Source: Beroe forskalii
Taxonomy: Eukaryota; Ctenophora; Nuda; Beroida; Beroidae
Reading direction: 5' to 3'
NCBI GenBank assembly: GCA_011033025.1
Contig: WFMF01000011.1
Location: 310,001 to 374,000, forward strand
Length of the DNA stretch: 64,000 bases
Position 1 is the stretch's first letter, and every line of letters starts with the position of its first letter. The position numbers and the translations under genes were made by a program. Below, piece after piece: positions 1 through 64,000 of this stretch. The notes beneath the pieces are model-generated. The model ran no database searches. It saw nothing but the letters and a program-made list of their open reading frames with translations, and was not told the origin of the DNA.

Positions 1-571
1 ACACTTTTTAGAGCTAGTGGGGGCCAAGGCCCCCCTAGATTTTTTTTGAAAACTACGGGGGGCCAAAATTTACATAAGCAAATTTTTCGATTTTCATAGC
101 TGTAATTTTCACTTTTTTGCATACACATTCAACTAAAATGGTATTTTATTGATTGATTTAACACTAAAAAAGATGAATTTCAAGATAATTTCTGTCTAAC
201 TGAACTAAATTTTAACTTCCTTTTGATGTTCACATTTTTGAGAAAATCCTAGGTAGGGCCAAGGCCCCCCTAAGATTTTTCTAGAGGGGGCCTTTTGAAA
301 ACTAGGGGGGGGGGGGGCTGGCCCCCCCTAAGGGGGGGCTGTGTAGTCCCATGTGATGTGGGGTCTCTATAACTAGACTGGATCCAGTGTTCTGGTAGTG
401 TCACATGCTCCAACTGCTGCAACAATGCCCTCAAAAAGTTAGTGCTGCGCACAGGTTCTCCATTGGCTAGTGCCTATGCACAGCCGTACAGGGAGGCCTG
501 CTCACTGCATGATCGATTGTACCTAGGGAGTAGTCCTGAGAGGTTTCCTGAAAGGGTTGGTCGTTGAGACT

Positions 572-2347
572 TCGGGGGAGATTCAGGTACTAAGTTGCAG
601 ACACAGGGCCGACGATCCTGCATTTTGGCCTTTTTTTGAGTTGAGACCACCCACCTGTATTTTGGTACCTGGGTACTAAGTAGTTTTGGCATAAAAAATT
701 AAGACACCCACCCTAAATTTAAGTTTTTGGAGCAGTTCCAGAATAGAAAATTTAATTCCAGACTCTGGTAGTACAAAGGAATCTGAAAAAGTGCTATTTG
801 AGTATTTGATATTGAAATAGGCACAATTACAATAGTTTCAATCATCATACAACTGAACTCCTCATTTATTTTGTGCCAGGCAAAGTTGAAATTCGTGCCC
901 ACTGCCCTGCAAAATAACCTTGTGGGAAAACATCTTCCCACAGTTATAAGCAATTTTTTATGCTCTTCGGTATTTTGGATTTATTTTGTCCAGTGAAGGC
1001 TTACTCATAACCAATTGACCCAAGCTCTCCCCTCCATTTCATTCCCTTCATTCCTTTTTTATAAAGCCCTAGCCTCTACATTTGTGTGCGTCGATTATTG
1101 TTGTTTTTTTGAGATAATCATGATGGTGGAATGTTTTTGTTGCTTCATCTGTAATCTGGTTCTAAAATGACTCTGGTAGCAGTTTTTGAGAACAAAACTG
1201 AAGTTTCATGGTTGAACCAGTCATGTGATATTTTAGCACTTCATGCTTTTCCAAGTGAAGTTGGAGGTGATTCTTTATCTTTACCTACAATCTTTCGAAA
1301 TAGAGGGTATTCCAGCTTGTTTTATAGCTCTGGCCTCTGATAACCCTAAAAGTATCCGAAAACTTTGATTGGGCCCAAGCCAAAAGCATAGAATCAAAAT
1401 TTCGGATTTTGATCGCGTGACTTAGATCACATGATCATGAAAATTTATAAAATGCGTTTTTTAATGTTTACATATATGAACTTTAGATACTGCAATCGTT
1501 TTGTCAAAATATATAAAAATTAATTTGCACCTGATAGTGATGAAGTTAAATTTTCCATTTCGGCTAAGGGGACGAGAACTAAAATGCTTAATATGGTCAC
1601 GTGACTAGCTAAGAATTGCCCTAAAATCGCCACTTTAATGATTCCACTCGAAACTTTTGGATCTTTATCAAGGTTTCATAACCAATTATCTAACACTTAG
1701 GTGTGTTGGTAAAGTACCTACGTCCTAACCCCTTACAGGATTTATGGGTGACTACACCATGTTCGAAGTTTTGTGACCATCTTTCTAGCTTGCACAGCTC
1801 ATTACACATTGAAAATGTAAGTTTCAATTCATATAAGCACTAGGTATTCTTAGAACGCACCTTAAGAGTGAGATATTACTTAAGAGTGAGATATTACAGA
1901 ATATGTTCATTGTACAAGTGATTAAAACCAAACAAAATTGCTAAATGTTTACAGAATGTTTGGTGGCCAGGTAGCTCAGTCAGTCATTAATAAGCGTCGG
2001 ATTTAGCAATCGAGAAGTTGCTGTTCCCGCTCATTCTAATTTTGTGCTTACGTGCGTGTTATTTGGCTCCAAAATGTATCGCATTATCTAATTAATGTTT
2101 GATTAGGCAGAAAATTAAATTTTGGAGATGAATTTCCCGCAGTTTACGGGGAAAAGTAAATATTTCACACTCTGATACTACGAAATCAGTAGATATCGAC
2201 GTATTTTAGTACCAAGGTACCAACTGATTTTTCAAATTCCAGCTGATGACCACGTATTTTAGTACCCTGGTACTAAACGACATTCGAGGGAAAAACAGAC
2301 CCACCCACCGGCCCTGTGTCTGCAACTTAGTACCCGAATCTCCCCCG
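572..2347. mobile_element. Non-autonomous TIR element, about 1.8 kb
   Basis: Bases 572-611 recur inverted at 2309-2347, with the shared core GGGTACTAAGTTGCAGACAC and a G-rich outer edge. Just inside both ends lie further GGTAC..GGTACTA motifs (around 652-690 and 2190-2290). There is no long ORF, so a non-autonomous DNA transposon is most likely. I could not define a target-site duplication or superfamily. Confidence 0.6.
1968..2035 (+). repeat. tRNA-derived SINE-like fragment
   Basis: GGTAGCTCAGTCAGT resembles a Pol III A box. It is followed by AGCGTCGGATTTAGCAATC and TTGCTGTTCCCGCTC, which resemble the anticodon-arm to B-box part of tRNA-derived SINE heads. The cloverleaf is imperfect and the B box is degenerate, so this is unlikely to be a working tRNA. 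It lies inside the 572-2347 element. Confidence 0.35.
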
Positions 2348-3010
2348 GAGACTTTTATGGTAACAACATAACTGATAAGCTGCATGCAGCATGCGCACTC
2401 ACTGCATGCGTATCCGCTGCCCTCTTGATAAGCTCGAAAAAGATTTCAATAGGTGTAATTGGTGGGATCTGGGTGTGTTCGTTTACATCTGTTTGCGATC
2501 AAAGTGGAGTTGTGACTCATAGTATACCTTGTGTTAAGCTGTGTTTCAGATGACTGCATGTCAGATCACTGGAATTTGCCTTATGTCTTTCCATCACAAG
2601 ATATTTGAATTTTAAATTGAAAATCAGATTGCTATCTGCAGTTTATTGGGCCTCTGGGAGATGCCTGAAGGGTGAAGAGTCGGGGGGGATGAAGCCCAAA
2701 AAAACCAAGCCCCACCCTACTTTTCCGATTCTTGGGCTAGGTTTTTTTGTTTTTTTTTGGTTTTTTTTGGGTTACATTTTAGTAATTTCTAGCACCTTTC
2801 CAAACGATTTTTAGGTTAAAATTCGATTGTTTTATGATGTCTACCATGTGACTGTAGATCCACAGGAGCTTGGTATGTAGCATAAACGACCTATTATTGT
2901 GTAATTTACTGAATATAATTGAATATTTTCACTCATCTAATCATTCTGAAATTGGTCCAATTATTCAAAATTCACGTTCATGACTGTTTTGTTAATTTGT
3001 AAGAAGACAT
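2348..3010. other. Non-coding; carries an AAGCCC/GGGCTAGG repeat fragment
   Basis: At about 2683-2790 is a low-complexity repeat containing GATGAAGCCCAAAAAAACC and ATTCTTGGGCTAGG. Related pieces occur at 8076-8226, 55770-55910 and, weakly, 23470-23520. I see no gene in the remainder. Confidence 0.5.
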
Positions 3011-3991
3011 TTTTTCCCTCCCCATTGGCCTATTTGTGAATACAAAAAGGCAAATGAGAGGGTTGGCAGAGATCGTGGTCTGGGAGGGTGAGAAATAGAA
3101 TATGTGTATATCAGGTCCAGTTTTGCAATACAACTACTGTAATTTCTGGAAAGTGCCCGGATTGCTCCTTTATAATATCAGTCGCGAAAATGTCCCTCCC
3201 TCCCTCCGTCCCTCCGTCCCTCCGTCCCTCCGTCCCTCCGTCCCCATGTCACATAAATCTTCAAAATAACGAATTTCTTAATTCATGGAGCTGTCAGTTG
3301 TCAAAAGTATAAATCTTGTAGGTTGATCTGGCCCATCCGTGCCGCATGCTCGAACTCCAAAATTAAATTGTGAAAATTTCTAAAATTGATTAGGCTGTTG
3401 AAGAATTCGTGTCTTAAAAAGTTAAAATCTAAGGTGTGAGTTGGGCGGTAGATTTGAGGAAAAGGCTTCGGTTTTGTTGATCTAGAATTAGTACCAAATG
3501 CATAACCTTTAGAGTTTCTGCTGGATTCGACTAAGTTTGAGAAATACTTTTCGCTGTGAAAGACAAATATTGCTTTTTGGAACAAGAGACAGCATTGAAA
3601 CAGAAAACACAAGCACGAAATTTGAAAGTCAGATAAAAAGTGATATCAACTTAGTATAAGCATTCAAGAAAATACATCGCGTGAATAAACGCTGACACAA
3701 TTTGATGCGAAACGTAAACCAATTCAACAAAATGGCGCGAAATCTACAACGAACTGAGTGCAACAACGAACGCGCGCGCAAGAATTTTAGAAGAAATGGC
3801 ACGTGCCAATTCGTGTTCTCGGTGGTCGCGCGCAGCACATGCATCGGAACAGTATTTATACTCTTACTACGACTGCGTTTTGTATTATGATGCTAAGGTT
3901 ACATCAAGCATCGCGGGGGAGGGAAATTAAGCGCCTGCATACGGCCTACGGGAACAACAACAATTGTGTCGGTGCAGGCGCAATTCTTGTT
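3011..3991 (+). mobile_element. Helentron-type non-autonomous element, copy A
   Basis: The 5' end reads TTTTTCCCTCCCCATTGGCC. Near the 3' end the inverted counterpart GGGAGGGAAATTAA precedes a GCGCCTGC/GCAGGCGC hairpin and a short AATTCTTGT tail. A 5' terminal repeat paired with a 3' subterminal repeat, followed by a terminal hairpin, is the asymmetric-TIR layout of Helentron/Helitron2 elements. A CCCTCCGT microsatellite lies at 3185-3243. No Rep/helicase ORF is present, so this copy is non-autonomous. Confidence 0.7.
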
Positions 3992-4299
3992 CTATTTTTG
4001 GGATGTTAATACTGCAATTCCTCTGTTTTAGGCTCTTTGACTCGATTGTAGATCTCATTGAGCTGATCACGAGGATATCAAGTTTTTTGAAAATTGGACA
4101 ATGTCTTCCTTTGCCTCTGGGCGTTTTTCTGTTTCGTGACGTCACATCACGTGACCTGTCACGTGATCCGCCTGCTAGTACTTTGTGCGCGCTCTGATTC
4201 CGCGCGCGCAATTGCAATTCTATGCGCGTTCGCGGATCTGAGTTGTCTGTGTCAATTCTGTGCTATCTATGGCATTGGTAAGACTTATCTTTATTGAAT

Positions 4300-5745
4300 A
4301 ATAGAATTTTCTGTTACCAATCTATGATAGACGCAGATAGCAAATAATTTAAGGATCAGCTTGTTATCTTGCCAGAGACACAGATAACAAAGAAAATTTC
4401 AAGGCTGATAATTTTCAAGCGATAATTGCGATAACTTGGAAAATGGAAGCTCAAGATTATACATTGAGAGCTGAGAAGTACATCAGTACTATACAGGGTT
4501 AAAATTGTACATCCCAATCAGGAGTGTCCCCAGTCAGATCACATGACAAAGCAGAGGACACTTCCTCAACCATTGATAGAGCAGAACAAGGTTCACGTGA
4601 CTGATAGAGGAGGAAACAAGCAGTATCTCTTTGACCATGAAGAAATCCAGTTAACATTGACCTAGTTTGTTATATTTCAACGAGTAGGCACTCTTGCTAT
4701 TTCTATTTCATCGTTCGGCAGTCTTGAAGCTTATTCCGATCCCGAGATTTGTGAAAAGTGAAACACAAAAAAATCCGTTTTATTGTTTTGAACTTTTTAA
4801 TCATGAGTTATGGAAGTATACAGGAATTTTGTTCCCGCAGATTCCAAAATTAGGAAGTATAACTCCAAGTCCAGGCTCCTTGGGTATTAGTAATAAGGTA
4901 CCATGATAGTGATACCAGAATTGCAGACTAGCAAGAGTCCGCAATTAAAGGGGGTACTCACGAAACAGCTGGGAACACGCCACACAGATTATGATAATTT
5001 CAGTCAAGAAGGGATTATGTCTGGCGTTGCTACACCCCCTGGGTCTGAAAAAGGCGGAAAAAGCGGATTCAAAACGACGGAATGTCGCTCGGAATAATGG
5101 GAATCGAGGTCTAATCCCATAGTCATGGATTAGACCTGCATTTCTGTTGTCTGAGATCGCGAATTCGTACTCTTCTGATTCAGATGATTAGGAAACGGCC
5201 AAGATAACGGTATACAAGTTCCTCAGGATAGTGAACCGTCGCTCATAATCGGGGCACCATGGAATTTTCTGATACCAATCTACTAAATCTACGATAGACG
5301 CAGATAACAGATAATTTTAGAATCAGCAAGTCTTGCCAGTGCCATTTTCAAGCTGATAATTCCGATTACGGCAGTCTTAAGAACTTCTCTGACACCACCG
5401 GCTGGCCGACTTGCCAGACAGCCAGCTAGCCGGTTAGCCAGCCGACCTGCAGGTCGGCTAGTTAGCCAGCTGGTCGGCTAGCCGATCGTCTTGCCAGTGC
5501 AATTTTCGAGCTGATAATTGCGATTTCTTGGAAAATGGAAGCTTTAGTTTATACACTGGGAGCCAAGAAGTACATTAGCACTATACAAGGTTAAAATTGT
5601 ACATCCCAATCAGGAGTCAGGGTGCATGTGAATGCCGAGTGTCCCCAGTCAGATCACATGACAAGGCAAGGGACACTATCCCTCAACCAATGATCGAGCA
5701 GAAAAAGGTTCACGTGACTGCAGATAGAGAAAGAGGAGGAGGAGG
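4300..5745 (+). repeat. Direct repeat pair of about 330-480 bp
   Basis: Bases 4300-4630 recur at 5262-5745 with small indels; shared words include TACATCCCAATCAGGAGT and CCAGTCAGATCACATGACA. Between and within them lies a GC-rich self-complementary stretch (about 5398-5490) built from GCCAGC, CTAGCCGG and CCGACCTGCAGGTCGG. The intervening 4630-5260 shows no convincing gene. The identity of the duplicated unit is unknown. Confidence 0.6.
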
Positions 5746-5779
5746 AAGCAAGTAATGAAAATATCGGGGAACGGACATT

Positions 5780-6892
5780 TAATCTCGCGACACCTCATCT
5801 CACAACATTTCATCTCCGACACTTCATCTCAAAGTACGACATTTCATCTCGTACTGTAAATTGATTCTATCCTGAAGTACGACATTTCATCTTCAGAGTG
5901 CGACGTTTGACGTTTCATCTCAAAGGGTACGACAATTCATCTTTTACTGTAACTTGATTGTACTGTAACTCTGTAAAGTACGATATTTGATCTCGAGAGT
6001 ACGACGTTTCATCTCCAAGGCTACGACACTTCATCTCTGGGGGTGACACCTCTTATCAGGGTGGGAAACTTGATCTCAGGGCACGAAACTTCATCTCAAC
6101 GTACGACACTTCATCTCAGTGTACGACCCTTCATCTCAGACTGCGACATTTCATCTCTCGGTGTGTCACTTCATCTCAAGGAACGACACAACATCTCTGG
6201 CGGGTACGATACTTCATCTCCAGGTACGACACTTCATCTCAGACTGCGATATTTCATCTCTGGGTACAACACTTCATCTCAGAGTACCACACTTCAACTC
6301 AGGATACGACACTTCATCTCAGACTGCGACACTTCATCTCAAGGAAGGAAACTTTATCTCAGTGTACGACACTTCATCTCAGGGTTCGACAATTTATCTC
6401 GGGGTACGACACATCATCTCCGACTGCGACATTTCATCTCTGGGTACGACACTTTATCTCAGGGTAAGACATTTCATCTCAGGTACGACACTAAGTCTCA
6501 GGGTAAGACACTTCATCTCTGGGTACGACACTTCATCTCAGGGTATGACACTTCATCTCAGACTGGGACATTTCATCTCTAGGTACGCCACTTCATCTCA
6601 GATTGCGACACTTTATCTCTGGTTACGATACTTCATCTCGGGGTACGACAATTCATCTCAGACTACGACATTTCATCTCAGAGTCAGACTGGGACGTTTC
6701 ATCTCTAGGTACGACACTTCATCTCAGACTGCAACACTTCATACCTGGGAAGTGTCGTACCCAGAGATGAAGTGTCGCAGTCAAAGATGAAGTATCGTAC
6801 CCACTGGGCCAGAGATGAAGTGTCACAGTCTGATATGAACTGTGGTACCAAAAGATGAAATGTCATACTCTGAGATGAAGTGTCGGACAGTG
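5780..6892 (+). repeat. 20-bp minisatellite with an inverted tail
   Basis: About 45-50 degenerate copies of GTACGACACTTCATCTCAGG run to about 6750. From about 6752 to 6892 the same unit appears in the opposite orientation (GAGATGAAGTGTCG). Period 20 is not a multiple of three, yet long open frames result because the unit lacks stops. Those frames are not considered genes. Confidence 0.9.
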
Positions 6893-6905
6893 GTCAATGG
6901 TCACC

Positions 6906-8060
6906 CTCGGCTGACCCACTATTTTAACATTATTTATGACTGTTTTCGAATAAATTCTTACAACTTAAAGTGGATTTTGACCTCTTATAAACATTGACTG
7001 ACCCTACCTGGCACTTCACTCTTATCAATTTAGTGATGAACAGTTCCTTGTTTAATAATGAGCCATGCAGAGGAAATCCACCGTATTGAGCCAGGCAAGA
7101 CATGTAGGTTCTCTCCACTCCAGCATGGAGTTGCATAATATATAGTTGCATAATATATAGTATGTACCGCCAGTAGATACGCAGGAAATATTTCTTTGTG
7201 CTTTGAAGGGTAGGTGAATCAAGGGTGAAACTGCACTTGGTTGACCGTTGGCAAACCCTTACCAACCCCAGAGGAAATTTGACTGACCCTTTTCTAGTGC
7301 CTATTTGATATTTGAATGACCCTAGCAAGAAGTTAAAAACCTGAGTGACCTTCTCGCCTCTTCTGACTGCTATAGGGGTCCCTTTATGACCATTGGCTGA
7401 CTTGGTGGTGAACCTTGGCTGTCCCTTAATAATAACAACTGAATGAGTATTGAGTGATTATCTGATTTCTTGATTGCCCTCATGCAACTACTTCCCTCAA
7501 AAGCTTTTTGATCCCATAGTAGCATGGCGACCCATTGCTTAACCCTGTCTAAATCCTGGCTCCTTCTGACCATCACCTGATATTGGACATAGGTGACTGA
7601 CTGGCTGGCTCCCTGGCTACCCTTGGCTATCCTTTGACATGGTGACTTTCCCAGTGCAAAACACCTTGTTAATCTCAGATGACATGCTAGTCTGATCTTT
7701 ATCAGCGATGAGCCAACCAGTGAGCCCTGAGAAACCCCCTGGTTCACTTGCACTTGGCAGTTTGCACGGCCCCTATCATGTCCTCATTTCAGCACTGAGT
7801 GGCCTCCTGGCCTGGTGATTCACATCTGACTCCTAATAACCCCCTGCTGATCCATGCTGGCTGACCCTCGGCAACTCTTGAGCAGTGCAACGCTGATAGT
7901 TCACCAAAACAATGCCTTGCTGTACTGACAATGTCATATAAAACACCAAAAATCGCCCAAAAAATTGATAAAAACTGATGAATATTGTTTGAAACTATAG
8001 TAATATCAATAACTACACATTAATTGCATCAAGAATGCATATTGGTATGAAAAAGTCAAA
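6906..8060. other. Arm sequence rich in TGACC/GGTCA words; no accepted gene
   Basis: This matches 56000-57060 inverted. Open frames of about 130 codons at 6930-7328 and 7370-7753 (minus) also occur in the right arm. They consist largely of degenerate GGTCAnnCAA-type repeats, which explains the shared translation, so I do not call them genes. Confidence 0.5.
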
Positions 8061-8075
8061 ATTTTTGAAAAAACC

Positions 8076-8226
8076 CTAACCCAAAAAAAACCAAAAAATA
8101 CCAAAAAAACCAAAAAAAAATACCAAAAATACCAAAAAAAACAAAAAAAACAAGGCCCACCCTACTTTTCCGATTCTTGGGCTAGGTTTTTGTTTGGTTT
8201 TTTTGGGCTTCATCCCCCCCAGAGTC
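8076..8226. repeat. Low-complexity CCAAAAAAACC/GGGCTAGG repeat
   Basis: A run of AAAAAACCAAAAA words leads to CCTACTTTTCCGATTCTTGG and GGGCTTCATCCCCCC. It matches 55770-55910 in the right arm, and a relative lies at 2683-2790. Confidence 0.6.
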
Positions 8227-9436
8227 AGAGGAAAGTAGCAGAACTGCAAGCAAGAAAAGGGATCCAAGGGAACTGGAGAAAAAAGGGGCAACATTAGCTG
8301 GAAGAAATGAGCCAAGGAAAGGGGAGCATGGTGTGAAGTAAGGTGAGGAGGGTGATAACAGGGGGTGTCAGAAAATGAGGTGAGGTGGCACTGAGCTGGA
8401 TGAGTGTCAGCTCAGTGTTGCCTGAACCTTAGCGTTACCCGGGGTGCACCTAGCAGACCGAAACTGCTGGAGGGTGGAACAGGACTTTGCTAGCTGCCTC
8501 GTGACTCAAAAAGTGCCATAGACAAGACCACCCATCAAGAATATATGCTGCGCAATATACTCACAGGGACCCCCAGTGTGTACTAACTGCCACAAAAATC
8601 TCAAAATTTTTGCTGATGTAACCTTGACCCCCTTCCTCCTGTTAGCTACTGTCAGTACTTGGAAACCCCTTAAATCCTCTGCTGCTGAGGTAATAAATGT
8701 GATGGCTTCTCAATTTGAATAAATCATGGTCATAGCAAAAGATTTGAGCTGCAATAATGAATTCTGCATGATCTTACTAAGCTAAAATACAAGTTTTCCA
8801 CACTTTGGACTTACGTGGCATTGCATAGTTGTGCTCTAGGGAAAATTGTAAAAACACATTTTTTCCTCACTAGGTTGATTGTTAAACTTTTTTAAGGCCT
8901 CAGAGGTCATTGTAACTTATAAATGATGTGGAATTAGCTTGTTTCTTTTTCTATTCTTGGGAGTAAAGGTAACAATCTCTAGGACTGAAATGCACATTTT
9001 CACCTGCATTGCTCAAATATGCTAGCCGCATTTGTTTTTTCAACAATATCTCAGAAACTTAATAAGGTTTTGGGACCCTGGAAACCTTGTCTGCCCAACA
9101 TAATTCGACTGTTGTGGTCATTAATTTGACGTGCTCATGGAGGTCTGTATCTCATTCAGAAGCTGAGATTTTGAACATATGCGCCTATGCACCTGAGGGG
9201 AATTTGAAAAAAATCATATTTGCCCCACTCAGATTTTAGTTATCTTTTTTGTGACCTCAGGGGACCTAATGGGAACTTATCCAGGTGAAATCAGCTTGTT
9301 ATTTTCGATTTTAATTTCAATGCAAAAATCTGCTGGACTATTAGAGCGATTAATAAGTATCTTTTATTTATTTATTTATCTATTATGTAATTCATTAACT
9401 CCTTTATGTATTTGAAATATGATCTACATAATATTA
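8227..9436. other. Arm sequence without a recognised gene
   Basis: 8227-9100 matches the right arm up to 54652. 9101-9385 is replaced on the right by 47795-54651, which carries the LINE. 9386-9436 matches 47745-47794. I find no supported coding exon. Confidence 0.5.
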
Positions 9437-10280
9437 CATGGCTCATAAGCCCTTATTTGCAACCATATACATCGAGTTATTTCAATATTATAGGGTCGGG
9501 ATGGATCCTATAACCCCATGTTATGTGGTCGTTTCCAACCCTATAAGCTGTGTTTACAGTGATGACTCCGACGTAGATTCAATATGAAAGTTTATGACGT
9601 GAGTTGCCTACATATTTTTTAGCGTCGTTCGGATCCTATAACCCCATGTTATGGGATTTTCCAAGAGTTGATAGGGTATTTACAATGATGGCATCGTCAT
9701 GGATTCAATAAGAAAGTTTATGACGTGAGTTGCCTACATTTGTTCGCAGACTTAAAACGAGTAACGTTACCTGCCTCCTTAAGTGCCAATTCAATTTGAA
9801 TAATTTTGGTGGAACGTAGATATTCGAGTTCTGTGGTATTTGAGACTCCAATGAACAACAGGCTGTTCAAATGACGCCGTTATCTTGCTTCACTGTGGTA
9901 AATTGCTACATGGCATAATAATATGCATTCCACCGACACACATGTGTACATGTCTTGAGGCCCGACAAAAATGTAATTACCGGCGAGATCATTCAAACTT
10001 TTTCTGCCCATGACGCCTGATACAAGTACAACTATGAGACGCCATGTTTCTTATTTCTAATGAATTTCCACCACATAATTTATGTTTAAATTTCGCCATG
10101 TTATATCACCATAGGTCTCAGGAGTACCTAATACCACATTGTTTTGAACTCGGCTTCGCCTCGTCCAAAACAAACCATTATTGACCTCAGCCTGACGGCC
10201 AATAATGCGTCTATATATAGTTCGGCACAGCTCACTATATATATATGTGGTATTAGGTTACTCCTTCGACCTATAGTTCT
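9437..10280. mobile_element. Left-arm-only insertion with an internal foldback
   Basis: The right arm has the empty site ACATAATATTATGTAGC. Here ATATTA flanks the extra 844 bp on both sides, fitting a target duplication of up to 6 bp. The inner end is a foldback (10111-10274): ATAGGTCTCAGGAGTACC pairs with GGTTACTCCTTCGACCTAT, and TACCTAATACCACAT with ATGTGGTATTAGGT. A smaller hairpin at 10143-10176 has a GGCGAAGCC tip (complement strand). No clear terminal repeats or ORF, so the class is unknown. Confidence 0.55.
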
Positions 10281-10586
10281 ATATTATGTAGCATTGAAGC
10301 ATGTTGACACCAGGTCTCAAGTCACGGAGGTCTATTCTCACACCCTCACGTGGGAACACTTCCTCAAGAATATCCAGTCCTGCTCCCAGCAATCACAAAT
10401 TACAGGTAGGTACATGGGACTACATGAGTACATCCCCCCCTAGCACCCCCGGACGCAAGGTACTGCTGCTGCTAGTACTTTGTGTGCAGTTTTGGGAAAC
10501 GCAGCAATTTTGCAACGATATTGCCCCATTTCATAGACTAAACTTAGGAAAGAGTAATTTTGAAGATGGTCATTCAATAGAGGGGG

Positions 10587-11391
10587 GTGGGGTTTCACTG
10601 TCCCAATTGTCCTAAACTCAAGAAAAAGTGGATTGGGACAGGGACAAATGGGACATTTGGGACAAATGGGATAATTGGGACAAATTGGACAGAGAAAATA
10701 GAACAAATTGGACTCAGAAAAGTGAATGCGGACTGGGACAATTGGGACATTTGGGACAAATGGGACAATTGGGACAGAGAAAATGGAACAAATGGGACTC
10801 AAAAAAGTGAATGTGGACTGGGACAATTGGGGCATTTGGGACAATTGGGACAAATGGGACAGAGAAATTGGAACAAATGGGACTCAAAAAGTGAATGCAG
10901 ACTGGGAAAAATGGGACATTTGGGACAATTGGGGCAAAAATGACAGAGACAACTTGGAATCAAATGATTGTGTTTTTGAGTGGCAGTTTAGTGTTTTTTG
11001 TCTCACAGCCTTGAGCCTGTTACATAGCAGCACTTGCTGCGTTGCAACTGCCACTGTCTTTTTCCAATCATAGGTTTTGGGATAGGGAAGTCCAAAAAAG
11101 TGAATGTGGACTGGGACAATTGGGGCATTTGGGACAAATGGGACAATTGGGACAAATGGGACAGAGAAAATGGAACAAATGGGACTCAAAAAGTGAATGC
11201 AGACTGGGAAAAATGGGACATTTGGGACAATTGGGGCAAAATGACAGAGACAACTTGGAATCAAATGATTGTGTTCTTGAGTGGCAGTTTAGTGTTTTTT
11301 GTCTCACAGCCTTAAGCCTGTTACATAGCAGCACTTGCTGCGTTGCAACTGCCACTGTCTTTTTCCTATCATAGGTTTTGGGATAGGGAAT
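10587..11391 (+). repeat. 10-bp minisatellite with a 300-bp tandem duplication
   Basis: Repeats of GGGACAAATG/GGGACAATTG fill 10628-10945 and 11110-11240. A larger unit of about 290 bp (10805-11092), including CAGTTTAGTGTTTTTTGTCT and GTTGCAACTGCCACTGTC, is repeated almost exactly at 11097-11391. The right arm lacks the expansion. At the homologous point (47395) it instead enters a LINE RT fragment. Confidence 0.85.
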
Positions 11392-12365
11392 CAAATTAAT
11401 TTGTGCACACGGACCATTCCCTACTAAAGTACTAAGGTTGCTTCATTTTCGTATTAGATTTCTATCTAAGTATCTATAACATAACCGATAAATATCAGCT
11501 CTGATTATTACCATACATAATATTACGGTATGATTTTATCTTCGAATTACAGAATTGATGTTATCTGATCGATGTTACACATTTTTGGGCTTTTGCTTCA
11601 TATTCGAAATGCAGAATACCAGTAACATTATAGTTCTATATTTGCTTCCATTCAAAAGTATCATGATACATAGTGATTGGGTTTTACAATGGCAAAACAG
11701 CTCGTATTTCAAATCATCTAACAATATCGATTCATAGTCAATTCATACCATATTATTTGCAACATAGTTATAACAAGCCAAACACACGCACGAGCAAACA
11801 AACAGAAATGAACTTGGAACAAGATTTGTTTGCACATCCACCACACACAACACATGCGCGCAGTCTCACGTAACAGTGCAGCGGTACCTCACTCGTAGAC
11901 AGTAATGTACTTTTCACACCCTCTCGGGGTTTTTCTTCATAGAAATCCACATTTTTGAAGATAGAGACTTGGGACCTTCTTGAATCGATAGAGGATAAAA
12001 TTCTGCAGTGTAGGTTGATCATAGATTTTCGATATCACTTCCCTGAGCTTCATAGTGAATTGCTGAATATAGTGCTACTTGAAAACCTCGTTTTCTGCTG
12101 CGAGGTGTTATTGATCATAACTTCTGTCATGAAAATCGTATTCCAATGATCTTTTACACCACTGAACTCCCTGTGCTGTGCTCTATTGAATGGCCATCTT
12201 CAAAATTACTCTCTCCTAAGTTTAGTCTATAAAATGGGGCAATATCGTGGCAAAATAGCTGCGTTTCCCAAAACTGCACACAAAGTACTAGCAGCAGTGG
12301 TACCTCGCATTCCGGGGGTGCCTAGGGGGCCAGCCCCACCCCCTAGTTTTCAAAAGAGCACCTCT
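11392..12365. other. Arm sequence without a recognised gene
   Basis: This matches 43863-44825 inverted with few changes. Short frames of 60-84 codons are shared by both arms, but only as expected from the duplication, and no family is recognisable. Confidence 0.5.
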
Positions 12366-12835
12366 TAGTCTTAGTAAAATGGCCATGGTCGGTTTAATCA
12401 ACCAGGCCAGTGGTCATGCAGAGCAATGAGCATGGAGACTTCCCTATACACGTATACACTAGGCTAAGGGCATGTGATCCTTGGTGGTTTTTAGGCGGCC
12501 ACCCAACTGCTGGGATATCCTTGGCTGAGAGCAGAATCTGGGGTTGTGTTGACTGTTGAGAAACACGGGAGACACTTTGTATATATACCAACATTTGACA
12601 CAATAGCTGCTCGAACCCAGTCCTGAACCACACAGGTCTGGAACCCCACCAACACCCGTGGCTTCAAACAGACTGTGAAGCAAGTCAAGGCTGCCTGCAG
12701 ATTAGGTCGGAGATCAGCCAAAGATGGCTATGTACCATCTCCCTTCGTCTAGTGGATCACCGGGTGGCCTGACCCAACTGGACTGTTAAATCATATTCCC
12801 ATTGATTGGGCTCAATGGGCGAAGCCCAGCTCCCA
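12366..12835. repeat. Interspersed repeat X, copy 1
   Basis: A segment of about 450 bp begins near GTCTTAGTAAAATGGCC and ends with CCCATTGATTGGG and an AGCCCAGCT motif. Copies lie at 43395-43862 (inverted, right arm) and 60527-60925 (same orientation, outside the arms), so it is a genuine interspersed family. Short frames do not hold between copies. No terminal repeats recognised. Confidence 0.7.
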
Positions 12836-13434
12836 GGAGGATGCATGGGGCACTATGGTGGGTAGTGTGATGCCAAGGGCATGAGAGTAGTTACTTTGAG
12901 TGGTATTTTTGTAAGGTTTGTAATTTTCTTAGTGGGAGAGGTTCAGTGAATTGCGGGATTTTGTTGAAGCACTTAGTTTTGATGATGAAAAAACTTTGTT
13001 ATAGCTTTATAGTTTGTGGAGTGTTTTACTATTAGGTTGGGTAGGGTTTACCCCCAAGTTTTAAAAGTCACAAGGAGGATCCAGTGCCATATTCATTCTA
13101 TTTGGGCTTTAGATGAGTGCTCTGGTTGATTGTGTCCAGTACTTAGTTGAGCAAAATGCACAGAGATTCTGTTGGGAAATTTAATATTATGCAGCTTATT
13201 TTTGGGCAGAGCATGGGTCCTTTGACTGTCATTTGACGTTTCCTTTCGTCTGATCGGCTCGGGATAAGCAATGTTATATAAAATGGTTTAATTATATTCT
13301 TGTGTTTAAGAAAAGAAATCTGAAATCATGTTACCAAGCTATCATTTGGGACAGTTACATTCCCCCCCCCCCCCCATTAATGACCACCTTTCAACAATAT
13401 TTCAAATTCCCACTTCTGTTACTGGGATGCTCAG

Positions 13435-13672
13435 GTGTTGAGTGAGACAAGCCAATACAAGTTGGAGGATGTGCCACTGGGAGTGCACTCCCTAGCACGT
13501 GACATGGTGAAGAAGGCAGGCATGGCAGGCCTCACTCCCACATTCAGCTATGTGGTGGATGGGAACAGGGTGGGAGTGTGGCAGCGAGGCGGAGGACTGT
13601 TCGAGTTACTGCTCCCTAATGAAGTGTTCAGTGTACACTTCACGGGGGCTGGTGGTGCAGCAGTCACCACAG
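13435..13672 (+). CDS. Exon A of an unrecognised host gene
   Basis: Exon of 238 bp bounded by an acceptor (..GGGATGCTCAG) and a donor (ACCACAG|GTTTGT). It encodes about 79 residues beginning VLSETSQYKLED and ending GAGGAAVTT, with alternating hydrophobic and WQRGGGLFELLL-type segments suggesting beta-strands. The last base joins exon B in phase 1 to give GTG (Val). The right-arm copy (42557-42794) differs in the part compared only by synonymous changes, which argues for selection on the protein. Upstream exons must exist, since this one starts at an acceptor, but I cannot find them. I do not recognise the family; a beta-propeller of RCC1, tectonin or WD type is an inference from pattern only. 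The following intron is about 3.6 kb and holds two inserted elements. Confidence 0.75.
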
Positions 13673-14306
13673 GTTTGTACAGGGTAACGAGTAAAAAGTG
13701 TAAACCTCCATATTACATTCCAACTGTTAATAAAGTACCCCTCCCTCCAGAGAGTGGTACTATTAACTTATTAATTACAATCAACACCTAAAGGATGTGT
13801 ATTTATGGAGGTTGTAATTTGGGGATTTTTCGAATTTTTCAACCTACGAAAATTTGCAACACCGATATTTTACCCCACATAAATACACCTAAGTTAGGAG
13901 GGATATTTGGGGGGTTATATTGAGCGATTAACTAACGAATGGGAGTCTATTATCGAAAATTATCTCACGAGGCGTCAACCAGCCAGTAAGGGAGGTGGAC
14001 ATCCCCCCCCCCCCCGGAAAATTTTAAGTAAATTAGAGTGCTGTAGAATGATTTTTACAATAAAGAAATGGACAGGAAAGCAAAAAAGCAGGGTCGAGAT
14101 GTATGAATTATTTACTAATATAACTTACAGAAATCTGGGAGTCACAACAGCAATCTGCAATCAGTTCTTTGAGTTTACAACTTACTCGGACTTACTCAGC
14201 ATCCAGATCCCTGGATCTTGCCCACATTGGGAAAAATTGATTGAAAAGCCTCCAGTGCCGCTTTTAAATGGGCAAATTTAGTATTTTGCGTACAGTTACA
14301 TAATAT

Positions 14307-15035
14307 AGAGTTACTCACCGAATAAGTGTGAAGTAACATGATTTATGCCACGAGCGAAGCGAGTTGCATAAATCACATTATTCACCGAAGCCAAAGGCTG
14401 AGTTGAATAATGATTTGTTTTCAACGAGGGCATAGCCCGAGTTGAAAACAAGCTGTTACTTCATACTTATGAGTTGTGTAACGATATTATTCACCAATTG
14501 TACAAACGTACAAAGCTTTGAGCCTTTAAAAGGCTGAGATTTTTAGCATTCTGTACAGTTCACAGCAGAAAAGGACGTTCCGTTGTATCACTTTTTTGGT
14601 GGAGAGCAATTATCTACTGATCAGGCAAATTAGCAGTGTGCCAGCTCTCCCAGCAGAAAAGGACGTTCTGTAGTATCACTAATTTGGGAAAAGTGTTGCA
14701 TAACACCAAAAAATGGCAAATAACACGGTGTAAGAGTGGAATAACATGGTAAAAGTGTGAATAATACTAAAAAAGGTGGAATAATACGACAAAAAACTCT
14801 AAATAACACGTTTTTATTCAACCGGAATAACCCCACCACATGGTGAATAATATGATGTTACTACACACTATTGAGGTGTGGATTGGTGAATATTCCTCGA
14901 GGCGAAGCCGAGTGGAATATGGGAAATCCACACCGATATCCGTGTGTAGTAACATTATTATTTAACGATCCGAAAAAAGTAACAATTCCGCTCCGTAAAC
15001 TGGATTTCAAACTCGGCGAACGGGCTGTGAGTTAA
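14307..15035. mobile_element. Nested-hairpin (cloverleaf-like) insertion
   Basis: Absent from the right arm (near 41945-41960) and flanked by ATAATAT on both sides (14300-14306, 15036-15042). An outer stem (14321-14337 with 14455-14470) encloses three hairpins: ATTTATGC/GCATAAAT, ATTATTCA/TGAATAAT and TTGTTTTCAAC/GTTGAAAACAA. Their tips are CGAGCGAAGCGAG, CGAAGCCAAAGGCTGAG and GAGGGCATAGCCCGA. A second nest at about 14860-14951 has GTTACTACACAC/GTGTGTAGTAAC outside and a tip with GAGGCGAAGCCGAG. TTATTTAAC/GTTAAATAA pair around the last module. No ORF of note; no known superfamily recognised. Confidence 0.65.
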
Positions 15036-15239
15036 ATAATATACATGAAGTCATCAAAATTTAAACCAATAGAAATGTAACAGTATCCTTTGACTTATAT
15101 AGAGAGGTATGTTAAGTGTTAACTCATTCCTTCATTCAGCCTTTCGTTTTGACACATACCTACTTACTTATATTATCATAGTTTCATTCTTCCTCAAAGA
15201 ATACGATATTTGTCAAAATTAGAGTATTGAAAAAGTATA

Positions 15240-16085
15240 TAATCAACCGTATAACTGATAAAACAAATATTGGCGAACCAAGTCTTTGAGTCACACAGGC
15301 ACACTACCCTTGAGTTGAGCCAAAGGTACATTATATGTACTTTAGAGGCGTAAGACGAACACGCAGACAATATAGAGCCCTGCGAGAGCAGGGCTCTATA
15401 TAATATTTAAACATTTAAATGTCGACAGCGCAGCTGGAGACATTTAAATGATTTAGAGTGGGAGGCGAAGCGAAGCTGAGCCGAGTGCTCTAAATCATAT
15501 TTCTGCGGTGAGTTTGAGTCTCTAAAGTACTATAGTAGTCGAACGGTGTATACAAGACACACCCTGTACACAACAAGCACACATTACCTTATATGGTAAT
15601 AAGCAAAATGCTTGTTTACACATAAACAAAAAAAAGCACATAACTCAGCCGTTTTTTGAGCAATTTTGATCAAATTTTCAGGATATTACGGGCAACATAT
15701 GACCAATATAATCCTAGAGTAGCTAACATTTTTGACCTTCAGAAATTGAGATAATATGTTATATAAACCAGTTTTTTGTTATAAAGTTATCGCTTAATAA
15801 CTGGCTTTTCGGTCATAACTCCGCTTCTGGAGCTCAAAAATGAATCTAAACTTCACTGAGATGTTGCTTTTATGAAGCTCTAGATATCCTGAAGTTTGCT
15901 CAATAAACCTCGGAGATATGCACATTTTTGTAACGCAAAAGCAAAGGTCGCGTAGATGTGTATTTAAATTGGTATTTAATTACAGTGTGTCATAACAAAC
16001 ACATGATATAAAGCGCGTGTGGTAACACAACTCTACATATATAGTACTACCCTTTAAATTGGTCTAAACCTGTCGTGAGACTACT
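15240..16085. other. Left-arm-only block with a hairpin cluster
   Basis: The right arm has about 340 different bases at this point, including a 166-bp palindrome. Within this block, 15371-15400 is a hairpin (TATAGAGCCCTGC/GCAGGGCTCTATA), 15410-15450 pairs CATTTAAATG with itself, and 15450-15496 pairs GATTTAGAG/CTCTAAATC around a GGCGAAGCGAAGC tip. 15560-16060 shows no gene. Confidence 0.5.
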
Positions 16086-16130
16086 ATATAATTATGATAG
16101 TCAGTCCAAAATCTTCCAGTCAAACTAATT

Positions 16131-17109
16131 TTTTCCCTCCCCATTGGCCTTTTTGTGAATACAAAAAGGCAAATGAGAGGGTTGGCAGAGATCGTGGTTT
16201 GGGAAGGTGAGAATTGGGATATGTGTATATCAGGTCCTGATTTGCAATACAACTACTGTAATTTCTGGAAAGTGCCCGGATTGCTCCTTTATAATGTCAG
16301 TCGCGAAAATGTCCCTCTCTCCGTCCGTCCTTCCGTCCGTCCCCTCATCACAAATCTTCAAAATCACGAATTTCATAATCATTGGCTGTCGGTTGTCAAA
16401 ACTAAAGTCTGACTTGGTCCATCCGTGGAAAATGCTGAAATTCTCTAAAATTATGATAAATTCTAAATTGAATGGCTGTTGAAGAATTCGTGACTTAAAA
16501 TCTTAATAATTTAATAGTGAGTTGGGCTATGGATTGAGGTATAAGATGATAAGCTTCGGTTCTCAATTAGTTTTAGTACCAATCTGTATCACTATTTGAC
16601 TTTATACTGAATTCAACTTAGTTCAAAAAATACGGTGGGTCGATGTGATTTGTGAAAGACGAATGATTCTTTTCGGAACGAGAGACAGCATTGAAACAGA
16701 AAGCATGAAAATTGAATTTTGAAGATCAGATGAAAAGTGACATCAACACTCAACAGTCAAGAAAATACAGCGTGTGAACAAACGGTTACACAATCTGATG
16801 CGAAACGTAAATGAATTCAACGAAATGGCGTGAAATCTACAACGAACTGATTACAACAATTTGGTACGTAAAAACGCGTGCGCAAGAATTTCAGAAAAAT
16901 TAAATGGCACGTGCCAATCCATGTTCTCAATGGTCGCGCGCAGCATTTGCGCAATATTTATACTCCTACTAGGAGTACCTGTTGTATAATGATGCTAAGG
17001 TTCCATCAAACACCGCCGGGGAGGGAAATTAAGCGCCTGCATGGCATACGGGTACATCCCACAAACAAGAATTGAAGAATTAAGCCCCCTGCAGGCGCAA
17101 TTCTTGTTT
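16131..17109 (+). mobile_element. Helentron-type non-autonomous element, copy B
   Basis: Same ends as copy A: TTTTCCCTCCCCATTGGCC at the left; GGGGAGGGAAATTAAGCGCC, a hairpin and GCAGGCGCAATTCTTGTT at the right. The right arm keeps the empty site CTAATTTTTTGAAATG, so this copy went between two T residues without a target duplication. That is the Helentron/Helitron2 insertion habit, unlike the A/T site and CTRR end of canonical Helitrons. A small 5' hairpin (CCTTTTTGT/ACAAAAAGG) and a CCGTCC-rich tract are also present. Confidence 0.75.
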
Positions 17110-17149
17110 GAAATGGTACCTTTTCTTCCAGGGGGGGGGGGCGGGGGTA

Positions 17150-17302
17150 TTGTGTTTATTGCAGTGAAGGGAGAAGTGGTTCGGTGGAGTAGGTTTTACA
17201 GATAATATGTATTTTGCAGTGAAGGGGGAAGTAGTGCAGTGGAGTAGGTTTTACAGATGATATGTATTTTGCAGTGAAGGGGGAAGTGGTTCGGTGGAGT
17301 AG
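17150..17302 (+). repeat. Triplicated splice acceptor of exon B
   Basis: Three tandem copies, spaced exactly 55 bp, of intron end plus the first 28 exon bases; acceptors fall before 17165, 17220 and 17275. Entering at the first or second acceptor in the correct phase leads to VKGEVV..WSRFYR and then a stop (TAA or TGA). Only the third continues into the long exon. Confidence 0.75.
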
Positions 17303-17472
17303 AGTGGATCAGACAGACCGGTACAGTGTGCAGCAGAGTGCTATGGTGGAGGTGGTGGACTGTGCCCTGCACCGCGACACCACTACTCTCCTGCTGCTAG
17401 ACTCCTCCCACGAAGTGTGGAGGTCCGATCCTGCTGCCCTCACCCCGCTCAAAGCTGCTTCTGCGCTGGGAG
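17275..17472 (+). CDS. Exon B of the unrecognised host gene
   Basis: Exon of 198 bp from acceptor TATTTTGCAG to donor GGGAG|GTAACC. With the carried G it reads V-KGEVVRWSRVDQ and ends ALGG, about 66 residues. VVDCALHRDTTTLLLLDSS followed by HEVWRS looks like two strands of a propeller blade, as in RCC1 or tectonin repeats, but no diagnostic motif is present. Phase 1 on both sides matches exons A and C. An identical protein is encoded at 41081-41278 on the opposite strand. The next intron is about 2.4 kb and contains a foldback element and a degenerate minisatellite. Confidence 0.8.
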
Positions 17473-17721
17473 GTAACCGGCTTATAATGCCCTTATTTAG
17501 TTCACCCCTCTTACAGTCAGAGGCATGTATCTAGTACCCTAAACACAGGAGTAAAAGTCTCTGTCCACTGCATTATTCCCTTTCTCGTATTTAATAAGGC
17601 TACAGTAGTAGTTTAGGGGGCAACCCCGTTATATAAAAAATCGCCAATAGGGGGCTAAATTTTTGGGGGTTTGAGGGGGCTTCTTTATGGTTGCAAGAAA
17701 TCCTTCACTGTAAACCAAAAC

Positions 17722-18408
17722 GGATCATATGAAAGTATATCAATGACCCCCTACTGACCCCCTGCTGACCTCCTACTGACCCCCTGCTGACCCCCTACTG
17801 AACCCCTGCTGACCCCCTACTGACCCCTGGTGAACCCTTACTGACCCCCTGGTGAACCCCTACTGACCACTTTCTGATCATTGTTTCAATTCTTATCATG
17901 AGTGATTTTTACCTAACATCTAAAAGCACTTTAAATTTCACTTTGCCTTATCATGACGCTTGACGTGTTATTTATGTTAGTTATGGCAAACATAACTAAC
18001 ACAACTAATATAGCTAAAATACAAACATAGCATACTTAACATATAGGGTGTGTTTATGGTATTTTGGTGTGTTGAGGGTGCATCGGTCGACTGGACATTT
18101 GCCTTATTCCTTTGTGATAAGGCAAAGTGAAATTTAAAGTGCTTTTAGATGTTAAAAATCACTTATGATAAGAATTGAAACAATGATCAGAAAGTGGTCA
18201 GTAGGGGTTCACCAGGGGGTCAGTAAGGGTTCACCAGGGGGTCAGTAGGGGTCAGCCCCCTGTGACGTCAGTCTACTGAACAGTAGACGGTCAGCAGGGG
18301 GTCAGTAGGGGTCAGTAGGTCAGTAGGGTTCAGCAGGGGTTTACCAGGGGGTCAGTAGGGTGTCAGCAGGGGGTCAGTAGGGGGTCATTGGTATACTTTC
18401 ATACGACC
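17722..18408. mobile_element. Foldback MITE with 11-bp repeats in its TIRs, left copy
   Basis: The ends are inverted: GGATCATATGAAAGTATA at the left and GTATACTTTCATACGACC at the right. Each TIR continues into tandem 11-bp units (GACCCCCTACT/GACCCCCTGCT), then an inverted segment with AACATCTAAAAGCACTTT and TTCACTTTGCCTTATCA. The centre holds ATAACTAACA-type words. It is shared with 40124-40824, so it predates the arm divergence. No coding capacity. Confidence 0.8.
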
Positions 18409-18419
18409 TAAAAAGGCAC

Positions 18420-19660
18420 TTAATAATTGGTACCAGTTTTGTTCTTGATTTTTCGCACCATTTTTGTTTCTGATTTTTTCCATCATTTTCAAATGGTACA
18501 GCAAAATGAATCACTGAAATTGATCTGCTCTCTTGTGACAGCGATGTAACTCCGAATTATTATCACATATAACGTGTGGTTTAAGGAGTACCTACTGGTT
18601 TTAAGGATGAGCTGGAGGTGCCTTAAAAATTCGCCGTTTAAAGAGCAGCTAAAGGACCAACTTTAGGACGAGGTGGTCGACCTAAGGGAGCACCTTAAAA
18701 TCACCTTAATACACATTGGGTAATACGGAATTTGGGTAATACGGAATTTTGGGGGGGCCAACCCCCTCAATTTTGGTGGATATCAAAAATCGCCAATAGG
18801 GGGTTTAATTTTGGGGGGTTTTGGGGGGTTTTAGGGGGTTTGAGAGGGCTTAATTCTTAGTGAAAAAAGGGGAATTTTTTCTCAAATGGTACCATTTTTG
18901 TTCCTGATTTTTGGCGAATTTTAGAAATGGTACCATTTTTGTTTCCGGTTTTTGGTACCATTTTTGTTTATAATTTTTGGAACTTTTATGAAATGGTACC
19001 ATTTTTGTTTCTGATTTTCAGCAGATCTTTTTCAAATGGTACCAAATTTGTGTCCGATTTTTGCGCCTTTTCGAAATGGTACCTTTTTTATTCGTGATTT
19101 TTGGCAACTTTTTCAAATGGTAGCTTTTTTGTTTCTTCATTAATTCATTTTGGTGCTTTTTTGAATCATACTAGAATAATTTTTGCTGTCGATAGGGGGT
19201 TTAATTTTGGGGGGTTTAATTTTTGCTGTCGATAGGGGGTTTAATTTTGGGGGGTTTAATTTAACCCCCTGGTGGATATAAGAAATTTCCAATAGGGGGC
19301 TTAATTTTGGGGGGTTTGGGGGTTGCCCCCCCCCCCCAATTTTAAGGTGGACCTTAAACTGCAGTTTGGGCCGTTTTAGGGAGCACCTAGGGCTAAAGAG
19401 CTGAAGGTCGACGGTTGTGTTATCCGGCCCTTCTTCTTTAAATGATACCATGTTTGTTTGTGATTTTTGACATTTTTCTCAACTTATGGTACCATTTTTG
19501 TTTTTGACTTTTCCCATCATTTTCAAATGGCACTAATTTTGTTCGTGATTTTTGGCACCTTTTTTGTTGATGATTTATGGCATTTTTCTGAAATGGTACC
19601 AATTTTCATTTTTGTTTTTGTTTCGTCCCTTTTTCAAATGGCCCACTTTTTCTGTTGCCT
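18420..19660 (+). repeat. Degenerate AAATGGTACCATTTTTGTT minisatellite
   Basis: The unit AAATGGTACCATTTTTGTT plus a TGATTTTTGGC spacer recurs roughly every 40-60 bp, interrupted by GGGGGTTTAATTTTGGGG patches (18750-18850, 19190-19340). The inverted-arm homology ends inside its first units at 18487. Apart from exon C nearby, 18409-19870 holds no coding sequence I can support. Confidence 0.65.
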
Positions 19661-19870
19661 AATTTTAGTGCTTCCCCCAGACCGTACTATGGATGGTTGC
19701 CCATCCAGAATTAGTTTTGGTGTCGATAGGGGGTTTAATTTACACCCCCAAGTGGATATCAAAACGTTGCCAATAAGGTGTTAAATTTGAGGGGGTTTGA
19801 GGGGGTTGGCCTCCCCAGGGTGATGGAGAGTAGGGTGTTCTTTAAATTGGTGTAATAATATTGGTGTCAG

Positions 19871-20007
19871 GAATATCAAAGCGAGTGAGCAGTGTGTTCT
19901 GGAGTACGCCTGAAACTATGCTTGGTGAAGCCAGGAGGGTGGTATCCTGCGGAGACGTGGTCTTTGTGGTGGGCTCCAAAGGTTTCCAACGCATCCATGG
20001 GACTGTG
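19871..20007 (+). CDS. Exon C of the unrecognised host gene
   Basis: Exon of 137 bp from acceptor TTGGTGTCAG to donor GACTGTG|GTGAGT. With the carried G from exon B it reads G-ISKRVSSVFWSTPETM, then a VVSCGDVVFVVGSKG segment and ends IHGTV, phase 0. The cysteine-glycine then hydrophobic-glycine pattern again suits a propeller blade. It lies in the spacer and I find no second copy, so the right-arm gene copy lacks it. Confidence 0.7.
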
Positions 20008-20824
20008 GTGAGTATTATCAATCATTTCGTGAGGTTTGTGGGTGGAAATTGGGAGAAAGGAATTGTAGTGAGGAATTTTAGATTTGTAGTAATAAATAAA
20101 TAAATTAATACATTTATAACACGCTTAGACATTGTTGAATAAATATCTGTGAGGGAAATATTCTAGCCATTCAAGCGTGACCTGAAGAAAATCAACAATA
20201 CTTTGAAGACAAATATCATGAAAGTATTGGGCGACTACTTTGAGTTGCTTCAATGGGGCTATACTCAAGAGTCGCATTGTTTCACTTATCTCACTAAATT
20301 CTGATATCCCTTTCAATTGTTGTTACGAGCTCGTTTAGTGAAACTAGGGCTTATTGATCAAAAATATTTTTAATGATTGACATCATCTTATGTTCTGAAA
20401 TAAAATTGGTAATTCATGTGGGAGAATTTTTGGGGGCGTGCAAATTTGGGCAGCTGAACTTTACACTTATCCATTCTAATCGGCCATTTTTCAATGTTTC
20501 TGCATAACATTTTCAGAATCGCTTCGAACCTAAATTTTGCACTTATTTTACTTCATTAACTAATTACAAGTGAAGTTTATGATTTTCTTGGGTGGATTTA
20601 ATAAGAAATTTTTCAATTTCTATTTTTGATGCTAAAATAGCTCCTTTATTGGGTGGAGGGGCCTCTTGGAAGACAAAAGTTGGAAGATTATTCCCTGCTC
20701 AGATTATTCTGCACTCACCGGGTGAAGAAGAATTTAATAAGTAGTAAGATTTAAGTAGTAAGTAGTAAGTTTTGAAGATTTGAAAACTCCTCATTTCTTC
20801 TCGTAATTCTGGTTATATTTACAG

Positions 20825-20889
20825 GTGACCTGGACTGTGGAATTGCAATCCCTCATTTCTAACCCCTGTAGCTGCGTTATTGATGCAGT
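20825..20889 (+). CDS. Exon D of the unrecognised host gene
   Basis: Exon of 65 bp from acceptor ATATTTACAG to donor GCAGT|GTGAGT, encoding VTWTVELQSLISNPCSCVID and a partial codon (phase 2). It follows exon C in phase after an 817-bp intron. Later exons should exist but I could not find one in the spacer. This is the weakest exon because it is short. 20008-20824 and 20890-20999 hold nothing else I can support. Confidence 0.55.
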
Positions 20890-20999
20890 GTGAGTATTCA
20901 AGCTTCCAAGAAGTACTTTCCTGGGTAGGTATTCAAGGTGTAAGTATTGGGGTATTTTAGACCAGTGCTAAAGTCAACAAATTAAAACTGGACATTTTC

Positions 21000-21165
21000 C
21001 CTCCCCAGCGCCTTTTTGTCTTACAAAAAGGCATTGGGGAGGGTTAGCAGAGATTAGATCGTGGTTGGGAAGGTGAGAAATAGGATATGTGTAGGTCCAC
21101 GTTTGCAATAGAACTACTGTAATTTATCGAAAGTGCCCGGATTGCTCCTTTATACTTCTTAAAGG
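21000..21165 (+). mobile_element. Helentron 5'-end fragment
   Basis: TTTTCCCTCCCCAGCGCC, the CTTTTTGT/ACAAAAAGG hairpin and GTGCCCGGATTGCTCCTTTA match the first 160 bp of copies A and B. The 3' hairpin end is missing, so it is a truncated copy. Confidence 0.6.
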
Positions 21166-21169
21166 GGCG

Positions 21170-22640
21170 CACACCATTAAATTTGAGCTTGCCAAGTAGT
21201 AATAAATATCAAGGGAAACGAAAGCAAAAGGGAGAAAAGATGCATCGTTGCTATGGAAACCAATTTTTTATTATAATCGAGAGAGGCAGTTCAAGGTAGG
21301 AGCCTCCGCTTTCCCAGAAAATCTGACACACTAGGAGTTGAAAACCCGCGATTTTTTGCAGGGTGGTAGAAAAAAGGCGTCTCCGTATTGCTACATTCTT
21401 CTTTTTTGCGTAAAGGCTTTAGATTTTTCGTAATCAATGCTCAAAGTTGGAAAAAGGGTCGCGAAAAACAAGATCGAGTTATAGGTTTGATTCACCGGTT
21501 GCGAGCGTTGCTATGGATACATGCGCTAGCGCGCGCAAAACTGCACGTGCATTTTAACGAGGAATCTACCATTTCGTTATTGTGTATTTTGGAAACGTTT
21601 CCGCTGTTGAAATTCATAATTGACGTTCTCAATGGAGTTTTCGAGTTCGGTAAAAAGAGTACGACAGCTTAAGACTATCAACTCTTAGCACCATTATAGA
21701 AGAAAAGGTAAGAGTTGAGCACTTTGTTCCACAGTGAAAATCAGCGATAATTCATTCATGACGTGAAGATTGTAGTTTCGATGGTTTGCTGCGATAATTC
21801 GACGGAATGAAAAATTCATTTTTACTGGAGGCGGAGCTAGAAGTGGGTTATGAACAGGCAGAAATGCGAACAATTTTTTGATTTCAAGGAGCTTGGATTC
21901 AAATTTGTTGCCCATCTATTCTCCTAATCTGAACTTCAGATTAAAAACATTGTTCTTGAGTTCTTCTTAATTGCCAACTGTTTGCTCGAGGTTAATATGC
22001 AATCGTAATTTTTTAATTTAGGTGTTTTCAAAGCCTACGTGAATATTTCGCAATTTCGTTACGTTGCACCCCCACCCCCAGTAACAAAAAAATGCATCAA
22101 TGACTTACTTACTCACTTGATGTGAGATATCACATTTGACACTTCCAAACTTTAAAAAAACGCAATTTTACAAACATTTGTTTTTGTCCTTAATTTCTAC
22201 AATTCAATATTTGCAAAATCTGCGTTGCGTTCCATGATTTAAAAAATACTGTGTATGTCCATATTTGAAGAAACCAGTGTCATGGCTAGGCAATTATATG
22301 TTACCATTGTGGTACTCTGTAGCCAGCATTGAAATGGTGGGGCGTCCTGTTACCTAGAAGGCCCAACGGGCCTTCTAGTGCAGATTATAATCAGTTCTTT
22401 GAGAGTCCTTTCTATTACGCTACTACTTCTAAATGCTGCGCTGTAGTTTTTGAAAATTTGACGTTTTCGTTACTTCAAATTCAAGATGGAGAATGGGCAT
22501 AACTTGAATAACGGAGAATATTTCAGAATTCAGATGGATTGTTTTCATTAAAACTGTGGCAGAGGTCGGTCGATAATCAATGCTGAGTCGGTGACAACTG
22601 TAGTAACTTAAGTTTTGAAATCGACCGTTAAGTTTAAAAA
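21170..22640. repeat. Dispersed repeat related to 47830-48120
   Basis: The start (GGGGCGCACA..AAATTTGAGCTTGCCAAG) and a later piece (ATGGAGAATGGGCAT near 22490) both have relatives within 47830-48120, where they are closer together. The unit may therefore be a larger mobile element with internal deletions. A perfect hairpin CTAGAAGGCCC/GGGCCTTCTAG lies at about 22356-22380. The open frame at 21388-21672 has no recognisable domain. Confidence 0.4.
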
Positions 22641-22796
22641 AGTGTTAAATAAAGGTGTAGCTGATTACGAAGACAGTTCCTGGCCTAGATCAATTTGAAC
22701 AAAACAAGATTTTCCAATGTCAGTATCAGTATGAGAATCAGTTGTCAAAATTATTAACATCATCTTGCAATCAAAACGGAACGCTGGAACAAAACT

Positions 22797-23292
22797 GGTC
22801 GTATGAAAGTATACCAATGACCCCCTACTGACCCCCTGGTTTTCCCCCTACTGTGAACCCCTGCTGACCCAATGGTGACCCCCTACTCACTACTGACCCC
22901 CTGGTGACCCCCTACTGACCCCCTGCTGACCCACTACTGAACCCCTACTGAACCCCTGCTCACTGCTGACCCCCTACTGCCCCCTGGTGATCCCCTGCTG
23001 CCCCCCTGGTGAACCCCCTGACCCCCTACTGACCCCCTGCTGACCCACTACTGAACCCCTGCTCACTGCTGACCCCCTACTGCCCCCTGGTGATCCCCTG
23101 CTGCCCCCTGGTCAACCCCTACTGACCCACTACTGAACCCCTGGCCCCTACTGACCCCCTGGTGAACCCCTACTGAACCCCTGCTCACTGCTGACCCCCT
23201 ACTGCCCCCTGGTGATCCCCTGCTGCCCCCCTGGTGAACCCCTACTGACCCCCTACTGACCCCCTACTGACCCCCTGCTGACACCCTACTGT
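22797..23292 (+). mobile_element. Foldback MITE relative, one-ended with an expanded 11-bp array
   Basis: Begins GGTCGTATGAAAGTATACC like the elements at 17722 and 40124, then runs for nearly 480 bp in 11-bp units (GACCCCCTACT and variants). A higher-order unit beginning CTGCTCACTGCTGACC is repeated three times (about 22960, 23060, 23185). The opposite TIR is absent. Confidence 0.7.
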
Positions 23293-23818
23293 AATGTAGA
23301 GATGTATTTTCAAAATGGCCTTCTGGAATGACAAATGGCCTTCTGGAAGGCGCTTGGTCCCATTAAAAGATTAAATAGTGATTTAAGCCATCTGTAATGA
23401 TTGGAAACCATTAATAAGTATCAAGAACATGTAAGTAACACAAATAACACATTGGTGTGAAATGACCAAAAAGTTCAAAAAATTCAACCCAAAAACCAAG
23501 CCCTACCCTACCCTACTTTTCAACGTTGCAACATGTATCTTTTTACAGATCAGTGGATGGTGTGCTGAAGTGCTTGGTAGACGTTGAGGGACTTTTGTGC
23601 ATCGTAACACTGAGTTCAAACCACACCACCATACCGTGTAGTGTAGACACCTTCCTACATCTCCAGGTATTGTAAACAGCCCCCCCAAAACACGGCCTTT
23701 TTCTACAGTTATTAACAAGGAAAAATGCGAGCTCTCCCATGATTTATATCAATGTACTTTGTCCAATGTACCCTACTATCATTTATCAATAACCTACCGG
23801 AAGTCTGAAGTAGGAAAC
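23293..23818. other. Non-coding stretch
   Basis: Contains two CAAATGGCCTTCTGGAA words and a weak AACCCAAAAACCAAGCCC fragment of the family seen at 8076. Nothing else identifiable. Confidence 0.4.
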
Positions 23819-24345
23819 ATCACTCCCAGACAGGAGTGCAGGGAGGGAGGCTGTGTCTAGGTACGAGTGAGGTGGGGGTGCTCTACTCCCTGACTTATTA
23901 ATAAAGTGTTACCACTCCCAGGCAGGAGTGCAGGGAGGGAGGCTGTGTCTAGGTACGAGTGAGGTGGGGTGCTCTACTCCTGACTTATTAATAAAGTGTT
24001 ACCACTCCCAGACAGGAGTGCAGGGAGGAGGCTGTGTCTAGGTACGAGTGAGGTGGGGGTGCTCTACTCCCTGACTTATTAATAAAGTGTTACCACTCCC
24101 AGACAGGAGTGCAGGGAGGGAGGCTGTGTCTAGGTACGAGTGAGGTGGGGGTGCTCTACTCCTGACTTATTAATAAAGTGTTACCACTCCCAGACAGGAT
24201 TGCAGGGAGGAGGCTGTGTCTAGGTACGAGTGAGGTGGGGTGCTCTACCCCTGACTTATTAATAAAGTGTTACCACTCCCAGACAGGAGTGCAGGGAGGG
24301 AGGCTGTGTCTAGGTACGAGTGAGGTGGGGGTGCTCTACTCCCCT
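23819..24345 (+). repeat. 90-bp tandem array, about six copies
   Basis: Units start ACCACTCCCAGACAGGAGTG and end CTGACTTATTAATAAAGTGT. Repeats of ACCACTCCC at 23911, 24001, 24092, 24183 and 24272 give periods of 89-91 bp. Each of the first five full units carries an AATAAA hexamer. 24346-24557 holds nothing recognisable. Confidence 0.9.
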
Positions 24346-24557
24346 ACTCAGTGTTTGATAGTCAGTCTCTCTTCGGGGGCCTGTGTTCCAGTCAACAACG
24401 TGAGGTTGCCATCGCAACTAAGCAACATGCTATGTTGTTTATTTTGGATTTTGTTGATTCGCAATTTGAAAAAAGTTCAAATAAAACACAAAAAAACAAC
24501 AAAATAAGTTCTGATTTCACGGATCGGGTCGTTGAATAAGAGTTACATGATTACAAT

Positions 24558-27255
24558 TAGTCAGGTCAAATCTGCCTCAAATTGGACGAAAATGTGGACA
24601 AATTCTACACCAAGCGATTTTGGTTGTTTTCTATGGTTTTTTGCATGAAAAATCGATCTAGAAACTTTCCAGAACTTTCCAGCGTGGGGAAAGTGCCGAA
24701 AAATCGATTTTAAGTTGAGCGGCAGCCGAGCAACTTATGAAAATTCGTATCTCAGTCCAGGAAGGTCGTAGAGACTTCGTTTTGGGCGCAAAAGAATCGC
24801 AATGGCCATGTTTATATACGACTTGTTAATAAACATATGCCCTAAAATGCTCAAAAACCGAGTTATGGGCGAAAAACTGATTTTTGGGCCCCTGCGAGCC
24901 ATCGCTGCGGCGATTTTTGTAACTTGGTCCAGGAAGGTCGTAGAGACTTCGTTTTGGGCGCAAACAATTCGGAATGACCATGTTTATATACGACTTCTTG
25001 ATAAACATTTGCCCTAAAATGCTCACAAACCGAGTTATGGGCGAAAAACTGATTTTTGGGCCCCTGCGAGCCATCGCTGGGGCGATTTTTGTAACTTGGT
25101 TCAGGAAGGTCGTAGAGACTTCGTTTTGGGCGCAAACAAATCGGAATGACCATGTTTATATGTCCAATTCCACGTTACGTAATTCACAAAAACGTCTAAT
25201 ATTTGACAAAAATTGCTCAACAGTTACAACAATTATCATCAAGGAACCCCATTTTTGGCTCATCCAATACTTCAGGAAGTTATCTACATCCCATAGAAAT
25301 ATTATTTCTAGAGATCAAAAGGGTTTCTTGTGAGAGTGTTTTAAAAAGCGTTACGTAATTCACAGGGCTAAAATCATACTTTCACACTAAGAAAATCTGA
25401 TAGGTATTTCAGCTCAAACAGAAATGCAGTGCTCTTTTTTGATTGTGCCAGTCATAGCTCTTAGGGGTAAATGTTCAGAAAAATAACCACTTATTTACTA
25501 GTTCCTATTTTGGATCTGTACCAAGCACTTTTCTCCTGTTACGTAATTCACAATTTTGTGTTACGTAATTCACGAGACACATTCATTACGTCACAATTGT
25601 AATTTTGCTTCACTTTATTGTGTCATTTTGGTTTTCAGATTGTCATCAAATGAAGATAAGTCATAGGCATTGCTTGAATCACAGATTTATTTATTTAAAA
25701 TTGAATTATCATGCTTCAAAATGTGAATTACCAGAAATCATCTATCACAACCTATAAGGGCGAATTCTTCATACTTTCATTAAATATCGACTGTGATTAG
25801 TGAAAGGCCACTGATTTTCATTATTTAGAGTGATAAGTATTGAAAAATCATGAATTTGAAACATTTCGTTACGTAATTCACATTATTTGTTACGTAATTC
25901 ACAACTGATTTTGGTCATTTTGTTCATAATAACCTCATAACGCTGCCAAACTCTTTTTTATTGTTTGAAATACATTCAAGTCTCAAAATGACATGTTATT
26001 GATATGGATAACTGTAAAAACGATCGTTTTGTTGACTTTCTTGTCCCTGATGCATCTTTGAAAACCGCTAAATTGGACAGCCTTAGACAACGAATGACAG
26101 TATGTACAGTATACAAAATTGATAGTTTTGGTTACTTGAAGCGTATCCCAATCAATTTTATATTAATAGCTGCAGAATAGAGGCATTTTGAAATTAAATG
26201 GCATACTTTGAAATTTGTGAATTACGTAACGTTACGTAATTCACATCAGCTTTATCTCATTCAGGGGTAAAAAATAGAGCAAAACGAATTGTCTCAGTGT
26301 CAAGATATACCCACTAAACTCCTGAAATGAAAATTTCAAGACAAAGGACTTGATAGTCCAGGAGTAATAAAACTTTTAGTACTATACCGTTACGTAATTC
26401 ACAACGTTTGAGCTACAGACTAAAAATGAAATATCTCCTTCATTTGAAGTACTTAAGAGCCAATACACCACGACAATGCTGTTAGGGTTCCAAACAATAT
26501 GCAAAATGTTTTGCAGCACATCAAGTTGCACATTTGTCAAGATATTATATGGTCGAAAAAGTCTCAAAATTGACTGTTATTAATGCACATTTGTAGCAAA
26601 GTTTGACTGAATCTCACGTAAAACTGATGAGGACTATTCACAAACGGTTTTTTGTTCCTGAAAGTTACAGATCTCTTCTAACTAAACACAAAATTTCATC
26701 ACCTTAGGTCCATCTTGAATTTTTGACCTGTGGTAAACATCGTCGTGGAATTGGACATATACGACTTGTAGATAAACATATACTCTAAAATGCTCACAAA
26801 CCGAGTTATGGGCGAAAAACTGATTTTTGGGCCCCTGCGAGCCATCGTTGGGGCGATTTTTGTAACTTGGTCCAAGAAAGCAGGAAGGTCTTAGAGACTT
26901 CTTTTTGGGGGCAAACAAATCGCAATGACCATGTTTTTATACAACTTGTTTATAAACGTATGCTCTAAAATGCTCACAAACGGAGTTATGGGCGAAAAAC
27001 CGATTTTTGGGCCTTTGTGAGCCATCACTAGGGCGATTTTTGTAACTTGGTTCAAGAAGGTCGCTGAGACTTCGTTTTAAGCGCAAACAAATCAGAATGG
27101 TCATGTTTATACACAACTTGTCAATAAACGTATGCCCTAAAATGCTCACAAACTGGTTCGTGGGCGAAAAACCGATTTTTTGGGCCCTTGCAAGCCATTG
27201 CTAGGACGATTTTTGTAACTTGATTCAGGAAGGTCCTGGAGACTTCGTACCGTTT
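24558..27255 (+). repeat. 172-bp satellite block, left, with unique-like edge
   Basis: After an edge segment (24558-24800) come tandem units starting CGACTTGTTAATAAACATAT at 24819, 24991, 26762, 26942 and about 27114, that is about 172 bp each. The unit contains TTATGGGCGAAAAACTGATT and AGGTCGTAGAGACTTCG. A transposon (25161-26757) splits the second unit. The edge and first units recur inverted at 35530-36046. The open frames over the array are due to a stop-poor repeat. Confidence 0.85.
25161..26757. mobile_element. TA-flanked TIR element with nine copies of a 14-mer
   Basis: Terminal inverted repeats TGTCCAATTCCACG (25161-25174, 26744-26757) are flanked by TA. Removing the element restores an uninterrupted satellite unit (CATGTTTATATACGACTTG), so the boundaries are firm. 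GTTACGTAATTCAC occurs exactly at 25174, 25350, 25538, 25560, 25868, 25889, 26231 and 26389, and inverted at 26217-26230, where it abuts the next copy. The first copy overlaps the TIR. No transposase-like ORF; TA flanks are compatible with Tc1/mariner-like mobilisation, but the superfamily is unproven. Confidence 0.8.
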
Positions 27256-28228
27256 TAGACACATTTTTCGGCCAGAAGGAAGCAAGATAGCAAAAATCTG
27301 AGGCCACCTATTGCGATTGCAAATTCTTCGAACTTTCAGAAAATCTACTGAAATTTGTGTTTACTCCACGGGATCACTGAGAAAATCACGCAAACGTGAA
27401 GGTAAGTAAAAAATTTTAACTTTTGAAAAGTGACCTATTTTGCAAGTGCGAAGACTCAGCTCTGGGAGGAGTTACGGATCTGTCCGGCTGGAATCTGAGA
27501 GTTCTTCGACCGTTATGTGCACTGGGCTATGTGAGATTTTCGGTCGGTCCCCTAAAAGGGTCGCTATGACGTCACAAAGTTGAACATTTTTGTATTTTTA
27601 AATTTATGAAATAGACACTTTTTAGGCTATAAATGCGCATTGAAAAAAGCATTATAACCAAAAATGATGACAAAGCCCTGAAAGAAAATTTTCTCAGCTT
27701 TTGAATGGTATATAACAATAGCTCATTATTTGTTAAGATGTACACGCAAATGGAGTTTCAATGAGGTACACTTTTCCAAATTTACTTATTTTGAATAGTT
27801 AAAGTTTGATTGGGAATTGCGGGTAAATGCTTTGAGATGGGGACTCCAAAACCTAAAAAAATGAAATTTTCGGCCCACAAAATCGTGAGAAACAAGTATT
27901 AGGTCGATCTCCATTGATTTTGACCCAGGAAAAATTTTTGAAATATAACAAAAAACTGTTAAAAGTGCCAAAATTACCAGAATCGAGATTATTTGGAGGA
28001 AAAATTGCAAACAACATGTATTTTTAATAAGCAATTTTCACGATTTTTGTGAGAAATGAAAAGCATTCAAATTTCTTCCATTTTAGCCCTAACACTGAGG
28101 ATACTCCTCTCGAAATACGGGGTCCCGAATGACGCCACCTGAATTTTGCGTAGCGTCCGAAGGATTTGCGTGTGGTATAATATATACATCTTACTATATA
28201 TAATGCGTGTTGTTAATATATATATATA
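27256..28228. other. Non-coding stretch
   Basis: Words near 27265 (CCAGAAGGAAGCAAGATAGC) and 27560 (GCTATGACGTCAC) have loose relatives near 29150 and 29060, hinting at an old duplicated repeat. No gene seen. Confidence 0.35.
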
Positions 28229-28231
28229 TAT

Positions 28232-28326
<95 letters not shown>

Positions 28327-28330
28327 TTTG

Positions 28331-28373
<43 letters not shown>

Positions 28374-28377
28374 TTTG

Positions 28378-28464
<87 letters not shown>

Positions 28465-28465
28465 T
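28229..28465 (+). repeat. (TTTA)n microsatellite
   Basis: About 59 tetranucleotide units with two single-unit interruptions (near 28330 and 28377), preceded by (TA)n. Open frames across it are composition artefacts. Confidence 0.97.
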
Positions 28466-28555
28466 GGCGATTCGTTTTCAAGTAGGCAACTTAAATTCTT
28501 TTTCATCGTGTTGCAAAAAACTTTATAATAAATCAGAAAAATAATATGAGATTTT

Positions 28556-28931
28556 TCGGCCACCCTGAGGGGCGTGGTGGGCCACGCCCTTTTTTCGCAA
28601 AATTAAAGTTTCGAATTTTTCCAAAATTCTTTCGCCATCGAGTTGCTTATGTTGAATAAAAATTTTGAGAATTTTGTCCGAATTATTGGGTCACCCTGAG
28701 GGGCGTGGGGGGCCACACCCTTTTTTCCGCAAAAATAAAACTTTCGAATTTTTTCAAAATTCCTTCGCCATTGAGTTGCTTATGATGAATAAAAATTTTG
28801 AGAATTTTGTCCGAATTATTGGTCAAATCACTGTCAAAGGGACATGTGGCCGTTAGCTCATGCGGCTGCCATCATTCGCCGTCCGTAGGACGGGAACCGA
28901 CTAGTAATAATAATAATAATAATAATAATAT
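28556..28931 (+). repeat. 130-bp tandem duplication followed by (TAA)n
   Basis: CACCCTGAGGGGCGTGG and the following 120 bp occur twice (about 28560-28690 and 28691-28820). A (TAA)n run lies at about 28903-28931. Confidence 0.8.
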
Positions 28932-29924
28932 CATGATAATTGGGACCCATCTTAAAACGATGAGATCTCAAGAACGGGAAATGGTAGAGCCATGATCGAG
29001 GTCACGTTTTGTTCATCTAAGATGGGATTGTGGATTAGGCTATGTGAGAAAGTCTGGTGACGTCATTATGACACCATTATAACGTCATCAACTTAGCGAA
29101 TTTTTTTTTCTTTTTTAGCGGAAATAGGCCATTTTCGAGCGCATTTTTCTGCAAGAAGGAAAGGAGATAGCTATCTGATTTTTCGGAATGATTTTTAGCA
29201 AATTTATCGAGCTTTCAGAATATCATATCATCGATAGCAGCCAGAATGCAAGTTGGCCATTTTTGACACTTAAAGGCTTCTGTGCAGTGAAATAGGCATC
29301 CCAGATGGTTGGAAACAGTCTTATATGAAAGAACTCATTGATATCTATCATTTGCAACAAAATTATCAAAATCCGACCTTGCGTTGAGATTTTATGAGGT
29401 TAAAACCACCTAAAAGTCTTTTCGATTTGTGACATGCGACTCGATTTTTCCCTCACAAAAGAGCTCATAACTCAAAAACTAAAAGAGATACAGCCTTGGG
29501 ACCTATCTCAAAAATTCGAAGACCCTCTTACATAAGAAGAGTCTTCACTGGAAAGGTCAAGTCGCCATTGGCCCGGTTGAGGTTATCGAAGAGGCGATTA
29601 TGCCTTCTGTAGTATGTAGCAGACGTGAACCGGCCTTCTTAACCTCAATATCCAACACAGAAGAGAAACCAATCCTACACCAAACTGTAGTACCCATGGC
29701 TGCTACAAGTTGACATGGATAGATCCTGGCTACCTGCTTTACTTTTCCGTGGTCTGGTCAAAGAGGCGGTGTCTGTTTTAGCCTTGTAGCGTAGAGACCT
29801 ATTATTCCCAGAGGAGAGGGCCTGACCTGAAGTTGTCTTACCAACTTGTAGTACCCATGGTGGCTACAAGTTGGTGGCATTAAACTGGTCCTACCTCTTT
29901 ATGTTGTCCCTCAGGGGTTAATCT
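28932..29924. other. Non-coding stretch with one hairpin
   Basis: CCAACTTGTAG pairs with CTACAAGTTGG at about 29848-29882, and a looser relative lies near 29685-29712. Otherwise nothing recognised. Confidence 0.35.
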
Positions 29925-31020
29925 TAGGCCCGTTTTCCGAAAACCAGGTTTTGGATGTCGCGACTCAAATTTAGCCTCAAGACCACAACAGAAGCCAATG
30001 AAAACATATTTTTGTTACCAAGATGAAGCTGAAACTGTCAAGGATCACCTCAAACCAAAATTTTGCACAATGGGATGAATTTGTGGCTCTCAGGTGAGGT
30101 TAGCGATGTCCTCCCGGAATTTCATCTTAAAATTTGGCCTTGTTTTTGCCTCAAATGAACAACAAGGTCAAAAACTCCCAACTTTGAACCAAGGAAGTAT
30201 ATTCTGACCTCTTGATTAATACTACATTTCTTTAAGAGGACTGAAGCACCTCCATGAGGTTAAAAAGGCTAAAAACTGTAAAATCCAGGTTTTCAGATGT
30301 CGCTGACACAGTTTTAGCCTCAAGACAGCAACAAAAAGCCAATGAAAAAAAGATTCTTGATGGCAAAATGAAGCTGAAACTGTCTAGGATCACCTCAAAC
30401 CCAAAGTTTTCACAATGGGATGGATTGGTGGCTCTCAGGAGAGGTTAAGTGACTTCCTCCCGGGGATTTTTATCAAAAATTCAGGCCATTTTTAGCCTCA
30501 AATGGACAACGCAAGGTCAAAAACTCCCAAATTTGACCAAGGAAGTATATTTTGACCTTTTGATTGAGACTGATAACTTTGGGAGGACTCAAACACTTCT
30601 TTGATGTTTGAAGTGGCTAAAAAGGTAAAATCCAGGTTTTTGAGATGTCGCGACAAAATTTAGCCTCAAAAACAGCAACAAAAAGCAAGTAAAGACATAT
30701 TCTTGATACCAAAAATGAAGCTGAAACTGTCTAAGATCACCTCAAATCAAAATTTTACTCATTAGGATTTGTTGGCAGATCTCAGGTGAGGATAAGTGTC
30801 TTCCTCCCCATGTTTTTATCAAAAAGTTGGATTTTGTGTTAGCCTCAAATCGACAACGCAAGGTCACAAATTCTAAATTTTGACCTAAAAGGTGGATTTT
30901 GACCTCCAGATCAAGAAAAAAATACTTTTGGAGGACTAAAACACTCCTTTGATGCATTAAATGGCCAAAAGCTGTGAAATAAGGCATTTTGCTCAAATCA
31001 GCCTCATATTTAACCTCACA
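29925..31020 (+). repeat. 345-bp tandem repeat, about 3.2 copies
   Basis: AATCCAGGTTTT..GATGTCGC marks unit starts; GATGTCGC at 29954, 30296 and 30643 gives periods of 342 and 347 bp. Shared words include ATGAAGCTGAAACTGTC and GGATCACCTCAAA. Copies are quite diverged and no frame is kept open across units. Confidence 0.85.
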
Positions 31021-31969
31021 GTTGCCACAAATAAGGTAATATCATGTTCAAAAAGTTTTTGGTCACCACAGATGTCCAAACTAACTTTTATGAAAAGATT
31101 GGCATTATAACCTTTTTGAAAAAATGATGTATAAATAAGCCAATGTCACAAATTCCTTACATTCTGGCTGCTATCAATGATATGGATTATTAGGTTATCT
31201 CGATTTATCATCGAGATATACGCGATTTTCTAAGGTACGGTGAAAAATCGATTTCCAAATTATAAGACAAAACTTAAACGAGTGAGATGTCAAGAACTGC
31301 GGCTTATCTTGAGATGAGACCGGCGAAAGTATGTTGTTCTAAGGCGGAATTGTGGCTTAGGGTATATGGGAAGTTGGTTTGAGTCTATTTGGGTGCAGTG
31401 ATGACATCATCAAAATCGCGTAAAACCACTAAAATAGCGTATTTTGCGATAAAACGCTATTTTACGCTACTTTGGACATCTCTTACTCAAAGAGTTTTCA
31501 TCCGATTATGTTTTGCTTTGATCTTCTGCTTTTAGACCTTGAGGTTTAGCTATAAAACGGGTTTCAGGGCGATCAGTCGTAGATTGTTGTCCTGCGAGGC
31601 TTCTAGAAATTGAACTGCAAATTGATTGAAATTATGTTTATGACAAAAATTTGTACCGTAGTCCTATTCTGTGAAACGATGGTGAACTGATAATGGTTTC
31701 TCCATGTCTCGCAGTGAATAGGGATGGGAAATATACGATGGACTAGTAAAGCACGTGAGTTCACGCGGAAGTTTTGTAGAAATTAGGGGATTTGAAGAAA
31801 TTGATATTTACACGAGATTTTCGACTTGATTATGTTGAAATGAGTTCAAATACGACTTATGCACGTGAAATTAGATCTGGTTGCTATATTTTTGCACGTG
31901 AGTTCACGTGCACGATTTGTAGAAATTAAGAAATATATCAATTCTAGTAATTCCAAGTTAGAATAACAT
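31021..31969. other. Non-coding stretch
   Basis: AT-rich sequence with scattered GCACGTGA words (31750-31910). No gene, TIR or tandem array that I can support. Confidence 0.35.
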
Positions 31970-32105
31970 AGTTTGGGACTTCGTCTGGGTAAGTTGCGTG
32001 GGTTAGACTTGCGTCTGGGCTAGTAACGTGGGTTCGGACTACGTGAAGGCAAGTAACGTGGGTCCAAACTGCGTTTGGGCAAGTAACACAGGTTCAAACT
32101 ACATA
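31970..32105 (+). repeat. Short tandem repeat of about 35-40 bp
   Basis: Four degenerate copies built from GCGTCTGGGCTAGTAACGTG and GGGTTCGGACTACG-like words. Confidence 0.6.
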
Positions 32106-32120
32106 CATCTGTCAAGATAT

Positions 32121-32265
32121 CACCACCAAAACCGTTGGACGGTTGGTCTAGTAACCCCCCCGCGGGTTTGGATGTGACAACGGAACCTGAAAAGAGACAA
32201 AATGGGCTGATCACATCCAAACCAGCGGGGGGTTACTAGACCAACCGTCCAACGGTTTTGGTGGT
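32121..32265. mobile_element. 145-bp foldback MITE
   Basis: CACCACCAAAACCGTTGGAC and the rest of a ~56-bp arm reappear inverted after a ~33-bp loop, nearly perfectly. TAT flanks both sides. No coding capacity. Confidence 0.8.
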
Positions 32266-32269
32266 ATAC

Positions 32270-33255
32270 TACTTGTCAATAAACAATAAACTTATGCCCT
32301 GAAATGCTCACAGAGTTATTAAGTTATGGGCAAGAAACCGATTTCTTGGGCACCTGCAAGTGGTTGCTAGAGAAATTTTTGTAACTTGCTCCAGGAAGGT
32401 CTAAGGTCGTATAGACTTAGTTTTGGGCACAAACAGATTGAAATGGTATTTTTGAAACCGATGGTAGGTTTGGCAGCAATGTGCTTTACTTTGTGGCTGA
32501 TGGTGTGTCAGTTTTTTTAATGAATCTTCCGATTTAGGAAGGTTACGTTAGTGGACTTTTCACAAATTTGGGATCAAGATATTTCAGACTCACGCAATTA
32601 CAGTACTGTTGTTACTTGTGAAGGACCTTTGGACGTTAGCTTTAGGCTGTTAGGTTGGAGACCACTGTTTCGTTTGAGCCCAAAACGAAGTAAGACGAAG
32701 ACTCTACGATCTTCCTTGACCAAGTTACAAAAATTGCTCAAGCAATGGCTTGTGAGGGCCCAACAATTTTTTTCTGCCCATTACTCGGTTTGTGAGCATT
32801 TAAAATGATATTTTTTTAACAAGTCGTATATAACCACGCACATTGTAATTCATTTGCGCCCAAAACGAAGTATCTACGACTTTCTTGATTTCTTGAACCA
32901 AATTATAAAAATCGCCCTGGCGATCGGTGATAGCTTGGATGAGGGCTCAAAAAATCGGTTTTTCGCCGATGACTTGGTTTGTGAGCGCTTTAGGGCATAT
33001 GTTTGTGAACTTGTCGTATATAAATAAACATGGCCATTTCGATTCGTTGCATCCAAAACGAAGTCTCTATGACCTTCCTAAATCAAGTTACAAAATTCGT
33101 CCTAGCAATGGCTTGCAAAAAATCGGTTTTTTGCCCACAACTCAGTTTGTGAGCATTTTAGGGCATACGTTTATTTACAAGTTGTGTATAAACATGACCA
33201 TTCCGATTCGTTTGCGCCCAAAAAGAAGTCTCTGCGACCTTCCTGGAACAAGTTA
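32270..33255. repeat. 172-bp satellite fragments in both orientations
   Basis: One unit on the plus strand at about 32270-32445, then three to four units on the minus strand at about 32680-33255 (GTGAGCATTTTAGGGCATA and AAAACGAAGTCTC words). 32446-32680 is non-satellite sequence without a recognised gene. These units are more diverged than those at 24819-25160. Confidence 0.75.
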
Positions 33256-33345
33256 CAACAAGAATTGCGCCTGCCGGCGTATTTCTTGAGCCTGTTTTTC
33301 CCTTATGCAGGCGCTTAATTTCCTGTTCCCTGGGGCTTGATACAC
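33256..33345 (-). mobile_element. Helentron 3'-end fragment
   Basis: CAAGAATTGCGCCTGCCGGC..GCAGGCGCTTAATTTCC on the plus strand is the reverse complement of the 3' hairpin and tail of copies A and B. Only this end is present, abutting a satellite unit. Confidence 0.6.
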
Positions 33346-33559
33346 AAACACGCCGTCATTTGATCTACGACCATTGTCCGTCTTATTTACTGACATGGTG
33401 AGTTGACTATAAACTTATAAAGCATAAAAATGACCTCCAAAATCAAGGTACAATCGCGTTTGTACACCGACGAGAATTGAGAGAAAGAGGTTTTCTTTAA
33501 TAGAAATAAGATTTATCTTAAATAATTTTCCGTGATAAAACGCTTCTTCTATCGGTGAT

Positions 33560-34547
33560 GCGACTTTTTACCCCCCGACTTTTTATCCCCCGACCTTTTA
33601 CCACCCTAGGGTACAGGTGCGACCTTTTACCCTCTGCTTTGCCTTTGATCTGTACTGTATTCTGAGGGGGATAAAAAGGCGCACTTCTGCCATAGACTGC
33701 GACTTTTTATCCCCCATTGAAAATGAGCTCGGTTTGAAGCAGGGGGATAAAAGGTCGCAGACAACAGTACAGCTGCGACCTTTTATCCCCGTTCAAGCTT
33801 CGATGGGGATAAACAGTCGTACCTAACCGTAGAACTGCGACCTTTTACCCCCCCTGGATCACATTTCGAGGAGGAACTCACGTGATGCTATCCCGTTCGA
33901 GCAATGGTGTCAGGTACCAAGGATCGGATCATGATACTCATATAACGTTGTATCATGGTACTCATATAGCTTTGGGTCACATCATGACCACTTAACGAGA
34001 TGCGTCACTGGTTTCAAAGCTCGTTTAGCATATGCAGGAACCATATATAATGCGTCCTCTGAGGGCAGTAGTTATCCAGCTATCACGATGAACACCTTTC
34101 AACAGACGTTCCAACACGTAGTAGCAGCCAACTCTATCCTCAATGGACCACCTCCACTCCACCCCTCTCCTGCTGCTCCCTCCACTCCTTCTGCTCCTTC
34201 TGCAGTTCCTCCACCCCCTCCTCTCCAACCTGCTCCCTCTGCTGCACCTGTAATGCCTACTCTCCAACCTGCTCCTTCTACGGATCCAGAAGCTGGTCTC
34301 GGAGTACACCCTTCCTCAAGCTGACAGACTTCTCCGTGGAATTGCTTATAATTATATGTAATTTGTGTGATTTGAATAGCATTATACATTATATTATACA
34401 TTATTGATTTATGGTTGAACTTTACAAAACACTTTCCATTTCTATACCTATGGGGATAAAAAGACGGGGGGTAAAAAGTCGCACATGATACTTAGGGTGG
34501 TAAAAAGTCGGGGGATAAAAAGTCGGGGGGTAAAAAGTCGCATACTC
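33560..34547. mobile_element. TIR element with GCGACTTTTTA repeats, about 1 kb
   Basis: The left end (ATGCGACTTTTTACCCCCCG and onward, about 50 bp) is repeated inverted at 34490-34547. Inside the left end (33595-33850) the core GCGACCTTTTATCCCC recurs in alternating orientation at least seven times, giving several potential hairpins. The centre (about 33850-34440) is unlike the ends and contains a proline-rich frame. No target duplication recognised. Confidence 0.75.
34088..34324 (+). CDS. Possible proline-rich ORF inside the TIR element
   Basis: A 78-codon frame starts ATGAACACCTTTCAACAG. It encodes MNTFQQTFQHVVAAN followed by about 50 residues rich in Pro, Ala and Ser with repeated LQPAPS. 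It could be a captured host exon or a low-complexity coincidence. It shows no domain and I see no splice sites, so treat it as doubtful. Confidence 0.25.
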   Translation: MNTFQQTFQHVVAANSILNGPPPLHPSPAAPSTPSAPSAVPPPPPLQPAPSAAPVMPTLQPAPSTDPEAGLGVHPSSS

Positions 34548-35355
34548 CTTCTATCAACTTCAAGTGTCACATGATAGTCACAACTCACATCACAATACTA
34601 ACATCATTGAATAAGTTTCATAAATATTCCTTGTTATGCACGGGCGCTATATAATACATTTCCTTCTACAAATTTGAATTAACGCGCGCAGATCTGAATA
34701 TCACGTGGGCGATTTCGTTTCACGTGCCAAATGTTTGCGCGCGCGTTCCCGCCATTTCATAGAACTCTTTCAAGATTTGTTTAGTTGCGCGCTGTTGAGA
34801 GTTTCATAACTTTGATCAACATTTTCGTTACGCGTTACATTTCTTTTGTGTGGTGTTGCAGATATCAAACCATTGTAATGTTCGATATTATTGTGCCCCG
34901 CCTTGATAATTTCAAGATTGAGATACACAGTATGATTACTGACCAAGATAAAAGATTCAGATATATCATTATTATCAATCACGAACCGAGACAAACTCGA
35001 GCATGTTTTACTTTTCTCAAGTCAATTCTTTAGATCATTCGTTACTGATTGCACAAATACTGCCCATTGTAAATTGGCCGAATTGCCCGCTACTTAAACA
35101 TAGCCAAATGACTGTGTGATTTAAGTCAAATCAATTATTTGATTGATTCCGTGAAAATTGATATTGTTTTGATTTGATGATTAAATAATTGTAGAATTTT
35201 TGAAAAAGAATTTACCGAGCATTGAACTCAAATACCTACTAAGCAGCCCAGTTAGCTAGCTGTAGCCCACAATGCAAAGGATGCCACTACACCAAGCTAC
35301 TCTGACGCGATTGATATTATAAAGGAGCAGTTGGATGCATGAAAATGGAGCATAC
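34548..35355. other. Non-coding stretch
   Basis: Short frames on both strands near 34770-35033 have no recognisable motif. Several GCGCGC words lie at 34680-34760, resembling Helentron interiors (CGCGCGC, CACGTGCCA), so an old remnant is possible. Confidence 0.35.
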
Positions 35356-35530
35356 GACGACGACGACGACGACGACGACCAACTTTTGTCGCGCGCAGCA
35401 CACCACCTATTTCAGATTTAACAGTACGCGTAAAGGTAGTATACACACAACCCCAAAATACACGATCTCTGCTAACCTATTCTCAATGCCTTTTTGTAAA
35501 ACAAAAACGCGATTGGGAACAGGAAAAAAT
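35356..35530 (-). mobile_element. (ACG)n tract and degraded Helentron remnant
   Basis: (ACG)n at about 35354-35379. Then GTCGCGCGCAGCAC and, reversed, the 5'-end words CACGATCTCTGCTAACC, GCCTTTTTGTAAAACAAAAA and TTGGGAACAGG match diverged inner and 5' parts of the Helentron family. Confidence 0.45.
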
Positions 35531-36046
35531 CGCCCCAGCGATGGCTCGCAGGGGCCCAAAAATCAGTTTTTCGCCCATAACTCGGTTTGTGAGCATTTTA
35601 GGGCATATTTTTATGAACAAGTCGTATATAAACATGGTCATTCCGATTTGTTTGCGCCCAAAACGAAGTCTTTACGACCTTCCTGGACCAAGTTACAAAA
35701 ATCGCCCCAGCGATGGCTCGCAAGGGCCCAAAAATCAGTTTTTCGCCCATAACTCGGTTTGTGAGCATTTTAGGGCATATGTTTATTGACAAGTCGTATA
35801 TAAACATGGCCATTGCAATTCTTTTGCGCCCAAAACGAAGTCTCTACGACCTTCCTGGACTGAGATACGAATTTTCATAAGTCGCTCGGCTGCCGCTCAA
35901 CTTAAAATCGATTTTTCGGCACTTTCCCCACGCTGGAAAGTTCTGGAAAGTTTCTAGATCGATTTTTCATGCAATAAACCATAGAAAACAACCAAAATCG
36001 CTTGGTGTAGAATTTGTCCACGAAAAAATTAGGATTTGACCTGACT
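35530..36046 (-). repeat. 172-bp satellite block, right, with edge segment
   Basis: Two and a half minus-strand units (35530-35870) are followed by a ~180-bp edge segment (to 36046) that is the near-perfect reverse complement of 24558-24800. Together with the left block this makes an inverted pair about 11.5 kb across. Confidence 0.85.
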
Positions 36047-36048
36047 AA

Positions 36049-36206
36049 ATGAGTAATTTATTAATTCTCTTTTGACTCAATGAGTCAATGGTACAGATAC
36101 AAATGTAAACGATGTACATCGTTTCACAATATCTAATGTAAAGAACCACATCGTTTACATTTGTATCTGTACCATTGAGTCAAAAGAGAATTAATAAATT
36201 ACTCAT
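36049..36206. mobile_element. 158-bp foldback MITE
   Basis: ATGAGTAATTTATTAATTCT and a ~55-bp continuing arm (through CAGATACAAATGTAAACGATG) recur inverted, ending AAATTACTCAT. The loop is about 30 bp. It abuts the satellite edge segment. Confidence 0.8.
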
Positions 36207-36290
36207 CAATTCAAAATAAGTTCTGTAGCTGAGTAATAGACAGTTAATATGATTGAAAAACTCAGCCTAAGTACGTGTATTAAAACCTTA

Positions 36291-38626
36291 ACAAGAATTG
36301 CGCCTGCCGGCACTATTTTTGTTTGTTAATTGTTCCCGTCTGCAGGCGCTTAATTTCCCTCCCCCACGGTGCTTGATATAACCTTTGCATCATGATACAA
36401 CACGCAGTCGTTCGTAGTGAGAGTATGATTGTTACCCCACTGCTGCGCGCGACCACCGAGAACACGCATTGGCACGTGCTATTTCTTCTAAAATTCTTGC
36501 GTGCGCGTTTGTACGGATCAAGTTGTTGTGTTGTTGTACTCAGTTCGTTGTAGAGTTGTAGATTTCGCGCCATTTTGTTGAGGTGGTTTACGTTTGAACG
36601 TTTCGCATCAGGTTGTGTATAGTCTTCATCGACGTTCAGGGGTTTAATCGCTAAATTATCATCGAGGGCGAAGCCCGAGATGATAATTGGAGTTGAATCC
36701 GAGACCGAAGGTCGAGGATTTAACGAGCGATTAACGCCCGAAACGAAGATGATAAAGAATATTTTACCACGACATACAATACGACACATGTGAATATGCA
36801 TTAAATTGCATAATTAGCCGATATTTGATTTCATTTACATCTTTTTAAAAATCGGTGTATCATATCTGGTAAATTAAGAAGGAAATTATACTAGGTAGTG
36901 AATCTGGCATTCTGGACACAGCCTGCATATTTTAAAAGCCACGTAGTCTGTTACGAAGTGATACATAGACGTCATGAAAAATCATTGTCACGTTTTCAGT
37001 ATGAGCGGCGAGGCCTCAGTGAAAAGACACAAAGAGAACGGTCGCTCGATAATCAAAAATTAACCACACTAAAGTAGGCAATAATTAAAACTTAACCTCA
37101 CTAAACTGATGCATAATCTAAAATTAACCATACTAAAGTAGATCATAATCAAAAACTTATAGGGGGTTAATATGACCCTAGGAGTGGTAAAATCACCGTT
37201 TATTTACGCGCTTTATTGTACTTTGCCACCTTATCATACAGGCACGCCTTTCTCGTCAATTAGTTATTGACTGAGTAATCATCAAGAAATTGAAATTTCG
37301 TGATAGGGAATTTATGAAATTTAAGCATATTTGTTAATTCATGACACTGATTTAATGATAATGTAAATTGTTTCTACAATCTGCAAGTTGATATCACTTT
37401 CCATCTGATTTTCAAATTTCATGCTTTCGTTTTCTGTTTCAATGCTGTTGCTTGTTCCGAAAAGCAATATTCGTCTTTCACATCGACCATCGTATTTCTC
37501 GAACTAAGTCAAATTCAGTATATAGTCGAATAATTATATTAACTAGTGTGGCACTAAATAAAGTACAGAACCGAAGCCTTTTCCGCGAAATCATTGCCCA
37601 ACTCGCTCCAAAGATTAAATTAGATACGAAATTTTCACCATTCTTTTCAATGTTAACGAAGATTTTTGAGTGGGTCATCTAGCTAGTTTTTTGATTGTTT
37701 TTAAGTGCTCCGCTGTATGGCGAATTCTACATCTTCTAGGCCATGTTTTAATGGTCTGATTTCACTATTCAGGACATATTCAGGGCGTTTAGGTCCAAAA
37801 CTAAAGAATAGGATGATTGGTTGACATTCGGGGCAAATTTCTGCACAATTTAACCTTGTATGATTGATAGAGATTAGAGCTAAATTTGGCAAATTTAACA
37901 GTTCAGAAACCGATAATGCAGTACACATCTTGCACACACGTTTCTGAAGTTAAGACAATATCTCAAAATCTTAAAAATGGTTATCCTGTGTACGGAAGGG
38001 TCTGAACTAATAGCTTAACACGATAACCGAACGTAAAAAGTTATTTAAATGTTATATTTCTGGGCAGTTGTCAGAGCAAAAGTTGCAATTGCCCTATCTG
38101 GAGCATATCCTTTTTGAGGTCAAAGCACCCCTTAAGATTATTTCAACTCGACGAAAAACAGTTCATTTGTTAAGATTATCTCGCTTCAACTCGACGCAAC
38201 AGCCTCATTTTGATTATCTCGCACTTCTGGGTCCGTTGATAGCGTGTTTTCTTTGACAACGAAATTTGTGGTCAGTTTCGTACAGCGGAGCAAAAAATTA
38301 GAAATTTGAATCCGCTGTAGAATGGGCTAAGAAAATTTAGTTATCGGTAAAACCCGATTATCTTAATTCAAAAATGTCTGAAAAAAACGAATATCACATC
38401 AAAAAGTCACTCCCGGCAGCCGTTTCTCCAGAAAATTGCAAGTGACAATCTTTTCCGAACGCACTATTATAAGGGAGCAATCCCGGGCACTTTCCAGAAA
38501 TTACAGTAGTTGTATTGCAAATCTTGACCTGCTATGCACATAAACTATTTCTCATCTTCCAAACCACGATCTCTGCCAACCCTCTCATTTGCCTTTTTGT
38601 TTCACAAATAGGCCAATGGGGAGGGA
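36291..38626 (-). mobile_element. Helentron copy C, interrupted
   Basis: The 3' tail and hairpin lie at 36291-36352 (ACAAGAATTGCGCCTGCC) and the 5' end at about 38460-38626 (..GGCCAATGGGGAGGGAAA, reversed). Interior words shared with copies A and B occur at 36430-36620 and 37388-37580. An insertion with hairpins (36630-37385) and a non-matching 37690-38460 lengthen it to 2.3 kb. No Rep/helicase sequence seen. Confidence 0.6.
36630..37385. mobile_element. Hairpin module inserted in Helentron copy C
   Basis: An outer stem GGTTTAATCGCT/AGCGATTAACGCC encloses AATTATCATC/GATGATAATT (tip GAGGGCGAAGCCCGA, 36664-36678) and AATCC/GGATT (tip GAGACCGAAGGTCGA, 36701-36715). The architecture matches the element at 14307 with different stems. 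The remainder to 37385 is AT-rich with repeated ACTAAAGTAG and AAAATTAACC words. Confidence 0.5.
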
Positions 38627-39190
38627 AACAAGAATTGCGCCTGCGGGCTTTATTCTTCAATTCTTGTTTGTGGGATGTACCCGTATGCCATGCAGGCGCT
38701 TAATTTCCCTCCCCGGCGGTGCTTGATGTAACCTTAGCATCATTCTACAACAGGCACTCCTAGTAGGAGTATAAATATTGCGCCAATGCTGCGCGCGACC
38801 ACCGAGAACATGCATTGGCACGTGCCATTTCTTCTTAAATTCTTGCGCGCACGTTCTTACGTACCAAGTTGTTGTAATTGTAATCAGTTCGTTGTAGATT
38901 TCGCGCCATTTCGTTGAATTGGTTTACGTTTCGAATCAGATTGTGTAACCGTTTGTTCACACGCTGTATTTTCTTGACTGTTGATATCACTTTACTGTTG
39001 ATGTCACTTTTCATCTGATCTTCAAAATTTCAAATTCCATGCTTTCTGTTTCAATGCTGTCACTCGTTCCGAAAAGAATCATTCGTTTTTCACAAATCAC
39101 ATCGACCCACCGTATTTTTTGAACTTAGTCGAATTCAGTCAACAGTCGAATATTGATACAGTTTGGTACTTAAACTAATACCAAAAAAAT
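38627..39190 (-). mobile_element. Helentron copy D, tail-to-head with copy C
   Basis: The 3' tail (ACAAGAATTGCGCCTGC) directly abuts the 5' end of copy C at about 38626, with no spacer. Interior words match copy B (CGTGCCATTTCTTCTTAAAT, GAACTTAGTCGAATTCAGT) to about 39190, where it is truncated. Confidence 0.65.
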
Positions 39191-39279
39191 AAAAGAGTAT
39201 AATGAAATAATGTAATCCTCGGCAGGCATCACGGAGTATTGCGTCTAACTGTGAAGGATGTCAAAGCAGCCGTCAATAA

Positions 39280-40046
39280 CGGGTAGTAGTGACCCCTATT
39301 TCTACCCATCAGGATATTGTGGGTAGTAGTGACCCCCTTTCTACTTTTCTACCAGGATATTGTGGGTAGTAGTGACCCCCTTTCTACTTTTCTACCAGGA
39401 TATTGTGGGTAGTAGTGACCCCCTTTCTACTTTTCTACCAGGATATTGTGGGTAGTAGTGACCCCCTTTCTACTTTTCTACCAGGATATTGTGGGTAGTA
39501 GTGACCCCCTTTCTACTTTTCTACCAGGATATTGTGGGTAGTAGTGACCCCCTTTCTACTTTTCTACCAGGATATTGTGGGTAGTAGTGACCCCCTTTCT
39601 ACCAGGATATTGTGGGTAGTAGTGACCCCCTTTCTACTTTTCTACCAGGATATTGTGGGTAGTAGTGACCCCCTTTCTACTTTTCTACCAGGATATTGTG
39701 GGTAGTGACCCTTCTACTTTTCTACCAGGATATTGTGTAGTAGTGACCCCTTTCTACCAGGATATTGTGGGTAGTGACCCCTTCTACTTTTTCTACCAGG
39801 ATATTGTGGGTAGTAGTGACCCCTTCTACTTTTCTACCAGGATATTGTGTAGTAGTGACCCCTTTCTACTTTTCTACCAGGATAGGTAGTAGTGACCCCT
39901 TCTACTTCTTTTCTACCAGGATATTGTAGTAGTGACCCCTTTCTACTTTTCTACCAGGATATTGGGTAGTAGTGACCCCTTTCTACTTTTCTACCAGGAT
40001 ATTGTGGGTAGTAGTGACCCCCTTCTACTTTTCTACCAGGATATTG
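39280..40046 (+). repeat. 43-bp minisatellite, about 18 copies
   Basis: The unit GGGTAGTAGTGACCCCCTTT plus CTACTTTTCTACCAGGATAT plus TGT is exact in the first copies (39321, 39364 and on) and shows deletion variants after 39590. The array ends exactly where the right arm begins. Confidence 0.95.
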
Positions 40047-40123
40047 TGGGTGATGGAAAAAATCAGAAGCAAAATGGTGCGAAAAATCAAGAACAAAACT
40101 GGTACCACTATTATGCCTTTTTA

Positions 40124-40824
40124 GGTCGTATGAAAGTATACCAATGACCCCCTACTGACCCCCTGCTGACACCCTACTGACCCCCTGGTAAACCCCTGCT
40201 GAACCCCTGGTGAACCCCTGCTGACCCCCTGCTGACCCCCTACTGACCCCCTGCTGACCACCTACTGACCCCCTGCTGACCCCTGCTGCCCCTACTGAAC
40301 CCCTGCTGACCCCTCTACTGACCCCCCTGGTGAACCCTTTACTGACCCCTAGTGAACCCTACTAACCACTTTCTGATCATTGTTTCAATTCTTATCATAG
40401 TGATTTTTAACATCTAAAAGCACTTTAAATTTCACTTTGCCTTATCACAAAGCAATAAGGCAAATGACCAGTCGACCGATGCACCCTCAACACACCCTAT
40501 ATTATGTTAAGTATGCTATGTTAGTATTTTAGCTACATTAGTTGTGTTAGTTATGTTTGCCATAACTAACATAAATAACATGTCAAGCGTCATAATAAGG
40601 CAAAGTGAAATTTAAAGTACTTTTAGATGTTAGGTAAAAATCACTCATGATAAGAATTGAAACAATGATCAGAAAGTGGTCAGTAGGGGTTCACCAGGGG
40701 GTCAGTAAGGGTTCACCAGGGGGTCAGTAGGGGGTCACCAGGGGTTCAGTAGGGGGTCAGCAGGGGGTCAGTAGGAGGTCAGCAGGGGGTCAGTAGGGGG
40801 TCATTGATATACTTTCATATGACC
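40124..40824. mobile_element. Foldback MITE with 11-bp repeats in its TIRs, right copy
   Basis: Inverted counterpart of 17722-18408, from GGTCGTATGAAAGTATACC to TATACTTTCATATGACC, with 11-bp arrays of different copy number at both ends. Presence in both arms shows it inserted before they diverged. Confidence 0.8.
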
Positions 40825-41080
40825 CGTTTTGGTTAACAGTGAAGGATTTCTTGCAACCATAAAGAAGCCCCCTCAAACCCCAAAAAAATTTAGCCCCCTA
40901 TTGGCGATTTTTTATATAACGGGGTTGCCCCCTAAACTACTACTGTAGCCTTATTAAATACGAGAAAGGGAATAATGCAGTGGATGGAGACTTTTACTCC
41001 TGTGTTTAGGGTAGAGGACTAGATACATGCCTCTGACTGTAAGAGGGGTGAACTAAATAAGGGCATTATAAGCCGGTTAC

Positions 41081-41278
41081 CTCCCAGCGCAGAAGCAGCT
41101 TTGAGCGGGGTGAGGGCAGCAGGATCGGACCTCCACACTTCGTGGGAGGAGTCTAGCAGCAGGAGAGTAGTGGTGTCGCGGTGCAGGGCACAGTCCACCA
41201 CCTCCACCATAGCACTCTGCTGCACACTGTACCGGTCTGTCTGATCCACTCTACTCCACCGAACCACTTCCCCCTTCA
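41081..41278 (-). CDS. Exon B' (right-arm copy)
   Basis: This has the same 198-bp length, acceptor (TTTTGCAG) and donor (GGGAG|GTAACC) as exon B and encodes the same residues. Three stacked acceptors (exon-side bases 41278, 41333, 41391) repeat the left-arm arrangement. No copies of exons C and D follow in the direction of transcription, since the arm ends at 40050. The right gene copy therefore appears truncated, unless exons of other sequence are used. Confidence 0.75.
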
Positions 41279-41555
41279 CTGCAAAATACATATTATCTGT
41301 AAAACCCACTCCACTGCACTACTTCCCCCTTCACTGCAAAATACATAATATTATCTGTAAAACCTACTCCACTGCACCACTTCCCCCTTCACTGCAATAA
41401 ACACAATACCCCCGGAAGAAAAAGTAACATTTCAAAAAATTAGTTTGACTGAAAGATTTTGTACTGATTATCATAATTATATAATACTTTGGCTTGTTTA
41501 AAAAGTGGCAGTTTAATCTTCAATGACATTGTGGGTTATTCCTCTATTTACTTTT

Positions 41556-41721
41556 GATAGGAAGAATAGACAAAATGATAGTACTGTGAACTTCATCCTC
41601 GAATTCAAGGTACCAAGTAAGACAGAGTCTTTGCGAAGACTCTTTAAGACTCTGTCTTACTTGGTACCTTGAATTCGAGGATGAAGTTCACAGTACTATC
41701 ATTTTGTCTATTCTTCCTATC
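41556..41721. repeat. 166-bp near-perfect palindrome
   Basis: About 79-bp arms starting GATAGGAAGAATAGACAAAA and ending with its complement, around a short AAGACTCTTT-type centre. CAGTTTAATCTT flanks it on both sides (about 41509-41520 and 41725-41736), like a 12-bp target duplication, though plain flanking duplication is possible. Absent from the left arm. Confidence 0.85.
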
Positions 41722-42556
41722 AACAGTTTAATCTTATTCTGACTGTTATAGCTCGCTTATAGTTGATGATATACTTTTTCAATACTCTAATTTTTACAAA
41801 TATCGTATTCTTTGAGGAAGAATGAAACTATGATAATATAAGTAAGTAGGTATGTGTCAAAACGAAAGGCTGAATGAAGGAATGAGTTAATAACTCTTAA
41901 CATACTGTTACATTTCTATTGGTTTAAATTTTGATGACTTCATGTATATCATGTAACTGTAACCATTTAAAAGCGGCACTGGAGGTTTTTCAATCAATTT
42001 TTCCCAATGTGGGCGAGAACCAGGGTTCTGGATGCTGAGTGAGTCCGAGTAAGTTGTAAACTCAAAGAACTAATTGCAGATTGCTGTTGTGACTCCCAGA
42101 TTTCTGTAAGTTATATTAGTATATAATTCATACATCTCGACCCTGCTTTTTTGCTTTCCTGTTCATTTCTTTATTGTAAAAATCATTCTACAGCACTCTA
42201 ATTTACTTAAAATTTTCCGGGGGGGGGTCCACCTCCCGCTACGGGCCTGGCTGACGCCTCGTGAGATAATTTTCGATAATAGACTCCCATTCGTTAGTTA
42301 ATCGCTCAATATAACCCCCCAAATATCCCTCCTAACTTAGGTGTATTTATGTGGGGTAAAATATCGGTGTTGCAAATTTTGGTAGGTTGAAAAATTCGAA
42401 AAATCCCCAAATTACAACCTCCATAAATACACATCCTTTAGGTGTTGATTGTAATTAATAAGTTAATAGTACCACTCTCTGGAGGGAGGGGTACTTTATT
42501 AACAGTTGGAATGTAATATGGAGGTTTACACTTTTTACTCGTTACCCTGTACAAAC

Positions 42557-42794
42557 CTGTGGTGACTGCTGCACCACCAGCCCCCGTGAAGTGTACACTG
42601 AACACTTCATTAGGGAGCAGTAACTCGAACAGTCCTCCGCCTCGCTGCCACACTCCCACCCTGTTCCCATCCACCACATAGCTGAATGTGGGAGTGAGGC
42701 CTGCCATGCCTGCCTTCTTCACCATGTCACGTGCTAGGGAGTGCACTCCCAGTGGCACATCCTCCAACTTGTATTGACTTGTCTCACTTAACAC
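42557..42794 (-). CDS. Exon A' (right-arm copy)
   Basis: 238 bp, acceptor ATGCTCAG and donor ACCACAG|GTTTGT as in exon A. The translation is the same; in the first 70 bases two differences are both synonymous (TTG/TTA, AGC/AGT). It pairs in phase with exon B'. Intron A'-B' is about 1.3 kb against 3.6 kb on the left, because the two left insertions are missing. Confidence 0.75.
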
Positions 42795-43394
42795 CTGAGC
42801 ATCCCAGTAACAGAAGTGGGAATTTGAAATATTGTTGAAAGGGGGGGGAATGTAACTGTCCCTAATGATAGCTTGGTAACATGATTTCAGATTTCTTTTC
42901 TTAAACACAAGAATATAATTAAACCATTTTATATACCATTGCTTATCCCGAGCTGATCAGGCGAAAGGAAACGTCAAATGACAGTCAAAGGACCCATGCT
43001 CTGCCCAAAAATAAGCTTCATAATATTAAATTTCCCAACAGAATCTCTGTGCATTTTGCTCAACTAAGTACTGGACACAATCAACCAGAGCACTCATCTA
43101 AAGCCCAAATAAGCAAATAGAATGAATATGGCACTGGATCCTCCTTGTGACTTTTAAAACTTGGGGGTAAACCCTACCCAACCTAATAGTAAAACACTCC
43201 ACAAACTATAAAGCTATAACAAAGTTTTTTCATCATCAAAACTAAGTGCTTCAACAAAATCCCACAATTCACTGAACCTCTCCCACCAAGAAAATTACAA
43301 ACCTTACAAAAATACCACTCAAAGTAACTACTCCGATGCCCTTGGCATCACACTACCCACCGTAGTGCCCCAAGCATCCTCCTGGGAGCTGGGC

Positions 43395-43862
43395 TCCGCC
43401 CATTGAGCCCAGTCAAAGCCCAATCCTCCAATCAATGGGAATATGATTTAACAGTCCAGTTGGGTCAGGCCACCCGGTGATCCACTCGACGAAGGGAGAT
43501 GGTACATAGCCATCTTTGGCTGATCTCCGACCTAATCTGCAGGCAAGCACTGACTTGTTTCGCAGTCTGTTGGAAGCCACCGGGTGTTGGTGGGGTTCCA
43601 GACCTGTGTGGTTCAGGACTGGGGTCGAGCAGCTATTGTGTCAAATGTTGGTATATATACAAAGTGTCTCCCGTGTTTCTCAACAGTCAACACAACCCCA
43701 GATTCTGCTTTCAGCCAAGGATATCCCAGCAGTTGGGTGGCCGCCTAAAAACCACCAAGGATCACATGCCCTTAGCCTAGTGTATAGGGAAGTCTCCATG
43801 CTCATTACTCTGCATGACCACTGGCCTGGTTGATTAAACCGACCGTGGCCATTTTACTAAGA
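43395..43862. repeat. Interspersed repeat X, copy 2
   Basis: Inverted-arm counterpart of 12366-12835 with scattered substitutions. 43863-44825 beyond it matches 11392-12365 and has no recognised gene. Confidence 0.7.
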
Positions 43863-45430
43863 CTAAGAGGGGGCCTTTTGAAAACTAGGGGGTGGGGCTG
43901 GCCCCCTAGGCACCCCCGGAATGCGAGGTACCACTGCTGCTAGTACTTCGTGCGCAGTTTTGGGAAACGCAGCTATTTTGCCACGATATTGCCCCATTTT
44001 ATAGACTAAACTTAGGAGAGAGTAATTTTGAAGATGGCCATTCAATAGAGCACAGCACAGGGAGTTCAGTGGTGTAAAAGATCATTGGAATACGATTTTC
44101 ATGACAGAAGTTATGATCAATAACACCTCGCAGCAGAAAACGAGGTTTTCAAGTAGCACTATATTCAGCAATTCACTGTGAAGCTCAGGGAAGTGATATC
44201 GAAAATCTATGATCAACCTACACTGCGGAATTTTATCCTCTATCGATTCCAGAAGGTCCCAAGTCTCTATCTTCAAAAATGTGGATTTCTATAAAGAAAA
44301 ACCCCGAGAGGGTGTAAAAAGTACATTACTGTCTACGAGCGAGGTACCGCTGCACTGTTACGTGAGACTGCGCGCATGTGTTGTGTGTGGTGGATGCGCA
44401 AACAAATCTTGTTCCAAGTTCATTTCCGTTTGTTTGCTCGTGCGTGTGTTTGGCTTGTTATAACTATGGTGCAAATAATATGGTATGAATTGACTATGAA
44501 TCGATATTGTTAGATGATTTAAAATACGAGCTGTTTTGCCATTGTAAAACCCAATCACTATGTATCATGATACTTTTGAATGGAGCAAATATAGAACTAT
44601 AATGTTACTGGTATTATGCATTTCGAATATTAAGCAAAAGCCCATAAATGTGTAACATGGATCAGATAACATCAATTCTGTAATTCGAAGATAAAATCAT
44701 ACCGTAATATTATATATTATGGTAATAATCAGAGCTGATATTTATCGGTTATGTTATAGATACTTAGATAGAAATCTAATACGAAAATGAAGCAATCTTA
44801 GTAGGGAATGGTCCGTGTGCACAAATTAAGGGAATCCCTTTTTTGAAGGAAAAGCTTTAAATTTAAGGATTCCCTTCGAGGAATGACCTTTTCCCTCGAA
44901 ACTGGTGTCAAACCCTGGAGAATGTAGGTTGTGTTAACTCATAATTTTGGTTATTCGGTACTATGGCATTGCTCGTGTTAGAAAGCTATCTAAGGTACAG
45001 AAATCTGCTCACGGTTCCAAGGTAGAGCTCCTGGAAGAGATGTGGTGAAAAGTGGCTTGATTTTGAAGAAATTGCTATAAAAAAGTAAAAAGGAGAGAAC
45101 CCCTTATACTCTTATAATAGAAAGGGAAACACATAAAATGGGAGGGAAACCCTCACCAAAAGCACGTCTTTTTTGAGGGATTCCCTCATGCTTTCCCTAA
45201 GGATTTACCAAGTATTTCGGGTTAAGAGGGTAACTGACAACTCTTTTTTATTTCAAAAGTTTAAATTGATACCGATGACAATAGCACGTTTCTCAATATA
45301 AAACTTCAACATAACTCACAAAATATCGAATATCAATTAAGGGCCCAGAACACATCCTCAGGACATAATGACACTGGCCCCTTGGCAAAAACAATCAATA
45401 AATATCTTATAAAATAGTACTCCTGTTACT

Positions 45431-46346
45431 ATTCCCCGGGATATCCTGAAGAGGGTTGGACCTGCTGCTGACCGTCTTGGAGTCTCCCACCAACAGGCTA
45501 CCGCACTGATCGCCAGCGTCATCAACAACAGCGGAGGCGACCTGGATTCCATCTCCATCTCCACATCCACGGCAAGGAGAGCGAGGGCATTCACTTGTGG
45601 ACAGATAAACTTGGACGGGAAACACTTGGAGGACCTTGAGGGGGGATTTGAGAAAGTTAACAGGCTGGCGGTGGTGGCGGTTCAAGAGAGTGGAAATCAG
45701 CTGCTCTGCATAGCGAAGACAGCGGATGCTACTGGGAGGGTGGAGGCTGGGGCAGTGAAGGAGGCGCTGGACAACTGGGGGATATCCTCCCTTACCCCAC
45801 TCCTCACCTTCCTCGATGAACGGCTCCATCCTGACAACGCAGAACACCTCACACGTGGAGACTACTAGGAACTCCTGGAGCTTGCTACGGTCTGCCTTGG
45901 TGGGAGTGTGACGAGGAAGCGGGGCTACTCCTACAATTCTACAACCTCTCCAAGCCTTGTGCAGACCACAATGCTAGGTGGATGTCAAAGTGCCTCTACG
46001 TCCTAAAGTTCTCCCTCCTCCAGCATCAAATCCCCTCCCTGACTGCTGCCATGAAGAAGAAGATCCTAACAATGACGTCCTTCATCCTTTACACATCCCC
46101 TTCTGGTTTACCTCCCCCTCCCTATCCAGAGCGGCCTCCAACGACCTCAAGCTGTTCCAGAACCTCACATCCTCTCATTCCTCCACCCCATCAGCGACTC
46201 ATTGGAGAGGGCTCTGGCTATGGCAACGACATTCAACAGGAGGATCACACAGGATGAGGAGTCATTCCAGAACATGATGCTCATAGTGGAGGCTCACAGG
46301 AAACAGTACGGCTTCAGGACGAAGAAAGATCTGAAGAATTTTGTTT
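45431..46346 (+). pseudogene. Broken transposon-borne ORF (transposase-like fossil)
   Basis: A first frame reads ..LGVSHQQATALIASVINN.., then STARRARAF and INLDGKHLEDL. Later frames read ARWMSKCLYVLKFSLLQHQ and PFWFTSPSLSRAASNDLKLF. The order of an 'LDGK' block, 'ARWM.K.iY.LK' and 'FWFTSP...ARNDL' resembles a multi-copy uncharacterised protein family I know from repetitive loci of cnidarians and other invertebrates, thought to be mobile-element borne. The class is uncertain. The copy is broken (at least two breaks) and lies in right-arm-only DNA. 44826-45430 and 46347-46714 hold nothing else recognisable. Confidence 0.45.
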
Positions 46347-46714
46347 AATTATAATTTTTGTGTGCTATTGCTGTAACATAATATCTATTATCATACTTAT
46401 ATCTATTAACAATCCATGAAATACGCATTATGAATTATCCAAAATATGGTCTGAAGGACATAGAAAGGTTAATTATCTCAGTGAGGGGTTATTGCCACAC
46501 TGTTAAACCATGTTAAAACGTCAAAACCAGAGGATGAAACCCAACTTTGTCACCAGTCTCGACCTTCTATGACGCTTTTTTCGGAAGTTACGAAGTTATG
46601 GGTGTGGTCAGGGCGTTGCCGGGCTAGATTACATCATAGAGACTTGAGACCTCGATTAAACAAAATATGGTTTATATTGAAGGAAACGGGTCCCAATAAG
46701 ATTAATCCAACCTT

Positions 46715-47410
46715 TCATGCTTTCGAAATTTTACCTGTATAAGGAATGGGAAAAAATGGGCGTGGCCAGAGCCATGGTTTCCCGATGGAGTTGGGCCGAA
46801 AAAAATTTTCTTCGTGCTTCAGTGGGTCCAAAATATTATCAAGTATTCGGAGTGATTGGGCGAAAATAATATTTTTTTGAACATCCCTAGTCTTCAGCTG
46901 AGATAGCTTTAGACCATTTGCCCTACACCACTGGTTGATACTGTTTAGGCTTCTTTGGGTTACCTCCCGAAGGGTATCCGAGTCGAAGCCTTGGGGGTAG
47001 TTACCAGTTGGTTTGGGGGCAGTCACTACTGAGACCAGGGATATATCATCAGCAAACCCCTGGTGGTTGCACGGTATTTTGTCCCTGGTGAACTCAAGTA
47101 GATCGTTTATTACAGGTTACATAGGAATGGGGATAGAATCCCCCCCTGCGGGCATCCTTGTAAAATGGATATGACCTTTTCCTTGCCCTGTAGCTCCACC
47201 GTGGTACGCCTAGACCGAATCATTGACATGATCCATCTATTCACGCCTGGCGAGCTACAGTTCTTGGTTAGGGCCTTATCAATTGAGTCGAATGACACAT
47301 TGTCGAATGCTCCTTCTATGTCAAGAAAAGTCCCGAGCGCCATCCCTTTGTTGAGGATGGCCATCTCGAGTTTCCTGACTTTGTCCCTGTCCCAATCCAC
47401 TTTTTTCTTG
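46715..47410 (-). pseudogene. LINE reverse-transcriptase fragment (I/Jockey-like)
   Basis: Minus-strand frames give RT motif A (FLDIEGAFDNV), motif B (GCPQGGILSPFL), then motif C (GFADDISLVSVV) and NSINQWCRANGLKLSQLKT, the usual order. Between motifs B and C, near 47115, one base appears lost, shifting CNL away from VINDLLEF. The fragment lacks the endonuclease and the C-terminus. Its N-terminal edge fuses with arm sequence at about 47395. The 'GCPQGG' wording fits the I/Jockey group rather than the CR1-type LINE nearby, but clade assignment is approximate. Confidence 0.75.
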
Positions 47411-47794
47411 AGTTTAGGACAATTGGGACAGTGAAACCCCACCCCCCTCTATTGAATGACCATCTTCAAAATTACCCTTTCCTAAGTTTAGTCTATGAAA
47501 TGGGGCAATATATCGTTAAAATTGCTGCGTTTCCCAAAACTGCACACAAAGTACTAGCAGCAGCAGTACCTTGCGTCCGGGGGTGCTAGGGGGGGATGTA
47601 CTCATGTAGTCCCATGTACCTACCTGTAATTTGTGATTGCTGGGAGCAGGACTGGATATTCTTGAGGAAGTGTTCCCACGTGAGGGTGTGAGAATAGACC
47701 TCCGTGACTTGAGACCTGGTGTCAACATGCTTCAATGCTACATAATATTATGTAGATCATATTTCAAATACATAAAGGAGTTAATGAATTACAT

Positions 47795-48419
47795 CTTAAT
47801 TATAATTTCGTAAGAGCACGTGAATAATGTCTGTTTGTGCGGGCGCACATTTTAAATTTGAGCTTGCCAAGAAATTATCAACTTATCAAGAGAAACGAAC
47901 GGGGAAATTGTGTTTATTGGTGCCGTTGCCATGGTTACTGGAAACTGCACGTGCTGGTTATGATCAGTTGTATGCGAGTGCTTTCTGATACGTTGCTAAC
48001 TGCTACGTCGTGGTTTTTGTTAATTTTACGTCTTCTACCTTTGAAATTGAAGATCTCAAGATAGAGAATGGGTATGGCTGGTATCGGGGAGGCTATAGGC
48101 GATATAATTCCCTTTATGGATCAGTGGCAATGGTCAGTCAATTTATTAAATCGATGATTAAAATGGTTTTAACTAAATAATGTAAATCGAGCAATTATTG
48201 AAAGAAATTTAAGATTAACCAAGGCAAAATCAAATTGAGCAAATTGGCATATATTATTGCGAATTTGGGAATCTTGGCAAAAAATAATGCGCTATTCAAC
48301 GTTCAGTATGCACGCACGGTTCTCAGATCGCAGTTAAATTATCTTCGTCATACAATTGCAATTAGACAAAACTGGCATTACTAAAAGTGACAAACGGATT
48401 ATTGTAAATTTAAACAAGT
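47795..48419. other. Right-only segment beside the LINE
   Basis: It lies where the left arm has 9101-9385. 47830-48120 shares GCACA..AAATTTGAGCTTGCCAAG and AGAGAATGGGTAT-type words with 21170-22640. The rest is AT-rich without a recognised gene. The boundary with the LINE 3' end is not visible. Confidence 0.4.
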
Positions 48420-49058
48420 AATTTATATTTTACAGCCATTACACCATGATTGAACATATATTAGTATTATCTCATTTTCAATTATGATTCAGATTAATTG
48501 CTCAATTACAATGGGCAACATTAACATAACAAAACAACTTAATAAATTATAAAAACTAAAAAGTCAGGATATCCTAACAATCTGAAATAATTAATTATTG
48601 TAAAAATTAAAACAGTAGCTTGCAATAAGCTATATTAAACACAATAACAAAGTGCAAACTATGCAGCAGATATGGAAATCTTATTTTCAAAGACAATTGA
48701 GTTGTATTGGGGCTATAGGAAATGCCTGTGGGAACTTGGGCATCACCCTTGGTACAACTAATCTGGGAACAATGAATTACTTGAATTCGTCAATTTGTTT
48801 CAAGGAAAGTTAGCTGCAAGTAAAAAACAATTTAAATTATCAATATTTGAAAGAAAAACAATCAGCGATATATAATAATTTAATTACCAGCACTATACTA
48901 ACCATGACCAGTAAATAAGATATTATGAAGGTAACCATAATGGTATAGGTGGTATGTGATGTTATTATATGTGAACTGCTGTTGCATATCTTTGCTATGA
49001 TTTTTCCTGTAAAATCTAATCACCTTTTAATTTGACAAACTGAAAGTCATGAAAGGTT

Positions 49059-52000
49059 TCATGCCTTATTTAGATTAGAAAAGTTTAGTTTAGGGTAAGG
49101 TTGTGGTTCTCCCATAGCTGAGGATGCCCTGATGACTGAAGGCCATGTAAAAAAAATTTTGAACTTGTTTTTTGCAACACAAGATGATGTGGACATGTCA
49201 GAAAGAAAGTCAGAATCCAAATGAGTAGCTTTACTTTTGAATTTATTCCATACTGTGGAGCCACAATATAAAAATTGCTGCCTTGAAGTTTCTAGTTTAT
49301 ACTTAGGCACCACAATTTTGCCCCTTTGACAACTTCTCATGGAGTCAGGAGAATTCTTAAGTAATGTAAACAAGGGAATTGGATATCTATATTTCTTAAT
49401 TTTGAAAATTTCATTCAGCACAAAAATTTTATGAAGGTTATGAACAGTAAGTAATTTCAAATCTGTGAAAAGTGGTTTGGTATGTTCCAGTACATAGTCT
49501 TTTGGAGCTAATTGTTCATCAATAGACCTAGTTCTAGCACATGTTTTATAGTATTCAGCATGATCAAAGTTCAACTTTTTCCCAAAGAGTAAACGTATAC
49601 ATCTCTTTTGAATATTGAAGATGTGACTCAATTTATTATTTGATACAGAACCCCATGCTGATATTCCATAAGTCAGGTGTGAAATGAAGAGTGAGTGATA
49701 AAGTTTACTGTAGTGTTCTTTAGGAATGAATTTTTTGATTCTCTTAATGGTAATGATTGAGCTGTTTAACTTTTGCTCCAAATGTTCTATGTGACCCTCC
49801 CAATTTAAGTTTTCGTCAATGATAATCCCAAGATATCTTGCCATATTTGTTTTTTTCAGTTTATTACCATTCAAATATAATTGGTGGTCACTACCAACAA
49901 TTTTAGCTCTAGCACATGTCTTTTGTTCATGATGGTTAAGTTTTGGCCTAAAATGTATGTATACACACTTCTCAACATTAATATGCATTTGATTACTTAA
50001 CATATAAAGTTGAACATCCTTAAGAACCTTGTTAGCCCGGCGATAAGCTTCCTCCTCTGAACATCCAGTCACAAATATATTAGTGTCATCAGCAAACATA
50101 ACAAAGTGCCCTAGTGTACAACAATTGATTATATCATTTATATAAAGAATGAAGAGCAGTGGCCCCAGCACAGATCCCTGTGGAACACCATATTTGACAG
50201 GCAATAAATCAGATTTCGTAGAATCATAGTTGGTAAGCTGCTGCCTATTTGTCAAGTAACTTTTTAGCAAACTGTGTGGTGCTCCTCTGATTCCATAGTT
50301 TTCTAATTTAACAAGAAGTTTCTCATGACTTATGGTATCAAAAGCTTTACTAAGATCTATGAATATGCCAAGAACATGGTTTTTATTTTCAATATTTAAA
50401 CTTATCTTATCAATTGAGTAGTTTACAGCATGTGAGGTTGAGTGGTGCCTTCGAAAGCCATATTGGTTTTCATATAGAACATTTTTTGCAACAATGAAGT
50501 TATACAAACGGAAGTATATCAGTTTTTCAAATATCTTTCCAAAGCATGGTAGCATTGAGACGGGTCTATAGTTTTTTAACAATTGGCTATTATCTTTCTT
50601 AAAAACAGGAGTAACTTGGCCAATTTTTAGGATATTGGGAAATGTACCTGTATCTAAAAATTTGTTGAAAAACAATGCCAAATGTGGAGTTATAATTGAT
50701 ATGCAAGACTTCAGGACTCGTACTGGAATATCACTAGCTTTACCATTTTCCAATTCATTTATTATCTTTTTTATTTCCTCTTCTGAACAAGGTTCAAGGT
50801 AGAGGCTATCATTTACCCTCTTTCCCATGTAAGTTGAAAAGTCAGGAATGGGGCACAATGGGAGATTTTCAGAACTGAAAGCTTCTTCATTCAAGATTTG
50901 TGCAACTGATACAAAATATTTATTAAACTCATTAGCAATGATTCTTCTGTCCTTGATTAGATTTCCATTTACAAGGAAAGAGCTCTTAGATTTTGATATA
51001 ATTTTACCTCTCAGTTGATTGATTAATTCCCAAGTTTTTTTACTATTACCTTTGCAGTTATCAAATTTCTTTGAATAGAACATATTTTTGGCTGATAAAA
51101 TCAGGGTTCGCAATCTCTTTCGGTAGTTTTTGTATTTTTCATAGATCTCGGAATCACCTAACTTATCTGCCTTAGTTTTACTTTTCTTCCATTTTTCATA
51201 CAGGAAATTCTTAAAGTTGATCGACTTAATGAGCCCATTAGTTATCCAGGGATTTTCTATCCTGTTGCGTTTTGAAGCTTTTACAGCTGTCGAACTGACT
51301 TTAAAACATTCATCCATTGTATTAGTTATGCATTCAAGGAATTGTGCAAAGCCAGTTTCATCGGAACTAAAATTATCAACAGAGACTTTTTGAGAAAGCT
51401 TAGAGTTAAATTCTAAGACATGTGTTTCACAATAATCATAATAAAAAGGTTGACTATCAGTAGTATCTTCACTCCCCTCACTATCTGCGTCAATTATGTC
51501 ATAGAAGCATACAGTTGGGTAGTGATGAGATACTTTAATATCAGTTAGTAGACCAGATCCAACTACATTGTTTACATCAGAAACAAGAATATTATCAATA
51601 CAGGATGTGTCACATCCTGGTTTTTCATGGGTTGGAAGAGATATTGTTGGTAGGAAGCAGTTACCAAATAATATGTTCTCAAATTTAGATTTGTTTAAAT
51701 CATTTTTAAAAAGATTTATGTTAAAATCTCCACATACAATAGAATGGTTGTTTATTTCTTTATTCGATAGAACATTAAGTACCTTTTCTATTTGTTGATT
51801 AAAATGTTTTAGGTTTCCACTTGGGGGTCTGTAAACAACTCCAAAATTGAAGTTTTGACCCTGGTAAGATATATCCATGAAAAGAGTTTCAATATCAGGA
51901 CTTATTATAGTAAGCTCATTGATGACATTTCCTGTAAAGCTTTCATTTAGATAAATGCCAAGCCCACTTCCTTTGTGTTTGTTAGGATATTTTGAGCTGA

Positions 52001-52520
52001 AAGTTGAAGCATATCCAGGAATTGCATATAAATTTTTGTGTGTCTCATTTATGTTTGTTTCAGTAATAGCTAGGATATCAAATTGATTATGCAGTAAAGA
52101 TAGTTTTGCTAGAAGGGTATCAAAATTTTGTGACATACCATCAATGTTATTAGAAAAAATAGCCAGAGGCTTTCTATCAAAACCAAAATTTTGAGAATTT
52201 ATCAGTTTGTTAGACATAAGTTTACAGTTGTTGAGACAAATTTTGATTTTTTCTATCTCAGCAAAAGCTTCAGGGTCCTCAGGGCTGTATTTATTATAGC
52301 TTATGGAGTTAAAGGGAGAATATTTGACCAACCTTCCCGCCTGACAATCATTGCAAGACCATTGGTCAATTGTTTGATCATAAACAAAATGATGTTTACC
52401 ACATTTGTGATGAGAAATTTTGTTGCATCTTGAACAGACCAAGAATTTTTGATGGATTAGAATTTGTTTACAGCAGCTCTCACATAGTTCACGTTTAATA
52501 GTCTCATGATTGGTAGCCAT
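49059..52520 (-). CDS. LINE ORF2: PHD finger, endonuclease, reverse transcriptase
   Basis: 1153 residues carrying out target-primed reverse transcription. An N-terminal C4HC3 PHD-like finger uses C13, C16, C29, C32, H37, C40, C56 and C59. The APE-type endonuclease (about 118-340) shows N125, E154 (AITETNIN), GDFN with D265/N267, D309 and SHH at 331-333. RT (about 600-900) has YRPVSMLPCF, NQYGFRRHHST (685), IDLSKAFDT (D722), GVPQGSVLGP (778) and FADD (D811, D812), then a LINE-type C-terminal region ending NKA. The RT wording fits the CR1/L2 group. The ATG lies 17 nt upstream of the end of ORF1, in a different frame, suggesting termination-reinitiation. No inactivating change seen. Confidence 0.92.
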   Translation of the reverse strand: MATNHETIKRELCESCCKQILIHQKFLVCSRCNKISHHKCGKHHFVYDQTIDQWSCNDCQAGRLVKYSPFNSISYNKYSPEDPEAFAEIEKIKICLNNCKLMSNKLINSQNFGFDRKPLAIFSNNIDGMSQNFDTLLAKLSLLHNQFDILAITETNINETHKNLYAIPGYASTFSSKYPNKHKGSGLGIYLNESFTGNVINELTIISPDIETLFMDISYQGQNFNFGVVYRPPSGNLKHFNQQIEKVLNVLSNKEINNHSIVCGDFNINLFKNDLNKSKFENILFGNCFLPTISLPTHEKPGCDTSCIDNILVSDVNNVVGSGLLTDIKVSHHYPTVCFYDIIDADSEGSEDTTDSQPFYYDYCETHVLEFNSKLSQKVSVDNFSSDETGFAQFLECITNTMDECFKVSSTAVKASKRNRIENPWITNGLIKSINFKNFLYEKWKKSKTKADKLGDSEIYEKYKNYRKRLRTLILSAKNMFYSKKFDNCKGNSKKTWELINQLRGKIISKSKSSFLVNGNLIKDRRIIANEFNKYFVSVAQILNEEAFSSENLPLCPIPDFSTYMGKRVNDSLYLEPCSEEEIKKIINELENGKASDIPVRVLKSCISIITPHLALFFNKFLDTGTFPNILKIGQVTPVFKKDNSQLLKNYRPVSMLPCFGKIFEKLIYFRLYNFIVAKNVLYENQYGFRRHHSTSHAVNYSIDKISLNIENKNHVLGIFIDLSKAFDTISHEKLLVKLENYGIRGAPHSLLKSYLTNRQQLTNYDSTKSDLLPVKYGVPQGSVLGPLLFILYINDIINCCTLGHFVMFADDTNIFVTGCSEEEAYRRANKVLKDVQLYMLSNQMHINVEKCVYIHFRPKLNHHEQKTCARAKIVGSDHQLYLNGNKLKKTNMARYLGIIIDENLNWEGHIEHLEQKLNSSIITIKRIKKFIPKEHYSKLYHSLFISHLTYGISAWGSVSNNKLSHIFNIQKRCIRLLFGKKLNFDHAEYYKTCARTRSIDEQLAPKDYVLEHTKPLFTDLKLLTVHNLHKIFVLNEIFKIKKYRYPIPLFTLLKNSPDSMRSCQRGKIVVPKYKLETSRQQFLYCGSTVWNKFKSKATHLDSDFLSDMSTSSCVAKNKFKIFFTWPSVIRASSAMGEPQPYPKLNFSNLNKA

Positions 52521-54567
52521 TGTTCATATTATTGATGTTAAAGGTTTGAGGACCTCCTACAGGGAAGCTATCACTATGATTTCCAGTCCAAGGGTAAGGA
52601 TGGGCTTGAAGAGGGCGGTTGCTGGGCTTATATCTAGGGTCAGGATTCCAGAAAAGAAATCCTGTGTCAGATGATTTCCTGTCAACAGTTCTACTATTTG
52701 ACCTGGGAAGGGAAGCTTCAGACTTCTTGTCAGACTTTCTTTTGATGATGCTATTCTTGATGTTGGCACAAAAAACTGAAATTCCCTTTGATCCAAGATG
52801 AACAGTGTCAAAGACTTTGGCACCACCATCTTGATAGTGGCGCCCAAGATCATGTGTGAGTAGACCTGAGCTGTTAGCAAGGTTTTGGTGTGAGATTACA
52901 AGCATATTGGAATGTCTATTAACAAAGCCTTTGATTCTTTCATTAAATTCATTGACAAGAGTATTGAGACCTGGGTCTTTAGTTGGAAGAAGGGAGCTAA
53001 CAAAAATCCTCATTCCAGGAAATTTGGCCTGTAGATCAAGACATTTATGCTCAAGTCTCTTTACAAGTAATGAGATTGGAACATGATTGTTGTTTCTTAT
53101 ATCATTGATCCCTGTGTGAATAACAAGGTTATGGTAAGGATATTCTAGCATATCAGGTCCAGGTATGCTGTCAATAGTTCCTGCTTTCACTCTGCAACCT
53201 GGCATCCATATCCCAAATGTATTTTTACCAGACCCAAACCTAAGATTCTGTGTGTTTGAGTCCCCTGCAATGAGAGTGGAATTCATGTAGTAGGGTGCTA
53301 ACTGTCTAAACGTTATGCTGTATCTTGTGGTTGAGCATTTAGATTCAGGGATCTCATGTTTCCAAAACTCCTGAGAGGCTCTAGAGAATGAAAGAAGACT
53401 ATTATCTGCTAGATTAATTAATTGGGTATCCTCTGAGGATGAAGTGAATTTCATGGGTCTTTCAGAGCCAATAGAAAGAGTGAAAATGTCACTCCAAGGT
53501 GCAATAAAACTTTCATTATCACTATGCTTTGGACAAACATTTGACCCATTTCTGTACTTGGTGATAAGACAAGAATTTATAAGTGACTTGGGATACTTTG
53601 ATGATATCTGATCAATTATGCACTGTAAAATATCTGGTACTGGATTAGCTTCATGTTGAATAGCACCATAGCGGTACCTGAACTCACCATAGTAGGCCAC
53701 TTCTCTACTGCTACTACCTGATTTGATAGTCTGGAAGTCACCACACTGCTCTAGGAAGTCCAACACTAGTTTGTGTTGGTCTTCGTTGAGAAAACCCTCT
53801 TCATAGGCTTTTGCTGGTTTACAAGAGGTGGCATCAAACTTGAAACTGGATGGTATATCATTAGTTTCCTGCAGGGGAGGGTTAGAGAAGCCAGCAAATT
53901 GCTTTGATTTCAGCTCAGTTAAAACTTTACCAATTTCAGTGTTGAATGTGTTAGCCTGCTCCTTAGATAATTTTTCAATAGTTTTGATATTATCTAGTAT
54001 TTCATGATTGAGTTTAGTGAGGGTTTTCAAATCATAGTCTTGGTTGGTTTCACTTTCAGAACTATACCCTTCCAAATTTCCTGATATAACAGTTTGTACC
54101 TCAGCACACAAAGACTTTTTCAGAGGTATAAACTTAGCAGGAGATTTCAAGGAAACAACATCTAATTCTTCTGAATCTGAGCTTGGAAATAAACCTGGGT
54201 AATTCAGATCACAACTCTGACAAAGGAACAAGAATTGTCCCCACCTGGATATGTTTTGCTTATGATTTGCATCCAAACGAACATACATTTCAAAGAAAGT
54301 TTTTGAACAAATAGCATTAGCAGCAAACCCACCTTTCTTATCCCTGCACAGGGCATGAAACAACTTACGGCATATGGAACAGGCAATAGCTTCATTAACA
54401 ATATTGCCATTGAAGGGGCATCTACAACATTTTCCATTGGTGATAAGAGGGTCTTTCAAAGTATTAACATTGACATTGCCATGGGACTTTTCTTTGTTAT
54501 CACTCTGAAACACATCTGAGGCCCCCCTCCCGGATGCTTGTTTTTTGCCACTATCTGTTTTTGACAT
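52504..54567 (-). CDS. LINE ORF1: PHD finger, AlkB-type dioxygenase, SGNH esterase
   Basis: 687 residues. A PHD-like finger uses C47, C50, C63, C66, H71, C74, C116 and C119. A helical, possibly coiled-coil stretch spans about 178-222. Residues about 285-425 look like a 2OG-Fe(II) dioxygenase of AlkB type: YYGEFRYRYG, the metal pair H348/D350 (PKHSDNE), distal H404 (FWKHE) and R415/R421 in TRYSITFR. Residues about 430-605 are an SGNH hydrolase: GDSN (S437), TGIND (N488) and DTVH (D587, H590). SGNH esterases are known in CR1/L2 ORF1 proteins; AlkB is not a component I recall as standard. Inferred roles: RNA binding or chaperoning, and possibly reversal of RNA alkylation or methylation. The C-terminal 80 residues are basic and Ser/Pro-rich. 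Confidence 0.88.
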   Translation of the reverse strand: MSKTDSGKKQASGRGASDVFQSDNKEKSHGNVNVNTLKDPLITNGKCCRCPFNGNIVNEAIACSICRKLFHALCRDKKGGFAANAICSKTFFEMYVRLDANHKQNISRWGQFLFLCQSCDLNYPGLFPSSDSEELDVVSLKSPAKFIPLKKSLCAEVQTVISGNLEGYSSESETNQDYDLKTLTKLNHEILDNIKTIEKLSKEQANTFNTEIGKVLTELKSKQFAGFSNPPLQETNDIPSSFKFDATSCKPAKAYEEGFLNEDQHKLVLDFLEQCGDFQTIKSGSSSREVAYYGEFRYRYGAIQHEANPVPDILQCIIDQISSKYPKSLINSCLITKYRNGSNVCPKHSDNESFIAPWSDIFTLSIGSERPMKFTSSSEDTQLINLADNSLLSFSRASQEFWKHEIPESKCSTTRYSITFRQLAPYYMNSTLIAGDSNTQNLRFGSGKNTFGIWMPGCRVKAGTIDSIPGPDMLEYPYHNLVIHTGINDIRNNNHVPISLLVKRLEHKCLDLQAKFPGMRIFVSSLLPTKDPGLNTLVNEFNERIKGFVNRHSNMLVISHQNLANSSGLLTHDLGRHYQDGGAKVFDTVHLGSKGISVFCANIKNSIIKRKSDKKSEASLPRSNSRTVDRKSSDTGFLFWNPDPRYKPSNRPLQAHPYPWTGNHSDSFPVGGPQTFNINNMNNGYQS

Positions 54568-54838
54568 ATTACAGTATTCAATCTAGCTTTTGTGAGTTGG
54601 AGCTAGTTGGAAAAAAGCATCCATGGGTTTAGTGACAAGGTAAACAACAGTTGTTGGGCAGACAAGGTTTCAGGGTCCCAAAACCTTATTAAGTTTCTGA
54701 GATATTGTTGAAAAAACAAATGTGGCTAGCATATTTGAGCAATGCAGGTGAAAATGTGCATTTCAGTCCTAGAGATTGTTACCTTTACTCCCAAGAATAG
54801 AAAAAGAAACAAGCTAATTCCACATCATTTATAAGTTA

Positions 54839-55071
54839 GGCGCCTGTAACGTTCGTCGGTCGATCGAATGGAATTGGTCGATCGATCAACTCCATTGGAA
54901 CGAATGATGTGTTTTACTGGTCCCTAATGACTTGAATCGTGTTTAAATGAGCAATATTTAGTTGTTTCCCTACTAGCTCATAGATTTTCTATTTAAAACA
55001 CATCAGTCGGTCAAATGAAGTTGATCGATTGACCAATTCCATTCGATTGACCGATGAACGTTACAGGCGCC
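54839..55071. mobile_element. Harbinger-like MITE, 233 bp
   Basis: Inverted ends GGCGCCTGTAACG..CGTTACAGGCGCC with ~58-bp TIRs containing GGTCGATCGAATGGAATTGG, flanked by TTA (54836-54838, 55072-55074). The left arm has the single-TTA empty site (near 8910). A 3-bp TTA duplication points to PIF/Harbinger mobilisation. Confidence 0.85.
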
Positions 55072-57603
55072 TTACAATGACCTCTGAGGCCTTAAAAAAG
55101 TTTAACAATCAACCTAGTGAGGAAAAATGTATTTTTACAATTTTCCCTAGAGCACAACCATGCAATGCCACGTAAGTCCAAAGTGTGGAAAACTTGTATT
55201 TTAGCTTAGTAAGATCATGCAGAATTCATTATTGCAGCTCAAATCTTTTGCTATGACCATGATTTATTCAAATTGAGAAGCCATCACATTTATTACCTCA
55301 GCAGCAGAGGATTTAAGGGGTTTCCAAGTACTGACAGTAGCTAACAGGAGGAAGGGGTCAAGGTTACATCAGCAAAAATTTTGAGATTTTTGTGGCAGTT
55401 AGTACACACTGGGGGTCCCTGTGAGTATATTGCGCAGCATATATTCTTGATGGGTGGTCTTGTCTATGGCACTTTTTGAGTCACGAGAGCACGAGGCAGC
55501 TAGCGAAGTCCTGTTCCACCCTCCAGCAGTTTCGGTCTGCTAGGTGCACCCCGGGTAACGCTAAGGTTCAGGCAACACTGAGCTGACACTCATCCAGCTC
55601 AGTGCCACCTCACCTCATTTTCTGACACCCCCTGTTATCACCCTCCTCACCTTACTTCACACCATGCTCCCCTTTCCTTGGCTCATTTCTTCCGGCTATT
55701 GTTGCCCCTTTTTTCTCCAGTTCCCTTGGATCCCTTTTTCTTGCTTGCAGTTCTGCTACTTTCCTCTGACTCTGGGGGGATGAAGCCCAAAAAAACCTAG
55801 CCCAAGAATCGGCAAAGTAGGGTGGGCCTTGTTTTTTTTTTTTTTTGGTATTTTGGGGTTTTTTTGGTTTTTTGGTATTTTTTGGTTTTTTTGGGTTAGG
55901 GTTTTTTCAAAAATTTTGACTTTTTCATACCAATATGCATTCTTGATGCAATTAATGTGTTGTTATTGATATTACTATAGTTTCAAACAATATTCATCAG
56001 TTTTTTATCAATTTTTTGGGCGATTTTGGTGTTTTATATGACATTGTCAGTACAGCAAGGCATTGTTTTGGTGAACTATCAGCGTTGCACTGCTCAAGAG
56101 TTGCCGAGGGTCAGCCAGCATGGATCAGCAGGGGGTTATTAGGAGTCAGATGTGAATCACCAGGCCAGGAGGCCACTCAGTGCTGAAATGAGGACATGAT
56201 AGGGGCCGTGCAAACTGCCAAGTGCAAGTGAACCAGGGGGTTTCTCAGGGCTCACTGGTTGGCTCATCGCTGATAAAGATCAGACTAGCATGTCATCTGA
56301 GATTAACAAGGTGTTTTGCACTGGAAAAGTCACCATGTCAAAGGATAGCCAAGGGTAGCCAGGGAGCCAGTCAGTCAGTCACCTATGTCCAATATCAGGT
56401 GATGGTCAGAAGGAGCCAGGATTTAGACAGGGTTAAGCAATGGGTCGCCATGCTACTATGGGATCAAAAAGCTTTTGAGGGAAGTAGTTGCGTGAGGGCA
56501 ATCAAGAAATCAGATAATCACTCAATACTCATTCAGTTGTTATTATTAAGGGACAGCCAAGGTTCACCACGAAGTCAGCCAATGGTCATAAAGGGACCCC
56601 TATAGCAGTCAGAAGAGGCGAGAAGGTCACTCAGGTTTTTAACTTCTTGCTAGGGTCATTCAAATATCAAATAGGCACTAGAAAAGGGTCAGTCAAATTT
56701 CCTCTGGGGTTGGTAAGGGTTTGCCAACGGTCAACCAAGTGCACTTTCACCTTGATTCACCTACCCTTCAAAGCACAAAAAGAAATATTTCCTGTGTATC
56801 TACTGGCGGTACATACTATATATTATGCAACTATATATTATGCAACTCCATGCTGGAGTGGAGAGAGAACCTACATGTCTTGCCTGGCTCCAATACGGTG
56901 GATTTCCTCTGCATGGCTCATTATTAAACAAAGAACTGTTCATCACTAAATTGATAAGTGTGAAGTGCCAGGTAGGGTCAGTCAATGTTTATAAGAGGTC
57001 AAAATCCACTTTAAGTTGTAAAAATTTATTCGAAAACAGTCATAAATAGTGTTAAAATAGTGGGTCAGCCCTAGGTACAGCCCTAGGTACTCCCTAGGTA
57101 CAATCGATCATGTCCCCTGTGCAGTGTGCAGGCCTCCCTGTACGGCTGTGCATAGGCACTAGCCAATGGAGAACCTGTGTGCAGCACTAACTTTTTGAGG
57201 GCATTGTTGCAGCAGTTGGAGCATGTGACACTACCAGAACACTGGATCCAGTCTAGTTATAGAGACCCCACATCACATGGGACTACACGGCCCCCCCCCC
57301 CTAGTTTTCAAAAGGCCCCCTCTAGAAAAATCTTAGGGGGGGCCTTGGCCCTACCTAGGATTTTCTCAAAAATGTGAACATCAAAAGAAAGTTAAAATTT
57401 AGTTCAGTTAGACAGAAATTATCTTGAAATTCATCTTTTTTAGTGTTAAATCAATCAATAAAATACCATTTTAGTTGAATGTGTATGCAAAAAAGTGAAA
57501 ATTATAGCTATGAAAATCGAAAATTTGCTTATGTAAATTTTGGCCCCGTAGTTTTCAAAAAAAATCTAGGGGGGCCTTGGCCCCCACTAGCTCGAAAAAG
57601 TGT

Positions 57604-59650
57604 GTTATGGCATGCCACATCCTACCTGGTTTCACGAGACAGGGCCAACTGCAGTCATTACAATCATATCTCTGCACTAGAGCTATGCTAATGCAGAGAC
57701 ATACTCACTGGAGTACTAAATATGATTACTGCTCACATACCACCAAGGAACCATGTCGGCCAATGTTTCTGGAAGGGTATGGTCGGGCATATATGTCCTC
57801 CAATCCTGTGTGTTGGGGGCACTACAGGAGCTTTAGTAAGCCTTCCCTCAACTATCTATCTATCTATCTAGTACACACTGATTGTGAAATAAAATCAAAG
57901 GTAGAAAATATGATAGAGATAAATAGATAATTGCATTTATGAAGTTGTGATGCTCATTCTCTCATTATCCCAATCATATAATACCACTCCAGTGCAAATA
58001 ACCACAGTGCAATATCAGGGCATATTGCACTGGTCGTGGTATTATATGCTAATCTTACTCCCCAGAAGTGATATTGTTGCACTAATATGCACTCGGCTGA
58101 CGCCTCGTGCACATTAGTGTACTAATCAACACACAGCTTCGCCTCGTGTGATAAGTACACTTATTGGCATTTGGCTTCTCCTCGTGCAATAAGTGCAACA
58201 ATACCACTATGCGTCGTTAGATTAGCGTATAATATATAACTGGGATATTATGCTTCAATTCTGCAACAGAACTGGATCATTTTCAATATTCATCAATCAT
58301 GAATGCATGAATGGTTACAGGTGATTAAACTATTATTTCAAGAAGTTTTCATTATTTCAAGAACTATTATATTTCAAGAAGTTTTCTCACTATCCATGAC
58401 CCATTTGGGCTGGGAAATCATATATTATAGCCCCAGTGGAATAATTTTAAAAAGTGGCTGGGAATCTGTAACTAAGAGTAAAAAGAGGCTTTTTCAAAAG
58501 TGGCAGGGAATCTGTAACTAAGAGTAAAAAGAGGCTTTTTCAGCCTGGGGTAAAGACCAGCTGGTTTTGACATGTTTTCATTAAAATGACCGAAATTTAA
58601 AAAAATAAGTTCGATTGCTAGCTAGTGAAACAATAGAAACGTGCAACAATGTTTTTCATTGAATATGGTAATTATTTTAACATGTCGCCGGCCTATTGCA
58701 AAAAAAGCTTATATCCAACTATCCTATCTCCATGGGTCATTAGTTTTCGAGATATTCAACAAAAACTGTTTCTTTGATTTCCCGTGGTTTCAAACGGTCA
58801 GTGAATTGTTGATCCTGTAAAATTATGTGCACACTATTGAGAACAAATTGGTTTTACTCTGCTAACGCCACCAACACGAGAGAAATCGAGATTTGTTTTT
58901 TCGGAAAAGGAGATAGGATAGATAGTTTTTGTTTACCTGGAGTTAGGATACCAGAAATGATAAATAAATATCCTATCTCCATTGACATCAATGAAATAAT
59001 TGAGAAACGCTATTAAAATACAGTATTACATGTATCCTATCTCCAATACAGTAGTTCTTCCATAACAGTTCCTATCATGGTTCTAACTTCTATTCGTGAT
59101 GGCACTTTGATAAATTCATATGATATTATTGACAAGAAACTGCTCAGCTCGAGGGCTTAGGCTTTGTATTAATTCAATTTTTTTTAAATTTAAGGTGAAA
59201 TATTGAAATCTAATCCTCTTACCTCGGCACTTATTAATTCTTTTTAATCCTTTCTTTTTCCCCTCTATCTGTCTTAACTTTTCCTACACTTATTAATTTC
59301 TTTAAAACCACCCTTTCCTTATGTCCATAGCTATCTGTTTTGGACTTTGGGCACTTTAATTACAAAAACTTTTGGTCACCAATAATTTCCTTTATGCACT
59401 TATAGCCCTTTCTTTGGACAGTGGCACTTTTAATTACAAAAATCATTTTGGTCAAAATTTGATAGCAAAATAGTGGGTGTGCCACTTTTTACTTTTCATT
59501 GGGAAAAACATGCCAATTTTTAATAAAATAAGATGGTAAATAGTTAAAAGCAATTAATTCTGTGGATCATGGATGACTGCATACATACACGACAGTAAAT
59601 AGTATAGATTGCAAAGTTTGAGTGCCCAACTGCCCAACAACATCAGTAAA
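57604..59650. other. Region outside the arms: foldback modules, no gene
   Basis: (CTAT)n at about 57854-57870. At 57974-58052, ATATAATACCACTCCAGTGC pairs with its inverted form, a compact foldback. 58085-58200 has hairpins with tips related to GAGGCGAAGCCGAG (for example CACACGAGGCGAAGCTGTGTG, complement strand). A tandem duplication of about 45 bp (GGAATCTGTAACTAAGAGTA) lies at 58455-58541. 59100-59650 is AT-rich with no feature. Confidence 0.5.
58720..59044. repeat. Dispersed exact 12-mer cluster
   Basis: TATCCTATCTCC occurs at 58720-58731, 58969-58980 and 59033-59044, and inverted at 58909-58920, in otherwise non-repetitive sequence. Function unknown; it resembles the 14-mer pattern in the 25161-26757 element. 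Confidence 0.7.
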
Positions 59651-60239
59651 TGACAAAGGCATTGCTAAAAATTTCACAGAAGTTGGTAGTTGACTCAACC
59701 TGTATTGTGCACCAGTGAAGGACCTATCTGTCTATCAAGCCTAACACCTGGATTACCATTGCTCATTGAGTTAACCAAGCCAGTGCACTTCAATGCTGCT
59801 CTCATCAAGCTCCAGGCACAAGAGGGTACTAGAGGCATCCTTGCCTTCGCTTTTGTTCCTTCAATGGTCTCCTATGGCTCCTGTGTCAACGTTTTCCCAT
59901 CAGGAAACCGTTCCTCGGGAAAGGGACCAATACAATGCAATACAATACAATGGTAGTGCAGGTCACTTTTAAGTCCTGTGTCTAATCTGTCAAATAAGTT
60001 CCAGATTTGTGACGGGAAGCACATTCTCCTGTGGGTCTATTGACAACAGTCAAAAACCGATAGACTGATCTAAGCGGCCTCTCCAAGTACTTTATTATAG
60101 CCTTAGAAGGGATCCAAGTCGAGAGAATGGAAGGCTCCTGGGAAGATAAGTTCAGCATCCTTATGTTGAGAAGGATGTACAAAGTACATATGCACCAAGA
60201 TCGAATCTGTCTTCTGACTTTGATAGTTTTGAAATCACT

Positions 60240-60522
60240 CATTACAAAGAATCAGATTCATACAAAAAGGGCTACGAAGCTATTTTGCACTGAAAAAGCT
60301 CATCGACATCAGGGGTCTCAGAAAATCAATCCTCTTCAGGCTCTTTGACGCCCTTATTAATCCAGTCGCATCCTACGCCTCCCAAATCTGGCTGCCCACC
60401 ACTAACTCTTTCAAAGAAATTCTGAAATGCCTCTACTCCCAAGTGAGCGACACCCTGCACACAGTATCACCAGTTCTTCCCAAAATCGCTGGTGACCCTT
60501 TGGAAAAGTTACACCTCTTAGT
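60240..60522 (+). pseudogene. LINE ORF2 fragment, C-terminal RT region (copy 1)
   Basis: KKLIDIRGLRKSILFRLFDA followed by LINPVASYASQIWLPTTNSF and PVLPKIAGDPLEKLHL correspond to the region just after RT motifs in many LINE ORF2 proteins. Upstream, near 60285, YKKGYEAI is out of frame by one base. The copy ends at about 60522, where repeat X begins. 59651-60239 contains an 88-codon frame (59690-59956) that I cannot place. Confidence 0.65.
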
Positions 60523-60526
60523 AAGT

Positions 60527-60925
60527 AGTAGTAGTCTTAGTAAAATGGCCACAGTCGGTTTAATCAACCAGGCCAGTGGCAGCCATGCTGAGCATGGAGA
60601 CTATCCCTAGTACACTAGGCGAAGGGTGTGAACTCCTGGGTGGTTTTTTAGGCCACCCGACTGCCGGAGATATCCTGGGCTGAGAGTAGCCCACCCGTCC
60701 AGGACCTCACTGGACCAGTAAGCTACCAACGCCCCTGGCTTCAAACAGACTGCAAAGCAAGTCAATGCTTGCCTGCAGATTAAGTCGGAGATCAGCCGGA
60801 GGTGGCTATGTACCACCTCCCTTCGTCTGACTGAGCCACAGGGAGGTCTGACCCAACCAGACTGTGTAAATAATATTCCCATTGATTGGAGTTATGCTGG
60901 GATCAATGGGCAAAAAAGCCCAGCT
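60527..60925. repeat. Interspersed repeat X, copy 3
   Basis: Shares GTCTTAGTAAAATGGCC, GGTTTAATCAACCAGGCCAG and CGGAGATCAGCC-type words with 12366-12835, with a central deletion. It lies outside the arms and abuts LINE fragment 1. Confidence 0.7.
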
Positions 60926-61915
60926 ATGGGGGTACTACATGGAAAAGAAGAGAGGGAACTGATTGTTAGTTTTGGTGATGTTTTTGGTGTTGTATTATTG
61001 TTCATTAATCATAGTAATGTTGCTAAATCAGATTTATTGGGAGGGGACATCTTTCGAAATGGGCTGCAGTTTATTGTATTTATTTCTATGGGTCTAGATG
61101 TACAGAAATTTGTTGCTTGACAGAAGTGGTGAGATAATGAGACTTAGCTGGTTTGAAGTACGGAGTACCCAGCAGGTGAGGGTGATGAAAGTGGGAGATA
61201 TAACGAAATAAAATGTTGTTTACTTATTGGATATAATATGGGAGAGTTGGACAGTGGGCTAATTTTTATAGCAGTAAGAGGGTTGATAATGCAGGGGTCG
61301 CCAATGTAACTGCTGATTCCAGAATGAAACAAAATTTATTTCATGATGGTGCTGAGGAACCTTGGAGGGATCTGAACTTTAACAAGTTGTATGAGGAGAA
61401 AATTTTATCAGGGCTTCTTGAGTGGCCTTTGATAGTTTGAGGGAGGAAGCCATATTGGTTTTTTGTAGTACAAAGTGGGTTATGACTACCGGGCTGTGCC
61501 AATGTTGTTACAGTATATAATATGTATGTATGGGTTGATCATTCCCTTTGAGGACAGTCTTCAAGTAGTGTACCTGAATTATAATGAATTAAGTAAAAAG
61601 ATAGAAGAATAGTATAGATATAGAAAGAGGGGGCTAGGGCGGTTATAATGTAAAATCAAAAGTTAATATACCGTGAGGGGCTGGATAGTGAAGTTATAAT
61701 ACTTAGCTGGTGAGTGGTACTAGAGAGTACCCAGCAGGTGGAAGGTGTGGATGATACCAACTGCATGGGGAAGTGCAGTTGGCACACTCGGGAGGGGGAG
61801 GTGCGTGAGGCCCCTACTGGAAAGAACCAGGTCCCTGCCCCATGAATTAATGACATATTCAATATCTGGCAATATTGAAATCTTAAATCTTTCCAGTTTC
61901 TTATCTCGAAATGTT
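60926..61915. other. Non-coding stretch
   Basis: A ~40-bp segment (CTTAGCTGGT..GTACCCAGCAGGTG) occurs twice, at about 61143-61180 and 61701-61741. Around 61360-61460 the minus strand reads TKNQYGFLPQTIKGH, a possible very degraded RT scrap. Nothing else recognisable. Confidence 0.35.
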
Positions 61916-61972
61916 AGGTGCATGCAACGTTCGTCGGTCGATCGAACGGAATTGGTCAATCGATCAACATTA
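61916..61972. mobile_element. Fragment of the Harbinger-like MITE
   Basis: Preceded by TTA, GGTGCATGCAACG then TTCGTCGGTCGATCGAACGG match one TIR of the 54839-55071 element; the rest is missing. Confidence 0.6.
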
Positions 61973-62004
61973 TTTGATCGGCTTAAGTTTTTTTTAATAG
62001 AAAA

Positions 62005-63050
62005 TAAAGCTCATCGACATCAGTGGTCTCAGAAAATCAATACTCTTCAGGCTCTTTGATGCCCTTATTAATCCAGTCGCATCCTACGCCTCCCAAATCT
62101 GGCTGCCTTATACCACTAACTCTTTCAAAGAAATTCTGAAATGCCTTCATTCCAAGTGAGCAACACCCTACACAGAGTATCACCAGTTCTCCCCAAAATC
62201 GCTGGTGACCCTTTGGAAAAGTTACACCTCACTTTCCTAAAATGGACCCTCGGCGTTAATAAGTATACTTCCAATGCAGCAGTGTGGGGTGACACAGGAA
62301 GACATCCCCTCATCATCACTCTCGAAGCAACTGTGGGTATACCAGCAGAGGCTCTCCACATTGGATCTCAATGACAGCGAGGCCTTGGTCAGACATGCGT
62401 ACAAAGAACAGCAGATCTCAGAACTGGATTGGTTGGCAAATCTCACTCAGCTCAAAAGTCATCTCGAAAGTCTCCACAACAAGAGCTATCAATATCCAAG
62501 CCAAATCCGTCAAGGTCTCAAAAACTGGTTCGTTGATAGGTGGAACACTGAACGGACACAGAACAGGAAGCTTCTCTTCTACAACAGTGTCAAAGACTCC
62601 TTCGAAACTGAATTATACCTGCAACTTCCCTTAGGGTATTGGGAGAGCAAACACCTAGCTCAGTTCAGGTCAAGCTCGCACAGCTACAACATCGAGACGG
62701 GTCGCTATGGGGCTAAGAGGGAATCTATACTCAACAGAGTCTGCCCTAACTGTTGCAGTGTCGACGAAGCACTCACAAACCTGTCAGAGCTCCCGTTCTT
62801 CCACCCGATAGTTGAAGATGAGATACATATCCTCCGATCCTGTCCAGCATACCTCTTCTTCAGACTCAACCTTAAGGACCCCACAACAACTGCCCTTAGC
62901 AATAACCTGAAGGACCTTTTCGCCAGTGCTCCCAACATAAGAGACATCTCAGCATTCCTCAAAAAGTCGCATGACAGAAGATTTCCGGAGCGTTGTCAAA
63001 CAACCAAAAACGCTAACACACAAACCGATAGTGGGTTACACATTACATGA
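62005..63050 (+). pseudogene. LINE ORF2 3' fragment (copy 2)
   Basis: 62005-62228 repeats copy 1 (LRKSILFRLFDALINPVASY) at roughly 95% by eye. It continues with FLKWTLGVNKYTSNAAVWGD (62236-62295) and, after a frameshift near 62310-62325, an open stretch to 63047. That stretch includes LWVYQQRLSTLDLND, IRQGLKNWFVDRWN and a C-terminal CPNC..H..C cluster (CPNCCSVDEALT, EDEIHILRSCPAYLFF) typical of LINE ORF2 C-termini. The endonuclease and RT core are absent, so the copy is 5' truncated. The family differs from the intact LINE at 48420-54651. Confidence 0.75.
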
Positions 63051-64000
63051 TCAGATTTAAATGGTTTAAGGGTATGAACTACATTTCGTTACCATGTATC
63101 GAGGTATTTTTAGTGGGCTAATGTTTTCTAACCTCCAATTCTTTTTGCGTAAATTGCAGTGCGTGTTCTTCCATTGGGTGCATTTTCATTTCACTGTAAG
63201 CGTTTTCATAGAGTGTTACCTTTTTAACTGGGCGCTTTTTCTTAGATTCTAGCTGTTCTTTTCACTTTGGATGTGGTTGTCAACTTGAGTTTAGTTTCAT
63301 CTTCATTTTGATTTTTTTTTAATTTGTGTGTGATTTTTTCTTTTCGGGTGGTATTTCTTAATGGTATGTGTTAGTATTCACTTTTATAAATTATTCTATC
63401 CATTTTCATTTTTTCGTTTATTTAAATTATTAAATTTATATCAGGTCGGACATTGCAGCTGTAATATGACCAATAATTGTTTAATTCCCTGTTTAATTCA
63501 GAATGATCACTTTGACTTTCCTCTTGTCGAAGAGAAGCCCACTCTTTGAGGGTAGGGCAGTCTTATTAAATACGGTTCACGGTGGATTTGGAGCAAGGGG
63601 TAGGATCTCTGTGCTATGGGTTCACTTTCCATTCAGCCTATTCATGATGTTTTGGTGACTTTCTGTATCACATATCTGAGTATCTGCTTGAATTTCTGCT
63701 GTGTGGTAAAAGCCTATCATTGCATAGCAATCAAAGAGTGGTCATGTGGCACAGAACATTTGTGTATGCAGTGCCACAGTGAACATTTTACATCAAATAA
63801 CTGTACCAACGTATAATCTGCCGGCCATGTGACGTCACCAAACATTGCTATGCACTATAAAAGACTAAAAGATGACGTAAATGGTGGATTGCTATAATGC
63901 GTCGATATTATTACTTTATTAATGCTTTGAAAATGGTTTTGAATATGATAAGAGAGCTTATAACTTTATGAGGATGAGCTTCAGACCATCTTGTGAGGAT
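63051..64000. other. Terminal stretch without a recognised feature
   Basis: T-rich sequence following the LINE fragment, probably partly its 3' UTR. Small frames at 63361-63549 and 63616-63816 show no family signature. Confidence 0.35.

Follow-up and report, generated by a model that had tools for sequence, protein, structure and literature searches.

What is an AlkB-type dioxygenase doing in the first open reading frame of a LINE? The question is raised by an element of the ctenophore Beroe forskalii that lies on the reverse strand of the window, by which we mean the whole 64,000-nucleotide stretch of DNA analysed (assembly GCA_011033025.1, contig WFMF01000011.1, positions 310,001 to 374,000). 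An initial annotation of these letters and their translations had read ORF1 as an AlkB domain beside an SGNH esterase, downstream of a PHD-like finger. The frame was open at exactly the coordinates proposed there, and its layout within the element is given in Table 1. The 5' edge is common to other copies, as five other rows start at query base 849, corresponding to window position 54652. At the 3' end, copies L135, L136, L137 and L139 differ little from the window as far as ...ATAAATTACTTGTTT, and copy L138 aligns to the same end with more gaps. Past ...ATAAATTACTTGTTT, all five aligned copies enter a run of short tandem repeats of this terminal sequence and then diverge; in the window, another, abundant repeat starts at 48411, just outside the LINE. 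ORF2 encodes a weak PHD-like N-terminus, an endonuclease of the APE type and a reverse transcriptase (RT), with Pfam matches of 8.6e-8 for Exo_endo_phos and 2.2e-36 for RVT_1 and only 0.48 for PHD_4. From this architecture, which combines APE and RT in ORF2, a PHD/esterase ORF1 in which the PHD part is weak, and 3' short tandem repeats, we infer that the element is a CR1/L2-like LINE.

Table 1. Features of the LINE, in window coordinates.
Feature	Position	Strand	Remarks
Whole LINE element	48412..54652	-	~6.24 kb; 3' end ~48412, 5' edge 54652
5' untranslated region	54568..54652	-	85 bases
ORF1	52504..54567	-	687 aa, uninterrupted frame
ORF1 PHD-like finger, aa 47-120	54208..54429	-	Cys/His-rich; tentative, read from sequence
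ORF1 AlkB dioxygenase domain, aa 246-425	53293..53832	-	profile, residues, predicted fold
ORF1 SGNH esterase domain, aa 426-605	52753..53292	-	residue blocks, 19-row profile
ORF2	49059..52520	-	1153 aa; 17-base overlap with ORF1
3' untranslated region	48412..49058	-	short tandem repeats at its end in other copies

The search for an AlkB profile gave a significant match, with residues 296-421 of the window ORF1 assigned to PF13532 (AlkB, 2OG-FeII_Oxy_2) at 7.3e-14 and 52.9 bits (cut-off 31.2). The domain contains the iron ligands H348, D350 and H404 and the 2-oxoglutarate ligands R415 and R421, with E352 completing the HxDxE motif. Its predicted structure has the ALKBH2/3 fold, including the double-stranded beta-helix, and ALKBH2 is the nearest structural match, in a model that rests on 41 bacterial AlkB rows (of 80 loci) and is biased toward an AlkB-like answer. 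A chance or misassigned domain was ruled out by the Pfam match, the profile matches and the predicted fold. Rather than being lost among relatives, the H/D/H triad is kept: 43 of 44 aligned AlkB rows have HxDxE, the distal H and RxxxxxR intact, and in a 20-row alignment the sequences are only 27-73% identical to the window's domain. A profile built from 20 of 46 AlkB rows (A1) was ALKBH2/3-like, with ALKBH5/FTO-type proteins not the closest subfamily, and matched E. coli AlkB about as well as 8haz, named a DNA N6-methyladenine demethylase (9.4e-9). The element family carries HxD[DN]E, as do human ALKBH3 and the host ALKBH2/3, with N following D350 in the window and either D or N at that position in other rows. 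The window deviates from bacterial AlkB at two near-invariant positions, with T two residues ahead of the conserved Y93 and S in place of bacterial N inside RxxxxxR, and either could shift preference.

Assignment of the adjoining SGNH domain rests on a 19-row profile (A2), since the window protein alone scored only 0.04 against PF13472, under the cut-off. The profile matched PAF acetylhydrolase-like 2hsj (5.7e-14) and the LINE ORF1 esterase 4c1b (4.9e-12), and the L016 protein matched unaided, above the cut-off (1.3e-10). The Ser, Gly/Asn and DxxH blocks are all found in the window, as S437, N488, D587 and H590; together with the AlkB ligands, these account for every catalytic residue named in the initial annotation. 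Distant members L044 and L048 have Ser or Asp missing in the aligned SGNH stretch, and a model from the single window sequence was poor (pLDDT 46) and uninformative on the fold. With AlkB identified by PF13532 and SGNH by profile to 4c1b, ORF1 of this LINE contains an ALKBH2/3-like Fe(II)/2-oxoglutarate dioxygenase domain fused to an SGNH esterase. The PHD-like finger proposed upstream is only likely: no Pfam match to it was found in the window ORF1 at E 1, and the homologous ORF1s L038, L041 and L143 matched PHD_4 only weakly, at 5e-4 to 3e-3 and in each case below the cut-off.

The AlkB-SGNH pairing is not a one-off and occurs in several LINE lineages. In the 216-Mb genome from which all element sequences were taken, SGNH lies directly 3' of AlkB at no fewer than 97 of 150 scored AlkB places, the 150 being drawn from 189 candidates so that counts are lower bounds. 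This tally used 132 of 147 SGNH rows, omitting 15 short rows nested in or adjoining others, and a second tally used the first 37 of 46 rows. AlkB and SGNH share a single frame in the window and at most loci read. Among the carriers are LINEs with RTs 25-30% identical to that of the window (131 of 132 RT rows compared, these being part of 2786 candidates). In the Helitron L025, identified by Helitron_like_N (Rep, 7.2e-24) and by a PIF1 helicase (7.5e-24) in another frame 3' of Rep, the order relative to LINEs is reversed, with SGNH preceding AlkB. Stand-alone AlkB frames (L050-L053) are also present. AlkB is dispensable for some LINE-like ORF1s of the same genome, as the 1.9-kb stretches retrieved around each of L140-L142 and L145 contain none.

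Fragmentation or a broken reading frame is common among the copies (L034, L035, L037). The AlkB match is stop-free at 140 of the 150 scored places, and dN/dS was 0.08-0.12 where computable (8 of 15 aligned ORF1s); 17 of 28 AlkB pairs were saturated, and of the 11 that gave a ratio, 10 had near-saturated silent sites (dS 1.4-2.8). The stop-free matches and the low ratios rule out a decayed passenger. That a host ALKBH gene or pseudogene merely happens to neighbour a LINE was ruled out by the single frame, by the number of paired places and by the genome's own ALKBH2-like (L012) and ALKBH3-like (L010) genes, which are separate from the element AlkBs. In a phylogenetic analysis that included L143, L144 and 10 of 80 bacterial loci, and from which the truncated L018_1134 and six near-duplicate rows had been removed, element AlkBs fell outside host ALKBH2/3 with support of 94/89. 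LINE AlkBs formed one clade with support of only 41/89, a single clade of LINE and Helitron AlkBs was neither established nor rejected (p-AU 0.437), and the Helitron AlkBs sat on a long branch (2.13). An origin from phages or viral contigs was set aside: viral contigs, scanned with two peptide patterns only, yielded no relative, and eight phage records contain a distant AlkB, 25-30% identical.

As the most likely function of the domain we propose that it demethylates single-stranded nucleic acid of the element. In its specific form, the proposal that ORF1 AlkB clears N-methyl marks, m1A and m3C most likely, from exposed single strands of the element has in our judgement about an even chance of being right. 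The ORF1 protein would coat element RNA, and its esterase domain may recruit it to membranes or lipids, an idea put forward for the L2 element of zebrafish. AlkB would oxidatively strip bases of N-methyl groups on their Watson-Crick face, acting on the template RNA and the first strand of cDNA in a LINE and on single-stranded DNA in a Helitron. Since N-methyl marks on this face block polymerases, their removal would increase the yield of full-length new copies. Protection of the RNA template before reverse transcription, the role first suggested for this ORF1, is too narrow on its own because a Helitron, which does not move via an RNA template, carries both domains; it is at best one case of the wider role. 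That the Helitron AlkB shares the function of the LINE AlkB is a guess, given its long branch. The pairing across several jumping-gene families suggests that the elements shield their own genetic material. We tentatively extend this to a portable selfish-element module in one animal lineage, shared by several LINE lineages and by Helitrons, the latter with the domain order reversed. The module would shield single-stranded replication intermediates from methylation, whether this arises by chemical alkylation or from a host defence that methylates foreign RNA or DNA; if so, these elements bring their own nucleic-acid repair enzyme.

Ranked second to removal of m1A and m3C, on the profile and the predicted structural match, is the unlikely alternative that AlkB erases m6A from element RNA or host mRNA, so that the element's RNA evades decay or surveillance guided by m6A, a role suggested for an orchid Ty3/gypsy element. 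The only retrotransposon AlkB known to us to have a reported activity is an m6A eraser (PMC9289625), and a counter-eraser has no need to touch the RT template. However, the orchid enzyme is ALKBH5-like, whereas that of the window is ALKBH2/3-like by profile and belongs to a family sharing HxD[DN]E with human ALKBH3, and retrotransposition of human L1 is reported to be helped by m6A and suppressed by ALKBH5 (PMC7873242), an effect of opposite sign.

It seems improbable that the domain acts on DNA or chromatin, repairing or demethylating bases at the target site or in the element's own copies while the PHD-like finger reads chromatin. ALKBH2, the nearest match of the predicted fold, repairs DNA, the profile matches the DNA demethylase 8haz, some ORF1s of the family have PHD-like fingers, and Helitrons move as DNA. 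A weak argument against it is that the window ORF1 is without V-F-G before the first core strand, where ALKBH2 carries this motif, which we take to be its duplex wedge; in addition, the type-B ORF1s (L014, L017, L021, L026) contain AlkB and SGNH but gave no PHD match at E 0.01. Less probable still is that the domain works in trans, on RNA of the host or of viruses or on proteins, with an indirect benefit to the element or even a benefit to the host. Stand-alone AlkB frames would fit this, as would the proposal that accessory retrotransposon enzymes serve antiviral defence (PMC6338049), but the ORF1-like adjacency to SGNH at at least 97 of 150 places puts AlkB in a protein whose expected ligand is RNA of the element itself. 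We give very little weight to the idea that the fold persists solely to bind nucleic acid, in place of the RRM of other ORF1 types, with catalysis unused: Pfam scans of 19 AlkB-matching element proteins found no RRM family at the limits used and something else may bind RNA, but nearly all rows retain the full set of ligands for iron and 2-oxoglutarate despite their divergence.

An active-looking demethylase in ORF1 of LINEs with such dissimilar RTs (~25-30% identical to the window's), and in a Helitron, would place nucleic-acid repair or RNA-mark editing in the basic transposition machinery. Whether base methylation limits retrotransposition becomes a testable question, with AlkB-less relatives in the same genome as a natural control. 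The view in the initial annotation that AlkB is unusual in a LINE ORF1 agrees with our literature search, in which no LINE or Helitron with AlkB was found. Some plant RNA viruses carry AlkB domains and are similar in being RNA-based parasitic elements. Human ALKBH2 and ALKBH3 differ in being host repair genes, and the element AlkBs lie outside the genome's own L012 and L010. A published scheme (PMC4120745) recognises five types of ORF1 in Jockey-superfamily LINEs, assembled from RRM, CCHC, PHD and esterase modules. The type IV (esterase) ORF1 of CR1/L2, including zebrafish ZfL2-1 ORF1p (PDB 4c1b; PMC4120745, PMC3905857), shares with our element the SGNH esterase, an APE-RT ORF2 and, in some, an upstream zinc finger; here, in contrast, AlkB directly precedes the esterase, and in these two papers 'alkb' and 'dioxygenase' each occur 0 times. 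Retrotransposons that captured cytosine methyltransferases (PMC5890265) have likewise taken up a base-modification enzyme, but one that adds a methyl group, at cytosine C5, rather than removing it. The nearest case in the literature is the m6A demethylase of the orchid Ty3/gypsy element, a paALKBH5-like ORF (PMC9289625), in which an AlkB-family dioxygenase with reported m6A removal from single-stranded RNA is fixed in a retrotransposon. That system is a plant LTR element with a separate ALKBH5-like ORF, whereas in B. forskalii an ALKBH2/3-like domain is fused into ORF1 of LINEs in several lineages.

The open frame of ORF1 lies exactly where the initial annotation had placed it, on the minus strand (table). 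A Pfam search confirmed the proposed AlkB dioxygenase (PF13532, 7.3e-14, residues 296-421), and all of the predicted catalytic residues were found at their assigned numbers (H348, D350, H404, R415 and R421 for AlkB; S437, N488, D587 and H590 for the SGNH esterase), while the SGNH family (PF13472) scored only 0.04 with this ORF1 alone. ORF2 matched an APE-type endonuclease (8.6e-8) and a reverse transcriptase (RT; 2.2e-36). Five further copies start at the identical base on the 5' side. At the 3' edge, where five further copies were aligned, four match with small differences up to one common point, which copy L138 also reaches with more gaps; beyond it come short tandem repeats, followed by flanks that are unrelated. 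Identity to other copies reaches 95-99% across long stretches. A repeat of ~620 bases (window ~47793-48411), present in dozens of copies at 87-93% identity, abuts the LINE 3' end.

Positions of the LINE, its two frames and the tandem arrays in the window
Feature	Position	Strand	Remark
ORF1, 687 aa	52504-54567	minus	open frame
ORF2, 1153 aa	49059-52520	minus	17-base overlap with ORF1
Whole LINE	~54652 to ~48412	minus	edges common to other copies
Arrays of 11-base unit TGACCCCCTAC	17744-17868, 22818-23291, 40145-40349, 40678-40803	either strand	much alike

Four separate arrays in the window repeat much the same 11-base unit in tandem (TGACCCCCTAC, with minor variation). A 258-aa frame at 62274-63050 had no Pfam match above the cut-off; it resembles, and may correspond to, the zinc-binding C-terminal end of a different LINE reverse transcriptase. 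The very divergent mitochondrial COX1 (L054, G000:C1134) has four TGA codons that are read through, and its conserved sites fit best when AGR codes for arginine and ATA for isoleucine, i.e. code 4, which is thought to be in use in ctenophores according to the accessible text of PMC6991124. On this basis the host is probably a ctenophore.

The AlkB-SGNH order recurs well beyond the window. Scanning the 216 Mb genome with PF13532 gave 189 candidates, of which 150 were scored and form the basis of the counts of places that follow; 140 of them have a stop-free AlkB match. A window-type SGNH lies 3' of AlkB on the same strand at 74 of the 150 places, with a gap of at most 25 bases in 63, and a second SGNH type, searched with a query from L017, lies 3' of AlkB at 23 of the other 76, so that at least 97 places carry the pair. 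Among the 53 places left over are four genes resembling host ones (L010-L013), two places of Helitron type (L016 and L025), stand-alone AlkB frames and further AlkB-SGNH frames (L019, L042, L044, L047, L048 and others). Among the RT matches listed, at least 29 of the 74 window-type pairs are followed on their own strand by one no more than 6 kb away, at 2513-2782 bases in 25 of these; as controls, a listed RT match was counted for 2 on the 5' side and for 0 on the opposite strand. Four stand-alone AlkB frames (L050-L053; 157-218 aa) group with element AlkBs, not host ALKBH2/3, and may be either intronless genes or pieces of other elements.

The LINEs fall into several lineages. Type A (the window element, L028-L041, L045, L143 and L144) has AlkB, in most members directly followed by SGNH (the L045 frame has no SGNH there), and a PHD-like finger in several. 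Type B (L014, L017, L021, L026 and others) has the order AlkB then SGNH; no PHD was detected in its ORF1s by Pfam scan, and its ORF2 RT shares 25-30% identity with the window RT. A third set (L019, L044, L048 and L049) forms a separate group. Four LINE-like ORF1s with an SGNH domain (L140, L141, L142 and L145), in which no AlkB was found within the 1.9 kb read at each, show a coiled-coil-like stretch ahead of SGNH and an arginine/glycine-rich tail behind it. They adjoin type A in the SGNH tree (support 92/85), an arrangement that may reflect either gain or loss of AlkB, and could serve as a natural control group.

Of 44 rows taken from mobile elements or stand-alone frames, 43 keep HxDxE, a distal H and RxxxxxR, and the other one is truncated; H103, D105, E107, H159, R170 and R176 (domain numbering) are among the invariant columns of a 20-row alignment. 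Eight window-family ORF1s gave 28 pairs; for the AlkB part 17 were saturated and 11 yielded a low dN/dS of 0.08-0.12, with dS of 1.4-2.8, near saturation, in 10 of the 11. The single close pair, the window and L030, has an AlkB dS of 0.29 and dN/dS of 0.08. Ratios elsewhere were 0.11-0.33 (N-terminal), 0.03-0.19 (SGNH) and 0.13-0.40 (tail), and AlkB and SGNH are thus under similar constraint. Against L030, its nearest copy, the window's AlkB part (53293-53832) exceeds in silent divergence the rest of ORF1 (0.09-0.12), a possible sign that subfamilies have recombined or undergone gene conversion.

The domain pair also occurs in Helitrons, in the order SGNH then AlkB, opposite to that of the LINEs. 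Locus L025 (G000:C847:363900-373400) encodes SGNH (2.6e-7, slightly below the Pfam cut-off), AlkB (3.8e-19), DUF6570 and Helitron_like_N (Rep; 7.2e-24) in one 2026-aa frame, with a PIF1 helicase (7.5e-24) in a separate frame 3' of the other domains. L016 (C225) is 61% identical to it across the SGNH-AlkB part; no Rep was among the matches listed for its region. In both, the pair opens the frame and is followed by long proline-rich repeats. At G000:C297:93170-98223, AlkB (97744-98223) lies 4.0 kb 5' of Helitron_like_N (93170-93772) on the same strand, near the 4.1 kb of L025, with no single open frame; C208 and C281 each hold one partial relative.

In a 53-row tree, all element and stand-alone AlkBs are set apart from host, human and bacterial AlkBs (support 94/89); the host possesses ALKBH2-like (L012, 3.5e-57) and ALKBH3-like (L010, 2.8e-31) genes. 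LINE AlkBs make up one side of a weakly supported branch (41/89), and a LINE-plus-Helitron AlkB clade was not rejected (p-AU 0.437). Two peptide patterns used as a search found no relative in viral contigs, and phages gave distant relatives only. The protein represents a variation on a known kind, namely a LINE ORF1 type to which a demethylase-like domain has been added. An AlkB in a LINE or Helitron did not appear among the literature matches listed, covered mostly by title and abstract and exclusive of Repbase and most subscription papers, and in their accessible text a survey of Jockey-superfamily ORF1s (PMC4120745) lacks 'dioxygenase' and 'alkb' and an article on retrotransposon accessory domains (PMC6338049) lacks 'AlkB'. 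An earlier report outside this literature is possible.

The analysis shows the identity of the domains, the conservation of their residues, low dN/dS and a recurrent linkage, whereas reaction and target are inferred. ALKBH2/3 likeness and the HxD[DN]E motif point to m1A/m3C-type lesions, which form on unpaired bases and block polymerases. The ORF1 AlkB is predicted to act on such lesions in exposed single-stranded nucleic acid, which we prefer to the RT template alone, as initially proposed, because a Helitron carries the same domain pair. Alternatively, the domain could be an m6A eraser, the activity described for the orchid gypsy element, the case with reported activity (PMC9289625, accessible text). 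We place this reading second, since m6A favours the element in human L1 (PMC7873242, accessible text) and since the orchid enzyme is of the ALKBH5 type, whereas the window AlkB is ALKBH2/3-like.
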